From contig JAGGHK010000004.1 of NCBI GenBank assembly GCA_024104275.1, forward strand, positions 54,975 through 118,974: a stretch of DNA of 64,000 bases, written 5' to 3'. How positions within the stretch are numbered: the stretch's first letter is position 1; each line of letters begins with the position of its first letter. The stretch comes from Bifidobacterium sp. Lineage in GTDB: Bacteria; Actinomycetota; Actinomycetes; Actinomycetales; Bifidobacteriaceae. The translations under genes and the position numbers were made by a program. The notes under the pieces were generated by a model that did no database searches, was not told the origin of the DNA, and was given only the letters and a program-made list of their open reading frames with translations. Of the stretch, positions 1 through 64,000 are shown piece after piece.

Positions 1-24
1 ACATTGAGCAACAGACGGGACACC

Positions 25-747
25 ATGGGCTTCATTCACTTTCTCATTGAGCTTCTGAAAGACCCGCGCACCATCATCGCCGGCTGGATCTCGATGGGGG
101 TGGCGCCGACGCTCGGCTTCATCTTCCTCATCGTCTTCATCGAGACCGGCGTCGTCTTCTTCCCGTTCCTGCCCGGCGACTCCCTACTCTTCGCGGCTGG
201 CTTCTTCGCCGCCCCCGACGCGGTGACCGGCAAATCCGCACTTCCCCTGATCGCGTTGCTGCCGGTGATCTGGATCGCGCCGATTGTGGGCGACCAGTGC
301 AATTACTTCATCGGCCACTTCTTCGGCCGCAAGATCATCGAAAGCGGCAAAGTCAAGGCAATGACCCCCGAACGCCTCGCCAAAACGGAAGCCATGATCG
401 ACAAGTGGGGCCCGCTCGCCGTCTTCCTCGGTCGCTTCTTCCCGTTCATCCGCACGTTCATGCCCTTCATCTCCGGGCTTTCCGGCATGCGCTGGCGCCG
501 ATTCACGCCGTTCTCAATGCTCGGCGGGCTCACCTGGTCGACGCTGTTCACCCTGCTCGGCTACTTCTTCGGTGGTATCCCGATCGTCCAGAAGAACTTC
601 GAGCTGGTCATCGTCGCCATCCTCGTCATTTCGCTGCTGCCCACCATCATCGGCTTGGCGAAAGCCAAGTTCGGCAAGAAGAATCCCGATAACAAGGCCG
701 AAGAAAACACCGTCGCAACGCTTGAAGAAACCGAAGTCAGCGACTGA
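25..747 (+). CDS. DedA family (VTT domain) membrane protein
   Basis: Polytopic inner-membrane protein of the DedA family, about 240 residues, the normal family length. Visible hallmarks are FIETGVVFFPFLPGDSLLF near residue 45, CNYFIGHFFGRK near 95, and GRFFPFIRTF followed by MPFISGLSGM near 145; the C-terminal 30 residues are a charged cytoplasmic tail. Family members are implicated in membrane homeostasis and lipid-carrier translocation; nothing here identifies the substrate. I took the ATG at 25; an in-frame TTG at 4 is possible, and the window edge prevents checking further upstream. It stands alone, with a 620-bp gap before lutA. Confidence 0.85.
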   Translation: MGFIHFLIELLKDPRTIIAGWISMGVAPTLGFIFLIVFIETGVVFFPFLPGDSLLFAAGFFAAPDAVTGKSALPLIALLPVIWIAPIVGDQCNYFIGHFFGRKIIESGKVKAMTPERLAKTEAMIDKWGPLAVFLGRFFPFIRTFMPFISGLSGMRWRRFTPFSMLGGLTWSTLFTLLGYFFGGIPIVQKNFELVIVAILVISLLPTIIGLAKAKFGKKNPDNKAEENTVATLEETEVSD

Positions 748-797
748 CTCAGGCCGGATTCCGAGTTTTCCTTAACCTCATCCGCCTGCGCAATCCA

Positions 798-886
798 CCC
801 CATCCCAGCGTGCACGGAAGCCTATGTTGCCGGTTCCGGTTCTGTGGTTGTGGCTGCCCCCATCCCCAACGTGTACGGAAGCCTAT
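798..886 (+). repeat. Imperfect direct repeat pair, 28-29 bp
   Basis: Copies at 798-825 and 858-886 start CCCCATCCC, differ by one indel and two substitutions, and end in the shared ACGGAAGCCTAT. Each contains a small dyad (CGTGCACG or CGTGTACG). The spacing is 60 bp, close to six helical turns. They lie downstream of the DedA gene. Function unknown. Confidence 0.6.
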
Positions 887-1184
887 TTAACAACCCACAT
901 TTCGCCGTCGGCATGGAGACCTTTCTTTCTTACAATAAATATCAAACGTTATTAATATCTCGACAACTATTCATTATCTGTTACTCACTAATAAGCAAAT
1001 TTATCGCTTAAAATCAGCAGAATAATATAAAAGACTAATTTTAATATTTCCACCGATGCTGCGATCTGATACATATACAGCCGGGCATGCTATTATCAAA
1101 TCTTGTAATTTCTTTGTTTTACGAGCATTTTCAGGTTTTTGTTGCAACATTATCAACGATAAGTCACTAGTTAGCCGTAATAAT

Positions 1185-1205
1185 GTGAGCAAACTCACGT
1201 TGACA
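1185..1205 (+). promoter_or_regulatory. Palindrome GTGAGCAAACTCAC abutting a TTGACA hexamer, candidate lut operator
   Basis: A perfect 5-4-5 palindrome (1185-1198) is followed two bases later by TTGACA (1200-1205), a textbook -35 sequence. No clear -10 lies 16-18 bp downstream, so the promoter assignment is tentative. The lutA ATG is 166 bp further on. The dyad differs from the TGGT-N3-ACCA type of LldR/FadR-family sites, so the regulator is not identifiable here. Confidence 0.4.
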
Positions 1206-1370
1206 ATATTTATTTTACGATAAATCACGGCTTTTCTTAATTTCTGGCATATATCGTTATATATTGAAGGTTATTTTTGATGGGGCATTGAACGTTTACA
1301 TATACGCGCAAGGAAGCCATCGATACGAGCCTAAAGCAATAACGTCTAAGGCCAACTCGAAGGAGTCAAG

Positions 1371-2195
1371 ATGAAGGTAGTGATTTTCTCCACCTGCCTG
1401 GTCGACCTGATATTTCCCAATGTCGGGAAAGCCATGGTTGAAGTTCTGGAAAGGTTCGGTTGCGAAACCTATATGCCGATGCAGCAAATCTGCTGCGGGC
1501 AGATCACGTTCAACAGCGGATATGTCAAGGAATCCACGACCACGATGCACAACGAGATCGACGCGCTGATGAGCGTCGACGCCGATTACATCGTCGGTCC
1601 TGCCGGTTCCTGCGTCAACATGCTGAAGGAACTGCAATTCCACCTGCCCAAGGGCGATGACGCATACAAGGCCAAGGCGCACGAGATGGCCGGCAAGACC
1701 TACGAGTTCTCGCAATTCCTCTACCGCGTGCTCGGCGTACTCGACGCGGGCGCACAGCTGGACGCCGTGGCCACCTATCACCGCTCCTGCCACATGACCA
1801 GGCTCCTCGGCGAGCGCGAGAGTCCTTATATTCTTATGGATCACGTCAAGGGCCTCAAGGTCCAGGAGCTGCCGCATATCGAAAACTGCTGCGGTTTCGG
1901 CGGCATGTTCTCCATGAAGATGCCCGAGGTCTCACAGGAAATGGTCAACGAGAAGGTCTCGGACGTTGAAAGCACAGGTGCGCAGGTACTGATCTCCTGC
2001 GATCCCGGGTGCCTGATGAACATCGGCGGGCGTTTCAACCGCCTCGGCAAGAAGATCACCATCATGCATCTGGCGGAAGTGCTTAACAGCAATGTCGACA
2101 TGAGCCGCGTGAAGTACGTCGACGCAGACGAGCGCAAGGCCATCGACGAACAGACTTTGCAGCATTCCAACGCACATGAGGAGGCTCTGGTATGA
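1371..2195 (+). CDS. lutA: LutA: cysteine-rich CCG-domain subunit of L-lactate oxidation complex
   Basis: First subunit of the LutABC system that oxidises L-lactate to pyruvate. The 274-residue product has the two cysteine-rich repeats of the family: FSTCLVD at the N-terminus with MQQICCGQITFNSGY near 40, and HRSCHMTRLLGE near 142 with ENCCGFGGMFSMKMPE near 170. The CCG domains bind iron-sulfur clusters. AAGGAG stands just before the ATG. The stop overlaps the lutB start by four bases, so the two are translationally coupled. No lactate regulator or lactate permease gene is adjacent, unlike many lut loci. Confidence 0.92.
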   Translation: MKVVIFSTCLVDLIFPNVGKAMVEVLERFGCETYMPMQQICCGQITFNSGYVKESTTTMHNEIDALMSVDADYIVGPAGSCVNMLKELQFHLPKGDDAYKAKAHEMAGKTYEFSQFLYRVLGVLDAGAQLDAVATYHRSCHMTRLLGERESPYILMDHVKGLKVQELPHIENCCGFGGMFSMKMPEVSQEMVNEKVSDVESTGAQVLISCDPGCLMNIGGRFNRLGKKITIMHLAEVLNSNVDMSRVKYVDADERKAIDEQTLQHSNAHEEALV

Positions 2196-4162
2196 GCACC
2201 ACACAAATGGACGACACCATGTTCAAGCGGACCGGCAAACCTACCGGCACGATGCTGCAATATGGCGACAAGAACTTTGTCAACCGTGTCCACCAGAGCA
2301 CGGCCGACAAGTTCGCACACGGCGCCATCTCCAACGCGCAGGACGCGCAGTGGGTCAAGCGTGAGACCGCACGCGCCGAACTCGGCAACTGGGAGGGGTG
2401 GCGTGACCTCGGTGAGCAGATTCGTCAGCAATGCATCCGCTACCTGCCCGACTACCTCGAGGAATTCTCCGACAACGTCGAAAAGCGCGGCGGGCACGTC
2501 TTCTTCGCGCAGACCGACGTCGAGGCGCGTGATTTCATCACCGATCTGGTCAAGAAGAAGCAGGCGCACAAGATCGTCAAGCCGAAGTCCATGGTCACCT
2601 CCGAAATCGGACTCGACAAGGCGCTCTTAAAGATTCCCGATGTCAAGGTCACCGAAACGGATCTGGCCGAATTCATCCTTGAGCTCGACAACTGGGACGA
2701 GCCCTCCCATCTGGTCTTCCCCGCGCTGCACAAGAACCGTGACCAAGTCAAGGAACTGTTAGAGAAAATCGGCTATACCGGCGACAACGACCCTCAGCAC
2801 GAAGCGCGTTTCTCCCGCAAGGTGCTGCGCGAACGGTTCCTCGAGGCCGACATGTCGATTACCGGCTGCAACTTCGCCGTGGCCGACCAGGGCATGGTCA
2901 ACATCGTCACCAACGAAGGCAATGCCGATCTTTCCATGGCCATCGCGCCTACGCAGGTGGTCGTCATGGGTATGGAACGTATCGTGCCGACGCTGCGCGA
3001 GGCGGAGACGATGGACAACATGCTCGTCCGTTCCGCCGTCGGTTCCAAACTCACCTCCTACTGCAGTTTCGTTTCGCCGAAGCTTCCCGACGAGGCCGAC
3101 GGACCCGAGGACTTCTATGTGGTCATCGTCGACAACGGACGTTCCAACGCGCTGGGCACCGATTTCGAGCCGATCCTGCAGTGCATCCGCTGCGCTTCCT
3201 GCCTGAACGTCTGCCCGATCTACCGCAACATCGGCGGCAAGGGCTACGGCTCCATCTACCCAGGACCCATCGGCGTCGTGCTCTCCCCGTTGCTGCAAGG
3301 CGACTACGACGAGTTCCACGATTTGCCGTACGCCTGCTCGCTCTGCACTGCCTGCACCGCGACCTGCCCCGTGAAGATTCCGCTGCACGAGCTGATCTTA
3401 AAGCACCGCGAGATCGAGATGAACGACAAGCACATGGGCGACCTCATCGCCGACACCGTGATGAAGGTCATCGGTATGGGCACCGGCCATTCCTCGCTCT
3501 TCCGCACCGCGCTCACCTTCGATCACGTTGCGATGAATACCATCGCAAAGAAAGGGCACAAGGATCCGGCAACCGGCAAGCGCGTGCCCGACACCGCCAA
3601 GAACCTCAACGAAAACGGCAAGCACGAGGAATGGATGCCGTTCGTCTTCGGCGGGTGGACCAAGGTCCGCGACCTGCCCGAACCACCGGCCCATTCCAAG
3701 AACTTCCGCACGTGGTTCAACGACCGCAAGACGGCACAATATAAAGCCGCAGGCAACGACGTGGAGTTCAACAAGGCTCAGCGCGAGATTCTGGCGCAGA
3801 ACCCGAATACCCCTGAGTATGGCTCGTTCGATAACAGCGTTTCTGCACGCCGGGCCGCGAAGTACGGCACCACCGAGCCTGCGCCGCTTTCCGACTCGAC
3901 CGTGCCCGTGGCTCTGGGTTCAATCGAGGAGGCCGGCACCGGCGATTACGGCAAGAAGCCCGTCGCCGCAGCTCCCGCAGCTACCAGCAATCCTGTGCTG
4001 CAACAAGCAGTCACAGGCAATCCGACGGCAGCCAGCGCTGCTTCCGGTAATAGTGCTTCCGTCGCTGCCCCGAGCGGTGCCGGTTCGAGCGGTGCTGGTT
4101 CGAGCGGTGCTGGTTCGACTTCGGCCCCGAACGACGGCACGGTAGATGGAAAGAAGGAATGA
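2192..4162 (+). CDS. lutB: LutB: 4Fe-4S ferredoxin-type subunit with long C-terminal extension
   Basis: Iron-sulfur subunit of LutABC. The N-terminal half is the LUD domain (about residues 60-300). Two ferredoxin motifs follow: CIRCASCLNVCP near residue 331 and CSLCTACTATCPVK near 382. The family usually ends near 475-490 residues; this protein has 656. The extra 150 or so residues are low-complexity (A, S, T, G, P), with an exact SGAGS repeat encoded by three 15-bp units. The extension is probably disordered and cytoplasmic; its role is unknown. It starts at the ATGA overlap with lutA and ends three bases before lutC. Confidence 0.9.
   Translation: MSTTQMDDTMFKRTGKPTGTMLQYGDKNFVNRVHQSTADKFAHGAISNAQDAQWVKRETARAELGNWEGWRDLGEQIRQQCIRYLPDYLEEFSDNVEKRGGHVFFAQTDVEARDFITDLVKKKQAHKIVKPKSMVTSEIGLDKALLKIPDVKVTETDLAEFILELDNWDEPSHLVFPALHKNRDQVKELLEKIGYTGDNDPQHEARFSRKVLRERFLEADMSITGCNFAVADQGMVNIVTNEGNADLSMAIAPTQVVVMGMERIVPTLREAETMDNMLVRSAVGSKLTSYCSFVSPKLPDEADGPEDFYVVIVDNGRSNALGTDFEPILQCIRCASCLNVCPIYRNIGGKGYGSIYPGPIGVVLSPLLQGDYDEFHDLPYACSLCTACTATCPVKIPLHELILKHREIEMNDKHMGDLIADTVMKVIGMGTGHSSLFRTALTFDHVAMNTIAKKGHKDPATGKRVPDTAKNLNENGKHEEWMPFVFGGWTKVRDLPEPPAHSKNFRTWFNDRKTAQYKAAGNDVEFNKAQREILAQNPNTPEYGSFDNSVSARRAAKYGTTEPAPLSDSTVPVALGSIEEAGTGDYGKKPVAAAPAATSNPVLQQAVTGNPTAASAASGNSASVAAPSGAGSSGAGSSGAGSTSAPNDGTVDGKKE
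4072..4116 (+). repeat. Three 15-bp tandem units inside lutB
   Basis: Units at 4072-4086, 4087-4101 and 4102-4116 share GAGCGGTGCYGGTTC and encode SGAGS-type pentapeptides in the LutB tail. Units two and three are identical. Units this similar are prone to slippage, so copy number may vary between strains; the reading frame is kept because 15 is a multiple of three. Confidence 0.8.
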
Positions 4163-4165
4163 TCA

Positions 4166-4867
4166 ATGACGGATCGCGAAGTATTTCTTGATTATCTGGC
4201 GGCAAAAAGCGGGCGTCCGCGTCATCAGCTCAAAGACCACCCGTTCAAGCCGGTCAATGACCTTCCCGAGACCACGCTTTCCGGGCACACTCAGGACGAG
4301 CTGCTGGAGATTGCACGCAAGAACGCACCTGCCGTCCACGTCGATTTCCAGACCACCGACAAGGCCGGCCTGCCCGCCGCGCTTGACAAGTTCATCGCCG
4401 CCAAGGCCGATGGCAAGCTGTTGCTGCCGACCTACGACGAGAACTACCAGGCGTTCGGGCTTGAGGCCTGGCGCGACGGACTTGACCCGCAACCCTCCTT
4501 CTGGGTGCCGAACGCCGGACGCGAAGCTAACATCGCCACCGCGAACCACTCGGAAGCGGCCATCGGTTTCGCCGACTTCCTGTGCGCCGAATCCTGCACC
4601 ATCACCGCCCCAACTACTCCCGGCCAAGGCCGCGCCTTCCACTTCCTGCCGGTTCATTACCTGAGCATCATCCGCAAGTCGAAGATCGTACCTCGGACCC
4701 GTCAGGCGATGGATTACTATGAGCCGGCCATGAAGTCCGGCAAGCTCAAAACCTCGAACATCAACTTCATCAGCGGCACCTCATCCACCGGCGATATCGA
4801 GATGGTTCTGGTCGTCGGCGTTCACGGCCCGTTGGATATGACCTACTTGGTCGTCGAAGACATGTGA
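4166..4867 (+). CDS. lutC: LutC: LUD-domain subunit of L-lactate oxidation complex
   Basis: Third LutABC subunit, 233 residues, LUD (DUF162) family, the usual size. Recognisable segments are the conserved acidic start of the fold near residue 130 (HSEAAIGFADFLCAESCTI), and the C-terminal ISGTSSTGDIEMVLVVGVHG characteristic of LutC-type proteins. AAGGA precedes the ATG. It is the last gene of the operon; a strong bidirectional hairpin follows. Electrons from lactate must go to an acceptor not encoded here. Confidence 0.9.
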   Translation: MTDREVFLDYLAAKSGRPRHQLKDHPFKPVNDLPETTLSGHTQDELLEIARKNAPAVHVDFQTTDKAGLPAALDKFIAAKADGKLLLPTYDENYQAFGLEAWRDGLDPQPSFWVPNAGREANIATANHSEAAIGFADFLCAESCTITAPTTPGQGRAFHFLPVHYLSIIRKSKIVPRTRQAMDYYEPAMKSGKLKTSNINFISGTSSTGDIEMVLVVGVHGPLDMTYLVVEDM

Positions 4868-4929
4868 TCGGCATCAGTTCATCTATCGTCTGACTAGTCA
4901 CGGGCGATAGATTACAGCTGAAAATAATA

Positions 4930-4968
4930 AATTGGGCACTCCCTAGAATTCTTAGGGAGTGCCCAATT
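4930..4968. terminator. Bidirectional terminator between lutC and ulaF
   Basis: Perfect 16-bp inverted repeat (4930-4945 and 4953-4968, left arm AATTGGGCACTCCCTA) with a 7-base loop. It lies between convergent genes and is AT-rich at its outer ends, so it can end transcripts from either side. Confidence 0.85.
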
Positions 4969-4986
4969 GCTATCTATCGATATTTT

Positions 4987-5679
4987 TTAATGCTGGCCGT
5001 AAACATTCTGGTAGCGGTCGTTAAGCTTGTCGATATCTTCCTGCGCGATCGGGATGATGTCGCCAAGCTGGCGGGCGGCCCACATCGTATGCGCCACTTC
5101 CTCGGTCATTGCGGCGGCCTTGACGGCGCCCTCGGCGTCCTTGCCAATGGTGAAGGGGCCATGGTTCTGCATCAGCACGGCCGGAGAATGTGGATACTTC
5201 TTCAACGTATCCACAACGCCCTTGCCAATGGCCTCCGAACCGATCAGTTCGAACGGGCCGACCGGCACCGGGCCGCCGAACTCGTCGCCCATCATCGTCA
5301 GACCGCAGGGAATGTTCTGGCCGGTGGCGGCCCAAGCGGTCGCATAGGTGGAGTGGGTGTGCACGACGCCGTAAACGTCGGGCATGTTGCGATAGATATA
5401 GGCGTGGGACTTGGTGTCGGAGCTTGGAGCGGCAAGGCCGTCCACCGGATCGCCATTGAGATCGCAGACCACCATCGACTCCGGCGTCAGACTCTCATAA
5501 CGCATGCCGGAAGGCTTGATCACCATCAAATCGGCCGTGCGCAGGCGCTGCGAGACGTTACCGGCCGTCCACACCACTAGGTTCCACTTAATCAGCTGCT
5601 CATGCAACGTGGCGACAACCTCGCGCACCTGCTTGACTTCGGCACGAACCTCAGGCCCAAAATCATCCAATGTAGCCAT
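4987..5679 (-). CDS. ulaF: L-ribulose-5-phosphate 4-epimerase (UlaF/AraD type)
   Basis: Class II aldolase-fold epimerase converting L-ribulose 5-phosphate to D-xylulose 5-phosphate, which feeds phosphoketolase. The 230-residue length matches UlaF/AraD. The zinc-binding HTHSTYATAWA is near residue 95, GDEFGGPVPVGPFE follows, and MQNHGPFTIGKDA is near 160. Start: ATG at 5679 (MATLDDFG) has AAAGGA upstream; a longer in-frame start at 5733 lacks family support. UlaF and AraD cannot be separated by sequence alone; the ulaD/ulaE company favours UlaF. It is separated from the permease gene by 227 bp with a hairpin, so it may be transcribed separately or attenuated. Confidence 0.88.
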   Translation of the reverse strand: MATLDDFGPEVRAEVKQVREVVATLHEQLIKWNLVVWTAGNVSQRLRTADLMVIKPSGMRYESLTPESMVVCDLNGDPVDGLAAPSSDTKSHAYIYRNMPDVYGVVHTHSTYATAWAATGQNIPCGLTMMGDEFGGPVPVGPFELIGSEAIGKGVVDTLKKYPHSPAVLMQNHGPFTIGKDAEGAVKAAAMTEEVAHTMWAARQLGDIIPIAQEDIDKLNDRYQNVYGQH

Positions 5680-5766
5680 ATTTATTCCTTTCATTACGAT
5701 TGCCGCAGACGCGACGTTCCTCGCTACCGGCAATCATCCATATTTATTGATATCTCAAATTTACAG

Positions 5767-5795
5767 TATCTACGTTACCGCTCACATAAGCACAA
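5767..5795 (-). promoter_or_regulatory. Possible ulaF promoter
   Basis: On the minus strand TTGTGC (5790-5795) and TAGATA (5767-5772) are 17 bp apart, about 90 bp upstream of the ulaF ATG and downstream of the terminator hairpin at 5832-5884. This would let ulaF be expressed apart from the permease gene. Both hexamers are only partial matches. Confidence 0.35.
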
Positions 5796-5831
5796 CCGCA
5801 AACCAAACACTCAAGAAAGTCATTATAAAAA

Positions 5832-5884
5832 TTCCGCCATATCCAAACCACTCGCTTAACGCAAGCGGTGCAGATATGGCGGAA
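5832..5884 (-). terminator. Hairpin after the MFS permease gene
   Basis: Perfect 12-bp arms (TTCCGCCATATC at 5832-5843, complement at 5873-5884) with a GC-rich inner stem in the 29-base loop. It lies 22 bp after the permease stop on its transcript and before ulaF, so it is a terminator or attenuator. Confidence 0.65.
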
Positions 5885-5906
5885 CCTAACAAGACTTCAC
5901 GAGAGC

Positions 5907-7274
5907 TTACAGGCTCTCGAGATCCTTGCCACGGGTCTCCTGCGCGAAGAGGTAGGTAATCGCGCCGATGACCAAGCAGATGCCGAAGAAGGTGAACGCC
6001 TTGGTGATCACGGAGATGTCGATGTGCTGAGCGACGAAGCTGCCGCCGACGAGCACGCCCATGAGGGCCGGGCCGATGACCTTGGCGATGGCGCCAAGGC
6101 CGTAGCCCAAGCCGAGACCGGTGGAACGCACGTCGTTCGGGAACTGCTCTCCACCGAAGGCGTTGAGGATGCCGAACGCGCCATCAGCGAAGGTCATGAT
6201 GATGAGGATCGCAATGTAGAACGCCCAGCCGGAGCTGTGGAAGAACGCAGCGTAGAAGCAACCCAGGGCGCCGACAATGCCGAAGATGAACATCGTCCAG
6301 CGACGGCCGATGACGTCAGCGAGCCAAGCGGAACCGAAGCGGCCAATGCAGTCGGCCACGGAGACGCCCATGAACAAGTAGGCGACCATCTGCGGGGTGA
6401 AGTGGAACGCATCCTTGAGCAGCGTCTGGCCCCAAGACTGGATGGCGAAGCTGCCCATCATGAAGCAGAACGAGCCAATGGTGATGATGACCAGCGGACG
6501 CATGTGCTTGCTGAAGAGCTCGCTGTAGCCGACCTTCTTCTCGACCTCGACGGCAGGAAGAGTGCCGACCTGGTCGATCGGGAGTTCCATGGCCCAAGCG
6601 AGAGCCTCGCGAGCCTTGTCGTCCTGACCCTTGGTCTGATAGAAACGAGGGGATTCAGGCACATAGTGCAACCAGACGAGCAGCAGCACCGGCAGAGCAC
6701 CGATGGCGATGAGAATACGCCAGTTGTCGCCGACGATGCTCTGGGAAACGGAACCGAGCAGCAGACCGAGCGGGATGAAGACGGAAGCGAGGCCGGAAAG
6801 CATACCGCGGTGCTTGCTCGGGACGAACTCCTGAACGTAGGGAATCGAGGTGATGTTGAGGCCGCCGACGCCGACGCCCACGCCGATGCGCAGGAAGGCA
6901 AGCAGCGCCCAGGCGCGGTCAGGCAGGAACACCGAGAGGACGGTGAAGGCGACGAAGCAGATCACGCACCATTGGAAGGCGTGCTTGCGGCCGAACTTGT
7001 CGGCCAGACGACCCCAGACGATGGAACCGATGACGGTGCCAAGGCCCGAGCAGGCCAGAATGACGCCAGCCTCAAAGCCTGTCAGCTTCCATGCGGTCGT
7101 CAGCAGCGAGACCACGAAGCCGATCAGGAACATGTCGAAGAACTCCGAGACATTGCCCAAGATCACCAGCGAGATAATGCTCTTCTGGTGGCCGGTCAGC
7201 GGCCGGGAATCCATTTGCTCATATGCAGTGACCGGTTTGGCCGATGCCGCTGGAGCATTTGTTGTTGTGCTCAT
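5907..7274 (-). CDS. MFS transporter of the ula-like regulon
   Basis: Major facilitator permease, 455 residues, twelve predicted membrane spans. Visible signatures include GRLADKFGRK in loop 2-3, PESPRF at the end of the N-terminal half (a sugar-porter-type motif), and GSAWLADVIGRR in the second half. It probably imports the substrate of the surrounding sugar-acid genes without phosphorylating it, replacing the PTS (UlaABC) of enteric ula operons. It lies 37 bp downstream of the kinase gene on the same strand, with AAGGA ahead of the ATG. The substrate (ascorbate or another lactone/sugar acid) is inferred from context. Confidence 0.8.
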   Translation of the reverse strand: MSTTTNAPAASAKPVTAYEQMDSRPLTGHQKSIISLVILGNVSEFFDMFLIGFVVSLLTTAWKLTGFEAGVILACSGLGTVIGSIVWGRLADKFGRKHAFQWCVICFVAFTVLSVFLPDRAWALLAFLRIGVGVGVGGLNITSIPYVQEFVPSKHRGMLSGLASVFIPLGLLLGSVSQSIVGDNWRILIAIGALPVLLLVWLHYVPESPRFYQTKGQDDKAREALAWAMELPIDQVGTLPAVEVEKKVGYSELFSKHMRPLVIITIGSFCFMMGSFAIQSWGQTLLKDAFHFTPQMVAYLFMGVSVADCIGRFGSAWLADVIGRRWTMFIFGIVGALGCFYAAFFHSSGWAFYIAILIIMTFADGAFGILNAFGGEQFPNDVRSTGLGLGYGLGAIAKVIGPALMGVLVGGSFVAQHIDISVITKAFTFFGICLVIGAITYLFAQETRGKDLESL

Positions 7275-7311
7275 ATCTTATCCTTGTTTCTCTTTGTTTT
7301 GATAATAAATA

Positions 7312-8262
7312 CTAACGATCGATGTCGGTGCCGAGCGGGATGTCTAGTTCGTCAGGACGGATGCGGGTCAGATCGCCCTTGTGGGTGATGGCGAACTTGG
7401 AAGCGCGCTGGCCCCACTTGACGCCTTCGGCGATGTCGCCGGAAAGGTAGCCGTGCAGCGTGGCGGCGACGAACGAATCGCCGGCGCCAGGGCGGTCGAT
7501 GACCGGGACCGCGGTGGTCTTGTATTCGGTGAAGCCTTCGTGAGTGCGCAGGTACGGGCCCTCCATGTGATTGGTGGTGACAACATACTCTGGATTGAAG
7601 CGCATCATCAGCTCGGCAGTCACTTCTTCAGGCGTTCCGGTGATGCCGAAGACCTTTTCCGCGTCTGAAATCGAGCAGAAGAGGACATTGGCCTCCTCGG
7701 CAATGGGGGTGAGCACCTTGCGTGCCTGCTCCCCGCTCCACAGCTTGTGACGGAAATTGACGTCCAGCGCAAGCTTGGCGCCGCGCTCAATCGCGTGATC
7801 GGCGGCGTAACGCACTACTTCAGCGGTGGTGTCGGTCAGCGCAGCAGTGATGCCGGTGACGAACATGAGCCTGGTATCGAGCATCGTATCCCAGTCGTAC
7901 TCGTCGATACCGGTGGCACGGAAGGAGGTCCAATCGCGGTCATAGATGACGTTCGCAGGCATTGGGCCGGCTCCTGGCTCCATGAAATAGAGGGCCGTAC
8001 GGCCGCCGGGCTTGCGTACCATAGTCTTCATGTCGACGCCAACGGAACGGTATTCGGCCAGAATGTAATCGCCGAGATCGCCTTCCGGCAGCGAGCTGGT
8101 CCACAGGGTCTTGCGCCCAAGCTGGGCAAGCAGGCCGGCGACGTTCGCTTCGGAGCACGCGGGGTTCATGGAAACGGAACGGGTGAACATTAGACGTTCA
8201 CCGCTATTGACGGTGAAACGGATTTGGCCTTCACCGATGGTAGAAAGATCATAAGTTGCCAT
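7312..8262 (-). CDS. PfkB-family sugar kinase
   Basis: Ribokinase/PfkB-fold kinase, 316 residues, similar in layout to 2-keto-3-deoxygluconate kinases. The catalytic RPGAGDSFVAATLHGYLSG is near residue 250, with the GAGD anion hole and Asp base intact; LALDVNFRHKLW near 170 is the family's substrate-phosphate region. It stands first in the block kinase-MFS-ulaF. In a PTS-free pathway it would supply the phosphate that the downstream enzymes (lactonase, UlaD, UlaE, UlaF) require. Substrate is inferred. AAGGAG lies 10 bases before the ATG. Confidence 0.8.
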   Translation of the reverse strand: MATYDLSTIGEGQIRFTVNSGERLMFTRSVSMNPACSEANVAGLLAQLGRKTLWTSSLPEGDLGDYILAEYRSVGVDMKTMVRKPGGRTALYFMEPGAGPMPANVIYDRDWTSFRATGIDEYDWDTMLDTRLMFVTGITAALTDTTAEVVRYAADHAIERGAKLALDVNFRHKLWSGEQARKVLTPIAEEANVLFCSISDAEKVFGITGTPEEVTAELMMRFNPEYVVTTNHMEGPYLRTHEGFTEYKTTAVPVIDRPGAGDSFVAATLHGYLSGDIAEGVKWGQRASKFAITHKGDLTRIRPDELDIPLGTDIDR

Positions 8263-8738
8263 ATCAGCACTTCTCCTTGTAACTATTTACGTTGCGAAAC
8301 GTCTTGGCGACGTTACGCTCCTTTCCCGCCAAACACATAGCAGGTTGAAAATCCGACGATCCGAACGTCCCGGGCTTTTCGCGGGGCACGAAAGCAGGAA
8401 ATCGATATGTTCGGAAAATCATTATTTCGGTCCGGCCGCGTTATACGACGCATCGCGGAACCGGAAAGACCGTTGACCCATATCCTTCAGTTGACAGAGG
8501 CCACGGTGAAGCTGCACCCGCTAGAAACCGCGGACACAGAACTATAAAGTTATGTTTTTTTATTTATTGCAACAGATTGGCCTGACACCTGTATCAGTAC
8601 CGGAAACAAGCCAGTTATCGCTATTTTCACCGGTAGTGGTGACGGAATTGCAGTGTTGAAGCGGCAGTCTGCAAATCCATCACTGTCACCGGTTGAATAA
8701 GTTATATTCTGTATTCAATTATATTAAGTTATGTCATA
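8263..8738. promoter_or_regulatory. Regulatory gap upstream of the kinase operon
   Basis: No gene seen. The region holds the promoter for kinase-MFS-ulaF. A weak candidate on the minus strand is TTGCAA (8567-8572) and TTTATA (8543-8548), 18 bp apart. ATATGTTC at 8405-8412 is a half-site of the palindrome found twice at the SorC gene. Dyads AACGTC-N5-GACGTT (8298-8314) and TCACCGGTAGTGGTGA (near 8627) are also present. Which of these is functional cannot be told from sequence. Confidence 0.4.
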
Positions 8739-8774
8739 CCGTGCGTTCCGCGATCTTGCGGCCGGAACGCACGG
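8739..8774 (-). terminator. Terminator after ulaE
   Basis: Perfect 11-bp GC-rich arms (CCGTGCGTTCC at 8739-8749, complement 8764-8774), 11 bp after the ulaE stop, followed on the transcript by an AT-rich stretch. It ends the lactonase-ulaD-ulaE operon. Confidence 0.7.
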
Positions 8775-8785
8775 GCCGGAAGCAA

Positions 8786-9637
8786 TCAGCGCGAGGCTAC
8801 CGTGATACCAGCGTCACCCAACCAGCCGGCAACCTTTTGACGGGCCTTAGAGCTGATTTCACTGGAATTCGGCGCATCGTCATTCCACATCTCGAGCATC
8901 ATGCGACCCGACCAATCCTGCCGTTTCAATTCCTTGAATGCGGCGGCGAAATCGGTGACACCGGTGCCCATCGGGATACGGCGCGGCTGACCAGGCAACA
9001 CGTCCTTGACGTGGATGGCGAGTATCCGGCCTTCCCCGGCCCGCAGTTCCGAGGTGGTGTCAAGCTGCTGCTCCGCGAGATTACCGATATCGGGGTACAT
9101 CGTCAGCCATTGCGAATGAATCTCATCGCAAATTGCGAGGCCTTTGGTAATCGAGGTGACGTCATTACCATCGACGTTCTCGATACCCAGCATCACACCG
9201 GCTTGCGCGGCATACGAGGCCGCGCGGCGCAGGGAATCGACGTAACGGGCGCGCTGCCCCTCGTCTGGTTCCTCGTAATAGGCGTAATACCCAGCGACCT
9301 GCACCACGGGGATGCCGGCCTCATGGCAAAGGTCAATGGCCTTGCGGAAGATGTCATCGGCTTCCTGGCGGACTTTCGGATCGGCGGAACCCGGCCCCAC
9401 CTTGCGGTGGCAGCTCAGGCACATACCTCCGATCTGAACACCCTGCCGGTCGGCGGCGGCGCGGAATTCACGCGCCTGCGCCGGTGACCAATCGAGACGG
9501 GCCATGCGTTCGGGCGACTCGTCGACGGAAATGTCCATGAACATGAACCCACCGTCGCGCACCTGGACGAAGAACGAATCCCAGTCGTCGGTGCGTTTAA
9601 GCGCCTTTTCGTAGATGCCAAGCCTCACGGTACTCAT
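8786..9637 (-). CDS. ulaE: L-ribulose/L-xylulose-5-phosphate 3-epimerase (UlaE)
   Basis: Xylose-isomerase-like TIM barrel of the UlaE/SgaU family, 283 residues, converting L-xylulose 5-phosphate to L-ribulose 5-phosphate. Seen in the sequence: GIYEKALKR at the N-terminus, CLSCHRKVGPGS near 75, GIENVDGNDVTS (metal-ligand Glu) near 155, YPDIGNLAEQ near 185, ILAIHVKDVLPGQ near 210 and LEMWNDD near 252. The ATG at 9637 overlaps the ulaD stop (ATGA), which decides the start; an in-frame GTG at 9646 is less likely. Middle gene of a UlaD-UlaE-UlaF route. Confidence 0.92.
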   Translation of the reverse strand: MSTVRLGIYEKALKRTDDWDSFFVQVRDGGFMFMDISVDESPERMARLDWSPAQAREFRAAADRQGVQIGGMCLSCHRKVGPGSADPKVRQEADDIFRKAIDLCHEAGIPVVQVAGYYAYYEEPDEGQRARYVDSLRRAASYAAQAGVMLGIENVDGNDVTSITKGLAICDEIHSQWLTMYPDIGNLAEQQLDTTSELRAGEGRILAIHVKDVLPGQPRRIPMGTGVTDFAAAFKELKRQDWSGRMMLEMWNDDAPNSSEISSKARQKVAGWLGDAGITVASR

Positions 9638-10302
9638 TGCGGCCACACCTCACTGATGGTGTCTTGCAGGTGCTTCGCGGCGGCCAGCGGATCGTCGGCC
9701 TTCACAATGCCACGCCCGGAGATGATGACCCCGACCGGAGCGCCCTTGAAGAACGGCAGATCGTCGGCCTTCACGCCGCCGGTGACGGTGACCATGAAGC
9801 CCATGTCGTGCAGCTCCTTGATGCGCTGGATGTCGTTGGGGCCCCAAGTGAGCTTGCCGGCGACTTCCGCGTCACGCGAACGGTGGACGATGACCTGCGT
9901 GGCACCCAGACGACGCCATTCGCGAGCCTGGTCCGGGTCGTAATTCTCACCGAGCTCGATCTGCACCTCGCCACCGAATTCGTTGGCGACCTTGACGACC
10001 TGCTCGACCGTGGTCATCGAAGCGCCAGCCACCACGGAAACCCAGTTGGCTCCGGCTTCGAAACAGTTGCGGGCAATCAAGGCGCCGGCCTCGGCGATGC
10101 GCACGTCGGCCAGAATCGTCTTGTTCGGGTAAAGGGCACGCACCTCGCGCACGGCCTTGAGACCTTCGGCGATGATGAGAATGGTGCCGCACTCGATGAC
10201 GTCGACCTGGCTGACCGCCTGGTTCAGCGGACGCAGGGCGCTCGGCATGTCGGTGGTGTCAAGAGCGATCTGCAGCTTCGGACGTTGCAATTTCTCTGCC
10301 AT
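9634..10302 (-). CDS. ulaD: 3-keto-L-gulonate-6-phosphate decarboxylase (UlaD)
   Basis: OMP-decarboxylase-suprafamily TIM barrel, 222 residues, forming L-xylulose 5-phosphate. Family residues present are D15, E37 (VIECGT), D66, the IELGENYDPDQAREWRRLG segment, HRSRDAE near 142, TVTGGVK near 172 and SGRGI near 196. Unusually the DxKxxD active-site motif reads D66-V-R68-I-A-E71, with Arg in place of the catalytic Lys and Glu in place of the second Asp. Either this is a tolerated subfamily variant or the activity is altered. It starts 5 bp after the lactonase stop and overlaps ulaE by 4 bp. Confidence 0.88.
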   Translation of the reverse strand: MAEKLQRPKLQIALDTTDMPSALRPLNQAVSQVDVIECGTILIIAEGLKAVREVRALYPNKTILADVRIAEAGALIARNCFEAGANWVSVVAGASMTTVEQVVKVANEFGGEVQIELGENYDPDQAREWRRLGATQVIVHRSRDAEVAGKLTWGPNDIQRIKELHDMGFMVTVTGGVKADDLPFFKGAPVGVIISGRGIVKADDPLAAAKHLQDTISEVWPQ

Positions 10303-10307
10303 TGAAA

Positions 10308-11297
10308 TCAGCCTTCCTTCTTGAAGGTGAAGAACTTGGCGGCGTTCTTGATCAGCAGCTTGTCGACGTACTCAGGGTCGAAGCCCTCGTCGATCATGCG
10401 CGGACCGTCGACGGCGGGGTTGTAGTCCACGCCGGAAACGGAACCGTAAGCCTTCTGATAGGAACGCTTGCCGGAATCGGTACCGAGCAGGATGCGGTCT
10501 TCGAAACCGTCCTTCTTGAAGGCCCTGAGCTCCATCATGCGGTTGGAATCCGGCTGGTACTTGATGCGGTTCGTGCCGTCGATCTCGAGGTAGACGCCCA
10601 GGTCGAGGATCTTCTCGAGGTAGTAGACGTCGGCATTGCGCTGGATGTGGCCGATGGCGATCTGGTCAGCGGGCACGCCCTGCTTCAGCAGCTCCTGTGC
10701 CTGCTCGAGGCCACAGGTGCCATAAGTGGTGTGGGTGTTGACCGGAGCGCCGGTCTCGATGGCGGCCGCAGCGGCGGCTTCGAGGCACTTGTGCTCGAAC
10801 GGGGTGATCTCGCCGTAGGCGGTACCGACCTTGATAACACCGGCCTTGTAAGGCGTACGGTTGACGAACGGGCCGGTGTAATCGTTCTGGTCGACGCCCT
10901 CACGGATATCGGCGATGACCAGCTCGGTAATCTGATCAACGGAATAGCGGTTGACCCAGTGGGACTGGGTCTCCAGATAGACGTGCTCACGGTGGAAGCC
11001 AGTGGCGCCGATGACCTTCAGGTCCTTCACATTCTTGGCGACCTCGACGAGCTTGGCCGGGTCACGACCGCAGTTGATGGGGCACATATCGACGATCGTG
11101 CCGCCATACTTGCTCCAATTCTTCGAAGCCTGGGCGAAGCGCGTGGCCTCTTCCTCAGCCTTCTCGACGGAATCGAGCTGATGGTCACCATCGATATAGA
11201 CCTCGCCGGCTCCGACGCGGATGAGATGGTCGTGGGCGTCGACCACACCGAGGGTGCTCGGATCGACATCGCCCAGAATCGTACGTGCAAACGACAT
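10308..11297 (-). CDS. Phosphotriesterase-family lactonase, probable sugar-phosphate lactonase
   Basis: Binuclear-metal amidohydrolase of the phosphotriesterase (PTE) family, 329 residues. The metal ligands are visible: DAHDH near residue 22 (HxH), the lysine of AGVIKVGTAYGE near 152 (carbamate bridge), the His of PVNTHTTYG near 186, GHIQRNAD near 213 and LGTDSGKR near 273. PTE-like lactonases hydrolysing phosphorylated sugar lactones are known from mycoplasmas. Standing first in an operon with ulaD and ulaE, it most likely replaces the unrelated lactonase UlaG. AAGGAG precedes the ATG. Its promoter region is shared with the divergent SorC gene. Confidence 0.82.
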   Translation of the reverse strand: MSFARTILGDVDPSTLGVVDAHDHLIRVGAGEVYIDGDHQLDSVEKAEEEATRFAQASKNWSKYGGTIVDMCPINCGRDPAKLVEVAKNVKDLKVIGATGFHREHVYLETQSHWVNRYSVDQITELVIADIREGVDQNDYTGPFVNRTPYKAGVIKVGTAYGEITPFEHKCLEAAAAAAIETGAPVNTHTTYGTCGLEQAQELLKQGVPADQIAIGHIQRNADVYYLEKILDLGVYLEIDGTNRIKYQPDSNRMMELRAFKKDGFEDRILLGTDSGKRSYQKAYGSVSGVDYNPAVDGPRMIDEGFDPEYVDKLLIKNAAKFFTFKKEG

Positions 11298-11534
11298 TGT
11301 TAACTCCTTGTTTGATTCAACGTTATTAAACCAATTTTTAAATTTGTGGATCGCCGACTGCCTGCCGCCGAATATCTACGACCGGCTGCCGGTCACTCGC
11401 AATTCCTTGCGTAACGGGCTTGTCCAGATTGCGGATTCGCGGCCACAAATCAAAGCCGCAACTTTTTGCAATCTCACCCATTGCGTTTTCAATTCTTACG
11501 ATATGCGTTTGCAGATGGAACCACCATGTCCTCG

Positions 11535-11548
11535 TGAACATATGTTCA
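11535..11548. promoter_or_regulatory. SorC operator copy 1, TGAACATATGTTCA
   Basis: Perfect 14-bp palindrome in the divergent region between the lactonase and sorC. An identical copy lies 94 bp downstream, about nine helical turns, which suits one regulator binding both and looping the DNA. Most likely the site of the adjacent SorC protein. Confidence 0.7.
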
Positions 11549-11628
11549 TTACATTGCAATACAAATGACTTGCTATACGCTGAAGATATTGTGTAATTAC
11601 GGTTAAAACTTCTCGAATTGAGCTAAGA

Positions 11629-11642
11629 TGAACATATGTTCA
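11629..11642. promoter_or_regulatory. SorC operator copy 2, overlapping the sorC start codon
   Basis: Second exact copy of TGAACATATGTTCA; the ATG of the regulator gene (11636-11638) sits inside it. Binding here would block the regulator's own expression (autorepression). No strong Shine-Dalgarno sequence precedes this ATG. Confidence 0.7.
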
Positions 11643-12604
11643 GCGATGAATCACTAGCAACCAGCTCCTCACGGCAACATATCGAACTTATGCTGCGGGT
11701 GGCACGTTCCTATTATCTGGAAGACAAGACGCAGGCCCAGATCGCCCGCGACATCGGCTACTCGCGGCCCACCGTCTCAAGGCTACTCAAGGAATCCAGG
11801 GATTCCGGGATGGTCCATATCACCATTGGCCACGAATTGGAACGCATTCGCGAGCTCGAGCAGAAGCTGGAACACAAGTTCAATCTCAAACATGTACGCG
11901 TGGCGACGGTAAAGGACAGCGAAAGCGCGGTCCAGGTGGTACCGAAATACGCGGCGGCGTTGTTCTGCGAGCTTTGCAAGCCCGATTCGCTGGTCACGGT
12001 CTCGAATGGACGGGCCGTGGCGGCGACAGTGCACGAAATGCCGATCTGCGAATGGCCGAAATCCAACGTGGCCCAGATGATCGGCGCGCTGAGCCCCGAC
12101 AATCCGATGATCGACTCCCCCGACATCTGCCGCATGCTCGCCAGCCGGCTTGGCGGCACCTTCACCGCCCTGCCCGTGCCGATGATTCTTTCGAACGCAA
12201 AAATCGCCAACAGCATGCGCAAGGAGCCGCAAATCGCCACGACCCTGGCACTCGGGGGCGGAGCGGATATCGCCATCGTGGGTGTCGGAGCCGCCACGGA
12301 AGAGCGGCTCGGACACATCTTCGACGAATACGTGGATCCCGCCACCGCGCGGTCGTTGTGTCGGCACGGGGTCGTGGGACACATTTGCGGGCATCTCATT
12401 GACGCACAAGGCAATCTTGTTCATTCCGACCTTTACGAACGCACGATTTCCATAGATTTCGGAAGACTCAAGAAAATTCCAATGGTCATAGGAGTGGCCT
12501 GGGGGCCGGCCAAGGTCAACGCAATCCACGCCTGCCTGGTAGGGCATCTCATTTCCGCTTTGGTCACCGACCAGAGAACCGCCGAGGCTTTGCTCGCGAT
12601 ATAG
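11636..12604 (+). CDS. SorC/DeoR-family sugar-binding transcriptional regulator
   Basis: 322-residue regulator with an N-terminal winged helix (residues 15-62: VARSYYLEDKTQAQIARDIG, SRPTVSRLLKESRDSG) and a C-terminal sugar-phosphate-binding domain (VTVSNGRAVAATVHEMP near 118, ALGGGADIAIVGVGA near 205, GHICGHLIDAQGN near 248). SorC proteins sense phosphorylated sugars. It is divergent to the lactonase-ulaD-ulaE operon, and two identical palindromes occupy the shared region, so it is the probable regulator of the whole ula-like regulon. The start codon lies within operator copy 2. Confidence 0.88.
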   Translation: MFSDESLATSSSRQHIELMLRVARSYYLEDKTQAQIARDIGYSRPTVSRLLKESRDSGMVHITIGHELERIRELEQKLEHKFNLKHVRVATVKDSESAVQVVPKYAAALFCELCKPDSLVTVSNGRAVAATVHEMPICEWPKSNVAQMIGALSPDNPMIDSPDICRMLASRLGGTFTALPVPMILSNAKIANSMRKEPQIATTLALGGGADIAIVGVGAATEERLGHIFDEYVDPATARSLCRHGVVGHICGHLIDAQGNLVHSDLYERTISIDFGRLKKIPMVIGVAWGPAKVNAIHACLVGHLISALVTDQRTAEALLAI

Positions 12605-12711
12605 GGACTTTGCTAGCGAATAGGTTTCACTCCCAACCCGCCGAATTGTGCTTGGGATTGGGTTGTACTAGAATATGTAACGTTGTCTTGAGCGATGAGC
12701 TCAAACGACAT

Positions 12712-12784
12712 GGGGCTGTAGCTCAGTTGGTAGAGCGCTTCGTTCGCATCGAAGAGGTCGTGGTTTCGATTACCATCAGCTCCA
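12712..12784 (+). tRNA. tRNA-Ala (anticodon CGC)
   Basis: A complete 73-nt cloverleaf: 7-bp acceptor stem GGGGCTG/CAGCTCC, D-arm GCTC-AGTTGGTA-GAGC, anticodon arm CTTCG-TTCGCAT-CGAAG with anticodon CGC reading GCG, T-arm GTGGT-TTCGATT-ACCAT, discriminator A. The 3' CCA is not encoded. It has its own terminator just downstream. I found no duplicated tRNA end nearby that would mark an integrated element. Confidence 0.93.
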
Positions 12785-12791
12785 CTCTGCG

Positions 12792-12820
12792 GGTTTCCGG
12801 ATTCTTCCGGAAACCTTTTT
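12792..12820 (+). terminator. Rho-independent terminator of tRNA-Ala
   Basis: 10-bp stem (GGTTTCCGGA at 12792-12801, complement 12806-12815), 4-base loop, then five T residues (12816-12820), starting 7 bases after the tRNA. Confidence 0.9.
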
Positions 12821-13061
12821 CATGCCGTTTTGCGAGTGTTCGCAAGGGCTTTCGAGGGTTATGGCCATTCCGTGGTGTTTTGGGACTGGTCTTTTAGTCG
12901 GCGGCAGCCGGAGATCTGGCAAGGGAATCTGGTGACAGCATATCCGCGCAAGGCCAGACTTCAATCTTCAACGCCACATTTGACCTGTAAACTTACCGGA
13001 ACCGAAAATCATACGATAAAAGGCGCAATCTTCGCCAAATCACCAGTCATCAACATCTGAT
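12821..13061. other. Gap between tRNA-Ala and the GH43 promoter
   Basis: No gene or RNA recognised. Together with the 5' leader of the GH43 gene this makes about 350 bp without coding sequence. A short open frame at 12830-13060 lacks a binding site and resembles nothing. Confidence 0.5.
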
Positions 13062-13112
13062 TTGCACAACTCAAATTCTCGACATATACTACTTACTGAG
13101 ACCGGTCACAGT
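13062..13112 (+). promoter_or_regulatory. GH43 operon promoter with LacI-type operator
   Basis: TTGCAC (13062-13067) and TATACT (13085-13090) are 17 bp apart. An 18-bp dyad with central ACCGGT (13095-13112, ACTGAGACCGGTCACAGT, 16 of 18 symmetric) covers the expected start point. A central CG in an even dyad is typical of LacI-family operators; the LacI gene at 15855 is the likely partner. Confidence 0.65.
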
Positions 13113-13178
13113 GTACGTATCGAGACATCCACGAAGATTGGCCAGCACAGACGTTAACAATGTCGCAGAAAGGAAATC

Positions 13179-14174
13179 ATGGCTGATATACCTAATCCAA
13201 TCGTGCTTCAACGCGCAGATCCATACGTTATTCGGCACAACGGAGAATACTACTTCACCGGATCGTATCCAGCGTACGACCGTATCATCCTCCGCAAGGC
13301 CAAGCATCTGGCTGATTTGCAGAAGGCCGCAGAAGTCACTGTCTGGAAGAAACATGAAACCGGTCCCATGAGCCATCTCATTTGGGCTCCGGAACTGCAC
13401 CGCATCAACGGCAAGTGGGAAATCTACTTCGGCGCCGCACCGAACGACGGTCAGAGCGATGGCACCTTCAACCACCGCGTCTTCTGCATCGAAAACGCCG
13501 ATGAGGATCCGATGAGCGGCAATTGGATCGAACGAGGCAAGGTCGACACCGGCATGGACACCTTCTCGCTTGACGCGACGACCTTCATGCACGATGGAGA
13601 ACAGTACCTGGTCTGGGGCCAACAGGACCTCAATATCCCCGGCAATTCCAACCTTTACATCGCCCGTATGGCCAATCCGTGGACGCTCGCGACCAAGCCG
13701 GTCATGATCGTCAAACCGGAATATGACTGGGAATGCATCCGCTTCAAAGTCTGCGAAGGCCCTGCGGTCATCAGCCACGCCGGTAAGATCTACATCACCT
13801 ATTCCGCCTCCGGTACGGGTCCCGAGTATGCGATGGGCATGCTCACCGCTGACGAAAACGCCGACCTGTTGGATGCCAAGTCGTGGAAGAAGTCCGCGAA
13901 GCCGGTCTTCCAGACCAATGAGAGTGCCCATATGTATGGTCCGGGCCACAATTCCTTCACCAAGGACGAGGACGACGTCACCGATGTGATGGTTTATCAT
14001 GTCCGTGATTACACCGAAATCAAGGGCGATCCGCTTTATGACCCCAATCGTCAGGCATGCGCCAAGGAAATCGGCTGGAACGAAAACGGTCCTGTCTTTG
14101 GCCGGCCTGAGGCAATGAACCGCTGGACTCCACAGACCGACGAAGTGCTGCCGCCCGACGGCTCTCACAACTGA
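13179..14174 (+). CDS. GH43 glycosidase, probable intracellular arabinofuranosidase
   Basis: Five-bladed beta-propeller glycoside hydrolase of family 43, 331 residues, no signal peptide, so it acts on imported oligosaccharides. The inverting triad is visible: general base Asp in RADPYVIRHNGEYY (residue 14), modulator Asp in FSLDATTFMHDGE (near 130) and general acid Glu in VCEGPAVISHAGK (near 191). Layout resembles exo-arabinofuranosidase subfamilies, but xylosidase activity cannot be excluded. AGAAAGGA precedes the ATG. It heads a three-gene unit with a LacY-type permease and LacI. Confidence 0.83.
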   Translation: MADIPNPIVLQRADPYVIRHNGEYYFTGSYPAYDRIILRKAKHLADLQKAAEVTVWKKHETGPMSHLIWAPELHRINGKWEIYFGAAPNDGQSDGTFNHRVFCIENADEDPMSGNWIERGKVDTGMDTFSLDATTFMHDGEQYLVWGQQDLNIPGNSNLYIARMANPWTLATKPVMIVKPEYDWECIRFKVCEGPAVISHAGKIYITYSASGTGPEYAMGMLTADENADLLDAKSWKKSAKPVFQTNESAHMYGPGHNSFTKDEDDVTDVMVYHVRDYTEIKGDPLYDPNRQACAKEIGWNENGPVFGRPEAMNRWTPQTDEVLPPDGSHN

Positions 14175-14363
14175 TTCTCGGCTAGCCGTCCGCCGCCGCG
14201 GATGCGGCATCTCCGCTCCCCGGCCATCGGAACCTTAGAGACGCATCGATTTGAATGAGCACAATGACGAAGGCCGAAAGGATCACTTCGCCGTTGCCAA
14301 AAAGAGCAGGACCCCGGCAATGTTTAAGCCGGAGCTCCGAAAAACAAAAGAAAGAAGTAAAAC

Positions 14364-15662
14364 ATGAAACTACTGCAATCATTGAAAAGGCCGATATTTT
14401 GGAACTTCGGTCTGCTGAATTTCTTCTACTTTGCCGTTTGGCAGTTCTCCGGCACATTTCTGCCGATGTGGCTGAAGAGCATCAACGTGACGCCGACCTA
14501 CATCGGCCTGTTGAACACGGTAGCAGCACTCGCGGCGCTGGTGCTGCAGCCCGTCTTCGGCCCATTACAAGATAAATTAGGCCTGAAGAAGAACCTGTTC
14601 TTCTTCGTGGTCTGCTGCATCCTCTTTGCCGGCCCGCTTTTCAACTGGGTATTCCTACCCATTCTCAAAGCCAATGAACTACTGGGCGCCCTGCTCGCCG
14701 GCATCTATCTGAGCCTCTGCCTCAACGGCGGCTCCGGCGTGGTCGAAGCATACAACGAACGCTCTTCGCGCGCCAACGGCTTCGAATACGGCCATGCTCG
14801 CCTCTTCGGCTCGCTGGCCGGTGCTTGTGCGTCCTTCGTCGGCGGCTTCATGTGGTCCGCCAACAAGAACTCGATTTTCTGGGGCATGACCTTCTGCGGT
14901 GCTGTGCTGATTGTTCTACTGCTGCTCGTCCGCGTCCCGAAGGACGCTCTTGAGGTCGCCGAAGGTATCGATGCATCCAAGGACAGCGATGAGGACAAGT
15001 CCGCCGAACTCACCGTCACCAAGGAAGATTTCGCCCGCAACACCTGGCGCAACCGCAGCTTCTGGGGCTTCGTGCTTCTGATCATCGGCTCCGCCACTAT
15101 GTATGACGTCTTCGACCAACAGTTCGCCAACTACTTCTCCGAAATGTTCGTGAAGCACGGCATGGGCACTCTGGCCCAAGGCAACTCGATGTTCGCCAAG
15201 GTCGTCTCTGTGCAGATCCTGCTCGAGGCCTGCTTCATGCTCATCATGCCCGCCCTTATCGATAAGATCGGTGCCAAGACCGGCCTGATCATCTACGGCG
15301 GCATCCTCTTCGTCCGCGTACTCGGCTGCGCGTTCATCACCAACGTGCCGATGCTGATCTTCTGGCGTCTGCTCGCCTCGCTCGAGATGCCGTTCATGCT
15401 CATCTCCGTGATGAAATACATCACCCGCGTCTTCGACAAGAAGGTCTCTGCCACCGTCTACATGTATGGCTTCGGCACCGCCAAGCAGATCGGCGTTTCC
15501 ATCTTTTCGCTCGTCATGGGCGCCGTGATCACGGCTTTGCAGTTCCAGAAGGCCTATATGGTCCTCGCCGCCGTGATCTTCGTACTCGTGGCCCTTGGCT
15601 CTTCGCTGATGCGTTCCGATGTCAAGGCCGTCCGTGCCAGCGGTGACGCCTCTACCAAGTAA
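14364..15662 (+). CDS. Oligosaccharide:H+ symporter (LacY-type MFS)
   Basis: 432-residue permease of the oligosaccharide:H+ symporter branch of MFS, twelve spans. Family traits: the first helix NFFYFAVWQFSGTFLPMWL, loop 2-3 GPLQDKLGLKKN, RLFGSLAGACASFVGGF in helix 5, a charged central loop near residues 190-220, and YMYGFGTAKQIG near 365. It lies 189 bp after the GH43 gene without an intervening promoter that I can see, so it probably brings in the GH43 substrate. A good terminator follows. Confidence 0.85.
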   Translation: MKLLQSLKRPIFWNFGLLNFFYFAVWQFSGTFLPMWLKSINVTPTYIGLLNTVAALAALVLQPVFGPLQDKLGLKKNLFFFVVCCILFAGPLFNWVFLPILKANELLGALLAGIYLSLCLNGGSGVVEAYNERSSRANGFEYGHARLFGSLAGACASFVGGFMWSANKNSIFWGMTFCGAVLIVLLLLVRVPKDALEVAEGIDASKDSDEDKSAELTVTKEDFARNTWRNRSFWGFVLLIIGSATMYDVFDQQFANYFSEMFVKHGMGTLAQGNSMFAKVVSVQILLEACFMLIMPALIDKIGAKTGLIIYGGILFVRVLGCAFITNVPMLIFWRLLASLEMPFMLISVMKYITRVFDKKVSATVYMYGFGTAKQIGVSIFSLVMGAVITALQFQKAYMVLAAVIFVLVALGSSLMRSDVKAVRASGDASTK

Positions 15663-15672
15663 CCAATATCCG

Positions 15673-15711
15673 AATTCCGCAGATACAGTCTTATGCATCT
15701 GCGGAATTTTT
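15673..15711 (+). terminator. Rho-independent terminator after the LacY-type permease
   Basis: 12-bp perfect stem (AATTCCGCAGAT at 15673-15684, complement 15697-15708) ending in a run of five T (15707-15711), 11 bp after the stop codon. Confidence 0.9.
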
Positions 15712-15779
15712 GTATTCAGACGTCTCTCGAGACGACTTGGATTAGAATATATACGTAGCCAGGTTTCGCCATACTCCGC

Positions 15780-15808
15780 TTGACCTGATGCACCCATTGC
15801 CGTATCGA
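15780..15808 (+). promoter_or_regulatory. Promoter of the LacI gene
   Basis: TTGACC (15780-15785), 17-bp spacer, TATCGA (15803-15808), about 45 bp before the TTG start codon at 15855. Confidence 0.45.
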
Positions 15809-15854
15809 CATGACAAACCAATTTACGATCATGCATAGAACCAAGGAGCCCAAA

Positions 15855-16868
15855 TTGGGAGATAAAAAGATAACGATCAGGGACATCGCCAGTCGCGCCG
15901 GCGTATCCCGTGCGACCGTCTCCCGTTATCTGAACGGCGGGCATTGGGTGAGTGACGAGGCCAACCGCAAGATACGTAAAGTGATCGAACAAACCGGCTA
16001 CGTCGCCAACAAGAGCGCCCGCTCATTGGCGACCGGACGCTCTAACTCTGTCGCGTTTCTGCTTGGTGAGCCGCAAGAGCTACTATTCGATGATCCTAAT
16101 TTCTCGACACTGCTGCGCGCCATCGCCGATGAGCTGGGACACAAGGAAATGTCGCTGATCATGATGACCACCGACAACGAAGCCGAGAACAAACGCAACC
16201 TGAAATTCCTACACGGCAGCCCGGTCGATGGCGTACTGCTGGTGGCCTGGCACCGAGGCGTGCACAAAGGGCTACTGCGTTCGCTCCGCCAGATCAATAT
16301 GCCGGTCGTCGTCGCCGAATACCCACCCATTGACGCCAGCTTGACAAGCTATGTACATGTTGACGACTATCAGGGGGCGGCACAGGCAGCACAATATCTT
16401 GTTGAGCGCGGGGCTCGGCATATCGGCATGCTTTCCGGCCCTGAAGGCCCCTCCGGCACCCTGGCCAGGATTCACGGGTTCAACGACATGTTGGAATCAC
16501 TGGGTCACAAGGCAATCGGGATCGAACATGGTGTATACGACAAACAGAGCGGCTACGAGGCGACACTGAAAATGATCCGGCACGAGCCTAAGATCGATGG
16601 GCTTTTCGCGGCTTCCGACCTGATGGCGGCCGGCGCGATTCAGGCATTTCGGCAGCAAGGACTGATTGTACCGGATGACGTACAGGTCATCGGGTTCGAC
16701 GACCAGGCAGTGGCACGAATCTGCGAACCTCCACTGACCACGATTCACCAACCTTTCAATACCATCGGCAAGTACATGGTCGATCAGCTTATCGATCTGA
16801 TTCACGGCGGTGCGCCGACCGGCACGACGTTGCCGCTCAAGCTTGTAGTACGTCAATCGACCCGATGA
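15855..16868 (+). CDS. LacI-family regulator of the GH43 locus
   Basis: Standard LacI/GalR repressor, 337 residues from the start chosen here. The helix-turn-helix ITIRDIASRAGVSRATVSRY begins right after the start, and the periplasmic-binding-like domain follows, ending with VIGFDDQAVARICEPPLTTI and LPLKLVVRQSTR. I chose TTG at 15855 because AAGGAG (15843-15848) stands six bases before it and this places the HTH at the normal distance from the N-terminus; earlier in-frame ATGs at 15810 and 15831 have no binding site. Likely target is the dyad at 13095. Confidence 0.87.
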   Translation: MGDKKITIRDIASRAGVSRATVSRYLNGGHWVSDEANRKIRKVIEQTGYVANKSARSLATGRSNSVAFLLGEPQELLFDDPNFSTLLRAIADELGHKEMSLIMMTTDNEAENKRNLKFLHGSPVDGVLLVAWHRGVHKGLLRSLRQINMPVVVAEYPPIDASLTSYVHVDDYQGAAQAAQYLVERGARHIGMLSGPEGPSGTLARIHGFNDMLESLGHKAIGIEHGVYDKQSGYEATLKMIRHEPKIDGLFAASDLMAAGAIQAFRQQGLIVPDDVQVIGFDDQAVARICEPPLTTIHQPFNTIGKYMVDQLIDLIHGGAPTGTTLPLKLVVRQSTR

Positions 16869-16877
16869 ACCTCTACG

Positions 16878-18017
16878 TCAGGGCAGCCACGCAACCACCA
16901 ACCGCTGTTTGACATAGTGCTCGAGAGCATCCGCAGTGAGGCCATCGTAGCTGTTGATTGAGGCGAATTGGGGGCCGGCAGAGGTATCCGTTTTGATGAA
17001 ACCGGTCTGGGCAATGGTGGTCGCGCCGGAAGCGACCGCTGATTTGATGCCGGTCATAGAATCCTCTATCGCCACACAACACGCCATTTCCTGACGGAAA
17101 GTGACGAATCGCGTATCGTCTGCAGATTCCGAACGCTCAACAACAGGAACATTTTGGCTAGCGCGATTATCGACGCCGGCGAAATTACGGGAATCACTAG
17201 AATCACCGGAATCCGAAATGCAAGACAAAACCTCGGTACGGCGGTCAGCATCAGCAACGTCAGCAACACCATTGGGCTTGCCTGTATTAGCAGTGCCAGC
17301 AGTACTGCCAGCATTACGGATGCCACCTACGCGACCAACGTCACCTACGCGAACAGCATCATCCATGCGACTAACGCCAGCCTTGCCATCAACAACATCA
17401 ACGTCGCCAACGTCGGCCATACGACCAGTGCCTTTCACGCCATCAACGCCATTTGCAGCACTGCCCATATGAACCGTCATACCATTCGCTGCGAGAATTT
17501 CTCCCGGAACCTTGATACCCACAACCTCGGCAGCCGCAAGGTACGGCGCAGGGTTGGGCTTTTTGGGCAGGTCGTCCTCGCCGCAGACATACCCGACGAA
17601 TGCACCTTCGGGAGCCTGACGCACCAGATTTTCCGCCATTTTCCGCGGTGAGGCCGTGACCAGAACCGACGGAATCCCCGCAGCGACGAGCGAGCGCAAC
17701 ACATCCTCCACGCCTTCAATCCATGGCATGTGTTCCGCTTCCTTGCGCGCCACGCCTTCAATCATGAGCCGTTGGACCTCGGAAACCGTCAACTTGGTGC
17801 CCTTGTCGATCATCAGCTGAGCGACTTGCGGGACCGGCTTGCCCGAGCAGGTCCAGCCGATATCCTCGCTCCAGTATCCGCCGTGTTCCCGGGCGATGCC
17901 CATCTCGACCTGGTGCCAGTAAGGCTCCGAATCGATCAACGTGCCGTCCATGTCCCAGAGCACAGCCTTCAGCATCCGCCTAGAACCCGTTCCATCCTCT
18001 TGCCGTTGCAAACTCAA
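16878..18017 (-). CDS. HAD phosphatase / beta-phosphoglucomutase-like, with about 135-residue insert
   Basis: HAD-superfamily hydrolase: motif I WDMDGTLIDSEPYW (D22, D24), cap domain 40-100, motif II VLVTAS (119), motif III KKPNPAPYL (152), motif IV AIEDSMTGIKSA (318). These are normal for the PGM-like subfamily. Between motif III and IV, where relatives have a few residues, residues about 177-311 form a V/D/G/A/N/S-rich segment with repeated VGDVGRVGG-like and NAGSTAGTANTG-like pieces. The frame stays open through it and the catalytic core resumes correctly. Start: TTG at 18017 has AGGTGG seven bases upstream; the internal ATG at 17975 has none at proper distance. Convergent with the LacI gene, 9 bp apart. 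Confidence 0.82.
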   Translation of the reverse strand: MSLQRQEDGTGSRRMLKAVLWDMDGTLIDSEPYWHQVEMGIAREHGGYWSEDIGWTCSGKPVPQVAQLMIDKGTKLTVSEVQRLMIEGVARKEAEHMPWIEGVEDVLRSLVAAGIPSVLVTASPRKMAENLVRQAPEGAFVGYVCGEDDLPKKPNPAPYLAAAEVVGIKVPGEILAANGMTVHMGSAANGVDGVKGTGRMADVGDVDVVDGKAGVSRMDDAVRVGDVGRVGGIRNAGSTAGTANTGKPNGVADVADADRRTEVLSCISDSGDSSDSRNFAGVDNRASQNVPVVERSESADDTRFVTFRQEMACCVAIEDSMTGIKSAVASGATTIAQTGFIKTDTSAGPQFASINSYDGLTADALEHYVKQRLVVAWLP

Positions 18018-18217
18018 GGGAATTCCACCTCGCCATATCCTTTTGCCAGCTTATTCATACAATCGCTACGACGCACTTCGCCGGCACCGTTCCGTATTGA
18101 TACCTCTATCATGCCATAAGTACCCACTTTTATGAGGCCGCTCATTGCAGCGCCACGATAAAACTAACATATGACGCAATGTAATATCATATTATCGGAG
18201 ATTTCACTAGCGAACGG

Positions 18218-18249
18218 TTTTCGGCATCTGATGGCGACGTTGCCGAAAA
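18218..18249 (-). terminator. Hairpin downstream of hspR
   Basis: 9-bp arms TTTTCGGCA (18218-18226) and complement (18241-18249), about 115 bp after the hspR stop. The 18018-18364 gap has no gene; it also contains two copies of CACTGACARCC (near 18255 and 18316) and is rather AT-rich at 18160-18200. Confidence 0.45.
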
Positions 18250-18364
18250 ACAATCACTGACAGCCTTCAAATGAACAGTTTCTTGCATTCGCCACTGCCC
18301 ATGCAGAAAAACGTTCACTGACAACCGCTCAGCGGCGCAGTCCAGCACATTTCATCGAATCTCG

Positions 18365-19072
18365 TCAGTCGAAATAATGGCCCCAGACTACCAACGAACG
18401 CGGGTCTACAAACGGGTCGGAATAGGAACCAGAATCGGGTTTCGCCGCATGGCGAGGTTTGTGCGCAGAGGCCTGTCCCCGCGTTGTACCGGTGCCTACT
18501 CCGTCATCTTCGCTCGCTGCCGCATTCGACGCGTACGGATTAGTGGTATTGGCGCTACCGTTGGCATAATATGGCCGACCCGGAAGCTCACGGGTGTGGG
18601 CCTGCACTTCGTGACGCCAGCGACGGGCCTGACGCGAGCGCTGGATCTCGGTGATATCGCCGTCGGAATCCGCGGCGAAAATACTGGAACCGCGCGGGCG
18701 TTCGAGACGCCTCACCTCGCGCCGCAACTGGCGGTTCTCCTCCTGCAGGTCGAGAATCCGCGAAATACCGGCGAGGTTGATGCCGTCCTCCTGGCTCATT
18801 TGTTGGGCTTGGGCGAGCTTGTGCACATCGCGCAGGGAGTAGCGACGGGCACCGCCTTCCGTACGCTGCGGGACGATGAGCCCTTGGCGGTCGTATTGAC
18901 GCAGGGTCTGGGGATGGATGTCGGCAAGTTGTGCGGCACGGCCCACGCTGAAAACCGGCAGATCAATATCGAACCCGACGTCGTCGGCACCGTCCAAATC
19001 AGCGCGCTGCTCGACCAGCGCGACGGCGCACAGTCCGTACAGCGCCTGCACCTCACGAGAAATCCGAGCCAT
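18365..19072 (-). CDS. hspR: HspR: MerR-type heat-shock repressor
   Basis: Repressor of the dnaK regulon, acting with DnaK at HAIR sequences. The MerR helix-turn-helix is at about residues 40-110 (FSVGRAAQLADIHPQTLRQY, LRDVHKLAQAQQMSQEDGIN), followed by a short coiled coil (LDLQEENRQLRREVRRLE). The product is 235 residues, longer than most HspR: an N-terminal 40-residue extension and a low-complexity polar tail from about 150. Start ATG at 19072 (MARISREV). It is 409 bp downstream of dnaJ with hairpins between, so it may have its own promoter. Confidence 0.88.
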   Translation of the reverse strand: MARISREVQALYGLCAVALVEQRADLDGADDVGFDIDLPVFSVGRAAQLADIHPQTLRQYDRQGLIVPQRTEGGARRYSLRDVHKLAQAQQMSQEDGINLAGISRILDLQEENRQLRREVRRLERPRGSSIFAADSDGDITEIQRSRQARRWRHEVQAHTRELPGRPYYANGSANTTNPYASNAAASEDDGVGTGTTRGQASAHKPRHAAKPDSGSYSDPFVDPRSLVVWGHYFD

Positions 19073-19481
19073 CACATTCACCCCCACTCGTCATTGTCCA
19101 TCATTTCATTCATTACGTATTGCTTTGACCTCTTTATCTGTCATTGTAATACATAATGCCTATCTTACTTAAAACTACTTAATTGGTCTATCCATAACCT
19201 TCTTACGCGGCTACGTATAGACCAACCGAACACTTGAACATCCGGCCGATGAACATGCCCATTGCCCGAGGCCAATAGTTGCCGTTCATCAAACCGATAT
19301 GTCGCACACCTCTTTCAACCGGCTTCCGAACCAAATCAGCAAGTCTTCAGCCAGTTGCTTTTTGTTACCGGGTTTGGCAACCGATTCATAACAAACCAGT
19401 TGCCAAATCGATTATCGCAAAAGCTCAAACTGGATATCATTCATTTCCTATCCGGCTTTGCTGTAGCCTCAGCCACGCGAA
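19073..19481. other. Gap between dnaJ and hspR with two hairpins
   Basis: No gene seen. Two inverted repeats are clear: TTGGTCTAT (19183-19191) with its complement at 19217-19225, and TTTGGCAAC (19373-19381) with its complement at 19399-19407. The second is close to the dnaJ stop and may be its terminator; the first may end read-through or lie in the hspR leader. No HAIR element is visible here. Confidence 0.55.
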
Positions 19482-20534
19482 TCACTCGCGCTCTTTGGCA
19501 ACCTCGTCGACGAATTCGCCGGAATTCTTGTCGAATTCCTTGGCATGGTGCTTCTGCACCATGCTGGGCCTGCTCGGCACGCGAATCTCAACGCGTCCGA
19601 CCAAGTCACCATCACGGCCAGGAACACCCTTGCCGCCGACACGCACCTCGGCACCGCTCGACGTGCCGGCCGGCACGCGGAACGTCACTTCGTTGCCGTC
19701 GAAGTCGAGCGCCTTCACACGTACGCCCGCAACGGCCTCGCCGATGGTCACCGGCAGCGGCATCACGATGTTGTTGCCGTCGAGGCTGAACTTCGTGTCG
19801 TTCTTTACGCTGATTTGCAGGTACATATCGCCTGCACGCCCGCCGTTGGAACCGAGCTTGCCCTTGCCGGGGAGCCGGATCTTCTGCCCATCCTTCACAC
19901 CGGCCGGGATGTGGGTCTTGAACTTGCGCCCGCCCGCCTTCAACGAGACGGTCGCACCCTTCACGGCCTGACGGAACGTCAGCGTGATCTTCGAGTTGCG
20001 GTCCTCGCCACGAACCGGTTCCTGCGGCTCACGGTAGGTGCTCGACCCACCGCCGAAACCACCGCCATAGGGCGAGCCCGAGCCGGCACCCGCATAGCCG
20101 CCGGCGCCCTGGCCAGCCGCGTTGCCGAACATCGAAAAGATGTCGTTCAGGTTGGTCGGGCCGCCGCCGGAGGTCGAGAAGCGGATGTTGCCCGGGCCAC
20201 CTGCGCCACCGCCGAACATCGAACCGAAGATGTCGGAGAAGTCGGAGGCTCCGTAGCCGTTGCCGCCTTGCCCTGAACCGCCGGCGAACCGTGCGCCGCC
20301 ACCCGCGAACTGGCGAATCGCGTCGTACTTGCGACGCTGATCCTCGTTGTTCAACACATCGTAGGCCTCCGAGATGTCCTTGAACTTCTCCTCGGCCTCT
20401 TTGGTCTTGTTGAGATCCGGATGATACTTACGCGCAAGCTTGCGGTAAGCCTTGGTGATCTCCTGCTCGGTCGCGTCCTTGGAGACGCCGAGCACCTTGT
20501 AAAAATCTTTATCTAGCCATTCATTCTCAGCCAT
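19482..20534 (-). CDS. dnaJ: DnaJ co-chaperone lacking the zinc finger
   Basis: J-domain co-chaperone that stimulates DnaK ATPase. J domain at residues 8-75 with the HPD tripeptide in KYHPDLNK, then a glycine/phenylalanine-rich region (about 80-165), then two C-terminal beta-sandwich domains (from [21 protein letters not shown] (split: [17 protein letters not shown])). The CXXCXGXG zinc-finger repeats are absent, so this is a CbpA/DnaJ1-like type II protein of 350 residues. AAGGAGG precedes the ATG. Same strand as dnaK-grpE, 126 bp after grpE. Confidence 0.93.
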
Positions 20535-20597
20535 ATCACTGCCCTCCTTCTCGGGCCTTAAGCCGGTACATTGCCTGCAACGACTCTACAAACGATA

Positions 20598-20631
20598 AGT
20601 GCGACCCTCCGGCCACGCGGGGAATCGCACT
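20598..20631 (-). terminator. Hairpin between grpE and dnaJ
   Basis: 7-bp arms AGTGCGA (20598-20604) and TCGCACT (20625-20631) around a GC-rich loop, with no T-run. It may attenuate dnaJ relative to dnaK-grpE or stabilise mRNA ends. Confidence 0.4.
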
Positions 20632-20660
20632 CTACGTATCACGTCGTTGCCTCAAACCCG

Positions 20661-21569
20661 CTAGGCCTTGGGGGAAGCCACCACCACACGAGCGGCCCGA
20701 ATCACCCGGTCGCCGATGCGATAGCCCGCCTCTACGACGGTGTCCACAGTCTCTTCGGTCGCGTCGGCATCCGGTTTGTGAAGAATCGCCTCGTGCTTGG
20801 TCGGGTCGAAGGTTTCGCCCTTCTTGCCGAACTTCTCCACGCCGAACTTCTCGAACGCCTTGTCGATCTTGTTGGCCACAGCGGCGAACGAATCGTCCAG
20901 ATCGCTGTGCTCACGAATGCGGTCGATGTCGTCGAGAGCCGGAAGCAGCGCAGTCAACACGTCGATGATGCCGTGCTGTCGGAAAATGTCCTGCTCTTTC
21001 TTCGCACGGTTGCGGAAGTTGACGAACTCGGCACGCTCACGCTGGAGCGCATCAAGATAGTCTGCGGCTTCCTTCTTCGCCTGCCCGAGCGGTGTCAGCG
21101 TATTTTCGCCGGTCTTGCCGTCCTTGCCATCGGCAGCGCCAGCCGTATCTGCACCGGCCTCACCATCGTTTGCGTCGCTGGCGTCAGACTTGTCTGCGTT
21201 ATCGTCAGCGTTGGCACTATCGGGAACGCCAGCCTGCGCATTATCAGCCTGGCCAGCATCTGTCTGCGCGGAACCGTTATTCACGTTCGCATTGTCGGCA
21301 TTATTGTTGGCAGCTGAAGCGGCAGCACCCTGTGGGTTCTGCTTCGCCTCGTCGTCGGCCTTGTCATTCGACTGTTCGGAGCTCATTGTTTCACCCGCCT
21401 TTTCGCCGGTTGCGCCGGCGCTAGCCTGCTCGGGTTCGGCGGAACCGGCCCCATCCGAGGACCCGCCGAATCCGGCACCCGGCGCACCGGCCCCGCCGAA
21501 TGAGCGGAGCCATGCGTCGTCGGGATCCGGCAGATCCTTCAGATAGTCGTCCTTATCGAACCCGGACAT
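20661..21569 (-). CDS. grpE: GrpE nucleotide exchange factor
   Basis: Exchange factor for DnaK. The 302-residue protein has an extended N-terminal half (about residues 1-155) rich in A, N, D, S and G, then the GrpE coiled coil (ALQRERAEFVNFRNRAKKEQ) and the C-terminal beta domain with HEAILHKPDADATEETV and VVEAGYRIGDRVIRAARVVV. The low-complexity half is roughly twice the usual length for bifidobacterial-type GrpE as I know it and is probably disordered. It begins two bases after the dnaK stop, so translation is coupled. Confidence 0.93.
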   Translation of the reverse strand: MSGFDKDDYLKDLPDPDDAWLRSFGGAGAPGAGFGGSSDGAGSAEPEQASAGATGEKAGETMSSEQSNDKADDEAKQNPQGAAASAANNNADNANVNNGSAQTDAGQADNAQAGVPDSANADDNADKSDASDANDGEAGADTAGAADGKDGKTGENTLTPLGQAKKEAADYLDALQRERAEFVNFRNRAKKEQDIFRQHGIIDVLTALLPALDDIDRIREHSDLDDSFAAVANKIDKAFEKFGVEKFGKKGETFDPTKHEAILHKPDADATEETVDTVVEAGYRIGDRVIRAARVVVASPKA

Positions 21570-21571
21570 GA

Positions 21572-23470
21572 TTACTCGTTGTCCTTCTTGTCGTCATCGT
21601 CGTCAACGACCTCGGCGTCCACCACGTCGTCGTCATCGGACGAGGACGAGCTGGAGCCTGCGCCTGCCGCACCTGCGGCACCGGCACCCGCAGCGCCAGC
21701 GGCACCTTCGGAACCCTGCTGCGCATAGAGCGCCTGACCGATCTTCTGCGAGGAAGTGGTCAGCTTCTCCTGGGCGGCCTTGATCTTGTCGATGTCGTCG
21801 CCCTTCAGCGCTTCCTTCAGACTGTTGACATCGGCCGTGACTTCCTTGACCACATCATCGGAGAGCTTGGCCTTGTTGTCGTTGACCATCTTCTCCATCT
21901 GATAGGCGAAGGACTCGGCGGTGTTGCGGGTCTCGGCCTCTTCCTTACGCTTCTTGTCGTCGGCCTCATGGGCTTCGGCTTCCTTGACCATGCGATCGAT
22001 CTCGTCCTTCGGGAGGGCGGATCCGCCGGTGATGGTCATGGACTGTTCCTTGCCGGTGCCCTTGTCCTTGGCGGAAACGTGCACGATGCCGTTCGCGTCG
22101 ATGTCGAAGGTGACCTCGATCTGCGGAACGCCACGAGGAGCCGGAGCGATGCCGGTCAGCTCGAAGGTGCCCAAAGGCTTGTTGTCGCGGGCGAACTCAC
22201 GCTCACCCTGATAGACCTGGATCAACACGGAAGGCTGGTTGTCCTCGGCGGTCGAGAAGACCTCGCTGCGCTTGGTCGGGATGGCGGTGTTGCGGTCGAT
22301 GAGCTTGGTCATGATGCCGCCCTTGGTCTCGATGCCGAGAGAAAGCGGGGTGACGTCGATCAGCAGGACGTCCTTGCGGTCGCCCTTGATGACGCCGGAC
22401 TGCACCGCAGCGCCGACGGCCACGACCTCGTCGGGGTTGACGGTCTGGTTCGCTTCCTTGCCGCCGGTCAGTTCCTTCACCAGGTCCTTGACCGCGGGCA
22501 TACGGGTCGAGCCGCCGACCAGCACGACGTGATCGATGTCCTTGACGGAAATGTTCGCGTCGTGCAGCACGTTGTTGAACGGCGTGCGGCAACGGTTGAG
22601 CAGGTCGCTGGTCATTTCCTCGAAGTGCGCGCGGGTGAGCGCCTCATCGAGGTGCACCGGCGTGCCGTCGGGGGTCATCGCGAGGTACTGCATCGAGATG
22701 GAGGTCTCGGAAGAGCTCGAAAGCTCCTTCTTGGCCTGCTCCGCGGCTTCCTTCAAGCGTTGCAGAGCGATCTTGTCCTTGGACAGGTCAACCCCGTACT
22801 TGTTCTTCACTTCGCCGACGAGCCAGTCGATGATCTTCTGATCCCAGTCGTCGCCGCCGAGCCTGTTGTCGCCGTTCGTGGCCTGCACCTGAATTGTGGC
22901 GAAGCCGTCCTCGTCCTTGCCGATCTCCAGCAGGGATACATCGAAGGTGCCGCCGCCGAGGTCGAAGACCAGGATACGCTCGTCCTCCTTGCCCTTCTCA
23001 AGGCCGTAAGCCAACGCCGCAGCCGTCGGCTCGTTGATGATACGCAGCACGTTGAGGCCTGCGATCTTGCCGGCGTCCTTGGTCGCCTGACGCTGCGCGT
23101 CGTTGAAGTATGCGGGGCAGGTGATGACCGCGTCGGTCACCGGCTCGCCCAGGTACGCCTCGGCGTCCCTCTTCAACTTCATAAGTACCTGTGCGGAAAT
23201 CTCCTGCGGAGTCCACTTCTTGCCGTCGATGTCCACCGACCAGTCGGTGCCCATGTGGCGCTTGACCGAGCTAATGGTGCGGTCGACGTTGGTCACGGCC
23301 TGACGCTTGGCGACCTCGCCGACGAGAATCTCGCCGGACTTGCTGAACGCGACCACCGACGGGGTGGTGCGAGCGCCCTCGGCGTTCACGATGACCGTGG
23401 GTTCGCCGCCTTCGAGCGTTGCGATGCAAGAGTTTGTGGTACCCAAATCAATACCTACTGCACGTCCCAT
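21572..23470 (-). CDS. dnaK: DnaK (Hsp70 chaperone)
   Basis: Hsp70, 632 residues. All signatures are present: [19 protein letters not shown] at the N-terminus, [19 protein letters not shown] near 170, [18 protein letters not shown] near 310, the linker [15 protein letters not shown] near 360, and the substrate-binding domain. The tail has alanine/glycine repeats and a polyserine-polyaspartate stretch ending in DDDDKKDNE. First gene of dnaK-grpE(-dnaJ), with a roughly 150-base leader carrying HAIR operators. Confidence 0.97.
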
Positions 23471-23590
23471 ATTCGTATCTCCTTATTCGTTACGTTTCAC
23501 ATCTGTTCGCTCGGGTCCGGAAGCCGTGCCGAGACTTTGTTTCTCGTTCGCGGCCCGCATCCAGGTTCGCACCTGATTGATGTTCCAAAA

Positions 23591-23611
23591 CCTGAGCCTA
23601 CTTCACTCAAC
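23591..23611. promoter_or_regulatory. HAIR operator, downstream copy
   Basis: CCTGAGC-N7-ACTCAAC matches the HAIR consensus CTTGAGT-N7-ACTCAAG at 11 of 14 positions. It lies just downstream of the predicted dnaK -10 and is a probable HspR site. Confidence 0.75.
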
Positions 23612-23624
23612 TTTGTATTGTCAA

Positions 23625-23630
23625 ATTATA
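23625..23630 (-). promoter_or_regulatory. dnaK promoter -10 box TATAAT
   Basis: A perfect TATAAT on the minus strand. The 17-bp spacing places the -35 at 23648-23653 (AAGTTT), which overlaps the upstream HAIR element, so HspR would occlude RNA polymerase. Confidence 0.7.
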
Positions 23631-23650
23631 TTCCCGAAATCCAGAAAAAA

Positions 23651-23671
23651 CTTGAGTCTTTTTGGCTCAAG
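23651..23671. promoter_or_regulatory. HAIR operator, upstream copy
   Basis: CTTGAGT-N7-GCTCAAG matches the HAIR consensus at 13 of 14 positions. The two HAIR copies are 60 bp apart (start to start) and flank the -10 box of dnaK. Confidence 0.9.
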
Positions 23672-23694
23672 TTTGAAAATAATGAAAAATTCGA

Positions 23695-23771
23695 GTTACA
23701 AAAGTGGCAGATAGAAAAGGCCAATCGTTGAAATTTAGCCATTCTTAATTTCTATCGTCGACTTTTGTAAC
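23695..23771. repeat. Dispersed long-hairpin repeat, copy A
   Basis: 23-bp arms (23695-23717 and 23749-23771), outer part GTTACAAAAGT perfectly paired, four mismatches in the middle, inner part GATAGAAA paired. The loop on the minus strand contains GAATGGC. It shares arms and loop with copies at 33089 and 41616. It lies between the end of the XRE-type gene and the dnaK promoter, so it can act as terminator for the former. Confidence 0.8.
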
Positions 23772-23885
23772 CAGCAATTTGGGAGATTCGCCAAAACGGC
23801 TCGCACCAATCCATGACCGCCAAGAAACCAAGGGAAATACACAATATTTTGGACGACCATGGATTAGCGAGAACAGCCGATACCC

Positions 23886-24526
23886 CTATGCCGCAACCAG
23901 GCCGGCACGTACCAGCAGCCACATCAGCCCATATCCCAGACTGCCGCCGACCACGAAGACGAAGACCATACCCACCAGCATTAACACGATGAATCGGCGG
24001 ACGCTCAGCGGTCCGCGCTTGCGCTGCGAGCGATCCACCTCGTCGCCACGCAAATAGGCCCTGAGTTCGCGAAACGTTATCACATCCGCATCCTTGCGCA
24101 GTTTATAGCGATAAACATGTACCACAAACTCGATGGCGAGCAGCGCAAGAATGCCATACATAAAGTTCATCCATTCCCAGAATCCGCCCGCACGCCTCAC
24201 GCCGACCAACACCGCGACTAACGCCAGTCCCAGGCGAGCGCCACCAGCAACACCTCTGCGATCGACAGTACGATGATGCCACGCTTGTTGCGTTCAATCT
24301 TCTCGTTCATTTTCTCAACATCTCCTTTGACCAGTTCGTCCAGTGTGATGCCAAAAAGGTTGCCCAGCAGCAGGAGGTTCTGCACGTCCGGGTAGGTGCG
24401 GCCGGTCTCCCAGTTCGACACCGTCTGACGGGAGACGAAAATCTTGCCCGCGAGGTCATCCTGCGACAAGCCCAACGCCTCGCGATGGTCACGAATCTGG
24501 CCACCCAGCTGCATCTCGACCGCCAT
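23886..24526 (-). pseudogene. XRE regulator with C-terminal membrane domain, split by a frameshift
   Basis: Reading frame 1 (24526-24218) encodes an XRE helix-turn-helix (LGLSQDDLAGKIFVSRQTVS, SNWETGRTYPDVQNL, DELVKGDVEKMNEKIE) and the first membrane segment, then stops after VALAWDWR. Frame 2 (ATG at 24206 region down to 23886) encodes the rest of the membrane domain (VYRYKLRKDADVITFRELRAYLRG). Reading frame 2 backwards across the stop gives RLGLALVAVLVGVRR, which continues the membrane segment, so a small indel near 24225-24240 splits a gene that in relatives encodes one HTH-plus-three-helix protein of about 210 residues. Frameshifting or sequencing error are alternatives to decay. Confidence 0.7.
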
Positions 24527-24786
24527 CGCCGTACTCCTCCATCGTTCCCGTTCTACTTCTGCCTTGCTGCCATGCGCTCATTCAAGAGTACTTCAAATCG
24601 TCCTTGTTCCTGACGATATCGAATGAATGCTCTTGTCTGAACCGCCGGCAACCGTTCCGGCAATTTCAACGTAACCCAACACGCCCGGACACTCCAAGCC
24701 AGAACGCGAAAATCCCCTGCCAAAAGTCTTTGGCATCCCAGAATTCCAACGCTTTCGAGATAAGCCTTTCACAAGCAGTTATCACT
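24527..24786. other. Divergent intergenic region, upstream part
   Basis: About 345 bp separate the XRE start and the ATPase start. Apart from the three 23-bp repeats next to the ATPase gene I recognise nothing in it; the short frames here have no ribosome binding site. Confidence 0.5.
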
Positions 24787-24850
24787 AACCGACAGATTGC
24801 ATAACCTCAAACCGTCAATTTGCATAAAACGAAACCGACAACTTGCATAA
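24787..24850 (+). repeat. Three 18-bp direct repeats at exact 23-bp period
   Basis: Copies at 24787-24804, 24810-24827 and 24833-24850 follow AACCGNCANNTTGCATAA. The period is exactly 23 bp and the last copy ends 21 bp before the ATPase ATG, so the array occupies the promoter region. It could be an operator array or a set of binding sites for a protein needing three adjacent subunits. Confidence 0.85.
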
Positions 24851-24871
24851 ATTCAGAAACTCGAGATTCTC

Positions 24872-26029
24872 ATGATTCCACGCGACCTTACCGAACATGC
24901 CAAGCAAATGGCCACATGGTTCCCAATCGTTTCCGTTATGGGACCACGGCAAAGCGGCAAATCAACAATGCTGCAATCTGCTTTTCCTGACTTCACCTAT
25001 TTGAATCTCGAAACATCGGAATTGAAGACACTTGCGAACAATGATCCTGCAGGTTTCATGCAATTGCAGCCAATACACTCATTCATCGATGAAATGCAGT
25101 ATGCACCCGGCCTTTTCCCCGAAATGCAAGCCATCTCAGACAACCGCCATGAGACCGGCCAATATGTTATTTCAGGCTCACAAAATTTCCTGCTCAATAA
25201 GAACATCACCGAATCACTGGCAGGCCGCGTAGGAATCCTCACGCTGCTGCCTCTCAGCTATCGCGAAACCAATCACGCCTATCCTGATTTCACTGTTGAC
25301 CAATTCATGCACCGAGGCGGATACCCTCGTATATACGATGCTGGCATACCCGAAGAAATCTATTTCCGTAGTTATATCGACACCTATCTTCAACGTGACA
25401 TCTCCACATTGTTGCCAGTACGGAATTTCACCAGTTTCCGCAATTTCCTGGGTCTTTGCGCACAAAATTCCGGGGAACTGCTTAACACTTCCAAACTTGC
25501 GCGGGAAATGGAACTACGACGAGAAACCATCAATGACTGGCTCACCATCCTGGCAGCCAGCTATATCGTGTTTCTGCTGCCCCCGTATTTTTCGAACGCG
25601 CGCAAACGACTGACGAAGACGCCAAAACTGTACTTCTACGACACTGGGCTCTTATGCTATTTGCTGGGGATTCGCAGCGTCGACGAATTGATCCGTCACC
25701 CCAAGCGCGGAGCCGTGTTCGAGAACCTCATCATCGAGGAGACACTCAAACGCGGATTCAACGCCAACAGCGAGTCACGACTCTACTTCTACCGCGATTC
25801 CAACGGCGTGGAAGTCAATCTGATGGACATGACCGACTCGCTTTCGCCGCAACTCATCGAGATCAAGTCCGGCATCACGCCACGCGACGATTTCTTCCGC
25901 CACCTGAAAACCGTCGGCCGCGACCTCGATATCCCCATCGAGCAACGCCAGGTCGTCTATCGCGGCAAGTCAAGTTTCCACACCCCCAATGGCCGGTTCG
26001 TTTCGGCCAAGGATTATCTGATGCACTAA
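24872..26029 (+). CDS. DUF4143-type AAA ATPase (AAA_14)
   Basis: 385-residue ATPase of the AAA_14/DUF4143 family. P-loop GPRQSGKSTML near residue 25, Walker B-like FIDEMQY near 73, sensor VISGSQNFLLN near 100; the C-terminal DUF4143 half has KTPKLYFYDTGLLCYLLGI near 252 and the nuclease-like core KRGAVFENLIIEE and QLIEIKSG. Family members often swap and recombine in bacterial genomes and their cellular role is unsettled. No clear Shine-Dalgarno; three direct repeats occupy the upstream region. Confidence 0.85.
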   Translation: MIPRDLTEHAKQMATWFPIVSVMGPRQSGKSTMLQSAFPDFTYLNLETSELKTLANNDPAGFMQLQPIHSFIDEMQYAPGLFPEMQAISDNRHETGQYVISGSQNFLLNKNITESLAGRVGILTLLPLSYRETNHAYPDFTVDQFMHRGGYPRIYDAGIPEEIYFRSYIDTYLQRDISTLLPVRNFTSFRNFLGLCAQNSGELLNTSKLAREMELRRETINDWLTILAASYIVFLLPPYFSNARKRLTKTPKLYFYDTGLLCYLLGIRSVDELIRHPKRGAVFENLIIEETLKRGFNANSESRLYFYRDSNGVEVNLMDMTDSLSPQLIEIKSGITPRDDFFRHLKTVGRDLDIPIEQRQVVYRGKSSFHTPNGRFVSAKDYLMH

Positions 26030-26162
26030 ATGCGACGCCGGCCAAGCCTTAGTGTCCGATTATATCGCACAACCTACGCAATTTGCGCTGAACACGACAT
26101 CATCATCGAGTCTAGGTGGGTCACATGGATGGGCTCCGAAACTCGGCTCACATGAAAACGCT

Positions 26163-26182
26163 CTGCCGGAAATCTTCGGCAG
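26163..26182 (-). terminator. Terminator after the DHA2 exporter
   Basis: CTGCCG (26163-26168) pairs with CGGCAG (26177-26182); on the minus strand the hairpin is followed by AGCGTTTTC. It lies 31 bp after the exporter stop codon. Confidence 0.6.
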
Positions 26183-26212
26183 GGCGCGATTCCAAAATGA
26201 CGAAATCTCTAA

Positions 26213-27940
26213 TTACTCGACCTCGTCGCGCTTGGCGGCGCGGGCGACCCAGATCGAGGCGATGAGGCCGATGGCGAGCAGGACGATGGCGGCGAGAAGC
26301 GTCCACTGGCTGGCTCGAGTGAAGGCCGAGGTCATCGCATCGACAACTTGCGGACCGAGGGCACCAAGTTTGCCGTGGGTGCCCTGGGCGCGGATGCCGA
26401 CGATGGCCGAGCCGGCCGAAGCGTCGAGCGACGTGGTGAGGCCGGAAACCAGTTGCGACGGCAAGCCGCGCACGCCTTCAAGGGCAGTCGGCGCGATATT
26501 CGTGACCATGACCGAAAGCACCAAACCGGCGAGCGCCGCACCGACACCGGTGCCAAGCTGACGGATGGTCGATTGCGTCGCGGAGCCTTCTCCTGATTGG
26601 GCTACGGGCACTTCGGAAAGCACGAGGCTGGTGAGCTGGGCGGCGGCGAAACCGAGACCGACGCCGTACATGATGAACGGCACGAGCATCCAGGCCACCG
26701 AAAGCCCCGGACGCATCATCACCATAAGGATGACGACGCTCAGGATCTCGACAATCAGGCCGAACTGCACGGTGTGCGGGGCGCCGATTTTCGCGGTGAC
26801 CGGACGCGCGAGGCCGCCGGAGACGATGGCACCGAGACCCATGGTCGCCAGCAGCGCGCCGGTGGGAATCATGTTGAGACCGCGCACATTAATAAGGTAG
26901 AGCGGCAACACGAACATGATGACGAATTCGCCCGCCTGAATGGCTCCGGCGGCGATGTTGCCCATGGCAAAGGTCGGGATGCGGAACAGCGAGAGGTCAA
27001 GCATCACCGGCCGCGAGCGGCGGGCACGGCTGTTTTCGATGTAAATGAACAGTGCGAAGAAAACGATGCCAAACACGATGCAGATCGGGATAACCGAAAC
27101 CGGCCAATTCGCGCCCCATTTGAGGCCGAAGATGCCGAAGTCACCCTTGGGCTTGACCCAGCCGTAAGTCTGTCCTTCGATCAGGCCGAAGAGCAGGAAG
27201 GCGGAACCCAGCGCGGAAAGCACGATGCCCAACGGGTCGAAGCCGTCCGGCTTGGCAGCGGACTTGGTGGCACCGGCTGCGGCAAGTTTCTGCGCGGCGG
27301 CACCCATTGCGGAGGCCCCGGCTTTACCACCGGTTTGCGGCACGAAGAAAATGGCGGAGACGAAGACGATGATGCCGATCGGCACGTTGACCAGGAAGAT
27401 CCAGCGCCAGCCGATGGTCTGCGTAAAGAGGCCTCCCAGGAACGGACCGACCGCCGCGGCCGCACTCATCACCGAGCCCCACACGCCGAACGCGATGGCG
27501 CGATTCTTGCCGCGGAAGGAAGCCGAGACGATGGAAAGCGTCGAAGGCATCACCAGCGCGCCGCCGATGGCCTGCACTGCGCGGGCGCTGAGCAGAAGAG
27601 TGGCGCCATTGGACGAGGCGGCGAGAATCGAGCCGAAGACGAAGATGATGACGCCGACCTGCAGGGTCAGTTTGCGGCCTTTGAGGTCGCCGAGCTTGCC
27701 AAACGGCAGCAAAAGCGCCGCGAGAATGATGTTGTAAAGCGAGGTGACCCATTGCGCGTCGGCCAGGTTCAGGCCGATTTCGCGAATCATCACCGGAATG
27801 GAGACGTTGACGATGGAGCTGTCGAGCACGATCATCGCCAGCGCCAACGCCAACACCCACAGCGCATTCCACGGCGGCTTGACGGCGGAACCCGCTTCTT
27901 TGTGGCCTTGAGCAACCTGGCCATTTTGTTGTTGAGTCAT
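26213..27940 (-). CDS. DHA2-family MFS drug exporter
   Basis: Fourteen-span EmrB/QacA-type multidrug transporter, 575 residues. Seen: ALAMIVLDSSIVNVSIPVMI (motif D1) in helix 1, LPFGKLGDLKGRKLTLQVG (motif A), and the VGPFLGGLFTQTIGWRWIFL segment of helix 5 (motif C region). A low-complexity A/G/K loop lies near residues 205-235. Start ATG at 27940 (MTQQQ); only weak AAAG precedes it. It is divergent from a TetR gene, the usual arrangement for a repressor-controlled efflux pump. Confidence 0.88.
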   Translation of the reverse strand: MTQQQNGQVAQGHKEAGSAVKPPWNALWVLALALAMIVLDSSIVNVSIPVMIREIGLNLADAQWVTSLYNIILAALLLPFGKLGDLKGRKLTLQVGVIIFVFGSILAASSNGATLLLSARAVQAIGGALVMPSTLSIVSASFRGKNRAIAFGVWGSVMSAAAAVGPFLGGLFTQTIGWRWIFLVNVPIGIIVFVSAIFFVPQTGGKAGASAMGAAAQKLAAAGATKSAAKPDGFDPLGIVLSALGSAFLLFGLIEGQTYGWVKPKGDFGIFGLKWGANWPVSVIPICIVFGIVFFALFIYIENSRARRSRPVMLDLSLFRIPTFAMGNIAAGAIQAGEFVIMFVLPLYLINVRGLNMIPTGALLATMGLGAIVSGGLARPVTAKIGAPHTVQFGLIVEILSVVILMVMMRPGLSVAWMLVPFIMYGVGLGFAAAQLTSLVLSEVPVAQSGEGSATQSTIRQLGTGVGAALAGLVLSVMVTNIAPTALEGVRGLPSQLVSGLTTSLDASAGSAIVGIRAQGTHGKLGALGPQVVDAMTSAFTRASQWTLLAAIVLLAIGLIASIWVARAAKRDEVE

Positions 27941-28308
27941 AATCAATCTTTCGTAATGACGACGATAATCATCGAACCTCTATAAGGCATACCGTCAATG
28001 GATGCATATTTTTACGACTACGTGTCGCAAACCTTGAGCGACTATACGCTTTAACCCTCCGACACGCAAATCCGCATAGCCAAGGAATCGAAAATTCCGC
28101 AACCAGCAAAGCCAAGAAAAACTAAATACCAATAAAATTGATCGCAACCTATGACAAAGCGAAAGGAATGACCTATATTATATTCGGGAACCACTTACGA
28201 CGCACACTCGGAGGTCTGCACGACGGACAGGATTGGAACATAGGCAGGTAGTGCAGATAATATGGTATATGCTTACCCAGCCGCGCCGCGAAACACGAGA
28301 GGGACGAT
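27941..28308. promoter_or_regulatory. Divergent promoter region of exporter and TetR gene
   Basis: AT-rich 368-bp region, no gene seen. A dyad GGTATATGCTTACC (28264-28277) lies 31 bp before the TetR ATG and is a weak operator candidate. No confident -35/-10 pair on either strand. Confidence 0.4.
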
Positions 28309-29205
28309 ATGCCACGCATCAATGAGGCCAATCTTGAGGAACATCGCCGTCACACCATGAACGCGCTGCTCGATTCGGCGGAAAAAATCATGCGCGAGCA
28401 GGGCGGCGAAGCCCTCACCCCGGCCAACGTCAGCAAGGGTGCCGGCATCGCCCGCAACTCGATCTACCGTTACGTCAAGGATATGAAGGACCTGCGTCGC
28501 CAGCTGATGGCCCAGCACATGCCGCAGTGGGTCGAAGCGCTGGAAAAAGGCCTGGGCTGGGTCACCGATCCGGCGGAAATCATCGTACAGTGGGTCAAGA
28601 TCAATCTCGAACAGTCCATCCTGCAGGGTCACGATTGGATGACGCAGATACCTCTGAGCGACGCCCAGACCTATCGCGACGACAAACGACTTTGGCCGAA
28701 GCCCGGCGACAAGGACGGCAACGACAACGATAACGACGGCGCCGACGGCAATAACAACGACGGCGATGATGCGCCACGAGAACACAACAGCGAACCGGAA
28801 CCGCAAGACAGGTCAGACCGTGCACAATCAGCAGAGGGTCGGGAGAACGAATCAGGCAATATTTCACGATGCCCGATCGACGAGCCCGGCAACGTTTCGA
28901 AGTGCCCAATAGACATACCGGCAAACGACTTGCGCGAGAGCAACGGGCAAATCCCCAACGACCAGCCGCTCGAACCGACTCAGCCAAGCCTGCACGAACG
29001 CGTAAACGCCCCTATCGTCATGGCTTGGGGGCAATTGTGCTCCCAAAATCCACAAGTCGGAATCGCGGTAACCGAAGGCCTCGTTTCCAGCGGAATGAAG
29101 CTGCTGAGCGGCAAAGAACAGACCGAAGAACTTCGAAAGGCCGAAATCAGCGACATCGAACGCGCCATTCGCGCCATCGTCAAGGAACTGCGCGAAGACG
29201 ACTGA
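28309..29205 (+). CDS. TetR-family regulator with about 100-residue low-complexity insert
   Basis: TetR/AcrR regulator, 298 residues. The N-terminal HTH is normal (ALLDSAEKIMREQGGEALTP, NVSKGAGIARNSIYRYVKDM). The ligand domain is interrupted at residues about 127-228 by a D/N/G/E/P/S-rich stretch that includes GNDNDNDGADGNNNDGDD and the tandem pair GNISRCPIDEP / GNVSKCPIDIP; the fold resumes with LHERVNAPIVMAWGQL. Relatives of this size class are near 200 residues. The insert is in frame and follows an acidic linker. Divergent to the exporter it presumably represses. Confidence 0.8.
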   Translation: MPRINEANLEEHRRHTMNALLDSAEKIMREQGGEALTPANVSKGAGIARNSIYRYVKDMKDLRRQLMAQHMPQWVEALEKGLGWVTDPAEIIVQWVKINLEQSILQGHDWMTQIPLSDAQTYRDDKRLWPKPGDKDGNDNDNDGADGNNNDGDDAPREHNSEPEPQDRSDRAQSAEGRENESGNISRCPIDEPGNVSKCPIDIPANDLRESNGQIPNDQPLEPTQPSLHERVNAPIVMAWGQLCSQNPQVGIAVTEGLVSSGMKLLSGKEQTEELRKAEISDIERAIRAIVKELREDD

Positions 29206-29576
29206 GAGCGGAGGCAGCCAAATCCATTATGACTTTGCAGGCAACCTCTTTAATAACAGAACGATAACAGAACGGCCTATGATGTCATACAATAGCCATG
29301 CCATCAAAATTCGGCCACGATATCATCGTCTTCCAACCCCCTATCCACAGCGACCCGAATAAGCAAAACCGCAAAGCCAAAGGGCACCCGCTGCGTTCTT
29401 GAAAGCCAGTGGCCAATACCCTCTATCCACCGGTATATCCAGATTTCTCCACATCAATCCACTTGTCTATTTTTATTTGCGCCGCTGTTTTGTGAGATAG
29501 AGCACACCGGTCGAAAGACCCTCTCAAACGCCCCTATCCGACTATCCTTGTGCCACATGCCTTTAAGGGCCCTAAG
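29206..29576. other. Gap before the nrd operon
   Basis: Non-coding as far as I can see; together with the operator region it separates the TetR gene from nrdH by 489 bp. No RNA gene or strong hairpin found. Confidence 0.5.
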
Positions 29577-29621
29577 CACTATATCTAGTGGTCGATAAAC
29601 CGACACGCTACTAGAAGTTGG
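29577..29621 (+). promoter_or_regulatory. Pair of NrdR boxes upstream of nrdH
   Basis: Box 1 CACTATATCTAGTG (29577-29590) is a near-perfect NrdR-type dyad. Box 2 CTACTAGAAGTTGG (29608-29621) is weaker. Their starts are 31 bp apart, three helical turns, the spacing usual for NrdR box pairs. The nrdH ATG is 74 bp downstream. A further dyad ACTACA-N4-TGTAGT lies at 29635-29650. Confidence 0.75.
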
Positions 29622-29694
29622 GGTTCAGTTTGGAACTACAACCATGTAGTCTGAGTTCTTGAACGCTTAGAACACATCAATTTTGGAGGTTACG

Positions 29695-29970
29695 ATGACC
29701 GTTACCGTTTTCACCAAACCACGCTGCCCACAGTGCGAGGCGACCAAGCGCCAGCTTACGCGAGCCAACATCGCGTTCGAGACCGTGGATCTGACTGAAA
29801 ACCCCTCCACCCTCGAGCAACTCACGCAGGCCGGCTTCCGCCAGGCGCCCGTCGTCATCACGCCCAACGCCTCCTGGAGCGGCTACCGTCCGGACCTCAT
29901 CAAGCAGCTCGCAGCCAGCGCCGTCGAGGCCTCTGCCAATACCACGGTTTCGCAGACCGTTCTCGCCTGA
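29695..29970 (+). CDS. nrdH: NrdH glutaredoxin-like redoxin
   Basis: Electron donor for the class Ib ribonucleotide reductase, 91 residues. The active site reads CPQCEATKRQL (CxxC) near residue 11, and the C-terminal WSGYRPDLIKQL is diagnostic of NrdH. I chose ATG at 29695 because GGAGG lies five bases upstream; the ATG at 29683 overlaps that binding site. First gene of nrdH-nrdI-nrdE under two NrdR boxes. Confidence 0.95.
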   Translation: MTVTVFTKPRCPQCEATKRQLTRANIAFETVDLTENPSTLEQLTQAGFRQAPVVITPNASWSGYRPDLIKQLAASAVEASANTTVSQTVLA

Positions 29971-30037
29971 ATTGACGATGAACCAGACGAAGCAAACGAA
30001 CCAGACGGATCAGACGAATCTTAGAGAGAAGGCGACG

Positions 30038-30703
30038 ATGGCGGACGCGAGTATCGATGACGCCACCACGCGCACCGAATCCGGCGCACAAAGCGCAGCG
30101 GGCGCAGGAGCGACGGCGGGTGCAACGGCAACCGGCGACCAAAGCGTAGCCGACAATGCAACTGCCGCCATCGATTCCGCCACGGCCATCAAGCCATATG
30201 ACGATGAGTGCGTGACGCCAAGCGAACCGGAGGCCAAGGCCAAAGGCGAACACATCGGTGCCGTGGTCTACTTCTCCTCGGTTTCCAACAACACCGCGCG
30301 TTTCATCGAAAGCTGCGGTTTCCCCGACGAGGGCATCAACGTCTACCGCATCCCGCTGCGTCCGAAAGAGGCACCGTTGCAGGTGCGTGAGCCGTACGTC
30401 CTGATCGTACCGACCTACGGCGGCGGCAATATTGCAAAGGCTTTGCTCCCGCAGATCCGCAAATTCCTCAACGGGCACAAGAACCGCAGCTTCATCCGCG
30501 GGGTCATTTCCTCGGGCAACAGGAATTTCGCCACGGCGTTTTGTGCAGCAGGCGACATCATTTCCAAGAAGTGCCACGTCCCGTTCATGTATAATTTCGA
30601 GCTCTTGGGCACGCCGGACGACCAACGTCAGGTGCGCGATGGCATCCACGACTTCTTCCTCAACGCGAAGAACGAGCGGGACGCACAAGGACAGGAACAG
30701 TAA
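30038..30703 (+). CDS. nrdI: NrdI flavodoxin-like protein with N-terminal extension
   Basis: FMN protein that activates the dimanganese cofactor of NrdF. Core from about residue 70: VVYFSSVSNNTARFIESCGF, VPTYGGGN, RGVISSGNRNFATAFCAAGD and the C-terminal NFELLGTPDDQRQV. The first 65 residues are Ala/Thr/Gly/Asp-rich and not part of the fold. Start at 30038 (MADAS) is preferred because GAGAAGG lies five bases before it; an ATG at 29978 gives a T/N/Q-rich leader without a binding site. It lies 67 bp after nrdH. Confidence 0.9.
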   Translation: MADASIDDATTRTESGAQSAAGAGATAGATATGDQSVADNATAAIDSATAIKPYDDECVTPSEPEAKAKGEHIGAVVYFSSVSNNTARFIESCGFPDEGINVYRIPLRPKEAPLQVREPYVLIVPTYGGGNIAKALLPQIRKFLNGHKNRSFIRGVISSGNRNFATAFCAAGDIISKKCHVPFMYNFELLGTPDDQRQVRDGIHDFFLNAKNERDAQGQEQ

Positions 30704-30897
30704 AAACGCAGTTTCGTTTCAGTCCGTTGCCGCTTGGCATTGGACGACACGCGTTTATGCGAAGCAAATCGAGCGGGTAAGCGGTTTTGCGAGTTGACTG
30801 CCTTTGAAATTTGCCGCTGAAAATAATTTCAAAATTCCATATTTATTGACCAACCAACGCCGCAGCTACGGCCGCGACACCTAGGAGAACGACACAG

Positions 30898-33084
30898 ATG
30901 GCTCTCAACGACACAGCGCTGAGCATGGACAACACCGTCGAAGACACCGGTTTCGACCCGGAGCACGACTACCATTCGCTCAACGCGATGCTCAACCTCT
31001 ACGACGAGGACGGCAAGATCCAGTTCGACAAGGACAAGGAGGCCGAGCGCGCCTACATCAACGGCCACGTCGCGCAGAACACGATGAAGTTCGGTTCCAC
31101 CGCCGAGCGCATCAAGTACTTGGAAGACAACCTTTACTACGAAAAGGCCGTCTTCGACCACTACACCCCAGAATTCCTGGATTCGTTCTACCAGCACGTC
31201 GAGGACTTCGGCTTCGAGTTCGAAACCTTCCTCGGCGCGTTCAAGTTCTATCGTTCCTACGCGCTGAAGACCTTCGACGGCAAGCAGTACCTCGAGGACT
31301 TCCCGCAGCGCAGCGCCGCCGTGGCGCTCGAACTGGCCGCCGGCGATGAGAAGCTCGCCGTCAAGTATGTCGACGAAATTCTATCCGGCCGCTTCCAGCC
31401 CGCCACCCCGACCTTCCTCAACCTGGGCAAGGCCCAGCGCGGCGAGCCCGTCTCCTGCTTCCTCGTGCGCATCGAGGACAATATGGAGTCCATCGCCCGC
31501 GGCATCAATTCCGCCCTGCAGCTTTCCAAGCGCGGCGGTGGCGTGGCGCTCTTACTCTCCAATTTGCGTGAGCAGGGCGCCCCAATCAAGCACATCGAAC
31601 ACCAGTCCAGCGGCGTGGTTCCGGTGATGAAACTCCTCGAGGACTCCTTCTCCTATGCCAACCAGCTCGGCGCACGTCAGGGCGCGGGTGCGGTCTACCT
31701 CAACGCTCACCATCCCGACATCCTGCGCTTCCTCGACACCAAGCGGGAGAACGCCGATGAAAAGACCCGCATCAAGTCGCTCTCCCTGGGCGTCGTCATC
31801 CCCGACATCACCTTCGAGCTTGCCAAGCGCAAGGAGAAGATGGCCCTCTTCTCCCCCTACGACGTCGAGCGCGTCTACGGCAAGCCGTTCGCTGATATTT
31901 CCGTCACCGAAAAGTATGACGAAATGCTCCATGACGACCGCATCCACAAGACCTACATCGACGCCCGCGAGTTCTTCATGACCCTCGGCGAGGTGCAGTT
32001 CGAGTCCGGCTACCCCTACATCCTCTTCGAGGACACCGTCAACCGCGCCAACCCGATCGATGGCCGCGTCACGATGTCGAACCTCTGCTCCGAGATCCTG
32101 CAGGTGCAGGAGCCTTCGACGTATAACGCCGACCTGAGCTACGACCACGTCGGCAAGGACATCTCCTGCAACCTCGGCTCGCTGAACATCGCGAAGGCGA
32201 TGGACGGCGGTCTGGCCGATCCGGTCGAGACCGCGATTCGCGCCCTGACTTCCGTTTCCGAGCAGACCCACATCGATTCCGTACCGTCCATCAAGCGCGG
32301 CAACGAAGAAGGCCACTCCATCGGTCTGGGCCAGATGAACCTGCACGGCTTCCTCGCCCGCGAGCGCATGCATTACGGCTCCGAAGAGGCGCTGGACTTC
32401 ACCGACATGTACTTCATGACCGTGGCCTACCACGCCTACAAGGCCTCGCACAAGCTGGCCGTCGAGCGCGGCCACGCCTTCGCGACTTTCGACAAGTCGG
32501 ACTATGCCAAAGCTGCGGGTCAAGGCAACTACTTCGACAAGTACACCGACGGCCGTCGTTCTCTCGACCCGAAGACCCAGACGGTCAAGGACCTCTTCGA
32601 GCGCTTCGGCATCCATATTCCCACCGTCTCCGACTGGGAGACGCTGCGTGACGAGATCCTCAAGGACGGCATCTACAACGAGTACCTGCAGGCCGTGCCG
32701 CCGACCGGTTCGATCTCCTACATCAACCACTCCACCTCCTCGATCCACCCGATCGCCTCGAAGATCGAGATCCGCAAGGAGGGCAAGGTCGGCCGCGTCT
32801 ACTATCCGGCGCCGTACATGAGAAACGACAACCTCGAGTACTTCGAGGACGCCTACGAAATCGGTTGGAAGAAGATTGTGGACACCTACGCCGAGGCCAC
32901 CCAGCACGTCGACCAGGGCCTTTCGCTGACCCTCTTCTTCCCCGCGGGCGTCACCACGCGTGAGCTCAACAAGGCGCAGATCTACGCCTGGCGCAAGGGC
33001 ATCAAGACCCTCTACTACATCCGCATCCGCCAGCAGGCGCTCGAAGGCACCGAGGTCGAGGGCTGCGTCAGCTGCATGCTCTGA
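30898..33084 (+). CDS. nrdE: NrdE: class Ib ribonucleotide reductase catalytic subunit
   Basis: Reduces ribonucleoside diphosphates; 728 residues, the usual NrdE size, no ATP cone. Conserved active-site segments are [19 protein letters not shown] (first redox Cys), [14 protein letters not shown] (catalytic Cys), [13 protein letters not shown] (second redox Cys), [17 protein letters not shown] and the C-terminal CVSC thiol pair. AGGAG precedes the ATG. In many genomes nrdF follows directly; here a hairpin and a 17-kb sugar-gene block come next, and the only nrdF-like gene in the window is at 50462. Confidence 0.97.
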
Positions 33085-33088
33085 TTCA

Positions 33089-33168
33089 AACGCACAAGTC
33101 GGCAGATAGGTTTTTAGAATCGACGGTTTTCCGCCATTCTCAATTTCCTATCTGCCGACTTGTGCGTT
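33089..33168. repeat. Dispersed long-hairpin repeat, copy B
   Basis: Perfect 22-bp inverted repeat (33089-33110 and 33147-33168) containing ACAAGTCGGCAGATAGG in the left arm, with a 36-base loop that reads GAATGGCGGAAAACCG on the minus strand. It sits between the nrdE stop and the convergent LacI remnant, where it would stop transcription in both directions. Related to copies A and C. Confidence 0.9.
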
Positions 33169-34147
33169 ATCCCCTATTTTTTTCTGGGTTCGGCTTCGTG
33201 GTCGCGCGACGCACGAGTTTCTGGTCGACCAGCGTGGTCGTATGGACATGGGTTTCCGGATTCTCGATCTCATCGATGAGATGCGTCATGGCCTGACCGC
33301 CCATGTCATTCGCGGGCGCGTTGACCACGGTCAGCGGCATTCTGGAACGCAACGGCAAGCGTATTCCCTCACAACCGACGATACTGATGTCGCCGGGAAC
33401 CTGGATTCCACGCTCGACGAACCCTTCAATAAGCCCCGCGGCCAGCGCATCGCCGCCGGTCACAATCCCATCCGGGCGTTCATCGGTAGACATGTCGCTG
33501 ATCTGCAAGCCCAATTGATATCCATCCTCAAACAGCAGGCCACCTGCATCCAGCGTTGAAAGATGAACAGGGGACGCAGCCACATCAACAGCATGCTGCA
33601 CACCAATCTGACGGTTCTGTATGGACTCGTAGTCGAAAAGATGGGCGGCGAAAAGAATTCTCGTGCACCCGGTCTCGATCAGTTCCTGTGCGGCCAATTG
33701 GCCCACGGACACGTTGTTTTCCATCACCGAACAAGTAGCGCAGGCGCCGGTGGGCGAACTATGGTCAAGCAGCACGATGGGTTTATTCGCGCGCCGAGCC
33801 CTGGCGATATCTTCAACGGGGTCGGTGACGGTAGACAGCAGAATGCCGCTGACACCAAGATCGATGAACATATCGATCAGATCGCTTTGCCTGTCCTTGT
33901 CGGAAAAAGCGTTGACGCCAACGACCTGCATATCACGGTCTTCGCAGACTTCCTGAATGCCTTCGAAAATATGCGTGAACAGCGAATGTTCGATATCCGT
34001 CATCACGTAGCCGACCAACGATGAGGCGACACCGGATTGGCCGTTCTGTTCGTTTTCCTGCCTGCGCGCCGTCAGCCTGGGAGGTTTGCGGGGTTCGTAA
34101 CCGAGCTCGGCGATAACCGCGGAAACTCGTTTGCTCAGCGCCACCGT
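33167..34147 (-). pseudogene. LacI-family regulator lacking its DNA-binding N-terminus
   Basis: From SKRVSAVIAELGYEP onward this is a regular LacI effector domain (SLVGYVMTDIEHSLFTHIFE, GVSGILLSTVTDP, PDGIVTGGDALAAGLIEGF, ending LVRRATTKPNPEKNRG). The recognition helices that should precede it are absent: upstream residues (the frame can be read from a TTG at 34183) resemble nothing and are antisense to the start of the GH78 frame. A deletion has removed its first 35-40 codons, so it should not bind DNA. It presumably once controlled the adjacent rhamnosidase genes. Confidence 0.75.
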
Positions 34148-36534
34148 CCAGGTCGTCTCCTCGCAGCATGTGCCGCTTGGCAAACCAAGCGACGAACTTC
34201 ACTTCGAGATCGGACTCCTGCGCGAATCCGAACATGTCGCCGATTACGTGGGCCCGTCATGGCCTGAGGCCGAAACCGACCACCGCCATCTGCCGCTGGT
34301 GCGCACAGACATCACCCTGAGGGAAAAGCCGGTCAGCGCCCGGCTCTATCTGTCCGCACTCGGCCTGGTCGAAGCGGAAATCAACGGCCGCAAGGTCGGG
34401 CAGGATGCCCTGACCCCAGGCTGGACGCAGTACGAGAAGCGCATCCCCTGTTGGACCTACGATGTGACCGACGAGCTCAACGCCGGCGGCAACGCCATGG
34501 GCTTCTGGCTGGGCGATGGATGGTATCGCGGACGCATCGGTTTCGACGGCGGCTACGCCAATTATTACGGAGACCGCATCGGGGTCCTGGCACAGCTCGA
34601 AGTCGAATACGGCGACGGCTCCACCGAAAAGATCTGTTCCAATTCGTGGGACGGGCAATGGAAAGTCACGCTCGGCCCCATCGTCAGCTCCGACATGTAC
34701 GAAGGCGAGCACTATGACGCGCGTCTCGAGCAGCCCGGCTGGTCGACTTACGGTTTTGACGACAGCGACTGGAAGCCGGTAGCCGAATCGTTCTGCGACC
34801 CAGTAAAGATCGAAAACCCGGAGATTCTGGCAATCCACGCCCAGGAAAAGCACGAGCCGGTGGATATCAAGAACATCAGGAAAGGAAGCTGGCTGGTCGA
34901 TTTCGGTCAGAACTGCTCCGCCCGTATCCGCCTGCATCTGCACGACCTCGCTTCCGGCGACACCGTCACGCTGCACCATGTCGAGGTGCTGGAACCCGAC
35001 GGCTCCATCGCCACCCGCACCCTGCGTCGCGGCCAACAGCTGGATTCCTATACTTCCAACGGCCAGGACGCCTGGTGGGAGCCGCGTTTCACGATGCACG
35101 GCTTCCGCTACGTACAGATCGACGGCTGGCCGGGTGAACTCACGGCGGCGGACATGGACTGCAGGGTCTACCATTCCGAGCTCAAACGCACCGGCGATTT
35201 GGAAACCTCCAACGCGATGCTCAACAAGCTGCACCGCAACATCGTCTGGTCGATGCGCTCGAACTTCATGAGCATCCCCACCGATTGCCCGCAACGCGAC
35301 GAACGACTCGGCTGGACCGGCGACATCTGCCTCTTCTCCCCGACGGCAACCTATTTGTATGACGTTCAGGCGTTCCTGAACAACTGGCTGCACGATATGA
35401 GAACCGAACAGGTGAAATGGGGCACGATACCTTATTATGTGCCGTTCGTGCCGCTCGGCGGCTGGGCACATCCAACGGCCATTTCCGAATGGGGGCGATG
35501 CGGCGGTCGCAGTGCCATGGACGCTCTATAAGGACAGCGGCGACATCGAAATCCTACGCGAAAACTACGACCTGAGCCACGACTGGGTCGATGAGGTTGC
35601 GGGTTATCTCTCCCCAGACGGGGTGTGGGACCGCAGGCCCGAATTCGTCCTGGGCCAGCTTGGCGATTGGCTCGACCCCAGCGCTCCGCCGGACCAACCC
35701 TCTTTGGCCATGACGCAAAAGGAACTGGTGGCCACGGCATACTTCGCCCGCAGCTGCAGCCAGGTCACACAAATGGCGCAGATTCTCGGCAAAGACGATG
35801 ATGCCGAACGCTTCGGCGAACTGTACAATCACGTGCGTCGCGGATTCATCGACCGGTTCAGCAATATGGACGGCACCATGACCAGCGACACCCAATGCGC
35901 CTACGCGCTGTCCATCGCCTTCGGACTACTCGACGACGATGACGTACGGCGGGTGAAGGCCGGCAACAGGCTGGCCCAGCTCGTGCGCGAATCGGGAGGC
36001 AAGGTGAGCACCGGTTTCGCCGGTACACCGTTCGTCCTTCCGGCGTTGAGCATAACCGGCCATGACGAGGAGGCATTCGCCCTGCTGGAATCCACCGAAT
36101 GTCCGAGCTGGCTTTATCAGGTGAAGATCGGAGCCACCACCACCTGGGAACGCTGGGACTCGATGGAGCCCGACGGCACGCTCAACAAAGGCGGCATGAC
36201 CTCGTTCAACCACTACACGCTGGGTTCTGTGGCCGCGTGGATGCACTCGCATATCGGCGGCCTCGAAGCCATAGACCCCGGCTGGAAGCGCTTCCGCGTC
36301 GCCCCGCACATGGGCGGCGGCATCACTCATGCCTCCACGTCGCATATCACGCCATTCGGTCGAGCTGCGGTCTCGTGGAAACTTCTCGACGCGCAAGGTG
36401 AGGAAAGCACTAACGGCAACAGGCTTGAAATGGACATCACGGTTCCCGTCGGAACCACCGGCACGGTGGAACTGGCAAACCATGAGCCGCACGAGCTTGA
36501 AGCCGGCCATCACCGACTGATCGTCAATCTGTGA
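34131..36534 (+). pseudogene. GH78 alpha-L-rhamnosidase, 5'-truncated and frameshifted
   Basis: Two frames (34131-35531 and from about 35480 to 36534) together encode a GH78 enzyme: N-terminal beta domain (SARLYLSALGLVEAEINGRK), FGQNCSARIRLHLHDLASGD, catalytic CPQRDERLGWTGD in the first frame, and GDWLDP, TTTWERWDSMEPDG (second catalytic Glu) and the C-terminal beta domain in the second. The break is at a GGGGG run (35491-35495): with four G the frames join as SEWGDAAVAVPWTLY, a family motif. The N-terminus also lacks roughly the first 100 residues of relatives; homology starts near 34190, at the LacI junction. Substrate if intact: rhamnosides of flavonoids or pectin, intracellular. Confidence 0.78.
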
Positions 36535-36542
36535 ACCACTCT

Positions 36543-36612
36543 TGTGCAGGCGTCTGAACCACTTGTGTCCGAACCGTTTCCATTCGGACCACGACATTCA
36601 AACGTCTGCACA
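36543..36612 (+). terminator. Long imperfect hairpin after GH78
   Basis: Outer arms TGTGCAGGCGT (36543-36553) and its near-complement (36602-36612), inner stem GTCCGAA (36567-36573) with TTCGGAC (36583-36589). It starts 9 bp after the stop codon and is a probable terminator. Confidence 0.65.
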
Positions 36613-36660
36613 CCCTACAGGCCCAGCACCGCGTGATCGAAACGCAGGCAAAGCCCCGAC

Positions 36661-36675
36661 CAATATTCAATATTG
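36661..36675. promoter_or_regulatory. Perfect palindrome CAATATTCAATATTG upstream of MFS gene
   Basis: 7-1-7 perfect palindrome 65 bp before the MFS start codon. A candidate operator for whichever regulator controls the permease-GH1 pair; the former LacI at 33167 is truncated. Confidence 0.5.
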
Positions 36676-36739
36676 TTAAGGCCCGAAGAAAGCAATATAT
36701 AGAGGCCTTGCAGCGGTACAACAAAGAAAAGGAAGAACA

Positions 36740-38086
36740 ATGGAACTCAATGACGAGCCTCGTCCAGATACGGATGACGGCCAGATTACAACGGACGACA
36801 CAGCAGCCGCAGCCGCAGCCGTAGTGGACAAAACCAACCTTGCCCCCGACACAGGCAAGCCCTTGGACATGAAAGCCAAGATCCGATTCGGCATCGGCTT
36901 CGTGCTCTTCGGCCTGCTGTGGATGACGGCAGGAACCGCCGGCTCCGCAGTGCTGCTTCCCCAGCGCTTCAGCGAACTGCATATCGGCGTGCCTGAGGTG
37001 ATTCTGGGCACCATGAATTCGGTGGGCTGCGTGTTCGCGCTGGTCTCCAACATCGTTTTCGGCGCGTTCAGCGATGTGACACGTTCAAGGTTCGGCAAGC
37101 GCACACCGTGGATCATCGTTGGCGGCTTCATCGCCGGCGCCGGATACGCGTTGACCGCCTCAAGCACCACCCTGTTCGGCATCGTCGCAGGCTGGTCCAT
37201 CGTCCAGGTCGGCGTCAACTGCATGATCGCCCCGGCGATTGCCGTGCTTTCCGACCGTATTCCCGAAAACGTACGTGGCACCTTCTCGGCGTTCTATGGT
37301 GGCGCCGATCTCGTCGGCTCATCACTTGGTACCTTCATCGGAGCCAAATTCATCTCCAACATGGGCACCGGCTTCATGCTCGGTGTCGCGCTCTTCATCT
37401 TTGCCGGCGTGGCCGCGGTCCTCGCATGGCCCCGTGAGCTTTCCACGAAAAACGCCGGGAATACCGAGAAGCTGCACTTCTCCCAAATCGCCAAGGCTTT
37501 CATTCCCCCGACCAAGAATTGCCGCGACTTCTACCTGGCCCTCTGCGGCAGGCTCATGTTCATTCTCGGCTGGCAGATGATCGGCGGCTATCAGCTTTAC
37601 ATCCTGCAGAAGTACTGCCACATGAGCAAGACCGTTTCCGCAGGCGTGCTTTCGCAGATGGCGGCACTGGCCATGATTGTACAGATCATCATGTCGCTGG
37701 TCGCCGGCCCACTTTCCGACAAGCTGCACAGGCGCAAGATCCTCGTGTTCATCGGTTCTGCCATCATCGCCATCGGCCTTGCCATCCCGTGGTTCTTCCC
37801 GACCAAGGAAGGCATGCTGGCCTACGCACTCGTCGGCAACTTCGGCTATGGCATGTACAAGGCCGTCGATCAGGCGCTGAACGTCGACGTCCTGCCCAGC
37901 GGTGACGAAGCGGGCAAGGATCTGGGCATTCTCAACCTCGCCAACACTTTGGGCCAGGTCATTGCACCTGTTATCGTCAGCTCCATCATCGTGGCGACCA
38001 ACAGCTACGCGATCCTCTTCCCAATCGCGATTGCCGGCGTGATGATAGGCGCCATTATCATCATGTTCATCAAAAAGGTGAAGTAG
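36740..38086 (+). CDS. MFS sugar permease (GPH/SLC45-like)
   Basis: 448-residue permease, twelve spans, with an acidic/alanine-rich cytoplasmic N-terminus of about 50 residues. Motifs are VFGAFSDVTRSRFGKRTPW (loop 2-3), GPLSDKLHRRK in the second half, and DEAGKDLGILNLANTLGQVI near 390. It shares the GKDLGIxNxAN segment with the permease at 48923, so the two belong to the same family. Probably imports a glycoside cleaved by GH78 and GH1. AAAGGAAG precedes the ATG. Confidence 0.83.
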   Translation: MELNDEPRPDTDDGQITTDDTAAAAAAVVDKTNLAPDTGKPLDMKAKIRFGIGFVLFGLLWMTAGTAGSAVLLPQRFSELHIGVPEVILGTMNSVGCVFALVSNIVFGAFSDVTRSRFGKRTPWIIVGGFIAGAGYALTASSTTLFGIVAGWSIVQVGVNCMIAPAIAVLSDRIPENVRGTFSAFYGGADLVGSSLGTFIGAKFISNMGTGFMLGVALFIFAGVAAVLAWPRELSTKNAGNTEKLHFSQIAKAFIPPTKNCRDFYLALCGRLMFILGWQMIGGYQLYILQKYCHMSKTVSAGVLSQMAALAMIVQIIMSLVAGPLSDKLHRRKILVFIGSAIIAIGLAIPWFFPTKEGMLAYALVGNFGYGMYKAVDQALNVDVLPSGDEAGKDLGILNLANTLGQVIAPVIVSSIIVATNSYAILFPIAIAGVMIGAIIIMFIKKVK

Positions 38087-38124
38087 CCGTCAGGCGGTTC
38101 ATCCTCACGATGACACGATAAAGC

Positions 38125-38162
38125 GAACGCCGGTTCCGTGCAGTTTGATGGGGCCGGCGTTC
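38125..38162 (+). terminator. Terminator between MFS and GH1 genes
   Basis: Perfect 9-bp arms GAACGCCGG (38125-38133) and CCGGCGTTC (38154-38162), followed by a T-rich stretch. GH1 therefore may have its own promoter. Confidence 0.7.
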
Positions 38163-38292
38163 TGTTATCTTCTGTTATCCATTTTTAATATTGAAATCAA
38201 TCTGTATTTTGCGTTCGTCGTTCCGGCCTTAAACCGCTGGAACGATACCGGCCATCCATCAGCAGACATCAGCACAGCAGCAAGGAGCATTC

Positions 38293-39675
38293 ATGCCTTT
38301 CAGATTCCCGAACAACTTCACCTGGGGCGTCGCGACGGCCTCCTATCAGGTCGAAGGAGCCACACAAGAAGACGGGCGAGTCCCCTCTATCTGGGACACG
38401 TTCTGCAGGCAGCCCAATACCATCATCGACGACTCCTCGGGCCGCAACGCCTGCGACGAGTATCACCGATACCCCGAAGACATCGAGCTGATGAAGCAAC
38501 TCGGCGTCGGTGCCTACCGCCTTTCGGTCGCCTGGCCGCGTATCGTCGCCGAAGACGGAACGGTCAACCAAGCCGGTATCGACCACTATCTGCGACTCCT
38601 CGACGCCTTGCACGAGGCCGGCATCAAGCCGGTGGTCACGCTGTATCACTGGGACCTTCCGCAATATCTGCAGGACAAAGGCGGTTGGGCAAACAGGGAT
38701 ACCGCGTTCCGCTTTGCCGATTACGCGGGCATATTGGCCGACGCCTTCGGCACAAGGGTCGATACGTGGACGACATTGAACGAGCCGTGGTGCGCCGCGT
38801 ATCTCGGCTATGGCAGCGGCGCGCACGCTCCGGGGATACAGGATTACGAGCAGGCTCTCAAAGCCGTCCATCACCTCAATCTCGCCCACGGTCTGGCCGC
38901 CAAAACCATCCGCCAGAAATTGGGCGACGATACCCGCGTATCGGTGACGCTCAATCTTTCCGTCAATATCGCGCAAAGCCAGGCACCGGAAGACATCGCT
39001 GCGAAAAAGCGCATGGATCTCATCGCCAACGAGGTGTTCCTCGAACCGATGCTGGAAGGCCGCTATAATCCGGAAATAGCCGAAGCGACCAAGGACGTCA
39101 CCGATTGGGGCTTCGTCAAGGACGGCGATCTGGAAACGATCCATCAGCCGATTGCGGCATTGGGATTGAACTATTATTCGACCAAGCACGTCTGCCGTCG
39201 CCAGCATCCCGAAACGGCAAGAAACGCGATGCCCGCGCAGGAAAACGTCGAAATCCTGCCTCCTCAGGGCGAATTGACCGCAATGGGCTGGAACCAGGAG
39301 CCTTCCGCGCTCAAGCAGACGCTGATCGACCTGGGCAAGCGGTTCCCCGACATCGAGCTGATGATCACGGAAAACGGTTCCGCCTGGGACGATACGGTCG
39401 TGGCCGACCCTTCGGCTCTGCACGGTAAAATCGTTCATGACCCGCAACGCGTCGCTTATATGCGCGCCCACCTCAAGGCCGTTTGCGAGGCCATCGACGC
39501 CGGCGCAAACGTCACCGGGTATTTCACGTGGTCGCTGCTCGATAATTTCGAGTGGGCGTTGGGTTATACCAAACGTTTTGGCATCATCCGGGTCGATTAC
39601 GACACCCAGGAACGTATCTGGAAGGATTCGGCGCTGGAGTACCAGCGCATTATCAAGGCCAATGCCATAGAGTGA
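38293..39675 (+). CDS. GH1 beta-glucosidase
   Basis: Family 1 retaining glycosidase, 460 residues, TIM barrel, no signal peptide. N-terminal signature FTWGVATASYQVEGA, acid/base Glu in TTLNEPWCAAYLGYG near 165, nucleophile Glu in LMITENGSAWDD near 356, substrate-binding WSLLDNFEWALGYTKRFGI near 410. Actinobacterial GH1 enzymes of this type are broad beta-glucosidases. With GH78 it could split rhamnosyl-glucosides such as rutinose. AAGGAG precedes the ATG. Confidence 0.92.
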   Translation: MPFRFPNNFTWGVATASYQVEGATQEDGRVPSIWDTFCRQPNTIIDDSSGRNACDEYHRYPEDIELMKQLGVGAYRLSVAWPRIVAEDGTVNQAGIDHYLRLLDALHEAGIKPVVTLYHWDLPQYLQDKGGWANRDTAFRFADYAGILADAFGTRVDTWTTLNEPWCAAYLGYGSGAHAPGIQDYEQALKAVHHLNLAHGLAAKTIRQKLGDDTRVSVTLNLSVNIAQSQAPEDIAAKKRMDLIANEVFLEPMLEGRYNPEIAEATKDVTDWGFVKDGDLETIHQPIAALGLNYYSTKHVCRRQHPETARNAMPAQENVEILPPQGELTAMGWNQEPSALKQTLIDLGKRFPDIELMITENGSAWDDTVVADPSALHGKIVHDPQRVAYMRAHLKAVCEAIDAGANVTGYFTWSLLDNFEWALGYTKRFGIIRVDYDTQERIWKDSALEYQRIIKANAIE

Positions 39676-39706
39676 CGCGAGCATCGTTCCGTCGTATTCG
39701 AATGAC

Positions 39707-39747
39707 AGGGCCGGGCCAAACGGCAAAACAGTGTTTGACCCGGCCCT
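39707..39747. terminator. Bidirectional terminator between GH1 and IclR
   Basis: 15-bp arms starting AGGGCCGGG (39707-39721 with 39733-39747) with one mismatch and an 11-base loop, between convergent genes. Confidence 0.85.
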
Positions 39748-39811
39748 GCTTTATGCAACCCAGTTTGGCTCGACTTGTTTTATGTCAGCGATAGGCCAGG
39801 CCATTTACCGC

Positions 39812-40606
39812 TCATTCGTTCTCTTTGCCCGACCAGCCGAGTTCCGCGGAAATCGAGGCCGCGGCTTGGGAGACCAAAGGGCCAACTTCGCGCATGCGTT
39901 CGAAAGGCATGAAGGTCTTGAAACTCGAGACCGAAATCGCACAGACGATTTTGCCGGATTCGTCGCGCACCGGCGCAGCCACGCAGCGCACGCCCGGTTC
40001 GTTTTCCTCAAGGTCGTAGGCCACACCGCGTTTGGCGTACCGTGCCATCGCGTTGGCGAAGGCCTTAGCCCCGGAATAATTGTGTTCCGGCTGGCGTTCC
40101 ATGCGCTTGCGGTCGTCGATATACTGCTTCTCCCAGCGGTCTTTCTGGTCGAGCAGCAGCGCCTTGCCGATGCCCGTGTAGGTCAGCGGCATTCGGCAGC
40201 CCGGCCAGGAACGGATTTCGACGGAACGGGTGCCATTGACCTTGTCGAGATAGAGCGTCTCGCCATCGTTCTCGACGGCGAGATGAATGGTGTCGCGGGT
40301 GGCATCGGAAAGATCAAGCAGATACGGGCGGGCGACGGCGCTGATCGACGTATCCTCCCTCGCCTGAAAGCCCAGCTCGATCAAGGCCGGGCCAAGCGCG
40401 AGACTGCCGTCGACGTTGTCGCGCAGCATGCGTTCACCACGCAACGCCTGAATCAGACGATGCGTGGTGCTTCGGCTCAGGCCCGTGGCCTCGGTCAGCG
40501 CCCGCAACGTGCGAGCCCCCGCGGCGACGGCTTTGAGCACGGCGATGCCGTTGACAAGGGTCTGGGCGCCACGCACGTTCGTGGTTCCTTCGTTCATAGA
40601 TTCCAC
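39812..40606 (-). CDS. IclR-family regulator of the rhamnose genes
   Basis: 264-residue IclR regulator: N-terminal winged helix (GIAVLKAVAAGARTLRALTE, GLSRSTTHRLIQALRGERML) and C-terminal effector domain (RMPLTYTGIGKALLLDQKD, DLEENEPGVRCVAAPVRDES). IclR/KdgR proteins often sense sugar acids or 2-keto-3-deoxy acids. It follows the aldolase and dehydratase on the same strand, and a dyad TGAAAC-N3-GTTCCA lies in the divergent promoter of the pathway, so it is the likely pathway regulator. Start is GTG at 40606 or ATG at 40597; neither has a strong binding site. Confidence 0.85.
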   Translation of the reverse strand: MESMNEGTTNVRGAQTLVNGIAVLKAVAAGARTLRALTEATGLSRSTTHRLIQALRGERMLRDNVDGSLALGPALIELGFQAREDTSISAVARPYLLDLSDATRDTIHLAVENDGETLYLDKVNGTRSVEIRSWPGCRMPLTYTGIGKALLLDQKDRWEKQYIDDRKRMERQPEHNYSGAKAFANAMARYAKRGVAYDLEENEPGVRCVAAPVRDESGKIVCAISVSSFKTFMPFERMREVGPLVSQAAASISAELGWSGKENE

Positions 40607-40809
40607 GATAGCCGCCCGTCCTTGAATTACCTATCGATATCAAACCTCGACGGCGGATTCAAGCAATGTCGGGTTCCGACAACGTCTTCCGTCTCGCCTA
40701 CTCCCGAAATCCGGAATATGACATTATTGGGACGATGCCGGACTTCACCAGGCTTGGAACCACCGTTGACAGGTACTTACATAATGAATTATGTAATACT
40801 AATTGGTTT

Positions 40810-41583
40810 TTACTTATATTGCGCGAGCGCAGCATCCAAGGCGTGCACGTAGACGTCGGTATCGCCGGCGACCGCGACGAAATCGGCACCCCAGCCAAAG
40901 TACCGCTTGGCGGTGGGAGCATCAAAAGCCAGTGAGCCGACGGCCTTGCCGTGCGCCTTGATGACGTCGAAGGCATGGTGGACCTCGTCGCTGATGGCGG
41001 CGGCATCATCCGGGTGGCCAAGCGAGGCCGAAAGGTCGGCGGGTCCGATGAAGATACCGTCGATGCCTTCCACGCTGGCGATCTCTTCGATGTTGCCGAG
41101 CGCCTCACGCGATTCGACCTGTACGACCAGGCAGATCTCGCTGGCTGCGTCGCGCATGTAGTTGGGAATCATGCCCCAACGGCCTGAGCGGGCGATGGAG
41201 CCACCGACGCCGCGGATGCCCTTGGGCGCGTAGTTGACGGCCTTCACCATCAGCTCCGCCTGCTCACGGTTGTTGACCATCGGAATCAAAAGCGACTGGG
41301 CACCGATGTCGAGCACCTGCTTGATGCGCACCGGATCGGCCGCGGCAGGACGCACGATGCACGGGGTGTCATAGCCTTGGCAGGCGCGAAGCTGCGCCTC
41401 GAGGGTGGTCAGGTCGTTCGGGCCGTGCTCGCCGTCGATGAGCATCCAGTCGTAGCCGATACCGGCGGCGATCTCCGCCGACGTGGCGGAACCCATCGCC
41501 ACCCACAGGCCTTTGAGCTGCTTGGAGCCGGGCTGATGAATCGCCGCTTTGAATGTATTGTGTTGCAATTGTTGAGAAACCAT
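40810..41583 (-). CDS. rhmA: HpcH/HpaI-family aldolase, probable 2-keto-3-deoxy-L-rhamnonate aldolase
   Basis: Class II metal-dependent aldolase, 257 residues. Catalytic segments: MLIDGEHGPND (His base) near 47, IPMVNNREQAE near 100, CLVVQVESREALGNIEE (Glu metal ligand) near 150 and IFIGPADLSASLGHP (Asp ligand) near 175. The RhmA/GarL group cleaves 2-keto-3-deoxy sugar acids to pyruvate plus an aldehyde; for L-rhamnonate the aldehyde is L-lactaldehyde. The dehydratase gene just upstream supports this substrate. AAGGAG precedes the ATG. A strong hairpin (41616-41693) lies between it and rhmD. Confidence 0.83.
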   Translation of the reverse strand: MVSQQLQHNTFKAAIHQPGSKQLKGLWVAMGSATSAEIAAGIGYDWMLIDGEHGPNDLTTLEAQLRACQGYDTPCIVRPAAADPVRIKQVLDIGAQSLLIPMVNNREQAELMVKAVNYAPKGIRGVGGSIARSGRWGMIPNYMRDAASEICLVVQVESREALGNIEEIASVEGIDGIFIGPADLSASLGHPDDAAAISDEVHHAFDVIKAHGKAVGSLAFDAPTAKRYFGWGADFVAVAGDTDVYVHALDAALAQYK

Positions 41584-41615
41584 ATGGACGAAACTCCTTA
41601 GTTGAGAAAGCGGGA

Positions 41616-41693
41616 GTTACAAAACTCGCAGATACTACATCCAAAATGGCGGACTTTCGCGGAATTAAGTTCGGTATCTGCGAGTTTTGTAAC
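41616..41693. repeat. Dispersed long-hairpin repeat, copy C
   Basis: Perfect 20-bp inverted repeat GTTACAAAACTCGCAGATAC (41616-41635) with its complement at 41674-41693; the loop contains AAATGGCGGACTTTCGCGG. It starts 5 bp after the rhmD stop and ends 33 bp before the aldolase start, so it lies inside an apparent operon and may attenuate it. Outer arms match copy A and the inner arm/loop match copy B. Confidence 0.9.
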
Positions 41694-41697
41694 CGGC

Positions 41698-42924
41698 CTA
41701 GTGCTGATACGGCCGCTCAAGCGGGCAATCGCGGTTGAGTTCGACGCCGAAACCGGGCTTGTCCAGCTCTTCGGCGGTGATGACACCATCGTGAGGCACC
41801 GGTTCTCCGATGAGGATCGGGTCGAACTGCGGACGGATATGGTCGGCCTTGGGAGCCGTCATCAGCATCTCGCTGAACGGCGTATTCGTAAACGTAATCA
41901 CCGCATGGTGCGAGTAAACGGACGAACCGTGAGGCACCACGAGCTGGCCATGCGACTTGGCGACCGCCGCGATCTCGCACAGGGAGGTCACGCCGCCGCA
42001 CCAGCCGACGTCGGGCTGCAGGATGTCGACACCCGCGTCGGAGAGTTCCTTGAACCCTTCGAGCGTGCCAGTGTGTTCGCCGGTGGTCATGAGCATGCCG
42101 GCGGGCATGACGCGCTTCAGCTCGCGGTAGGACTCGACCTGGCTGGCCGGGAAGCACTCTTCCATCCACTTCAACTTGTAAGGCGCGGCCGCGTGGGCGA
42201 ACTTGGTGGCGTAGTTGACGTCCATGCTCATCCAGCAGTCGTACATCAGCCAGAAATCGTCGCCGACCTTCTCGCGCATATCGGCGAGCGTCGCGATGTC
42301 TTTTTCGATGCCTTCGTCGCCGAACGCCGAGCTCCAGTGGGTCGGCATCTTGCCGCCGATAAAGCCCATCTTCTGGGCCAGATCGGGCCGGGCACCCGTG
42401 GCATAGAAGTGAATCTCGTCGCGGACCGCACCGCCAAGAAGCTTGTAGACCGGCATCTTCAGGACTTTGCCGTAGAGATCCCACAGCGCCAAGTCGACGC
42501 AGGAGACGGTGTTGATTACGACACCGCCACCGCCTGAGTAGAAGAGCGTGGCGTTGAGCATCTGGTCGTGAATCAGCTTGATCTGGTCGACGCGTTTGCC
42601 TTCCACGAAGCGCGAAAGATGATGCTCGACGATGAAGCAGCCGATGGCTCCGGCCGTCGAAATGGCGAAACCGGTCGTGCCGTCGCTGGCCTCGACCTCG
42701 ACCACCAACGTGCCCAGCACGTTCAGGCCGAAGCTCTGACGGGACTGCTCGTACTCGGGGTACTTGCTCATCGGGGTGGCGATGTGGTCGTCGATCCAGT
42801 GGCCGGGGCCCTGATCATGATAGTCGCCGCCGCCCTGTCCGTGCACCTTGGCCGCCGCCCCGCCCATGGAATAGGCGCGGATCGCGGTAATCGTGGGCAT
42901 CTTCAATGATGGAGCCAATGTCAT
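41698..42924 (-). CDS. rhmD: L-rhamnonate dehydratase
   Basis: Mandelate-racemase subgroup of the enolase superfamily, 408 residues, converting L-rhamnonate to 2-keto-3-deoxy-L-rhamnonate. It follows enterobacterial RhmD almost continuously: [78 protein letters not shown] (metal Asp), KWMEECFP (Glu), TTGEHTGT (Glu-His), [29 protein letters not shown]. This level of similarity makes the substrate call much firmer than for most of this superfamily. GAGAGGA precedes the ATG. Divergent from the SDR gene. Confidence 0.93.
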
Positions 42925-43123
42925 AGCGATTCCTCTCCGTTAAAGAAAAACAGTGTCGATATCCAGATTATCGCGACCACAGCTTTGTCCCTATATATGA
43001 AACAGCGTTCCAAATATGGTGAAATAGGATATATACGGAATTTTCGTACATCTCGATTATGCTCAAAATCGTCACTGTCGAAAGTCCCTGCAACGTCAAG
43101 CAGCGACAACGAAGGAGTTTTTC
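42925..43123. promoter_or_regulatory. Divergent rhmD/SDR promoter with IclR-type dyad
   Basis: TGAAACAGCGTTCCA (42998-43012) fits the dyad TGRAAC-N3-GTTYCA expected for an IclR-family operator. On the plus strand TTCCAA (overlapping the dyad) and TATATA (43033 region) are 16 bp apart, a plausible SDR promoter; AT-rich TATATA sequences on the other strand could serve rhmD. Confidence 0.5.
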
Positions 43124-43921
43124 ATGACCAGCAATTCTTACGATTTCAATGGCAAAGTCGTTATCGTCACGGGCGGCGGCACCGGCATCGGACGTGCCGT
43201 CACCCAAGGATTCCTCGACAACGGCGCCACCGTCGTGGCCGTGGGGTTGCGACAAGGCCCACTTGACGAAACGGTGAAAGGCTACGACAACGGCCACACC
43301 CACATCACCGACGTCTCCGACCACGCCCAGGTCAAGGAGCTCGTGCAATCCGTCGTCGACGAATTCGGTCATCTCGACGTGGTCGTCTCCAACGCCGGCA
43401 TCTTCGAAGGCGGAGAGGTCGAGCACGTTTCCGACGAAGTCTGGCACAAGCTTTTCTCCGTCAACCTCGACGGCCTCTTTTACCTCACCAAGGAGGCTCT
43501 GCCCCATCTCATCGCTTCGCACGGCAACATCGTGGTCGACACTTCCGTTTCCGGCCTGTACGGCGACTGGGGACAGACGGCCTACAACTCCACCAAGCAC
43601 GCCATGAACGGATTCGTGCGCTGCGTGGCCCTCGATTATGGCGCCAAAGGCGTGCGCATCAACGCCTTCGCACCGGGGTTCATCGAAACCGACATCAACA
43701 AGGAAGTCTGGAGTGACCCCGAGCGCGTGGCTCCCTACACGCAGCGGGTAGCTTTGGGACGTACCGGCCGGCCCGAGGATTGCGCGGGAGTCGCGTTGTT
43801 CCTCGCGTCCGACGACGCCGCGTACCTGACCGGCTTGGTCGTTCCCGTCGACGGCGGCACCACGGCGGCCACCGGGCAAGGGCGCAATTCGTATGAAAAC
43901 GACACCCGTTCCGTGCTGTGA
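43124..43921 (+). CDS. SDR dehydrogenase, probable L-rhamnose 1-dehydrogenase
   Basis: Classical short-chain dehydrogenase, 265 residues. Cofactor motif VIVTGGGTGIGRAV, NAG in VVSNAGIFEGG, active-site Ser in VDTSVSGLYGD, Tyr-x3-Lys in AYNSTKHAMNGF, PG motif FAPGFIETDI, and the tail VPVDGGTTAATG. SDR enzymes of this length catalyse the first step (aldose to lactone) of non-phosphorylative sugar pathways. The specific substrate is inferred from neighbours: lactonase downstream, rhmD and aldolase divergent. GAAGGAG precedes the ATG. Confidence 0.85.
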   Translation: MTSNSYDFNGKVVIVTGGGTGIGRAVTQGFLDNGATVVAVGLRQGPLDETVKGYDNGHTHITDVSDHAQVKELVQSVVDEFGHLDVVVSNAGIFEGGEVEHVSDEVWHKLFSVNLDGLFYLTKEALPHLIASHGNIVVDTSVSGLYGDWGQTAYNSTKHAMNGFVRCVALDYGAKGVRINAFAPGFIETDINKEVWSDPERVAPYTQRVALGRTGRPEDCAGVALFLASDDAAYLTGLVVPVDGGTTAATGQGRNSYENDTRSVL

Positions 43922-44027
43922 ACCGTTGCCTTGAGCGGTGTTCTGCTTCGATTCCGGTAGAATACAACCAGAACAGGCAGCCAGTCATTGACAGACGAAG
44001 AAACGCCGGCTACGATTCCTGAAAACG

Positions 44028-44078
44028 CCGACATGCCGGATGCCGGTTCATCAACGAACCGAATAATCAGTATGTCGG
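44028..44078 (+). other. Two-tier hairpin between SDR and lactonase genes
   Basis: Outer arms CCGACAT/ATGTCGG (44028-44034, 44072-44078) with inner GGTTC/GAACC. There is no T-run. It could be an attenuator, processing site or leader structure in the 245-bp gap. Confidence 0.4.
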
Positions 44079-44166
44079 TTTGCCGATTTGCTGCCTAGAT
44101 CCGGCAGACGGAAATACGATAGTCATTATTATTGGATAATGATTTTTAAGTCAAAGGTGACATCAA

Positions 44167-45186
44167 ATGACAACCATCGATAACAACAACCAATCAAAGA
44201 GCACCGCGGGTTCCGCGGGCAAGCCTGCGATTTTCAGCGAGACAGTGACGGACCGTCTGACGACGATCATCCCGGAAACGCGAGCGCAGGCCACCAAACC
44301 ACGGCCGTTCATCGACACGCATGTACATCTGATGAAGACCTCGCTCTATTCGTGGTTCAACCCGTCGAAACCACCGACATTCGAAGGGCCTTGGGACCCG
44401 CTGTTTACCATGGGCGACTTCACCAACGAACAGCTGGCACAGGAAACGAACGGCACACCAATCGAACTGAAAGGCGCCGTCCACATCCAGGCGAACGCGG
44501 ACGATCCCATCGAGGAAATCGAAACGGTGGAGGCCATGGGCAAACGCGCGACGTGGCCGATCATGATTGTCGGCGGCGGCGACCTGAGCGATCCCGGCAT
44601 CGAAAGCCTGGTGGAACGCGAGGCCTCGTTCGCCGATGTGCGCGGCGTACGGCAGAACCTCAACATGCACCCGCACCCGCTCTATAACTACGTCGACAAA
44701 TCCTATATGGACGACCCGCAATGGCTCAAGGGGCTCGCGCTGCTCAAGAAATACGACATGAGTTTCGACATGCAGCTCTACCCCACCCAGTTCGAGCGCG
44801 CCGGCGAGGTGATGGATGCCAATCCGGAGACGCTGTTCATCATCGACCACGCGGGGATGTGGGCCGACCGCGACCTCGCCGGATGGCAGCTTTGGAGCAA
44901 GGGGCTGCGAAAGCTGGCACAGCGCAGCAATTGCGTCATCAAGATCTCGGCACTGGCCTCGCTCGACCACCGCTGGACGCTGGAGAGCATCAAGCCCATC
45001 GTCTACACGATCCTCGACGCCTTCGGCACCGACCGCGTCATGTTCGGATCGAATTTCCCTGTCGACAAGCTGCACGGCACCTACGGCGACATCATCCACG
45101 GCTTCGCGCGTTGCGTCGAAACGCTTTCCGAGGCCGAGCAGGACGCGCTCTTCGTCGGCAACGCCAAGCGCTTATATCGGTTCTGA
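44167..45186 (+). CDS. COG3618 amidohydrolase, probable L-rhamnono-lactonase
   Basis: Metal-dependent amidohydrolase of the 2-pyrone-4,6-dicarboxylate lactonase/L-fuconolactonase group, 339 residues. Seen: FIDTHVHLMKTSLYSWF (HxH metal site) near 50, GVRQNLNMHPHP near 163, FDMQLYPTQFE near 200, FIIDHAGMW near 223, VIKISALAS near 260 and RVMFGSNFPVDKLHGTY near 295. Second step of the pathway (lactone to L-rhamnonate). An N-terminal extension of about 45 residues precedes the barrel. AAAGGTGA lies before the ATG. A short duplicate of its 3' end follows the gene. Confidence 0.85.
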   Translation: MTTIDNNNQSKSTAGSAGKPAIFSETVTDRLTTIIPETRAQATKPRPFIDTHVHLMKTSLYSWFNPSKPPTFEGPWDPLFTMGDFTNEQLAQETNGTPIELKGAVHIQANADDPIEEIETVEAMGKRATWPIMIVGGGDLSDPGIESLVEREASFADVRGVRQNLNMHPHPLYNYVDKSYMDDPQWLKGLALLKKYDMSFDMQLYPTQFERAGEVMDANPETLFIIDHAGMWADRDLAGWQLWSKGLRKLAQRSNCVIKISALASLDHRWTLESIKPIVYTILDAFGTDRVMFGSNFPVDKLHGTYGDIIHGFARCVETLSEAEQDALFVGNAKRLYRF

Positions 45187-45217
45187 AGGTTCCGAGGCCA
45201 TTCTCATTCGTTCATCC

Positions 45218-45253
45218 GTCGGTAACGCAAAACGTTGGTATCGGTTCTAAAGG
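45218..45253 (+). pseudogene. Duplicated 3' tail of the lactonase gene
   Basis: This 36-bp stretch repeats the lactonase 3' end (45154-45189) and encodes VGNAKRWYRF-stop, against VGNAKRLYRF-stop in the intact gene, in a different frame relative to it. It looks like the remnant of a second lactonase gene copy whose body was deleted, leaving about 64 bp between the two tails. Confidence 0.65.
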
Positions 45254-45441
45254 ATCGTTGAGGAGTCTGACGGATTTCGGCGATATTCCATCGTGATGTC
45301 TTTCAAACAACGCATTAGGCATCGTAGCAACCGCATGAATATCAACGTTCCTCAAGTTATTGAAAAATACCTATAATACTCAATATCAAGTACTATGGGT
45401 TTGTCAGAATGATCGTAAAAGGGATACACAAGGAGACAGCC

Positions 45442-46389
45442 ATGGCAGTCACCAGCGTGGATGTCGCACGCGAAGCAGGCGTCTCCAGAGCGACCGTGAG
45501 CTACACCCTTAACGGGAAGGGCAAACTTTTCAGTTCGAAGACACAATCTGCCGTCTATCAAGCGGCCGAGAAACTCGGATATCGCCCGGTAGCGGCGGCC
45601 CAGACTCTGGTCAAAGGAGTCAGCAATATCGTCCTTATGATTCCGCCATTATCGCCGAATGCCGAATTCATGTCGTTGATGTCCCGTTTGGCCAAGGAAT
45701 ACTCGGCACAATCCAAGACCTTGCTTATGGTTCCTCCGGATATTTCGGACAAAGACCTTTCATACACGCTTCAGTCAACCCGCCCGTACATTCTTTTTTC
45801 AGGCAGAAATTTGACTTCAACCCAGCGAAAGATCCTATCCAATGCGGGAACATCTTTTGTGGATATGGCAGCCGAGATGTCAAAACCCAAAGGAATGAAT
45901 TGGCAAATTGGACAAATGCAAGCCCGGCATTTGAAGGCCCGAGGGTTCACACACTTGGTCTACGCCCGTCTGTCAACGGTCGAAAACGATCTCATGCTCC
46001 AGACGAGACAAGAAGGCTTTATCGCGGAATGCAGGAAAGAGCATGCCGAGAAACCGGACGTCATCGACATCGATCCTTATGCCGATGCCGATTTGGATAT
46101 ATTCAGTTCCTTGAAACCCCATTCTGGGATAGGATGTTATAACGACGACACCGCCGCAGCGATTCTTGGAGCCGGACATCTACTGGGCCTGAGCGTGCCA
46201 AAGGATTTCGGAATTATCGGAGTCGACAACACTTCCGTGAGTCTTCAGACCGATCCGCAGCTGACCACCATCGACACAGCTTTTGATATCGCTGCCGTTG
46301 TACGCTATTTCGGGAATCAAAACAGCGACACTTCACTCGCTGAAGAATTGAAAACCCAATTGACCATCATTGCCCGAAGTACCACTTAA
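45442..46389 (+). CDS. LacI-family regulator
   Basis: 315-residue LacI protein from the start chosen here: HTH VTSVDVAREAGVSRATVSYT right at the N-terminus, then the effector domain (SNIVLMIPPLSPNAEFMSLM, GCYNDDTAAAILGAGHLLGL, GIIGVDNTSVSLQTDPQLTT). ATG at 45442 has AAGGAG eight bases upstream; the earlier ATG at 45409 does not fit the family. A TATAAT at 45372-45377 is a likely -10. Divided by a terminator from the convergent GH2 gene; probable repressor of GH2-MFS. Confidence 0.87.
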   Translation: MAVTSVDVAREAGVSRATVSYTLNGKGKLFSSKTQSAVYQAAEKLGYRPVAAAQTLVKGVSNIVLMIPPLSPNAEFMSLMSRLAKEYSAQSKTLLMVPPDISDKDLSYTLQSTRPYILFSGRNLTSTQRKILSNAGTSFVDMAAEMSKPKGMNWQIGQMQARHLKARGFTHLVYARLSTVENDLMLQTRQEGFIAECRKEHAEKPDVIDIDPYADADLDIFSSLKPHSGIGCYNDDTAAAILGAGHLLGLSVPKDFGIIGVDNTSVSLQTDPQLTTIDTAFDIAAVVRYFGNQNSDTSLAEELKTQLTIIARSTT

Positions 46390-46402
46390 GCTTTGCAAAA
46401 GA

Positions 46403-46446
46403 CAGGGTTCGCGATGCCCCAATATCGCCGGTCACCACGAACCCTG
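46403..46446. terminator. Bidirectional terminator between LacI and GH2
   Basis: 9-bp arms CAGGGTTCG (46403-46411) and CGAACCCTG (46438-46446) between convergent genes, flanked by A/T-rich sequence on both outer sides. Confidence 0.75.
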
Positions 46447-46483
46447 AAAATCTTGCTATCAGATAGCAATTAACTGCAATACG

Positions 46484-48877
46484 TCAGCATGAAATCGTAG
46501 CGCTGGGCAGTCCTTCCGCCGAAACGGTCAAAGCGCATTGGCCCTCGCCGCCGCGCCTTACGGCTGCGAGCGCACGGCCTTGATATGTCGTGCAGCAACC
46601 GTCAAGGAACGATTCTTCTGTGGCCGATCTGCCGGTACCCAGCCCTTGCAAATGGCCACCGTCAACGGTCGCCTTGACCTTCACATCGCCGGTCCAGCTG
46701 ATCCTGCCTTGATCGTCGACTACGGAAATCTCGACCAATTCGATGTCTTCGGCAAGGACGCGGTCTTTCGGATTGAACCTCACCAAATTGATCTTCACTG
46801 GCTCGGCCGTCGTCTGGAGTTGCGAACGCCCTACAATCTCGCCGTCGCGGTATGCGATCGCCTCGAGAGTTCCGGGACGATAAGGAACAGCGGCCTTGGC
46901 AAAGAATACCTTGTCAATACCGACTTTCGCCCTTGCCGCTTCCTCGCCATTGAGCACATACGAGATTTCGTCGGCATCGGCGTAGACCTCAACGACCACC
47001 TTCGTCCCCTCAGGAACGTCCCAATTCCACTTGGCAACGGCATCGGACCAAGACCACGCCGTGGGCACAGCGGGATGGGCTGCATGCGCCGGATCCTCCA
47101 CCGCGATATACGGATCTTTTCTGAAACCGAAAACAACCTCACGATAGTAGGAGGCCGCCCGACGGACGCCCGTAATGCCGATATCTCCGCTGTTGGTGGT
47201 AAGCGCCGGATACGGGGCCGCAAACGGTGAAGCCTCGTCAGGATACTTCGGGTTGCCGACGCCGGTCTCTCCGAGATAGTCCCAACCGACCCAAGTAAAA
47301 TCACCAATCAGATAAGGCAAATCATTGACCATCGCCCAGAGTTTCTCAATCTGCGTGGGGAATGTTTCCGAACCAACGAAAACACGGTTCGGATGGGCCT
47401 CATGGTCGACGGCATAACGCGCTTCGCCATAGTTGAGACCTACGATATCGAGCATTCCGGCAGATTCCTCTATCGCCTGACCGACTTGAGGGAGCTTCAT
47501 GATCTGGCTCATCATGTCGGCGGCGGAAGACAGTTCATCGTTGATGCTCTTGCCATCGCTCTGCTGACTCATCATTTGCATCAACGCATCCTGCGCGGCG
47601 ATGGCCCCGTTAATGGCGCTGAGAATATAACGGCTCGAATCAAGCGACCTTATACGGTTGACGATCTGGCGACCTTTCCTAGCGCCGTGGTGCGTACCAA
47701 TTTCCATGATCTCGTTGCCGATCGAATAAAGGATCACACTGGGATGGTTATAATCACGTGCGACCATGGCATCGACATCATCCTGCCAGTGGTCTTCGAA
47801 ACGCAGAGAATAGTCGTTAGAACTCTTAGCGGTGTTCCACATGTCGAACGTCTCGTCCATGATCAGCATGCCCAGACGATCAGCCGCCTCCAACGTGGCT
47901 CGGGAAACGGGATCATGAGCGGAACGGATAGCGTTGAAACCAGCGTTCTTCAGTATTCTCAAACGCCGTTCTTCTGCGGCTTCGAAGGAAGCGGATCCTA
48001 GAATGCCGTTGTCATGGTGCACGCACGTTCCACGCAGTTTCACCACTTTGCCATTGATTCTCAACCCATGCTTTGGATCCAGTTGCAAGGTGCGGAACCC
48101 GAATGTCGAAGATGTCGAATCAAGCACATCACCATCTTGCGTAAGTTGGACGGCAACCTCATACAGATTCGGACTATCGACGTCCCAAAGCAGAGGATCG
48201 TCGACATAAAGCCGCTGATGTATCGTCAGTTTTTCGCCGGCCTTCACTGTCGCCTCGACACCATCGGCCGTGCACTGCCCGCCGTCTTGCGCGTTGACGA
48301 CAGCATTCACCATAATCCCCTGTGTCGCGGTGGATTCATTGACCACATCGGTGTCGATGAGTACCAGACCATCGCCATCGCTGGTCGAGGGGGTCACACG
48401 AATCCCTTCAGGAACGACATGGACCAGACTGCCGACAAGCATATTGACCGGCTTGTAGATGCCTGCACCGGAATACCAGCGCGAATCCTTATGGGCACGG
48501 CATTCGACGACAACCGTATTGGTCTTGCCGTATTCCAGATAGGGGTCGGCAGGTATGAAGAAGCGCGAATAGCCATACTCATGCTGCCCCGCATAAGCGC
48601 CATTGATGAAGACCATCGCATCGCGATACACACCCTCGAACTCAAGGGTGATGCGTTTATTCTCCCAATCCTGCGGAACCTCGAACTGCTTTGTATAGCG
48701 CCATGCTCCGGGCTTGTGGTAACCGGTTTCCGAACCGCCGGAATTGCCGGCCGCGCGGCCGCCTTCAAGCATTGCGTCATGGGGCAACGTGACTTTTTGC
48801 GCGGAAGCCCCATCACTGTTGTAGAGCGAGCCGAAAGGCTGGCATATCCAATTTTCATTAAATGGTGTACGAATCAT
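46484..48877 (-). CDS. GH2 glycoside hydrolase (beta-galactosidase-like)
   Basis: Family 2 retaining enzyme, about 797 residues, intracellular. Jelly-roll N-domain with VTLPHDAML, GYHKPGAWRYTKQFEVPQDW and HKDSRWYSGAGIYKPV; TIM barrel with GTCVHHDNGILGSAS, NAIRSAHDPVS, VILYSIGNEIMEIG (acid/base Glu) and FVGSETFPTQ (nucleophile Glu); C-terminal beta domains follow. The layout matches the DUF4982-type GH2 group that includes beta-galactosidases; glucuronidase or arabinosidase activity is not excluded. ATG at 48877 (MIRTPF) has AGGA upstream. Second gene of an MFS-GH2 operon. Confidence 0.86.
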   Translation of the reverse strand: MIRTPFNENWICQPFGSLYNSDGASAQKVTLPHDAMLEGGRAAGNSGGSETGYHKPGAWRYTKQFEVPQDWENKRITLEFEGVYRDAMVFINGAYAGQHEYGYSRFFIPADPYLEYGKTNTVVVECRAHKDSRWYSGAGIYKPVNMLVGSLVHVVPEGIRVTPSTSDGDGLVLIDTDVVNESTATQGIMVNAVVNAQDGGQCTADGVEATVKAGEKLTIHQRLYVDDPLLWDVDSPNLYEVAVQLTQDGDVLDSTSSTFGFRTLQLDPKHGLRINGKVVKLRGTCVHHDNGILGSASFEAAEERRLRILKNAGFNAIRSAHDPVSRATLEAADRLGMLIMDETFDMWNTAKSSNDYSLRFEDHWQDDVDAMVARDYNHPSVILYSIGNEIMEIGTHHGARKGRQIVNRIRSLDSSRYILSAINGAIAAQDALMQMMSQQSDGKSINDELSSAADMMSQIMKLPQVGQAIEESAGMLDIVGLNYGEARYAVDHEAHPNRVFVGSETFPTQIEKLWAMVNDLPYLIGDFTWVGWDYLGETGVGNPKYPDEASPFAAPYPALTTNSGDIGITGVRRAASYYREVVFGFRKDPYIAVEDPAHAAHPAVPTAWSWSDAVAKWNWDVPEGTKVVVEVYADADEISYVLNGEEAARAKVGIDKVFFAKAAVPYRPGTLEAIAYRDGEIVGRSQLQTTAEPVKINLVRFNPKDRVLAEDIELVEISVVDDQGRISWTGDVKVKATVDGGHLQGLGTGRSATEESFLDGCCTTYQGRALAAVRRGGEGQCALTVSAEGLPSATISC

Positions 48878-48922
48878 AGTTTTCCTAACTGTTGTATTCA
48901 AACCGATATTCAGGTTTGATAA

Positions 48923-50200
48923 TCACTTGACGCCTTTGACAAAGCCGATTGCGATGCTGGCCAAGATGCAGCAGACAATCATCATGATGAAAGCGACAGT
49001 GTAGTTTCCGGTGACTCCCACCACCGCACCAGTAACCGCCGGGGCGATAATCTGCGGCCCCGCATTGGCGATGTTCATAATGCCCAAATCACGGCCTGCA
49101 TTGTCGACATTGGGGATGACCCGGCTTATCAGCGATTGGTCGACCGCCATGTAGACGCCAAAGCCCAATCCGAGGAAAGCTGTGGCAATCCAAGCACCGG
49201 TCTTAGTGGGCATAAGCCAGTACACAAACGCTCCCGGGACCATGACCATTGTCGAGATCGCGACAAAGAGCGGCAAATGGCCGAGCTTGTCGGCTATGAA
49301 TCCGCCCAACGCCGCGGCAACAACACCTAGGATTGTGGACAGTGCGTTCAGTGAAACCAGGAATTGGGAAGCCTTGTTCGTATCGTGCAGGCCAATATGA
49401 TCTCGCAAAATGTAAAGCTGGAAAGACATCACCGAGAAATAGCCAAAAACCAATAGGAAACGGGCGATGAAGGTCCACCAATAATTAGGAGCATCCTTGA
49501 ATCCAGGGAATTTGGTCTCTGACTTCTTTTGCGACTTGTCAAGTTTGGAAACATCGACGATAGGAGCAACATCTTTCGTGGTCCAAGCAAAAATCTGGGT
49601 AATAAGCAGAAAAACGATGGAAACGAACAGATATCCCTTGAAGACTTCCGGCGAAAGACCAGCCATGGCAACACCGGCAAAGGTACCCAACATCGTGATG
49701 CTTCCAATCAAACCAGACATTGTACTACGGTTCGCGACGGGCACGCGCTCCGGAAGCACAGCGGTAAGAGCAGCCTGAACAGCATTGAGCGGCCACATCA
49801 GAATTGCCCACGAGGCAGCCAGCAATGCAGTAGACATAAGATTGGCCTGAACCAGTAAACCGGCCACGCCCACTATGCCTGCACCAAAGACCCAGATGTT
49901 CCTGCGGCCTAGGAACTTGATTCTTGTCCTGTCAGAAAGCCAGCCGACCACGGGCTGAGACACCACGCTCGAAACGGCTGCGACAGCCGTGACCGTGCCC
50001 AAAGCGGCGGCCGAAGCTCCGGCTCCGGGAATGAATTTCGCAATCTGCTTGCCCAAAAGAACCTGGTTCATGCCGCCCCAAACCATGTTCATAGCACCTA
50101 CAGCAAACGGATAGATAACCCATAGCCAAGGACTCATGGTCTGCGGGCCGCTATCGCCGCTATGCCCCTTTTCAACATCAGCTCCTGATGCTGTACTCAT
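48923..50200 (-). CDS. MFS sugar permease of the GH2 operon
   Basis: 425-residue MFS permease related to the one at 36740. Motifs: QPVVGWLSDRTRIKFLGRRN (loop 2-3), FIADKLGHLPLFV, and NAGRDLGIMNIANAGPQIIAP near the C-terminus. ATG at 50200 (MSTASG) is fixed by AAGGAGG six bases upstream; the longer open frame from 50263 overlaps the operator. It sits 45 bp upstream of GH2 in the same direction and probably brings in its substrate. Confidence 0.87.
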   Translation of the reverse strand: MSTASGADVEKGHSGDSGPQTMSPWLWVIYPFAVGAMNMVWGGMNQVLLGKQIAKFIPGAGASAAALGTVTAVAAVSSVVSQPVVGWLSDRTRIKFLGRRNIWVFGAGIVGVAGLLVQANLMSTALLAASWAILMWPLNAVQAALTAVLPERVPVANRSTMSGLIGSITMLGTFAGVAMAGLSPEVFKGYLFVSIVFLLITQIFAWTTKDVAPIVDVSKLDKSQKKSETKFPGFKDAPNYWWTFIARFLLVFGYFSVMSFQLYILRDHIGLHDTNKASQFLVSLNALSTILGVVAAALGGFIADKLGHLPLFVAISTMVMVPGAFVYWLMPTKTGAWIATAFLGLGFGVYMAVDQSLISRVIPNVDNAGRDLGIMNIANAGPQIIAPAVTGAVVGVTGNYTVAFIMMIVCCILASIAIGFVKGVK

Positions 50201-50256
50201 TCTTAGCCTCCTTTGGCTAAATAATATTAAAACTAGGACACGTTGCAATCGCTTTA

Positions 50257-50270
50257 TTGACACGTGTCAA
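50257..50270. promoter_or_regulatory. LacI-type operator TTGACACGTGTCAA
   Basis: Perfect 14-bp palindrome with a central CG, placed just downstream of the -10 box of the MFS-GH2 promoter, at the transcription start. The LacI gene at 45442 is the nearest candidate regulator. Confidence 0.85.
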
Positions 50271-50275
50271 TTTCG

Positions 50276-50303
50276 AGTATATGCAAATTCGAGAATAAGT
50301 CAA
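50276..50303 (-). promoter_or_regulatory. Promoter of the MFS-GH2 operon
   Basis: On the minus strand TTGACT (50298-50303), 16-bp spacer, TATACT (50276-50281). The operator follows 5 bp downstream. Confidence 0.75.
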
Positions 50304-50461
50304 ATCAGACTTTTCCGCTAGAATTTCAGACAAATGGAAAGGTTTCCGATGATCACAGGTCTTACTACCCGAGCTTTCCATACCGCTGCGAGCATATACG
50401 GGAGCAGGGCTCGGTATCCTGTTAATCAGTATTGATGCATTCAGACTGTAGAGGAACATTC

Positions 50462-51568
50462 ATGACTTTCACCGCAATGGATTGGGATTCCGACAACGGG
50501 AACGCCGATGCGAGCCGCGACGTCTTCAACACCATGACCGCGCAGCTCTGGACGCCCGAGCAGGTTTCGCTGGCCGATGACGCCGGGGACATTCGCGGGC
50601 TCAGCGATTCCGAGCGGGTTGCATTGAGTCGAATCTTTGCCGGCTTGTCCGCCGTCGAATCGTTGCAGGCGAGTCGCGCAACCAGCGTTTTGAGCACCGA
50701 TGCCGGCAGGGATCACGCCGGTACAGGGCAGGCCGTGCTGACCGCCATCGCATTCGGCGAATCCATACACACGAAAGCGTATTCGGCGCTTATCGCCGCA
50801 ATCGGCGGCAATGACGCGCAATCCCCGTTTGATTCGATGCAGAAAAACGAATCGATGCAGGAAAAATTGCGGCTGCTCGACGAGGTGTATGACACCGGAA
50901 ATGAAATATCAGCCGATAACGATGATTCCGGAACGGGCGACATCCCCGACCTCGGCGAGCTCAAACGTCTCGCGACGGCGGTGCTTGCGCAGGCGCTCGT
51001 GGTGGAATCCGGCTTCTACCTGCCGATGTGGCTTTCCAGCCGCGGAACGATGACGGAATCCGCCGACATCATCCGCCTGGTCAACCGCGATATCGTCACT
51101 TCCAGCTCATATCTCGGCTCCGTTTACCAGCGCAGGCTCGAACAGCTCGAAGACGAAACTCGCGAAACCATGCGCCAGTATGTCTACGACCTGGCCAACA
51201 ACCTCTATTTCGCCGAAGAAGATTACAGCTATACGCTGCCTTACGCCGACCTCGGCCTCGACGACGACATCGAGAAGTTCCTGAGCTATAACGCCAACAA
51301 AGCCCTCTCCTACTTGGGATACCCGGCCTTGTTCCCCGCCGAGATCAGCCAGCCGAACCCGGCCATCATCGACGAGCTCAACGATATGGAATCGTTGGCA
51401 TCCGCGCTTAAACCCGCCAGCCTGTTCGGCGGCAGCGGCATCAATTTCTCCTCAACTGCCTCCACGAGCGCCGCCGTCGGGGCCTCGACTTCCCCATCCC
51501 CGTCCTCGACCGACGCTACCGCAGCCAACAAGGCCGAAGAAACCAACGACGACGACTGGGATTTCTGA
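50462..51568 (+). CDS. nrdF: NrdF-like ribonucleotide reductase beta subunit lacking metal ligands
   Basis: 368-residue ferritin-like protein aligning along NrdF: IFAGLSAVESLQ, VLTAIAFGESIHTKAYSALI, SGFYLPMWLSSRG, ADIIRLVNRD, FLSYNANKALSYLGYPALFP, tail DDDWDF that docks on NrdE. Judged against class Ib NrdF, E100 and H103 and the radical Tyr (Y107) remain, but the first Asp is Glu (E66), the third carboxylate is Gln (Q177), the fourth is Ile (I211) and the second His is Ser (S214). A normal dinuclear metal site cannot form. Start ATG at 50462 with AGAGGA. An S/T/A-rich linker precedes the tail. No NrdR box seen upstream. It may be an inactive or regulatory paralogue, or an unusual radical protein. 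Confidence 0.82.
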   Translation: MTFTAMDWDSDNGNADASRDVFNTMTAQLWTPEQVSLADDAGDIRGLSDSERVALSRIFAGLSAVESLQASRATSVLSTDAGRDHAGTGQAVLTAIAFGESIHTKAYSALIAAIGGNDAQSPFDSMQKNESMQEKLRLLDEVYDTGNEISADNDDSGTGDIPDLGELKRLATAVLAQALVVESGFYLPMWLSSRGTMTESADIIRLVNRDIVTSSSYLGSVYQRRLEQLEDETRETMRQYVYDLANNLYFAEEDYSYTLPYADLGLDDDIEKFLSYNANKALSYLGYPALFPAEISQPNPAIIDELNDMESLASALKPASLFGGSGINFSSTASTSAAVGASTSPSPSSTDATAANKAEETNDDDWDF

Positions 51569-51674
51569 TACCGCCCCGGCCCCTCCATCTGAAGGTTGCG
51601 ATAAACAAGCTGTCTGACACATCTCAGGGGCACAAAAATGGCGAAACCTACGAGATGCCGACACCACCAGCCCG

Positions 51675-52886
51675 TCACTCCATCAACCAATCGATGGCAT
51701 TGATGATCTCGATGCCATCAACAGCCCCAAGCCCAACGGTGTCATACGTTAGGACCATCCGCCTCAAACCTTCGTTGGCAGCTTGGGGCATGAGTTGCCG
51801 CAGCGGAGCTAATTCACGCTGACGAGTGTTTTCATCCAGCATCGTGGCGGTGACCTGAATCGCCAATTTCGTCTCGCCTTTCGTGGCGATGAAATCGACC
51901 TCGACAGTGCCAATTTTGCCGACACGGACATGAAAGCCCTTGGTCTTCAACTCGTTATAGACCACGTTTTCCAGCGCGAAGCCGAAATCTCCAGCCGGAA
52001 AATCCAATAGCATATTGCGAATGCCCAAATCAGCGGGATAATATTTATCGCCACCTTGCAGATAGGCCCCACCTTTCAAATCGTAGCGCTGAGCCCGCGA
52101 GAACAGAAACGCATCCACCAGACCCTGTACATAACGTTCGACCGTGCCGCCAGCCGTCTTGCGATGGACGCTGGCCAACCGATGCTCGATGTTCGTGATG
52201 GCCACGCTCGAACCGGTGGTATCGGCAAGGAAACGCGCTACGTCGCCGAAAACCGCCATATTCCGGACCTGAACGTGTTGCGCGACGTCTTTGACCACGA
52301 CCGAGTTATAAATTCCCGAAAGCATCGTTTCTGCCAGCTGCCGATCATCGCCCTGATCCACAACCGGCGGCAATCCGCCGAACCGCAGGTAGCGTTCCAG
52401 CCCGACTCGACGGTCGGAAAGCCCAGCGTAACCCATGAATTCCTTGAACGAGAGCGGGTAGACATTGACTTCTTCATATCGCCCGGAAAGAAGCGTGGCC
52501 AGTTGCGAAGAAAGCAGATAAGCGTTCGAGCCGGTCAGGTAAATATCCACGTCGGCATCCACACGCAGCGCGTTGATGGCACGTTCCCAATGCTCTACCA
52601 GCTGCACTTCGTCGAGCAGTACATAGTAATGGCCAGGTTCATTCATGCGTTTATGCAGCCACGCCGTCAGACTGCGGTAATCCGTCACGTCGAAAAACTC
52701 GGAGGACTCGAAATTCGCCATTACAATACGGTTTCGCGGGGTTCCTTTTTCCTGCAGATATCTTGCAAGCAGGATAAGCAGACTCGACTCCCCGCAGCGG
52801 CGCATGCCGGATACGACCTTGATGGCACCATTATCAAGGAATTTAATCAAAGTTGCGAGATAATCCGGGCGCGGTTTCAGCTCCAA
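51675..52886 (-). CDS. DUF4143-type AAA ATPase with mutated Walker A
   Basis: 403-residue AAA_14/DUF4143 ATPase: P-loop region KVVSGMRRCGESSLLILLARY, Walker B VLLDEVQLVEHWERAINAL, sensor IYLTGSNAYLLSSQLATLLSG, PLSFKEFMGYAG, and a C-terminal nuclease-like core (FALENVVYNELKTKG, VEVDFIATKGETKLAIQV). The invariant lysine of GxRRxGKS is Glu here (codon GAG; one base from AAG). The only start in frame before a TAG is TTG at 52886, and its AGGAGG is more than 30 bases away. The frame is otherwise intact, so the gene is either freshly decaying or working without ATP hydrolysis. Confidence 0.78.
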   Translation of the reverse strand: MELKPRPDYLATLIKFLDNGAIKVVSGMRRCGESSLLILLARYLQEKGTPRNRIVMANFESSEFFDVTDYRSLTAWLHKRMNEPGHYYVLLDEVQLVEHWERAINALRVDADVDIYLTGSNAYLLSSQLATLLSGRYEEVNVYPLSFKEFMGYAGLSDRRVGLERYLRFGGLPPVVDQGDDRQLAETMLSGIYNSVVVKDVAQHVQVRNMAVFGDVARFLADTTGSSVAITNIEHRLASVHRKTAGGTVERYVQGLVDAFLFSRAQRYDLKGGAYLQGGDKYYPADLGIRNMLLDFPAGDFGFALENVVYNELKTKGFHVRVGKIGTVEVDFIATKGETKLAIQVTATMLDENTRQRELAPLRQLMPQAANEGLRRMVLTYDTVGLGAVDGIEIINAIDWLME

Positions 52887-53014
52887 CGATGCGTTATCGA
52901 GCAGAGCGGCCTTGCCGACCTTGCCCTCCTATCGGTCGAAAGCGTTGCCAATCTGGGTTATCATCGAATAAAGGAAATTTATAGGCGCGGAACCACTTTC
53001 GGAAAGGTTGAATC

Positions 53015-54505
53015 ATGGCTGATCGACTTGACATTTCGAAGCTGCGCGAGACCAACCAGATTGAGGCAAAACTTGCCAAACACGGGCTTCCGCACAGCAT
53101 CTGGGAGACCTATTCCTCCTTCGCCAACAGCGAGGGCGGGAAAATCCTGCTGGGTGTCGCCGAAGACAAAACGACCCGCGAACTTTCCGTCAGCGGTGTG
53201 GAGGACAGCGAAAAACTCATCAGGGACTTCTGGAACACCCTCAACGACCGGACGAAAGTCAACATCAATATTCTGACCGACGAGGACATCAGCGTCCAGT
53301 CCGAAAATGGCAAAGACATTATCATCATCAACGTCCCTGCGGCCAGACGGGAAAACAAACCTGTGTATCTCGGCCCCAATCCGCTCACCGGCGCATACCG
53401 GCGCAACGCCGATGGCGACTACCATTGCACGGCCGACGAAAGCCGCGCGATGCTGCGCGACAGCAGCCTCGCTCCCCTCGACCGCAAAATCGTCGATGGG
53501 GCGGGACTCGACGCCATCAGCAACGTCACGCTCAACGCCTACCGCAGGAACCTCGCGTTCCGTCGGCCCGAACACCCGTGGAACAGCCTGCCGGACAAGG
53601 ATTTCCTACTGAAACTCAACGCCGTGGATTTCGCGAAGGACTCGACGCTGCACCCGACCCGTGCCGGTCTGCTGATGTTCTGCGACAATCAGGCGATTAC
53701 GCGGGAATTCCCCGATTATTTCCTCGATTATCACGAAAAGCTGGGGCAGAACCGCTGGGATGATCGCATCATCTCGACCGAAGGTACTTGGAGCGGCAAC
53801 CTTTACGACTTCTGGCTGAAGGTCACCACGAAGCTCTTCGCTGCCATTCCACATCCTTTCCGGCTTGGCGCGGACATGCAGCGGATCGACGAGGGGCCGA
53901 TGGACAAGGCAGTGCGCGAGGCCCTGACCAACACCCTCGTCCACGCGGATTACTACGGACGGCGCGGAACCGTCGTCATACGCAAGCTTGACTGCCTCGA
54001 ATTCACCAATCCCGGCGGACTCAGGCTTGCCAAAGACGAAGTCCTGCAAGGCGGCATTTCGGATTCACGCAATCCCACATTGCTCGCGATGTTCAACCTC
54101 GTAGGCGGCGGCGAACGCATGGGCAGCGGGTTCGACGTCATGCGCCAGGGCGCTGCGGACATCGGAGCCGATGAACCAACCCTCACCACGACCCAGTCGT
54201 TCCCGAACCGCACGACTCTGACCGTGCCGATAAAGACCGTTAAAAAGAAGGAAACAGCCCCTTCTATAATTTCCGTTCAAAAGAAAATCAAAAACGACGA
54301 ACCTCGCATCAGCCCAACCAAATCTCCAGAAAAAAGTATCCTGTCCACGCTCTCTTCGACCTCGAAGAAAACTGCAAACGAAATCTCTCAACAACTCGGT
54401 ATGAGTAAGTCTTGGACGCAAAAGCATCTGAGGCGGCTGATTGCGGATGGCCAAGTGATTCGCGAAGGCGGTTCAAGAAATATAGAATACCGTCGGCCTG
54501 AATAA
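53015..54505 (+). CDS. AlbA_2/Schlafen-type ATP-binding transcriptional regulator
   Basis: 496-residue protein. N-terminal AlbA_2 (Schlafen-like DNA-binding) domain: EAKLAKHGLPHSIWETYSSF, ANSEGGKILLGVAEDK. Middle HATPase_c_4-like region: MDKAVREALTNTLVHADYYG, LEFTNPGGLRLAKDEVLQGG, VGGGERMGSGFDVMRQ. After a K/S/T-rich linker a winged helix follows (TANEISQQLGMSKSWTQKHL). Such proteins are widespread accessory regulators of unknown target, sometimes near mobile or defence genes. GGAAAGG precedes the ATG. Divergent neighbour is the DUF4143 ATPase. Confidence 0.83.
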   Translation: MADRLDISKLRETNQIEAKLAKHGLPHSIWETYSSFANSEGGKILLGVAEDKTTRELSVSGVEDSEKLIRDFWNTLNDRTKVNINILTDEDISVQSENGKDIIIINVPAARRENKPVYLGPNPLTGAYRRNADGDYHCTADESRAMLRDSSLAPLDRKIVDGAGLDAISNVTLNAYRRNLAFRRPEHPWNSLPDKDFLLKLNAVDFAKDSTLHPTRAGLLMFCDNQAITREFPDYFLDYHEKLGQNRWDDRIISTEGTWSGNLYDFWLKVTTKLFAAIPHPFRLGADMQRIDEGPMDKAVREALTNTLVHADYYGRRGTVVIRKLDCLEFTNPGGLRLAKDEVLQGGISDSRNPTLLAMFNLVGGGERMGSGFDVMRQGAADIGADEPTLTTTQSFPNRTTLTVPIKTVKKKETAPSIISVQKKIKNDEPRISPTKSPEKSILSTLSSTSKKTANEISQQLGMSKSWTQKHLRRLIADGQVIREGGSRNIEYRRPE

Positions 54506-54509
54506 AAGC

Positions 54510-54548
54510 GTACGCGAATCCGTCAGTTCTTACGACGGATTCGCGTAC
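54510..54548. terminator. Hairpin whose right arm starts the 10-bp repeat array
   Basis: 15-bp perfect arms GTACGCGAATCCGTC (54510-54524) and its complement (54534-54548), 9-base loop. It starts 4 bp after the AlbA_2 gene and faces the convergent CmpB-like gene. Confidence 0.8.
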
Positions 54549-54620
54549 ATTCGCGTACATTCGCGTACATTCGCGTACATTCGCGTACATTCGCGTACAT
54601 TCGCGTACATTCGCGTACAG
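54541..54620 (+). repeat. Eight tandem copies of a 10-bp unit
   Basis: TCGCGTACAT is repeated eight times without interruption (54541-54620); only the last base of the last copy differs. The first copy is part of the right arm of the hairpin at 54510-54548, so each further copy offers an alternative partner for the left arm. The unit is close to one helical turn. Confidence 0.97.
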
Positions 54621-54657
54621 TTCTGCCGAGATGAGCGCTCCTTAGCGAAGCAAACTC

Positions 54658-56004
54658 TCAGCCGCGCCCGGACCACTTTGGGTTGATGCTCATCGTCTGG
54701 AAACGATGCTGCATAACGGTGTTGCCGAAATGCTGGCCGAAGAAACGGGCGACCGGGGAGGTCTGCGGCAAGCCGGCGACGCGGCCGTACCAACAGTCGA
54801 GCGCCATCAGGGTGACGGCGATATCGATAAGCATGAACACCAGCACGACGGCGGTCAGCGCGTAACGCCACTTCCACGGAATGAGATTGATGAATTTCAG
54901 CAGACGCGGCAATAGCTCACGCAACCAAATCAAGCCTGCCAACCCCCAGAAAACCATGTATTTGCCACAGGTCTTCCCACCGAAAAGTGGCAGCCAGTCG
55001 TTCGAATAGTTCCAGGCGATGATGCCGAACGCGATTTGCATGAACCATGCTACGAAGGCTTCAAAGCAACCGCCGATAATCGCGCTGGCGAAGAAAATCA
55101 TGATGGCGTTGGCGTGCCAAAGCCGGTTCAGGCACATGGTGAGCACCACGACGCCGAAACCGTAAATCGGCGAGAACGGCCCCCAGATCAGCCCCGCGCG
55201 ATCTTGCCATTCGTTGAAGAAGATAAGATGATAGATTTCCTCGACAATCAGCCCACCGACGCAACCGACCACGAAAAGCCAGAATACGTTGAAAACATTG
55301 AGCTCGACGTAGCCTTTGCCGCTCGGGTCACGGCCGAGCATGCCGGCGCCTTTGGCCTCGATGTATTCGTCGTGCTCGTCCATCCGCTTGAGCTTGCGCT
55401 GCACGGCACGTTCGCCGATCAGCGCCGGGTCGAGCGCGATGGCGAGCGCCACCAGTATCGCGATCTGAATCAGCGAGAGCCCGACACCAAGCCCAAGCCC
55501 CTGCAATGCCAACGAAAGCATGCCCTGAACCACGGTCACCGCCATCAGCACATATGCCCATCGCGCCGCGTGCTTACGCATGTCGCGCAACAGTGTGACA
55601 CCGAAAACAATCAACGTCGCGGCATTGGCCAGTGAAACAACCGCCTGCGCGCAGGTGAGCAAAAACGTCAAATCGAGAGGGTCAGGGTGAAGGCTGCCGG
55701 TCAGGAATTTATGGATGCCGTCGAAAATCGCATAACCGACATACGGCACACCGACGAGCCCGACCAGCAAAACCAGAACGCCGTAAATACGGCCGATGAC
55801 GGTGAGGTGCTGGGATGCGCGATTCGCCAAGTTGCGCGAGGCATCACCGACACCTTCCGCGGCGCGAGCGGCTGAATGCGCCACAGCTCCGGCTGCTGAA
55901 CTTGCCGCTCTTCCGAGTGCGTTCGTTGAGGATTTGGCAGAGTTACGCAAAGTCTTGTCGCCAAGCATTTTCTTCGATTTTTCATCGTCAGGAGCAGCGT
56001 TCAT
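54658..56004 (-). CDS. CmpB/DUF1113-like polytopic membrane protein
   Basis: About 448 residues with roughly ten predicted membrane spans. The C-terminal half carries the putative ABC-transporter type IV (CmpB, DUF1113) signature: VEEIYHLIFFNEWQDRAGLI, WGPFSPIYGFGVVVL, ASAIIGGCFEAFVAWFMQIA. The N-terminal 50 residues are cytoplasmic and Ala/Ser/Lys-rich, and another transmembrane block precedes the CmpB part. Function unknown in this family. Start ATG at 56004 (MNAAPDD) because GGGGAG lies just upstream; an in-frame ATG at 56022 overlaps the binding site. Confidence 0.75.
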   Translation of the reverse strand: MNAAPDDEKSKKMLGDKTLRNSAKSSTNALGRAASSAAGAVAHSAARAAEGVGDASRNLANRASQHLTVIGRIYGVLVLLVGLVGVPYVGYAIFDGIHKFLTGSLHPDPLDLTFLLTCAQAVVSLANAATLIVFGVTLLRDMRKHAARWAYVLMAVTVVQGMLSLALQGLGLGVGLSLIQIAILVALAIALDPALIGERAVQRKLKRMDEHDEYIEAKGAGMLGRDPSGKGYVELNVFNVFWLFVVGCVGGLIVEEIYHLIFFNEWQDRAGLIWGPFSPIYGFGVVVLTMCLNRLWHANAIMIFFASAIIGGCFEAFVAWFMQIAFGIIAWNYSNDWLPLFGGKTCGKYMVFWGLAGLIWLRELLPRLLKFINLIPWKWRYALTAVVLVFMLIDIAVTLMALDCWYGRVAGLPQTSPVARFFGQHFGNTVMQHRFQTMSINPKWSGRG

Positions 56005-56372
56005 TGTTCCACTCCCCTTCATACAGCGTCCTCAGCAATCCTTTTAAGGCTACCCTGCACCACGGTCGGGTTCAAATCGGGGGTCAAAGAGGTTGCGGAA
56101 ATTAATTCATATCAATTTGGACAGTCGATCCCGCACTCGGATTCGGGCAAGCTTCGTTCCCGTCGTATTCTTTGTTTCGTCGACAAAATATCTCGGCGCC
56201 GCAAACACGCCACACATCGCAACACCACCCAATATATTCGCTTTGAACAGAAGATTTAGGGCATCCAATAAAGTGATACATCGGGGAAAATAGCGAATAC
56301 AAGCGCAAATCCGGCACACTGAGTCGGACGTTTCCCGTTTCATCCGACAAAGCAAGCCTAAAGGAGCCCACT
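56005..56372. other. Intergenic region before the YhgE pair
   Basis: No gene seen. The region is moderately AT-rich at 56090-56300. Just before the first YhgE gene GTCGGA-type arms (56323-56348) can form a small hairpin, and AAAGGAG marks the ribosome binding site. No firm promoter. Confidence 0.45.
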
Positions 56373-58979
56373 ATGAGCAATGTGTTCGCCATCGTGCGAC
56401 GCGACATCGTGCGCCTGCTGAGCGTACCGGCGGCGTGGGTCGTCCTGTTCGGGCTCGTCTTCATCCCGCCGCTATACGCGTGGTTCAATATCGCAGGTTT
56501 CTGGAACCCTTACGACAATACGCAGGGCATCGAGGTCATCGTGGTCAACAACGACCGCGGCACCGATTTCAAGCCCATCGGCAAGATGAACATGGGCGAC
56601 CAGATAGTGACCCAGCTCAAGGGCAACAGCCAGTTGGGTTGGAAATTCGCCGACCAGAACGAGGCCATGCAACGGGTGGAATCCGGGGAAAGCTACGCCG
56701 CCATCATCATCCCGAAGAATTTCAGCGACCGCGTGGCCGGGGTCATCGAGGGGCACAGCACGCGCCCGACGCTGGAATATTACGTCAACGAAAAGGCGAA
56801 CGCGCTGGCAAGCCGCATCACCGATACCGGCGCTTCCACAGTCGACAGCCAAGTCAACGAAACGTTCGTCTCCACGGTGAGCAAGGTCGTTTCCAGCGTC
56901 GTCAACAAAACCGATACCGACATCAACGCCAAGGCCGACACCGCCACGGCCGATACCCTCACCGACCTCAACAAAGCGCAGCAGTCCGTTGCCGATATTC
57001 GCGGCAATATCAGCGATCTCACCGACACGCTCAACGGTGTTCCCGACAAGACCAAAGCGGCTCGGGGCACGCTAGATAAAACGCAAAAGGCCGGAGCGCA
57101 GACATCGAAACAGCTTGGTGACGCCTCATCCGCGATTACGAACACGCAAAACACCCTCAACGACTTCACCAACAACGCTGGCGGTACCCTTGACCAAAGC
57201 GCAAATCTGCTTTCGCAAGCCAGCTCTCAATCGAACGTCGCCATCAATTCCATCGCGGCAGGACTCACGAAAGCCAACGGCGACGTGGGTTCCGCGCTTT
57301 CCACGGCCCAGCAGATCAATACCGACACCGGCAGCCTTATCAATCGATTGGAAGCGGCGGGCGTACCCGGAAGTTCCAGCGCCATCGCCGATCTCAAGGC
57401 CCAGAACCAGCGCCTTGGCGACTCAGTTAAGGCCTTGAATGACCTCAATTCCAGCAAGAACCTCGGTTCGATGGTTTCCAGCACCGTTTCGGCGGCCAAC
57501 GGTATCAACACTTCCACGCAATCTGCTTTAACCAATGCCGCGAGCGCGCGAAAATCCATCACAACAGGCGCACTGCCGCAGCTCAACAATGGCCTGAACG
57601 GGCTTTCGACGGTCGCCGCCACTTCGTCGGCCAATCTCACCTCTCAAGGCTCCTTGATTACGCAATCCACAATCGTCCTGGACCAGCTCGACCAAGCTGC
57701 CGCCGCCGCGGCCAAAGCGCTCGTCGGCACCGACAAGGGACTGGCGAACCTGCAAGGCCACTTGTCAACGCTTACCACCGACATTTCCGCGCTTTCCAGC
57801 TCTTCGGCCCTCGGCAGCTCAGGCATCTTGGCGAAATCCGTGGGCGGCAACGGTAAGCTCGACGCTGCCAAAATCGCTGATTTCATGCTCTCACCCACCG
57901 TCCTCGATACGAAAGTGGTTTACCCGGTGAGCGCGTACGGTTCCGGCATGGCACCGCTGTTCACGAACCTGACGCTGTGGGTCGGTGCGTTCATGCTGGT
58001 TGTGCTGATGAAGCTGGAAGTCGACGACGACGGGCTGGAAAACGAGCCGACGCCCGGCCAGCGTTACTGGGGCCGTTGGATTCTTTTCGCGTTGATCGCC
58101 TCGATACAAGCCGTCGTCACCGTACTCGGCGAGCTCGTTATCGGCGTGCAATGTCACAACGTGCCGATTTTCATTATTACCGCAATGCTCGCTTCGATGG
58201 TCTACGTCAGCATCACCTATGCGCTTTCGGCCTCGTTCCTGCACGTCGGCAAGGCACTATGCGTGGCCTTGGTCATCGTTCAGATTCCAGGCTCCTCAGG
58301 CATGTATCCCATTGAAATGATGCCGAAATTCTTCCGCGACATGTACCCCTACTTCCCGTTCACCTACTCCATCAACGCGTTGCGCGAGACCATCGCGGGC
58401 TTCTACCACGCCGACTGGTTCGTGAATATGGGCCGCTTGATGATTTTCGCCGTCCTATTCTTCATTCTGGGACTGGTGGTCAAACCGCACATGGGCAATC
58501 TGCAGCAGCTGGTCGACCATCAGCTCAAGGCCAGCGACATCATCACCAGCGAACCAGCACTGCACAAGACCCACGAATACCCGATTTCGCAAGCATTGAG
58601 CATGCTGGCCAACAAAGAGGAATACCGTGCCGGCATCGAGGAACGCGCGCGGAAATTCGCCTTGCTTTATCCCAAGCTCATGCGCGGAACGCTGGCTTTC
58701 GGCATCGCCATTCCAGCGGCCATGGCCATCACCTTCTCGCTGACCACCGGCACCAAGGTGATCGCGCTGGCGGCATGGGTCATCTGGTTCCTCGTCACTA
58801 TCGTTTTCCTGGTCGGCGTCGAGTTGATTCGCGACAGCCTCGCCCGGCAGGTGCGCCTTGGTAATCTCGAGGACGACGCCGTACGAACCTTGCTATACGA
58901 ACGTCAGCGGCCACGCAAGAAGGCAAAAGCCAAAACACCGTTGTCTGGAAATAACGTGGAAGGAGGCGACCAGCGATGA
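56373..58979 (+). CDS. YhgE/Pip-family membrane protein 1
   Basis: 868 residues. One N-terminal membrane span (VPAAWVVLFGLVFIPPLYAW) with the family's WFNIAGFWNPYDNT, a long extracellular part with S/T/A/N-rich heptad repeats (about residues 190-500), then NGKLDAAKIADFMLSPT and VVYPVSAYGSGMAPLFTNLT leading into a membrane domain of five or six spans at the C-terminus. The family includes phage-infection protein Pip and EsaA-like secretion components; its transport role is unsettled. It overlaps the next gene by four bases (ATGA). Confidence 0.87.
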   Translation: MSNVFAIVRRDIVRLLSVPAAWVVLFGLVFIPPLYAWFNIAGFWNPYDNTQGIEVIVVNNDRGTDFKPIGKMNMGDQIVTQLKGNSQLGWKFADQNEAMQRVESGESYAAIIIPKNFSDRVAGVIEGHSTRPTLEYYVNEKANALASRITDTGASTVDSQVNETFVSTVSKVVSSVVNKTDTDINAKADTATADTLTDLNKAQQSVADIRGNISDLTDTLNGVPDKTKAARGTLDKTQKAGAQTSKQLGDASSAITNTQNTLNDFTNNAGGTLDQSANLLSQASSQSNVAINSIAAGLTKANGDVGSALSTAQQINTDTGSLINRLEAAGVPGSSSAIADLKAQNQRLGDSVKALNDLNSSKNLGSMVSSTVSAANGINTSTQSALTNAASARKSITTGALPQLNNGLNGLSTVAATSSANLTSQGSLITQSTIVLDQLDQAAAAAAKALVGTDKGLANLQGHLSTLTTDISALSSSSALGSSGILAKSVGGNGKLDAAKIADFMLSPTVLDTKVVYPVSAYGSGMAPLFTNLTLWVGAFMLVVLMKLEVDDDGLENEPTPGQRYWGRWILFALIASIQAVVTVLGELVIGVQCHNVPIFIITAMLASMVYVSITYALSASFLHVGKALCVALVIVQIPGSSGMYPIEMMPKFFRDMYPYFPFTYSINALRETIAGFYHADWFVNMGRLMIFAVLFFILGLVVKPHMGNLQQLVDHQLKASDIITSEPALHKTHEYPISQALSMLANKEEYRAGIEERARKFALLYPKLMRGTLAFGIAIPAAMAITFSLTTGTKVIALAAWVIWFLVTIVFLVGVELIRDSLARQVRLGNLEDDAVRTLLYERQRPRKKAKAKTPLSGNNVEGGDQR

Positions 58980-61522
58980 AAACGATATGGAAACTGTTCA
59001 CCGGTGACATACGGCGAATCACCAGCAACATCATCTCAATCATCATTCTCATGGGGCTCGTCGTCATCCCTGCGTTGTTCACGTGGTTCAATGTCACCGC
59101 AAGCTGGGACCCGTTCGGCAATACCAAAAACCTCAAATTCGCCGTGGCGAGCGTCGACGAAGGCTATTCCAGCGACCTTATGCCAGTGAAAATGAAACTC
59201 GGCGATCAGGTCATCGGCCAGCTGCGCGCCAACAGCCAGCTCGACTGGACCTTCACCACCAAAGATAAGGCCATCGAGGGCACCAAGTCCGGCACCTATT
59301 ATGCGGCAGTCATCATCCCCAAGGATTTCAGTCGCAACATGATGACTTTCTTCTCCTCCGACGCCAAGCACGCCACACTTGAGTATTACACCAACGAAAA
59401 GAAGAATGCCGTCGCGCCAAAGGTCACCGGGCAGGGCGCGGACCAGATCTCCAAAGAAGTCAACGAGACGTTCGCGCGCACCATCACGAGCACCGCGCTG
59501 AGTGTGGCGAACGGCCTTTCCAAGCAGCTCGATTCCTCCGACGCCCGCGGACGCCTGACCACGTTCAACGGCAATATCAACGATCTGGCCAGTCAGCTCA
59601 ACGATTCGGCGACGAACGTCGAAGCCTACGCAAGTCTCATCGACATCTCCCAAACCCTGCTTTCCAGCTCGTCGGCGCTGCTCAACAATGCCTCGAACGA
59701 TACCGGTAAATCATTGAAACAGCTCAATACAGCGGGGAGCAGTGTCAAGGATGTTTCGGGGGCGCTCAATACCGCGACTTCCACGCTTTCACAGGCTTTA
59801 AGCGCCAGTTCTGCCAGCAACGCCGCAATCGGCACGGATATCGGCAACGCCTTTGACGGCGCCGGCAAATCCTCCGCAGACGTTTCGGCGACAATCCGCA
59901 AACAGGCGGGTCTTATCGGCGATCAAGCGGCACAATACCAAAAAATCCGGAACACGTTGGCGGGATTGCCAGTCCCTCCAACCGAGGCGCTTGCCACCCT
60001 CGACAACATCATCGCACGTCAGAAGGCCCTGCAGACCGCTTTGAACACCTCGGCCAATGATCTCGACGCCAAAACGGGCAACGCTACCCAGCAACGCGAG
60101 CAGATCGTGGGACTCGCCAACCAGTCGGAAACGGCCATCGACGGGCTCAGCACCAATCTTTCCGCGACCTTGAAACCGCAAATCGCCAGCATCACTTCGT
60201 CGCTTTCCTCCGTTTCCGCGGGTCTGAACACCGGTGCCGCCGATCTCAACGACAGCGTGACCGCGCTTAACAAAACCGCCAATCAAGCCAGCAACAAACT
60301 CAAGCAGGCGCAGGCCACGTTGAGCGACACCTCCACGACGCTTTCCGATGCCAGCGGTAAGCTGACCACCTTCAGCCAGCAACTGACCGAGGCACTCAAC
60401 AGCGGCGACATGGCAAAAGTCAAGAAGCTGCTTTCCGGCGACCCCGACAAACTCGCTGCCACACTCGCCGCACCGGTCGCGCTCAAGCGCAATGCAGTCT
60501 TCCCGGTCGAGAATTTCGGCACGTCACTGACCCCGTTCTACACGTTCATTCCGCTTTGGGTCGGTTCGCTTTTGATTGCGCTGACCATCAAAACCAGCGT
60601 TTCACGTGAAACACGACGCAAGCTGGGCGAGACCGGTTCAGGGGCCGGCTGGAGCTGGATGCGCAAGCGCCGGCACCAGCGGAGCCGCAAACCCGCGAAC
60701 CGGGCCAAGGCAACAGGCACCACCACTTCACCAAACAATGCAAACGCGGCACCAATCACCAGCATTGCCACGAGTCCATACGTCGGAACCGACAACGCCG
60801 AGGTAGACACTTCGGCGGTAAAGGCGGCTACTTCGGACAATCAGGACACCCTCGTTCTCGATTCCCCGATTACCGCCGATGACGCCATCACGCAACATAT
60901 GGATTCTTTCAAAACCGACCCTGATGCTCATGGCGGCACCGTCGCCAACGCTGCCGCTGAATCCATCTCGCCAAATGATGAATCCGTCCCGATTGATGAC
61001 GCCGGCCGTCTTTTTGACGAACCGAAACCTTACGAACTCTTCCTTGGCCGTTTCGGCATCTTCGCTTTCATCTCGCTATCGCAAAGTACGTTCTCCTGCG
61101 CCGGCACGCTGCTTTTCCTGCGGGTTCACGCCGTTCACCCGATGCTGTTCATGCTCGCGGGATGGGTTTCCGGCTTGGTCTACGCGTTCGTCATTTACAC
61201 GCTCGTAGCCTGCTTCGGCACCATCGGCAAGGCGGTAACGGTTATCGTTCTTGTCATGCAGATTTCCGGGTCTTCTGGCACCTATCCGCTGCAGGTACTG
61301 CCGAAATTCGTCGCGGTCATCAACCCGTTCCTGCCGGCCACCCACTCGATTCAGGCCGCTCGCGCCGCCATCGCCGGCATCTACCAGAACGATTTCTGGA
61401 TCCAGATGGGTATCGTCCTGATTTATGCCGCCGTCATGCTCGTCATCGGCCTCATCATGCCGAAGCCCTCAAAATTCAACACCTGGTTCTCCGGGCAGAT
61501 GGAGCGCACCAAGCTGATCTAG
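58976..61522 (+). CDS. YhgE/Pip-family membrane protein 2
   Basis: 848 residues, same architecture as the preceding protein: N-terminal span IISIIILMGLVVIPALFTWF with NVTASWDPFGNTKNL, extracellular repeats, LKRNAVFPVENFGTSLTPFY leading into the membrane domain. Unlike its partner it carries a cytoplasmic insert of about 140 residues after the first C-terminal span (R/K-rich start, then T/A/D/S-rich, about residues 545-685). The four-base overlap makes translation of the two coupled, so they probably form a hetero-oligomer. A terminator follows. Confidence 0.87.
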   Translation: MKTIWKLFTGDIRRITSNIISIIILMGLVVIPALFTWFNVTASWDPFGNTKNLKFAVASVDEGYSSDLMPVKMKLGDQVIGQLRANSQLDWTFTTKDKAIEGTKSGTYYAAVIIPKDFSRNMMTFFSSDAKHATLEYYTNEKKNAVAPKVTGQGADQISKEVNETFARTITSTALSVANGLSKQLDSSDARGRLTTFNGNINDLASQLNDSATNVEAYASLIDISQTLLSSSSALLNNASNDTGKSLKQLNTAGSSVKDVSGALNTATSTLSQALSASSASNAAIGTDIGNAFDGAGKSSADVSATIRKQAGLIGDQAAQYQKIRNTLAGLPVPPTEALATLDNIIARQKALQTALNTSANDLDAKTGNATQQREQIVGLANQSETAIDGLSTNLSATLKPQIASITSSLSSVSAGLNTGAADLNDSVTALNKTANQASNKLKQAQATLSDTSTTLSDASGKLTTFSQQLTEALNSGDMAKVKKLLSGDPDKLAATLAAPVALKRNAVFPVENFGTSLTPFYTFIPLWVGSLLIALTIKTSVSRETRRKLGETGSGAGWSWMRKRRHQRSRKPANRAKATGTTTSPNNANAAPITSIATSPYVGTDNAEVDTSAVKAATSDNQDTLVLDSPITADDAITQHMDSFKTDPDAHGGTVANAAAESISPNDESVPIDDAGRLFDEPKPYELFLGRFGIFAFISLSQSTFSCAGTLLFLRVHAVHPMLFMLAGWVSGLVYAFVIYTLVACFGTIGKAVTVIVLVMQISGSSGTYPLQVLPKFVAVINPFLPATHSIQAARAAIAGIYQNDFWIQMGIVLIYAAVMLVIGLIMPKPSKFNTWFSGQMERTKLI

Positions 61523-61575
61523 CGGTAAATTCGCAGATAAAGGTCCGCGTAATCACGTCTGATCGACGATATGAA

Positions 61576-61627
61576 AAAGCACACGAATCGCAATTATCAA
61601 AATCAATAGTTGCGATTCGTGTGCTTT
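61576..61627. terminator. Bidirectional terminator between YhgE 2 and the ABC ATPase
   Basis: Perfect 18-bp inverted repeat AAAGCACACGAATCGCAA (61576-61593) with complement at 61610-61627 and a 16-base AT-rich loop, between convergent genes. Confidence 0.9.
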
Positions 61628-61650
61628 CAAAATTAAGCTGTTTCTACCAG

Positions 61651-62442
61651 CTATCCCTGCACCTTGGCGGCTTTGGTCGGGTTGGCGAACGAAATTGGGG
61701 CGTCGCCCTGCTGGGCGCCTTCGACCTGGGCGCCGGTGGAGGCGGGCTTGCCGCCTGCCGCCTCATAGGCTTCACGCGCTTTTTCGTCGTCCCACTGCTC
61801 GCCGACCAGCACGCCGTGGTTCAGCATAATCTCGCGCTGTGCACACGAGGCGACCAGCGCGTCGTGCGTCACCACGATGATGGTCGTGCCCTGTTCGTGC
61901 AGCTCACGGAAGAGGTCGAGCACGATCTTTTCGTTCTTCTCATCCAGGTTGCCGGTGGGCTCGTCGGCCAGAATCAGCTTGGGATGGTTGATCAGGGCAC
62001 GGGCGATGCAGACGCGCTGCTGCTCGCCGCCGGAGAGCTCGCTGGGCAGGTGCTTCGCACGGTCTTTCAGCCCCACGTGGTCGAGCGCTTCAAGCGCCTC
62101 CTTCTCGTCAACCACGGAATGGTAGTACTGCGCCACCATCACGTTCTCGACAGCGGTGAGATGCGGCACGAGATAGAACTTCTGGAAGACCAGGCCGATG
62201 ACGTTCTTGCGCACGTCGGCCAGCTGGGTGGCATTCAGATCGTTGAGTTCGCGTCCTTCGAGCGTCACCGAACCCTTGGACGGCGAATCCATGCAGCCGA
62301 TGATGTTCATCAGCGTGGTTTTGCCGGAGCCCGACGAGCCGACGACCGCGAGCCACTGCCCCGCCGGCACGGTGAGGCTCAGGTCGTCCACCGCGTGAAG
62401 GTCACCGTAGATCTTCGAAATATGATCAAGTTCGAGCAGCAT
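61651..62442 (-). CDS. ABC transporter ATP-binding protein (MacB/LolD type)
   Basis: 263-residue ATPase: Walker [15 protein letters not shown]-loop [17 protein letters not shown], signature LSGGEQQR, Walker [14 protein letters not shown]-loop VVTHD. The last 45 residues form a non-conserved A/G/K tail. This type pairs with FtsX-like permeases, here the broken gene immediately upstream (62846-63697). ATG at 62442 is set by AAGGAG five bases upstream; the GTG at 62448 overlaps it. Confidence 0.92.
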
Positions 62443-62845
62443 AGCCACTCCTTTCGTTCATTACCAAATTATCGTTGCGTTCATGCCGGTAAACGGACTC
62501 TGCCGTTTTCCAATAATCCATGTCGGCATTATCAATAGCTTTATCATCCCGAAATTCGCCGAGTTCAGGACTGGCATTCGCCCAAAAAGTTCGGCTCCGA
62601 AGCACGGAAAACGTAAATAACGGAATTCCAGTGTCTATTCTGTGAATATGTAGCACGGAAGAAGCGGATGACACTTTATCGGCTTCCCTGCTGCCAACAG
62701 CTTCTACATGAATAAGAGCAACCCCGAAATTCCAACCTTTTGGAATTTCAGATATCCGTGAAGCGTAGCACGGACTCAATAAAGATTGCCCTATTGGCTT
62801 CCTTGCTGCTTCACTCGTTCCTGCAAGATGGAATGCTCTCATACA
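62443..62845. other. Gap between permease remnant and ABC ATPase, with repeats
   Basis: No gene seen. GWAGCACGGA occurs at 62599, 62650 and 62765; the latter two begin imperfect direct repeats of about 45 bp (62650-62694 and 62765-62810) that also share TATYGGCTTCCYTGCTGC. A perfect hairpin GAAATTCCAA/TTGGAATTTC with a CCTT loop is at 62726-62749. This is unusual spacing for an ABC operon and suggests insertion or decay. Confidence 0.6.
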
Positions 62846-63697
62846 CTATTCCTCCTGCAGCACGACGGCCGGATCGATCCGCACCGCGTTGCGTACCGGC
62901 GGCAGCGACGCAAGCACCGCGACCAGCATGCTCACCAGCACGGAAGCGAGCGCCAGCGGCCAGTTGAGAGAAAGCTTCTGTCCGAAAACGGAAGCGCTCA
63001 ACGCGCGCGCGAGCACATAACCGATAGCCGTGCCAAGCAACCCACCGATCAGCCCGTACAGCGCGGCTTCCACGGTGAATTCCACTGCGATATTGCGCGA
63101 CGAAGCACCAAGAGCCTTGCGCAGGCCGATTTCATTGCGGCGCTGGGAGACGATGGACGAAATCGTGGTCCCGACACCGACAAGCGTCAGCACAAGCACG
63201 ACCACCGTCACAATCCAGAAAAGCGTTTGCAACATCGTAATGATGCGAACATTGGACGAGGTAATCTTCGTGACCTTCTGCACTTTCGCGTTCAACGAGG
63301 CTTTCTTGTTCACGCTGCTGACGAGACTGCTCAGGCCCGCATCCGACGTATCGACGGAGAATTCGACAACGTCCGCCCCGCGTTCGAAACCAGTGAGCTT
63401 GTCGACATCAAGAGTATCGGCATAGACCATATCGTCCTCGCTGCCACCGGTATCGACAATGCCATCCACCCGGAATTCCATGCCGCCCGCATTGGGAGCG
63501 GTAGGCTTCCACTCGGCCAGCTGCGCGGAACCGGAATGCGTGTCCGCGTTTTTCACAGTCATGGCTGTAAACCCATATCCTGATGATTCAACAGCACCGG
63601 AATAATCCCCCGCCTTTTCGGAACTGGTCGTTTCCAGCGATTTCCATTCCGCAAGATGAACGGAGCCAAGGTATACGCCATGCCAGAAAACAAATCT
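62846..63697 (-). pseudogene. FtsX-type ABC permease remnant lacking its N-terminus
   Basis: The preserved part (ATG at 63562 down to 62846) holds the end of the extracellular MacB-like domain and the FtsX core with three spans: MLQTLFWIVTVVVLVLTLVG, SQRRNEIGLRKALGASSRNI, VRNAVRIDPAVVLQEE. The same frame stays open upstream to a TGA near 63698 and its translation (GSVHLAEWK, AGDYSGAVESSGYGFTAM) fits the domain, but no start codon or first membrane span exists. The truncated end meets the start of the divergent gene at 63680. The gene is probably inactive. Confidence 0.7.
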
Positions 63698-64000
63698 TCA
63701 GACAAAGAGCAAATCTCGAATCCAGCCGACGCACTGAATATCGTAAAATCACAGCGCAAACGAACAAATCTGGCCAGAAATCAAGGATCTTACATTCATT
63801 TTGGCATCTGGGGAGCCGCCTGGCTCATCGGTTACTCGGCTCTAGGCCTCGGAACCACACCTCTTGCAGGTGGCGACACCACCACCAGCGCATGGTCGTT
63901 TATCATCTTCGCAATCGTATTGGTATTGGCTTTCGTCGCTTCATGCCTTTTGAACATACGAAACGCATCGGGTATCCGTTCCGAAAACCCGATGTTCCAT
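63680..64000 (+). CDS. Membrane protein, partial (runs off the window)
   Basis: Open frame of 107 codons continuing past the window edge. ATG at 63680 (MPENKSS) has AAGG eight bases upstream; an ATG at 63656 is also in frame. The protein starts with a charged region (SQRKRTNLARNQGSY) and has two membrane spans (FGIWGAAWLIGYSALGLG and FIIFAIVLVLAFVASCLL). I do not recognise the family; the position beside an ABC permease suggests a small regulator or accessory membrane protein. Confidence 0.55.
   Translation, partial: MPENKSSDKEQISNPADALNIVKSQRKRTNLARNQGSYIHFGIWGAAWLIGYSALGLGTTPLAGGDTTTSAWSFIIFAIVLVLAFVASCLLNIRNASGIRSENPMFH

Follow-up and report, generated by a model that had tools for sequence, protein, structure and literature searches.

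The open reading frame at 50462-51568 of the window (by which we mean the whole 64,000-nucleotide stretch of Bifidobacterium sp. DNA that was analysed) encodes a degenerate NrdF, here called a pseudo-R2, which has lost the class Ib metal ligand set and the C-terminal tyrosine and has kept the NrdE-docking tail. As read from the sequences, these losses are accompanied by purifying selection that is tightest on the tail, by a position in the nrdHIE operon in some relatives, by a co-resident NrdF of the metal-free QSK type, and by the lack of an NrdR-box pair. Our preferred reading, with a probability of about 0.42, is that this is a former class Ib nrdF, displaced by the QSK NrdF, and that its product is now a non-catalytic R2 that would dock on NrdE and compete with the QSK NrdF as a brake or buffer.

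Residues lost and kept by the degenerate NrdF

The product matches the NrdF family (PF00268, 168.9 bits) and has the R2 fold of class Ib subunits. The features of the gene are as follows.

50450..50455, + strand: ribosome-binding-site-like AGAGGA, 6 bases 5' of the ATG, read from the sequence
50462..51568, + strand: degenerate NrdF (pseudo-R2), 368 aa plus stop
50549..50551, + strand: W30 of the inner radical chain, kept in 12/12 orthologues
50657..50659, + strand: E66 at the Asp ligand position, Glu in 12/12
50759..50770, + strand: E100 and H103 at ligand positions 2 and 3, Glu in 11/12 and His in 12/12
50780..50782, + strand: Y107, the radical-type tyrosine, 12/12
50990..51007, + strand: Q177 (ligand position 4) and E182 (channel tyrosine position, the channel being mapped by motif spacing)
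51089..51103, + strand: D210, kept in 12/12; I211, replacing the bridging Glu; S214, replacing the site-2 His
51425..51526, + strand: low-complexity linker, evolving fast (dN/dS 0.555 over its aligned part) and lacking the interface tyrosine
51527..51565, + strand: NrdE-docking tail NKAEETNDDDWDF, under tighter constraint than any other segment (dN/dS 0.048)

Residues were mapped using E. coli R2 numbers (W48, D84, Y122, E204, D237 and others), W30 being the equivalent of E. coli W48. The original prediction had placed E66, E100, H103, Q177, I211 and S214 at the six ligand positions, and this was confirmed. Misalignment as the cause of the odd ligands was ruled out, as PDB alignments, a MAFFT alignment and a superposed model concur, and the structure-guided comparison did not restore the expected ligands. 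The class Ib set Asp, Glu, His, Glu, Glu, His, canonical in 41/41 class Ib rows, is absent from all 12 degenerate NrdFs of the genus, in which the positions read Glu (12); Glu (11) or Ser (1); His (12); Glu (8) or Gln (4); Ile (11) or Leu (1); and Ser (12). The bridging Glu and the site-2 His are lost in every one, and the G025 protein has Ser for E100 and Gln for E177. The pattern was said to differ from the VPK and QSK patterns, and it does, the site-2 His being Ser in 12/12 with no Lys at the bridging position.

No Tyr occurs between the NPA motif and the C-terminus in any of the 12 proteins, so that the equivalent of Y356 is missing, and the SSY tail is found in 41/41 Ib rows and 29/31 QSK rows. 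The two QSK rows that lack it, those of G085 and Corynebacterium, are left out of the QSK counts for the tail, for the columns that separate Ib from QSK, and for residue conservation. R2s characterised so far conserve and need this C-tail tyrosine, which passes the radical to the large subunit (PMC8463856), and the class Ib superoxide channel of B. cereus is reported to be lined by Ser162, Tyr166, Lys263 and Asn267 (PMC9462851). The channel residues, mapped onto the degenerate NrdFs by motif spacing, are S, Y, K and N throughout the rows counted (41 Ib, 29 QSK); in the 12 degenerate proteins the Ser is replaced by Ala in nine and Val in one and kept in two, the Tyr is replaced by Glu in 11 and Gln in one, the Lys is kept in 12, and the Asn is Tyr in 12. 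The pseudo-R2 should be unable to build the two-metal site because the bridging Glu and site-2 His are lost, to take the NrdI oxidant through the usual channel because the Tyr, the Asn and mostly the Ser are changed, or to pass a radical to NrdE because the tail tyrosine is lost.

The docking motif EET.DDDWDF, as expected of a class Ib subunit that docks on NrdE, is present in 12/12 degenerate NrdFs, with T361, D363, D365, W366 and F368 as the kept tail residues; the C-terminus of R2 binds a cleft in R1 (PMC3824934). The inner radical chain W30-D210-H103-Y107 is also intact in 12/12, and the retention of Tyr107 and of the DDDWDF tail claimed for the window's protein therefore extends to all of its orthologues. 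The Ib and QSK rows have 139 residues in common, each present in at least 95% of either group, and 52 of these recur in 11 or 12 of the degenerate NrdFs. W30, D210, H103 and Y107 (hypergeometric chance that these four are all retained, 0.018) and the five tail residues named above are among the 52. Two low-complexity stretches (residues 147-161 and 318-355 in the window; loci L041, L044 and L045) vary greatly in length among the orthologues, which are 368-441 aa long, and the core flanking these stretches can still be aligned.

Distribution, descent and operon history

A PF00268 search of 112 Bifidobacterium genomes gave a match in 96, and NrdF residues were classified for 69 of these, the other 27 comprising 22 that score like Ib and 5 like QSK. 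The resulting 85 NrdF rows (69 genomes plus one Corynebacterium row) were 41 canonical Ib, 31 QSK (one from Corynebacterium), 12 degenerate and one disrupted. The disrupted one is the class Ib nrdF of G103 (L046 5935-6936), which looks frame-disrupted around the fourth ligand, with an out-of-frame stretch and one TAG in the second match. The degenerate orthologues occur in 12/112 genomes of the genus, all of one clade (G000, the window's genome, with G025, G082-G084, G086, G087 and G089-G093), which rules out a one-genome sequencing oddity. An AGGA lies within 15 bases 5' of the start in 12/12 and the frame is open in 11/12, in agreement with the clean frame and good ribosome binding site predicted for the window's gene. 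Frameshifted or variable orthologues had been named as a sign of decay, and one case was seen, the G082 gene having an internal TGA inside a variable insert.

All 12 carriers also have a QSK NrdF and one NrdE match. A genome-wide RNR search, proposed with the original prediction, was made in the window's genome (2.16 Mb, 94.85% complete). It found one class III NrdD and a single other NrdF (G000:C3, L001 1363-2415, minus strand, PF00268 278.7 bits), with D, Q, H, S, K, H at the ligand positions, which is the QSK pattern of metal-free class Ie. This QSK nrdF is preceded by a tandem NrdR-box-like pair and is not on the contig that carries nrdHIE. The genome also encodes an NrdR of 154 aa, with a Zn ribbon and an ATP cone, and the remaining class I genes lie in the window.

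29683..29970, + strand: nrdH, glutaredoxin family (PF00462, 52.7 bits)
29972..30703, + strand: nrdI, the sole NrdI in the genome, exact start uncertain (PF07972, 135.8 bits)
30898..33084, + strand: nrdE, the sole NrdE in the genome and presumed docking partner of the pseudo-R2

An NrdF tree with ligand states, also suggested beforehand, was built with IQ-TREE (C20) from 84 rows, leaving out the frame-disrupted and misaligned G103 NrdF and holding no VPK rows. The degenerate NrdFs form one group at 100/100, apart from the 31 QSK rows, which form another at 100/100. Descent from inside the QSK clade was ruled out, as the QSK rows group at that support without degenerate rows. The degenerate branch is very long (flagged by the tree program), and its attachment point among the Ib rows is unsure. 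At columns where Ib and QSK differ (90% threshold), the pseudo-R2 has the Ib residue at 12, the QSK residue at 8 and some other residue at a further 12, a comparison that only leans to a class Ib origin. Using phmmer with the pseudo-R2 as query, scores were 164-198 bits to intact Ib rows versus 129-145 to QSK rows (within the genus, among the ORFs searched). We base the class Ib origin on synteny, on the ligand states and on the scores rather than on the tree. By ligand set, the pseudo-R2 would belong neither to class Ib nor to class Ie.

Among 189 genomes of the family, one further copy was found, in G131, and among 396 genomes drawn from the order matches at E 1e-60 or better occurred only in G000, G086 and G131. 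A scan of genome contigs gave one orthologue, in Bifidobacterium sp. ESL0784, together with the Corynebacterium QSK NrdF. No degenerate relative was present among 44 aligned viral-contig matches (from the best 80 of 244 matches, 33-37% identity); in that alignment of 47 rows the D66, E100, E177, E211 and H214 positions are canonical in at least 90% of rows. The G131 copy, from another genus of the family, is open, reads E/E/H/E/I/S and lies beside a truncated nrdE that is mostly 94-96% identical to that of the window's clade. It is in a 19-kb stretch found at both ends of a single contig, 99.76% identical (G131:C1:2000-21999, L195; 2170000-2189999, L196), and may have been transferred recently or be an artefact of assembly. 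An Ib-scoring and a QSK-scoring nrdF of its own are present in G131 as well.

The degenerate gene follows nrdHIE directly in G025, G089, G091 and G093, with gaps of 143-167 bp, and is therefore read as the original class Ib nrdF of the operon. The strand and order of nrdHIE and the degenerate nrdF are the same in 12/12 carriers, with other genes between them in eight: the distance from nrdE is 1.3-2.0 kb in G084, G087 and G092, 5.7 kb in G083, about 10-13 kb in G082, G086 and G090, and 17.4 kb in the window. In G088 and G012, nrdE is followed by a homologue of the window gene at 54661-56022 and only chance tblastn matches to the degenerate nrdF were obtained; in G012 the interval from nrdE to the next conserved gene holds no remnant. 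These two genomes, together with G085 and G013, keep a QSK NrdF without a degenerate nrdF. In a 21-row NrdE tree that includes 8/12 carriers, G013 and G012 are the earliest branches, followed by G025 and after it by the rest, with G088 among them (SH-aLRT 80-99). A parsimonious history is that both NrdFs were once present; G012 and G013 lost the Ib copy, whereas the ancestor of the other clade kept it in degenerated form and G088 later lost it. In another genus of the family (g5; G127, G128 and G138), an Ib-scoring and a QSK-scoring NrdF, assigned by score, lie about 4 kb apart.

G085 is not in the NrdE tree and probably belongs to the carrier clade, because its nrdE is 91-97% identical to the window's. 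That nrdE (L064, 9987-12224) is split over three frames, so the assembly may be faulty, and the G085 QSK NrdF has no usual SSY tail; either the assembly is wrong here or the class I RNR of G085 is in decay. Being absent from G088 and G085 and broken in G082, the degenerate nrdF is dispensable, so that any role is accessory.

Selection and regulation

Selection was estimated by the Nei-Gojobori method over 343 codons, a simple method without codon-bias or transition correction. The comparison across related species, which had been proposed as a check, gave dN/dS values of 0.086-0.396 in 66/66 pairs of degenerate nrdF (median 0.168), and the claim that the gene is not in simple decay is upheld. 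Medians were 0.054 (0.021-0.118) for the QSK nrdF of the same 12 genomes and 0.065 (0.030-0.124) for nrdE of 8 of the 12 carriers. By region, with pairs pooled and not independent, dN/dS was 0.18 for codons 1-60, 0.16 for 61-118, 0.22 for 119-150, 0.15 for 151-210, 0.113 for the C-terminal core (211-300), 0.555 for the linker and 0.048 for the last 13 codons. In 28 matched pairs from 8 genomes, the non-synonymous difference of the degenerate nrdF is about 7.6 times that of the QSK nrdF, and the synonymous difference 1.6 times. All 12 share the losses at the bridging Glu, at the site-2 His and at the tail Tyr, so most of the counted substitutions should postdate them. Selection on the degenerate nrdF is relaxed relative to the QSK nrdF, yet well removed from neutrality, and it is strictest at the tail.

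Upstream regions were scored against an NrdR-box consensus, taking the best box pair within 400 bp 5' of the start, out of 32. Pair scores were 20-25 for nrdH (11/11 loci), 20-26 for QSK nrdF (15/15) and 12-17 for the degenerate nrdF (13/13, G131 included), and random 400-bp stretches of the window gave a mean of 14.9 and a maximum of 19 (1486 stretches). An NrdR-box-like pair was found in the 400 bp upstream of 0/13 degenerate nrdF genes. The pair before nrdHIE in the window is the following.

29576..29623, + strand: NrdR-box-like pair in front of nrdHIE, two boxes of 16 bases whose starts are separated by 32 bases, the first matching the consensus at 13/16 and the second at only 8/16

The first nrdH box scores 12-14/16 and the second 8-9/16 in 10/11 loci (12 in G013), so that the nrdH pair score rests mostly on one box because the second is weak. 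For QSK nrdF most pairs have two strong boxes, scoring 10-12/16 and 11-14/16, and the weakest pair, that of G013, scores 10 and 10. When single boxes were scanned, the best box reached at least 12/16 at 8/8 nrdH and 10/11 QSK upstreams and at most 10 at 12/12 degenerate nrdF; the QSK exception, G092, was recovered in the pair scan measured from the coding start. Pairs were sought at the spacing known for NrdR boxes, 15-16 bp (PMC12051234). The active RNR genes appear to lie inside the NrdR regulon and the degenerate nrdF, having no such pair, apparently outside it.

Read-through from the NrdR-controlled nrdHIE is possible in the four genomes where the genes are adjacent. Hairpins of -26 to -30 kcal/mol lie between nrdE and the degenerate nrdF in these four; equally strong hairpins were found at 3/39 ordinary Ib nrdE-nrdF junctions, and the hairpins were set aside as decisive evidence because they also occur at ordinary junctions. 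Scanning for promoters on the plus strand in front of the degenerate nrdF gave none in the window and one weak match in locus L053. A CGGTA-type element is located 48-58 bases 5' of the start in 8/8 genomes in which the gene is apart from nrdE (window 50412-50420) and in 0/4 with adjacent genes, and is perhaps the gene's own promoter.

Proposed role and comparison with known systems

According to the preferred reading, the pseudo-R2 would be the former class Ib product of an nrdHIEF operon, in which the metal-free QSK NrdF took over radical generation and the old copy then lost its own. It retains the fold and the inner Trp-Asp-His-Tyr chain, and most strongly of all the NrdE-docking tail; it would dock on the single NrdE at the same site as the QSK NrdF and be unable to fire. 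Its share would rise when NrdR shuts down nrdHIE and the QSK nrdF, because these carry NrdR-box-like sites and the pseudo-R2 gene does not, and the outcome would be a dose-dependent brake or buffer on ribonucleotide reduction. Docking, competition and braking are what we infer. The idea in the original prediction that the protein inhibits or modulates NrdE thus becomes a leading reading, but only as inferred function. A pure decoy would have no need of the W-D-H-Y chain, and the retention of this chain is our strongest ground for caution about the brake model. Put more generally, and still tentatively, bacteria may own a dedicated pseudo-R2, a superseded Ib subunit that now only docks and thereby regulates, at the protein level and outside NrdR control, how much a metal-free class Ie RNR produces.

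The main rival, which we consider rather unlikely, is that the pseudo-R2 forms a heterodimer with the QSK NrdF and stabilises or matures it, the QSK half giving the radical together with the tail tyrosine, and the pseudo-R2 half no more than a tail for anchoring. Three ligands are likewise missing from yeast Rnr4, which acts in the Rnr2/Rnr4 pair (PMC2704937), in E. coli class Ia only one half of the interface is engaged at any time (PMC8463856), the QSK NrdF is present in all 12 carriers of the genus, and the fold and core are kept. However, an NrdR-box pair before 0/13 pseudo-R2 genes versus 15/15 QSK nrdF genes would be odd for a stoichiometric partner, and G088, G085, G012 and G013 have QSK without pseudo-R2. 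That the gene is a decaying, functionless relic of the displaced nrdF, not yet gone, is improbable: it would explain the 7.6-fold non-synonymous difference in matched pairs, the lack of a copy in G088 and G085 and the internal TGA in G082, but not a dN/dS median of 0.17 (0.086-0.396) after the losses were fixed, 11/12 open frames with that of G131 open too, or a tail that is the most constrained segment. A relic kept by chance, as first suggested, is likewise disfavoured by these values, although the gene is dispensable. An active R2 with a new cofactor, such as one metal on E66/E100/H103 or a modified Y107, another of the roles first suggested, is very improbable, since in spite of the W-D-H-Y chain kept in 12/12, the invariant E66 and H103 and a Glu at 177 in 8/12, the remaining carboxylates vary among orthologues (E100 to Ser in one, G025, and E177 to Gln in four, G025 included), the tail tyrosine is absent in 12/12 and the channel residues are changed.

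If the preferred reading holds, the pseudo-R2 would record the fate of an old subunit after a switch from class Ib to a metal-free RNR, with contrasting ends: in G012 the old copy is gone, whereas in the window's clade it is kept with its docking tail. An NrdF match in a genome is accordingly no proof of a working class Ib RNR.

The QSK R2e of Gardnerella (Bifidobacterium vaginale) forms DOPA, and the DOPA-containing protein supports ribonucleotide reduction in vitro; QSK nrdF genes with no nrdE next to them are described as well, an nrdE located elsewhere sometimes having its own non-QSK nrdF (PMC11846895). No mention of a degenerate nrdF was noted there. No NrdF pseudoenzyme or inactive RNR small-subunit paralog was found in the open-licence PMC literature, and in that literature we know of no bacterial R2 that combines ligand loss and tail-tyrosine loss with docking kept. 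The pseudo-R2 resembles a class Ib NrdF in its fold, Y107, W-D-H chain, docking tail and place after nrdE in four genomes, but differs from it in lacking the metal ligands, the oxidant-channel residues and the interface tyrosine. Class Ie QSK proteins (for example Gardnerella R2e, 8rag/8rah) keep both His and gain a Lys, whereas the pseudo-R2 has lost one His and has neither the Lys nor the tail tyrosine; the QSK protein is a co-resident paralogue of a separate clade.

The apicomplexan R2_e2, a second R2, has conserved docking residues and has lost the C-terminal tyrosine, keeps its iron ligands, and is without the radical tyrosine outside Plasmodium (PMC3824934). The pseudo-R2 likewise keeps the docking residues and loses the tail tyrosine but, unlike R2_e2, loses ligands and keeps the radical tyrosine. 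In yeast Rnr4 three ligands are changed, so that it cannot hold a metal centre, and it is required to activate Rnr2 (PMC2704937). Like Rnr4, the pseudo-R2 is an R2-fold paralogue, judged by its residues to lack a competent metal site, beside an active R2; Rnr4 is a eukaryotic class Ia protein and is required, whereas the pseudo-R2 is bacterial, class Ib-like and dispensable, has an especially conserved tail, and resides with an R2 that is metal-free. Should the proposed role prove true, it would be a bacterial counterpart of Rnr4 and R2_e2, giving control of dNTP supply at the protein level.
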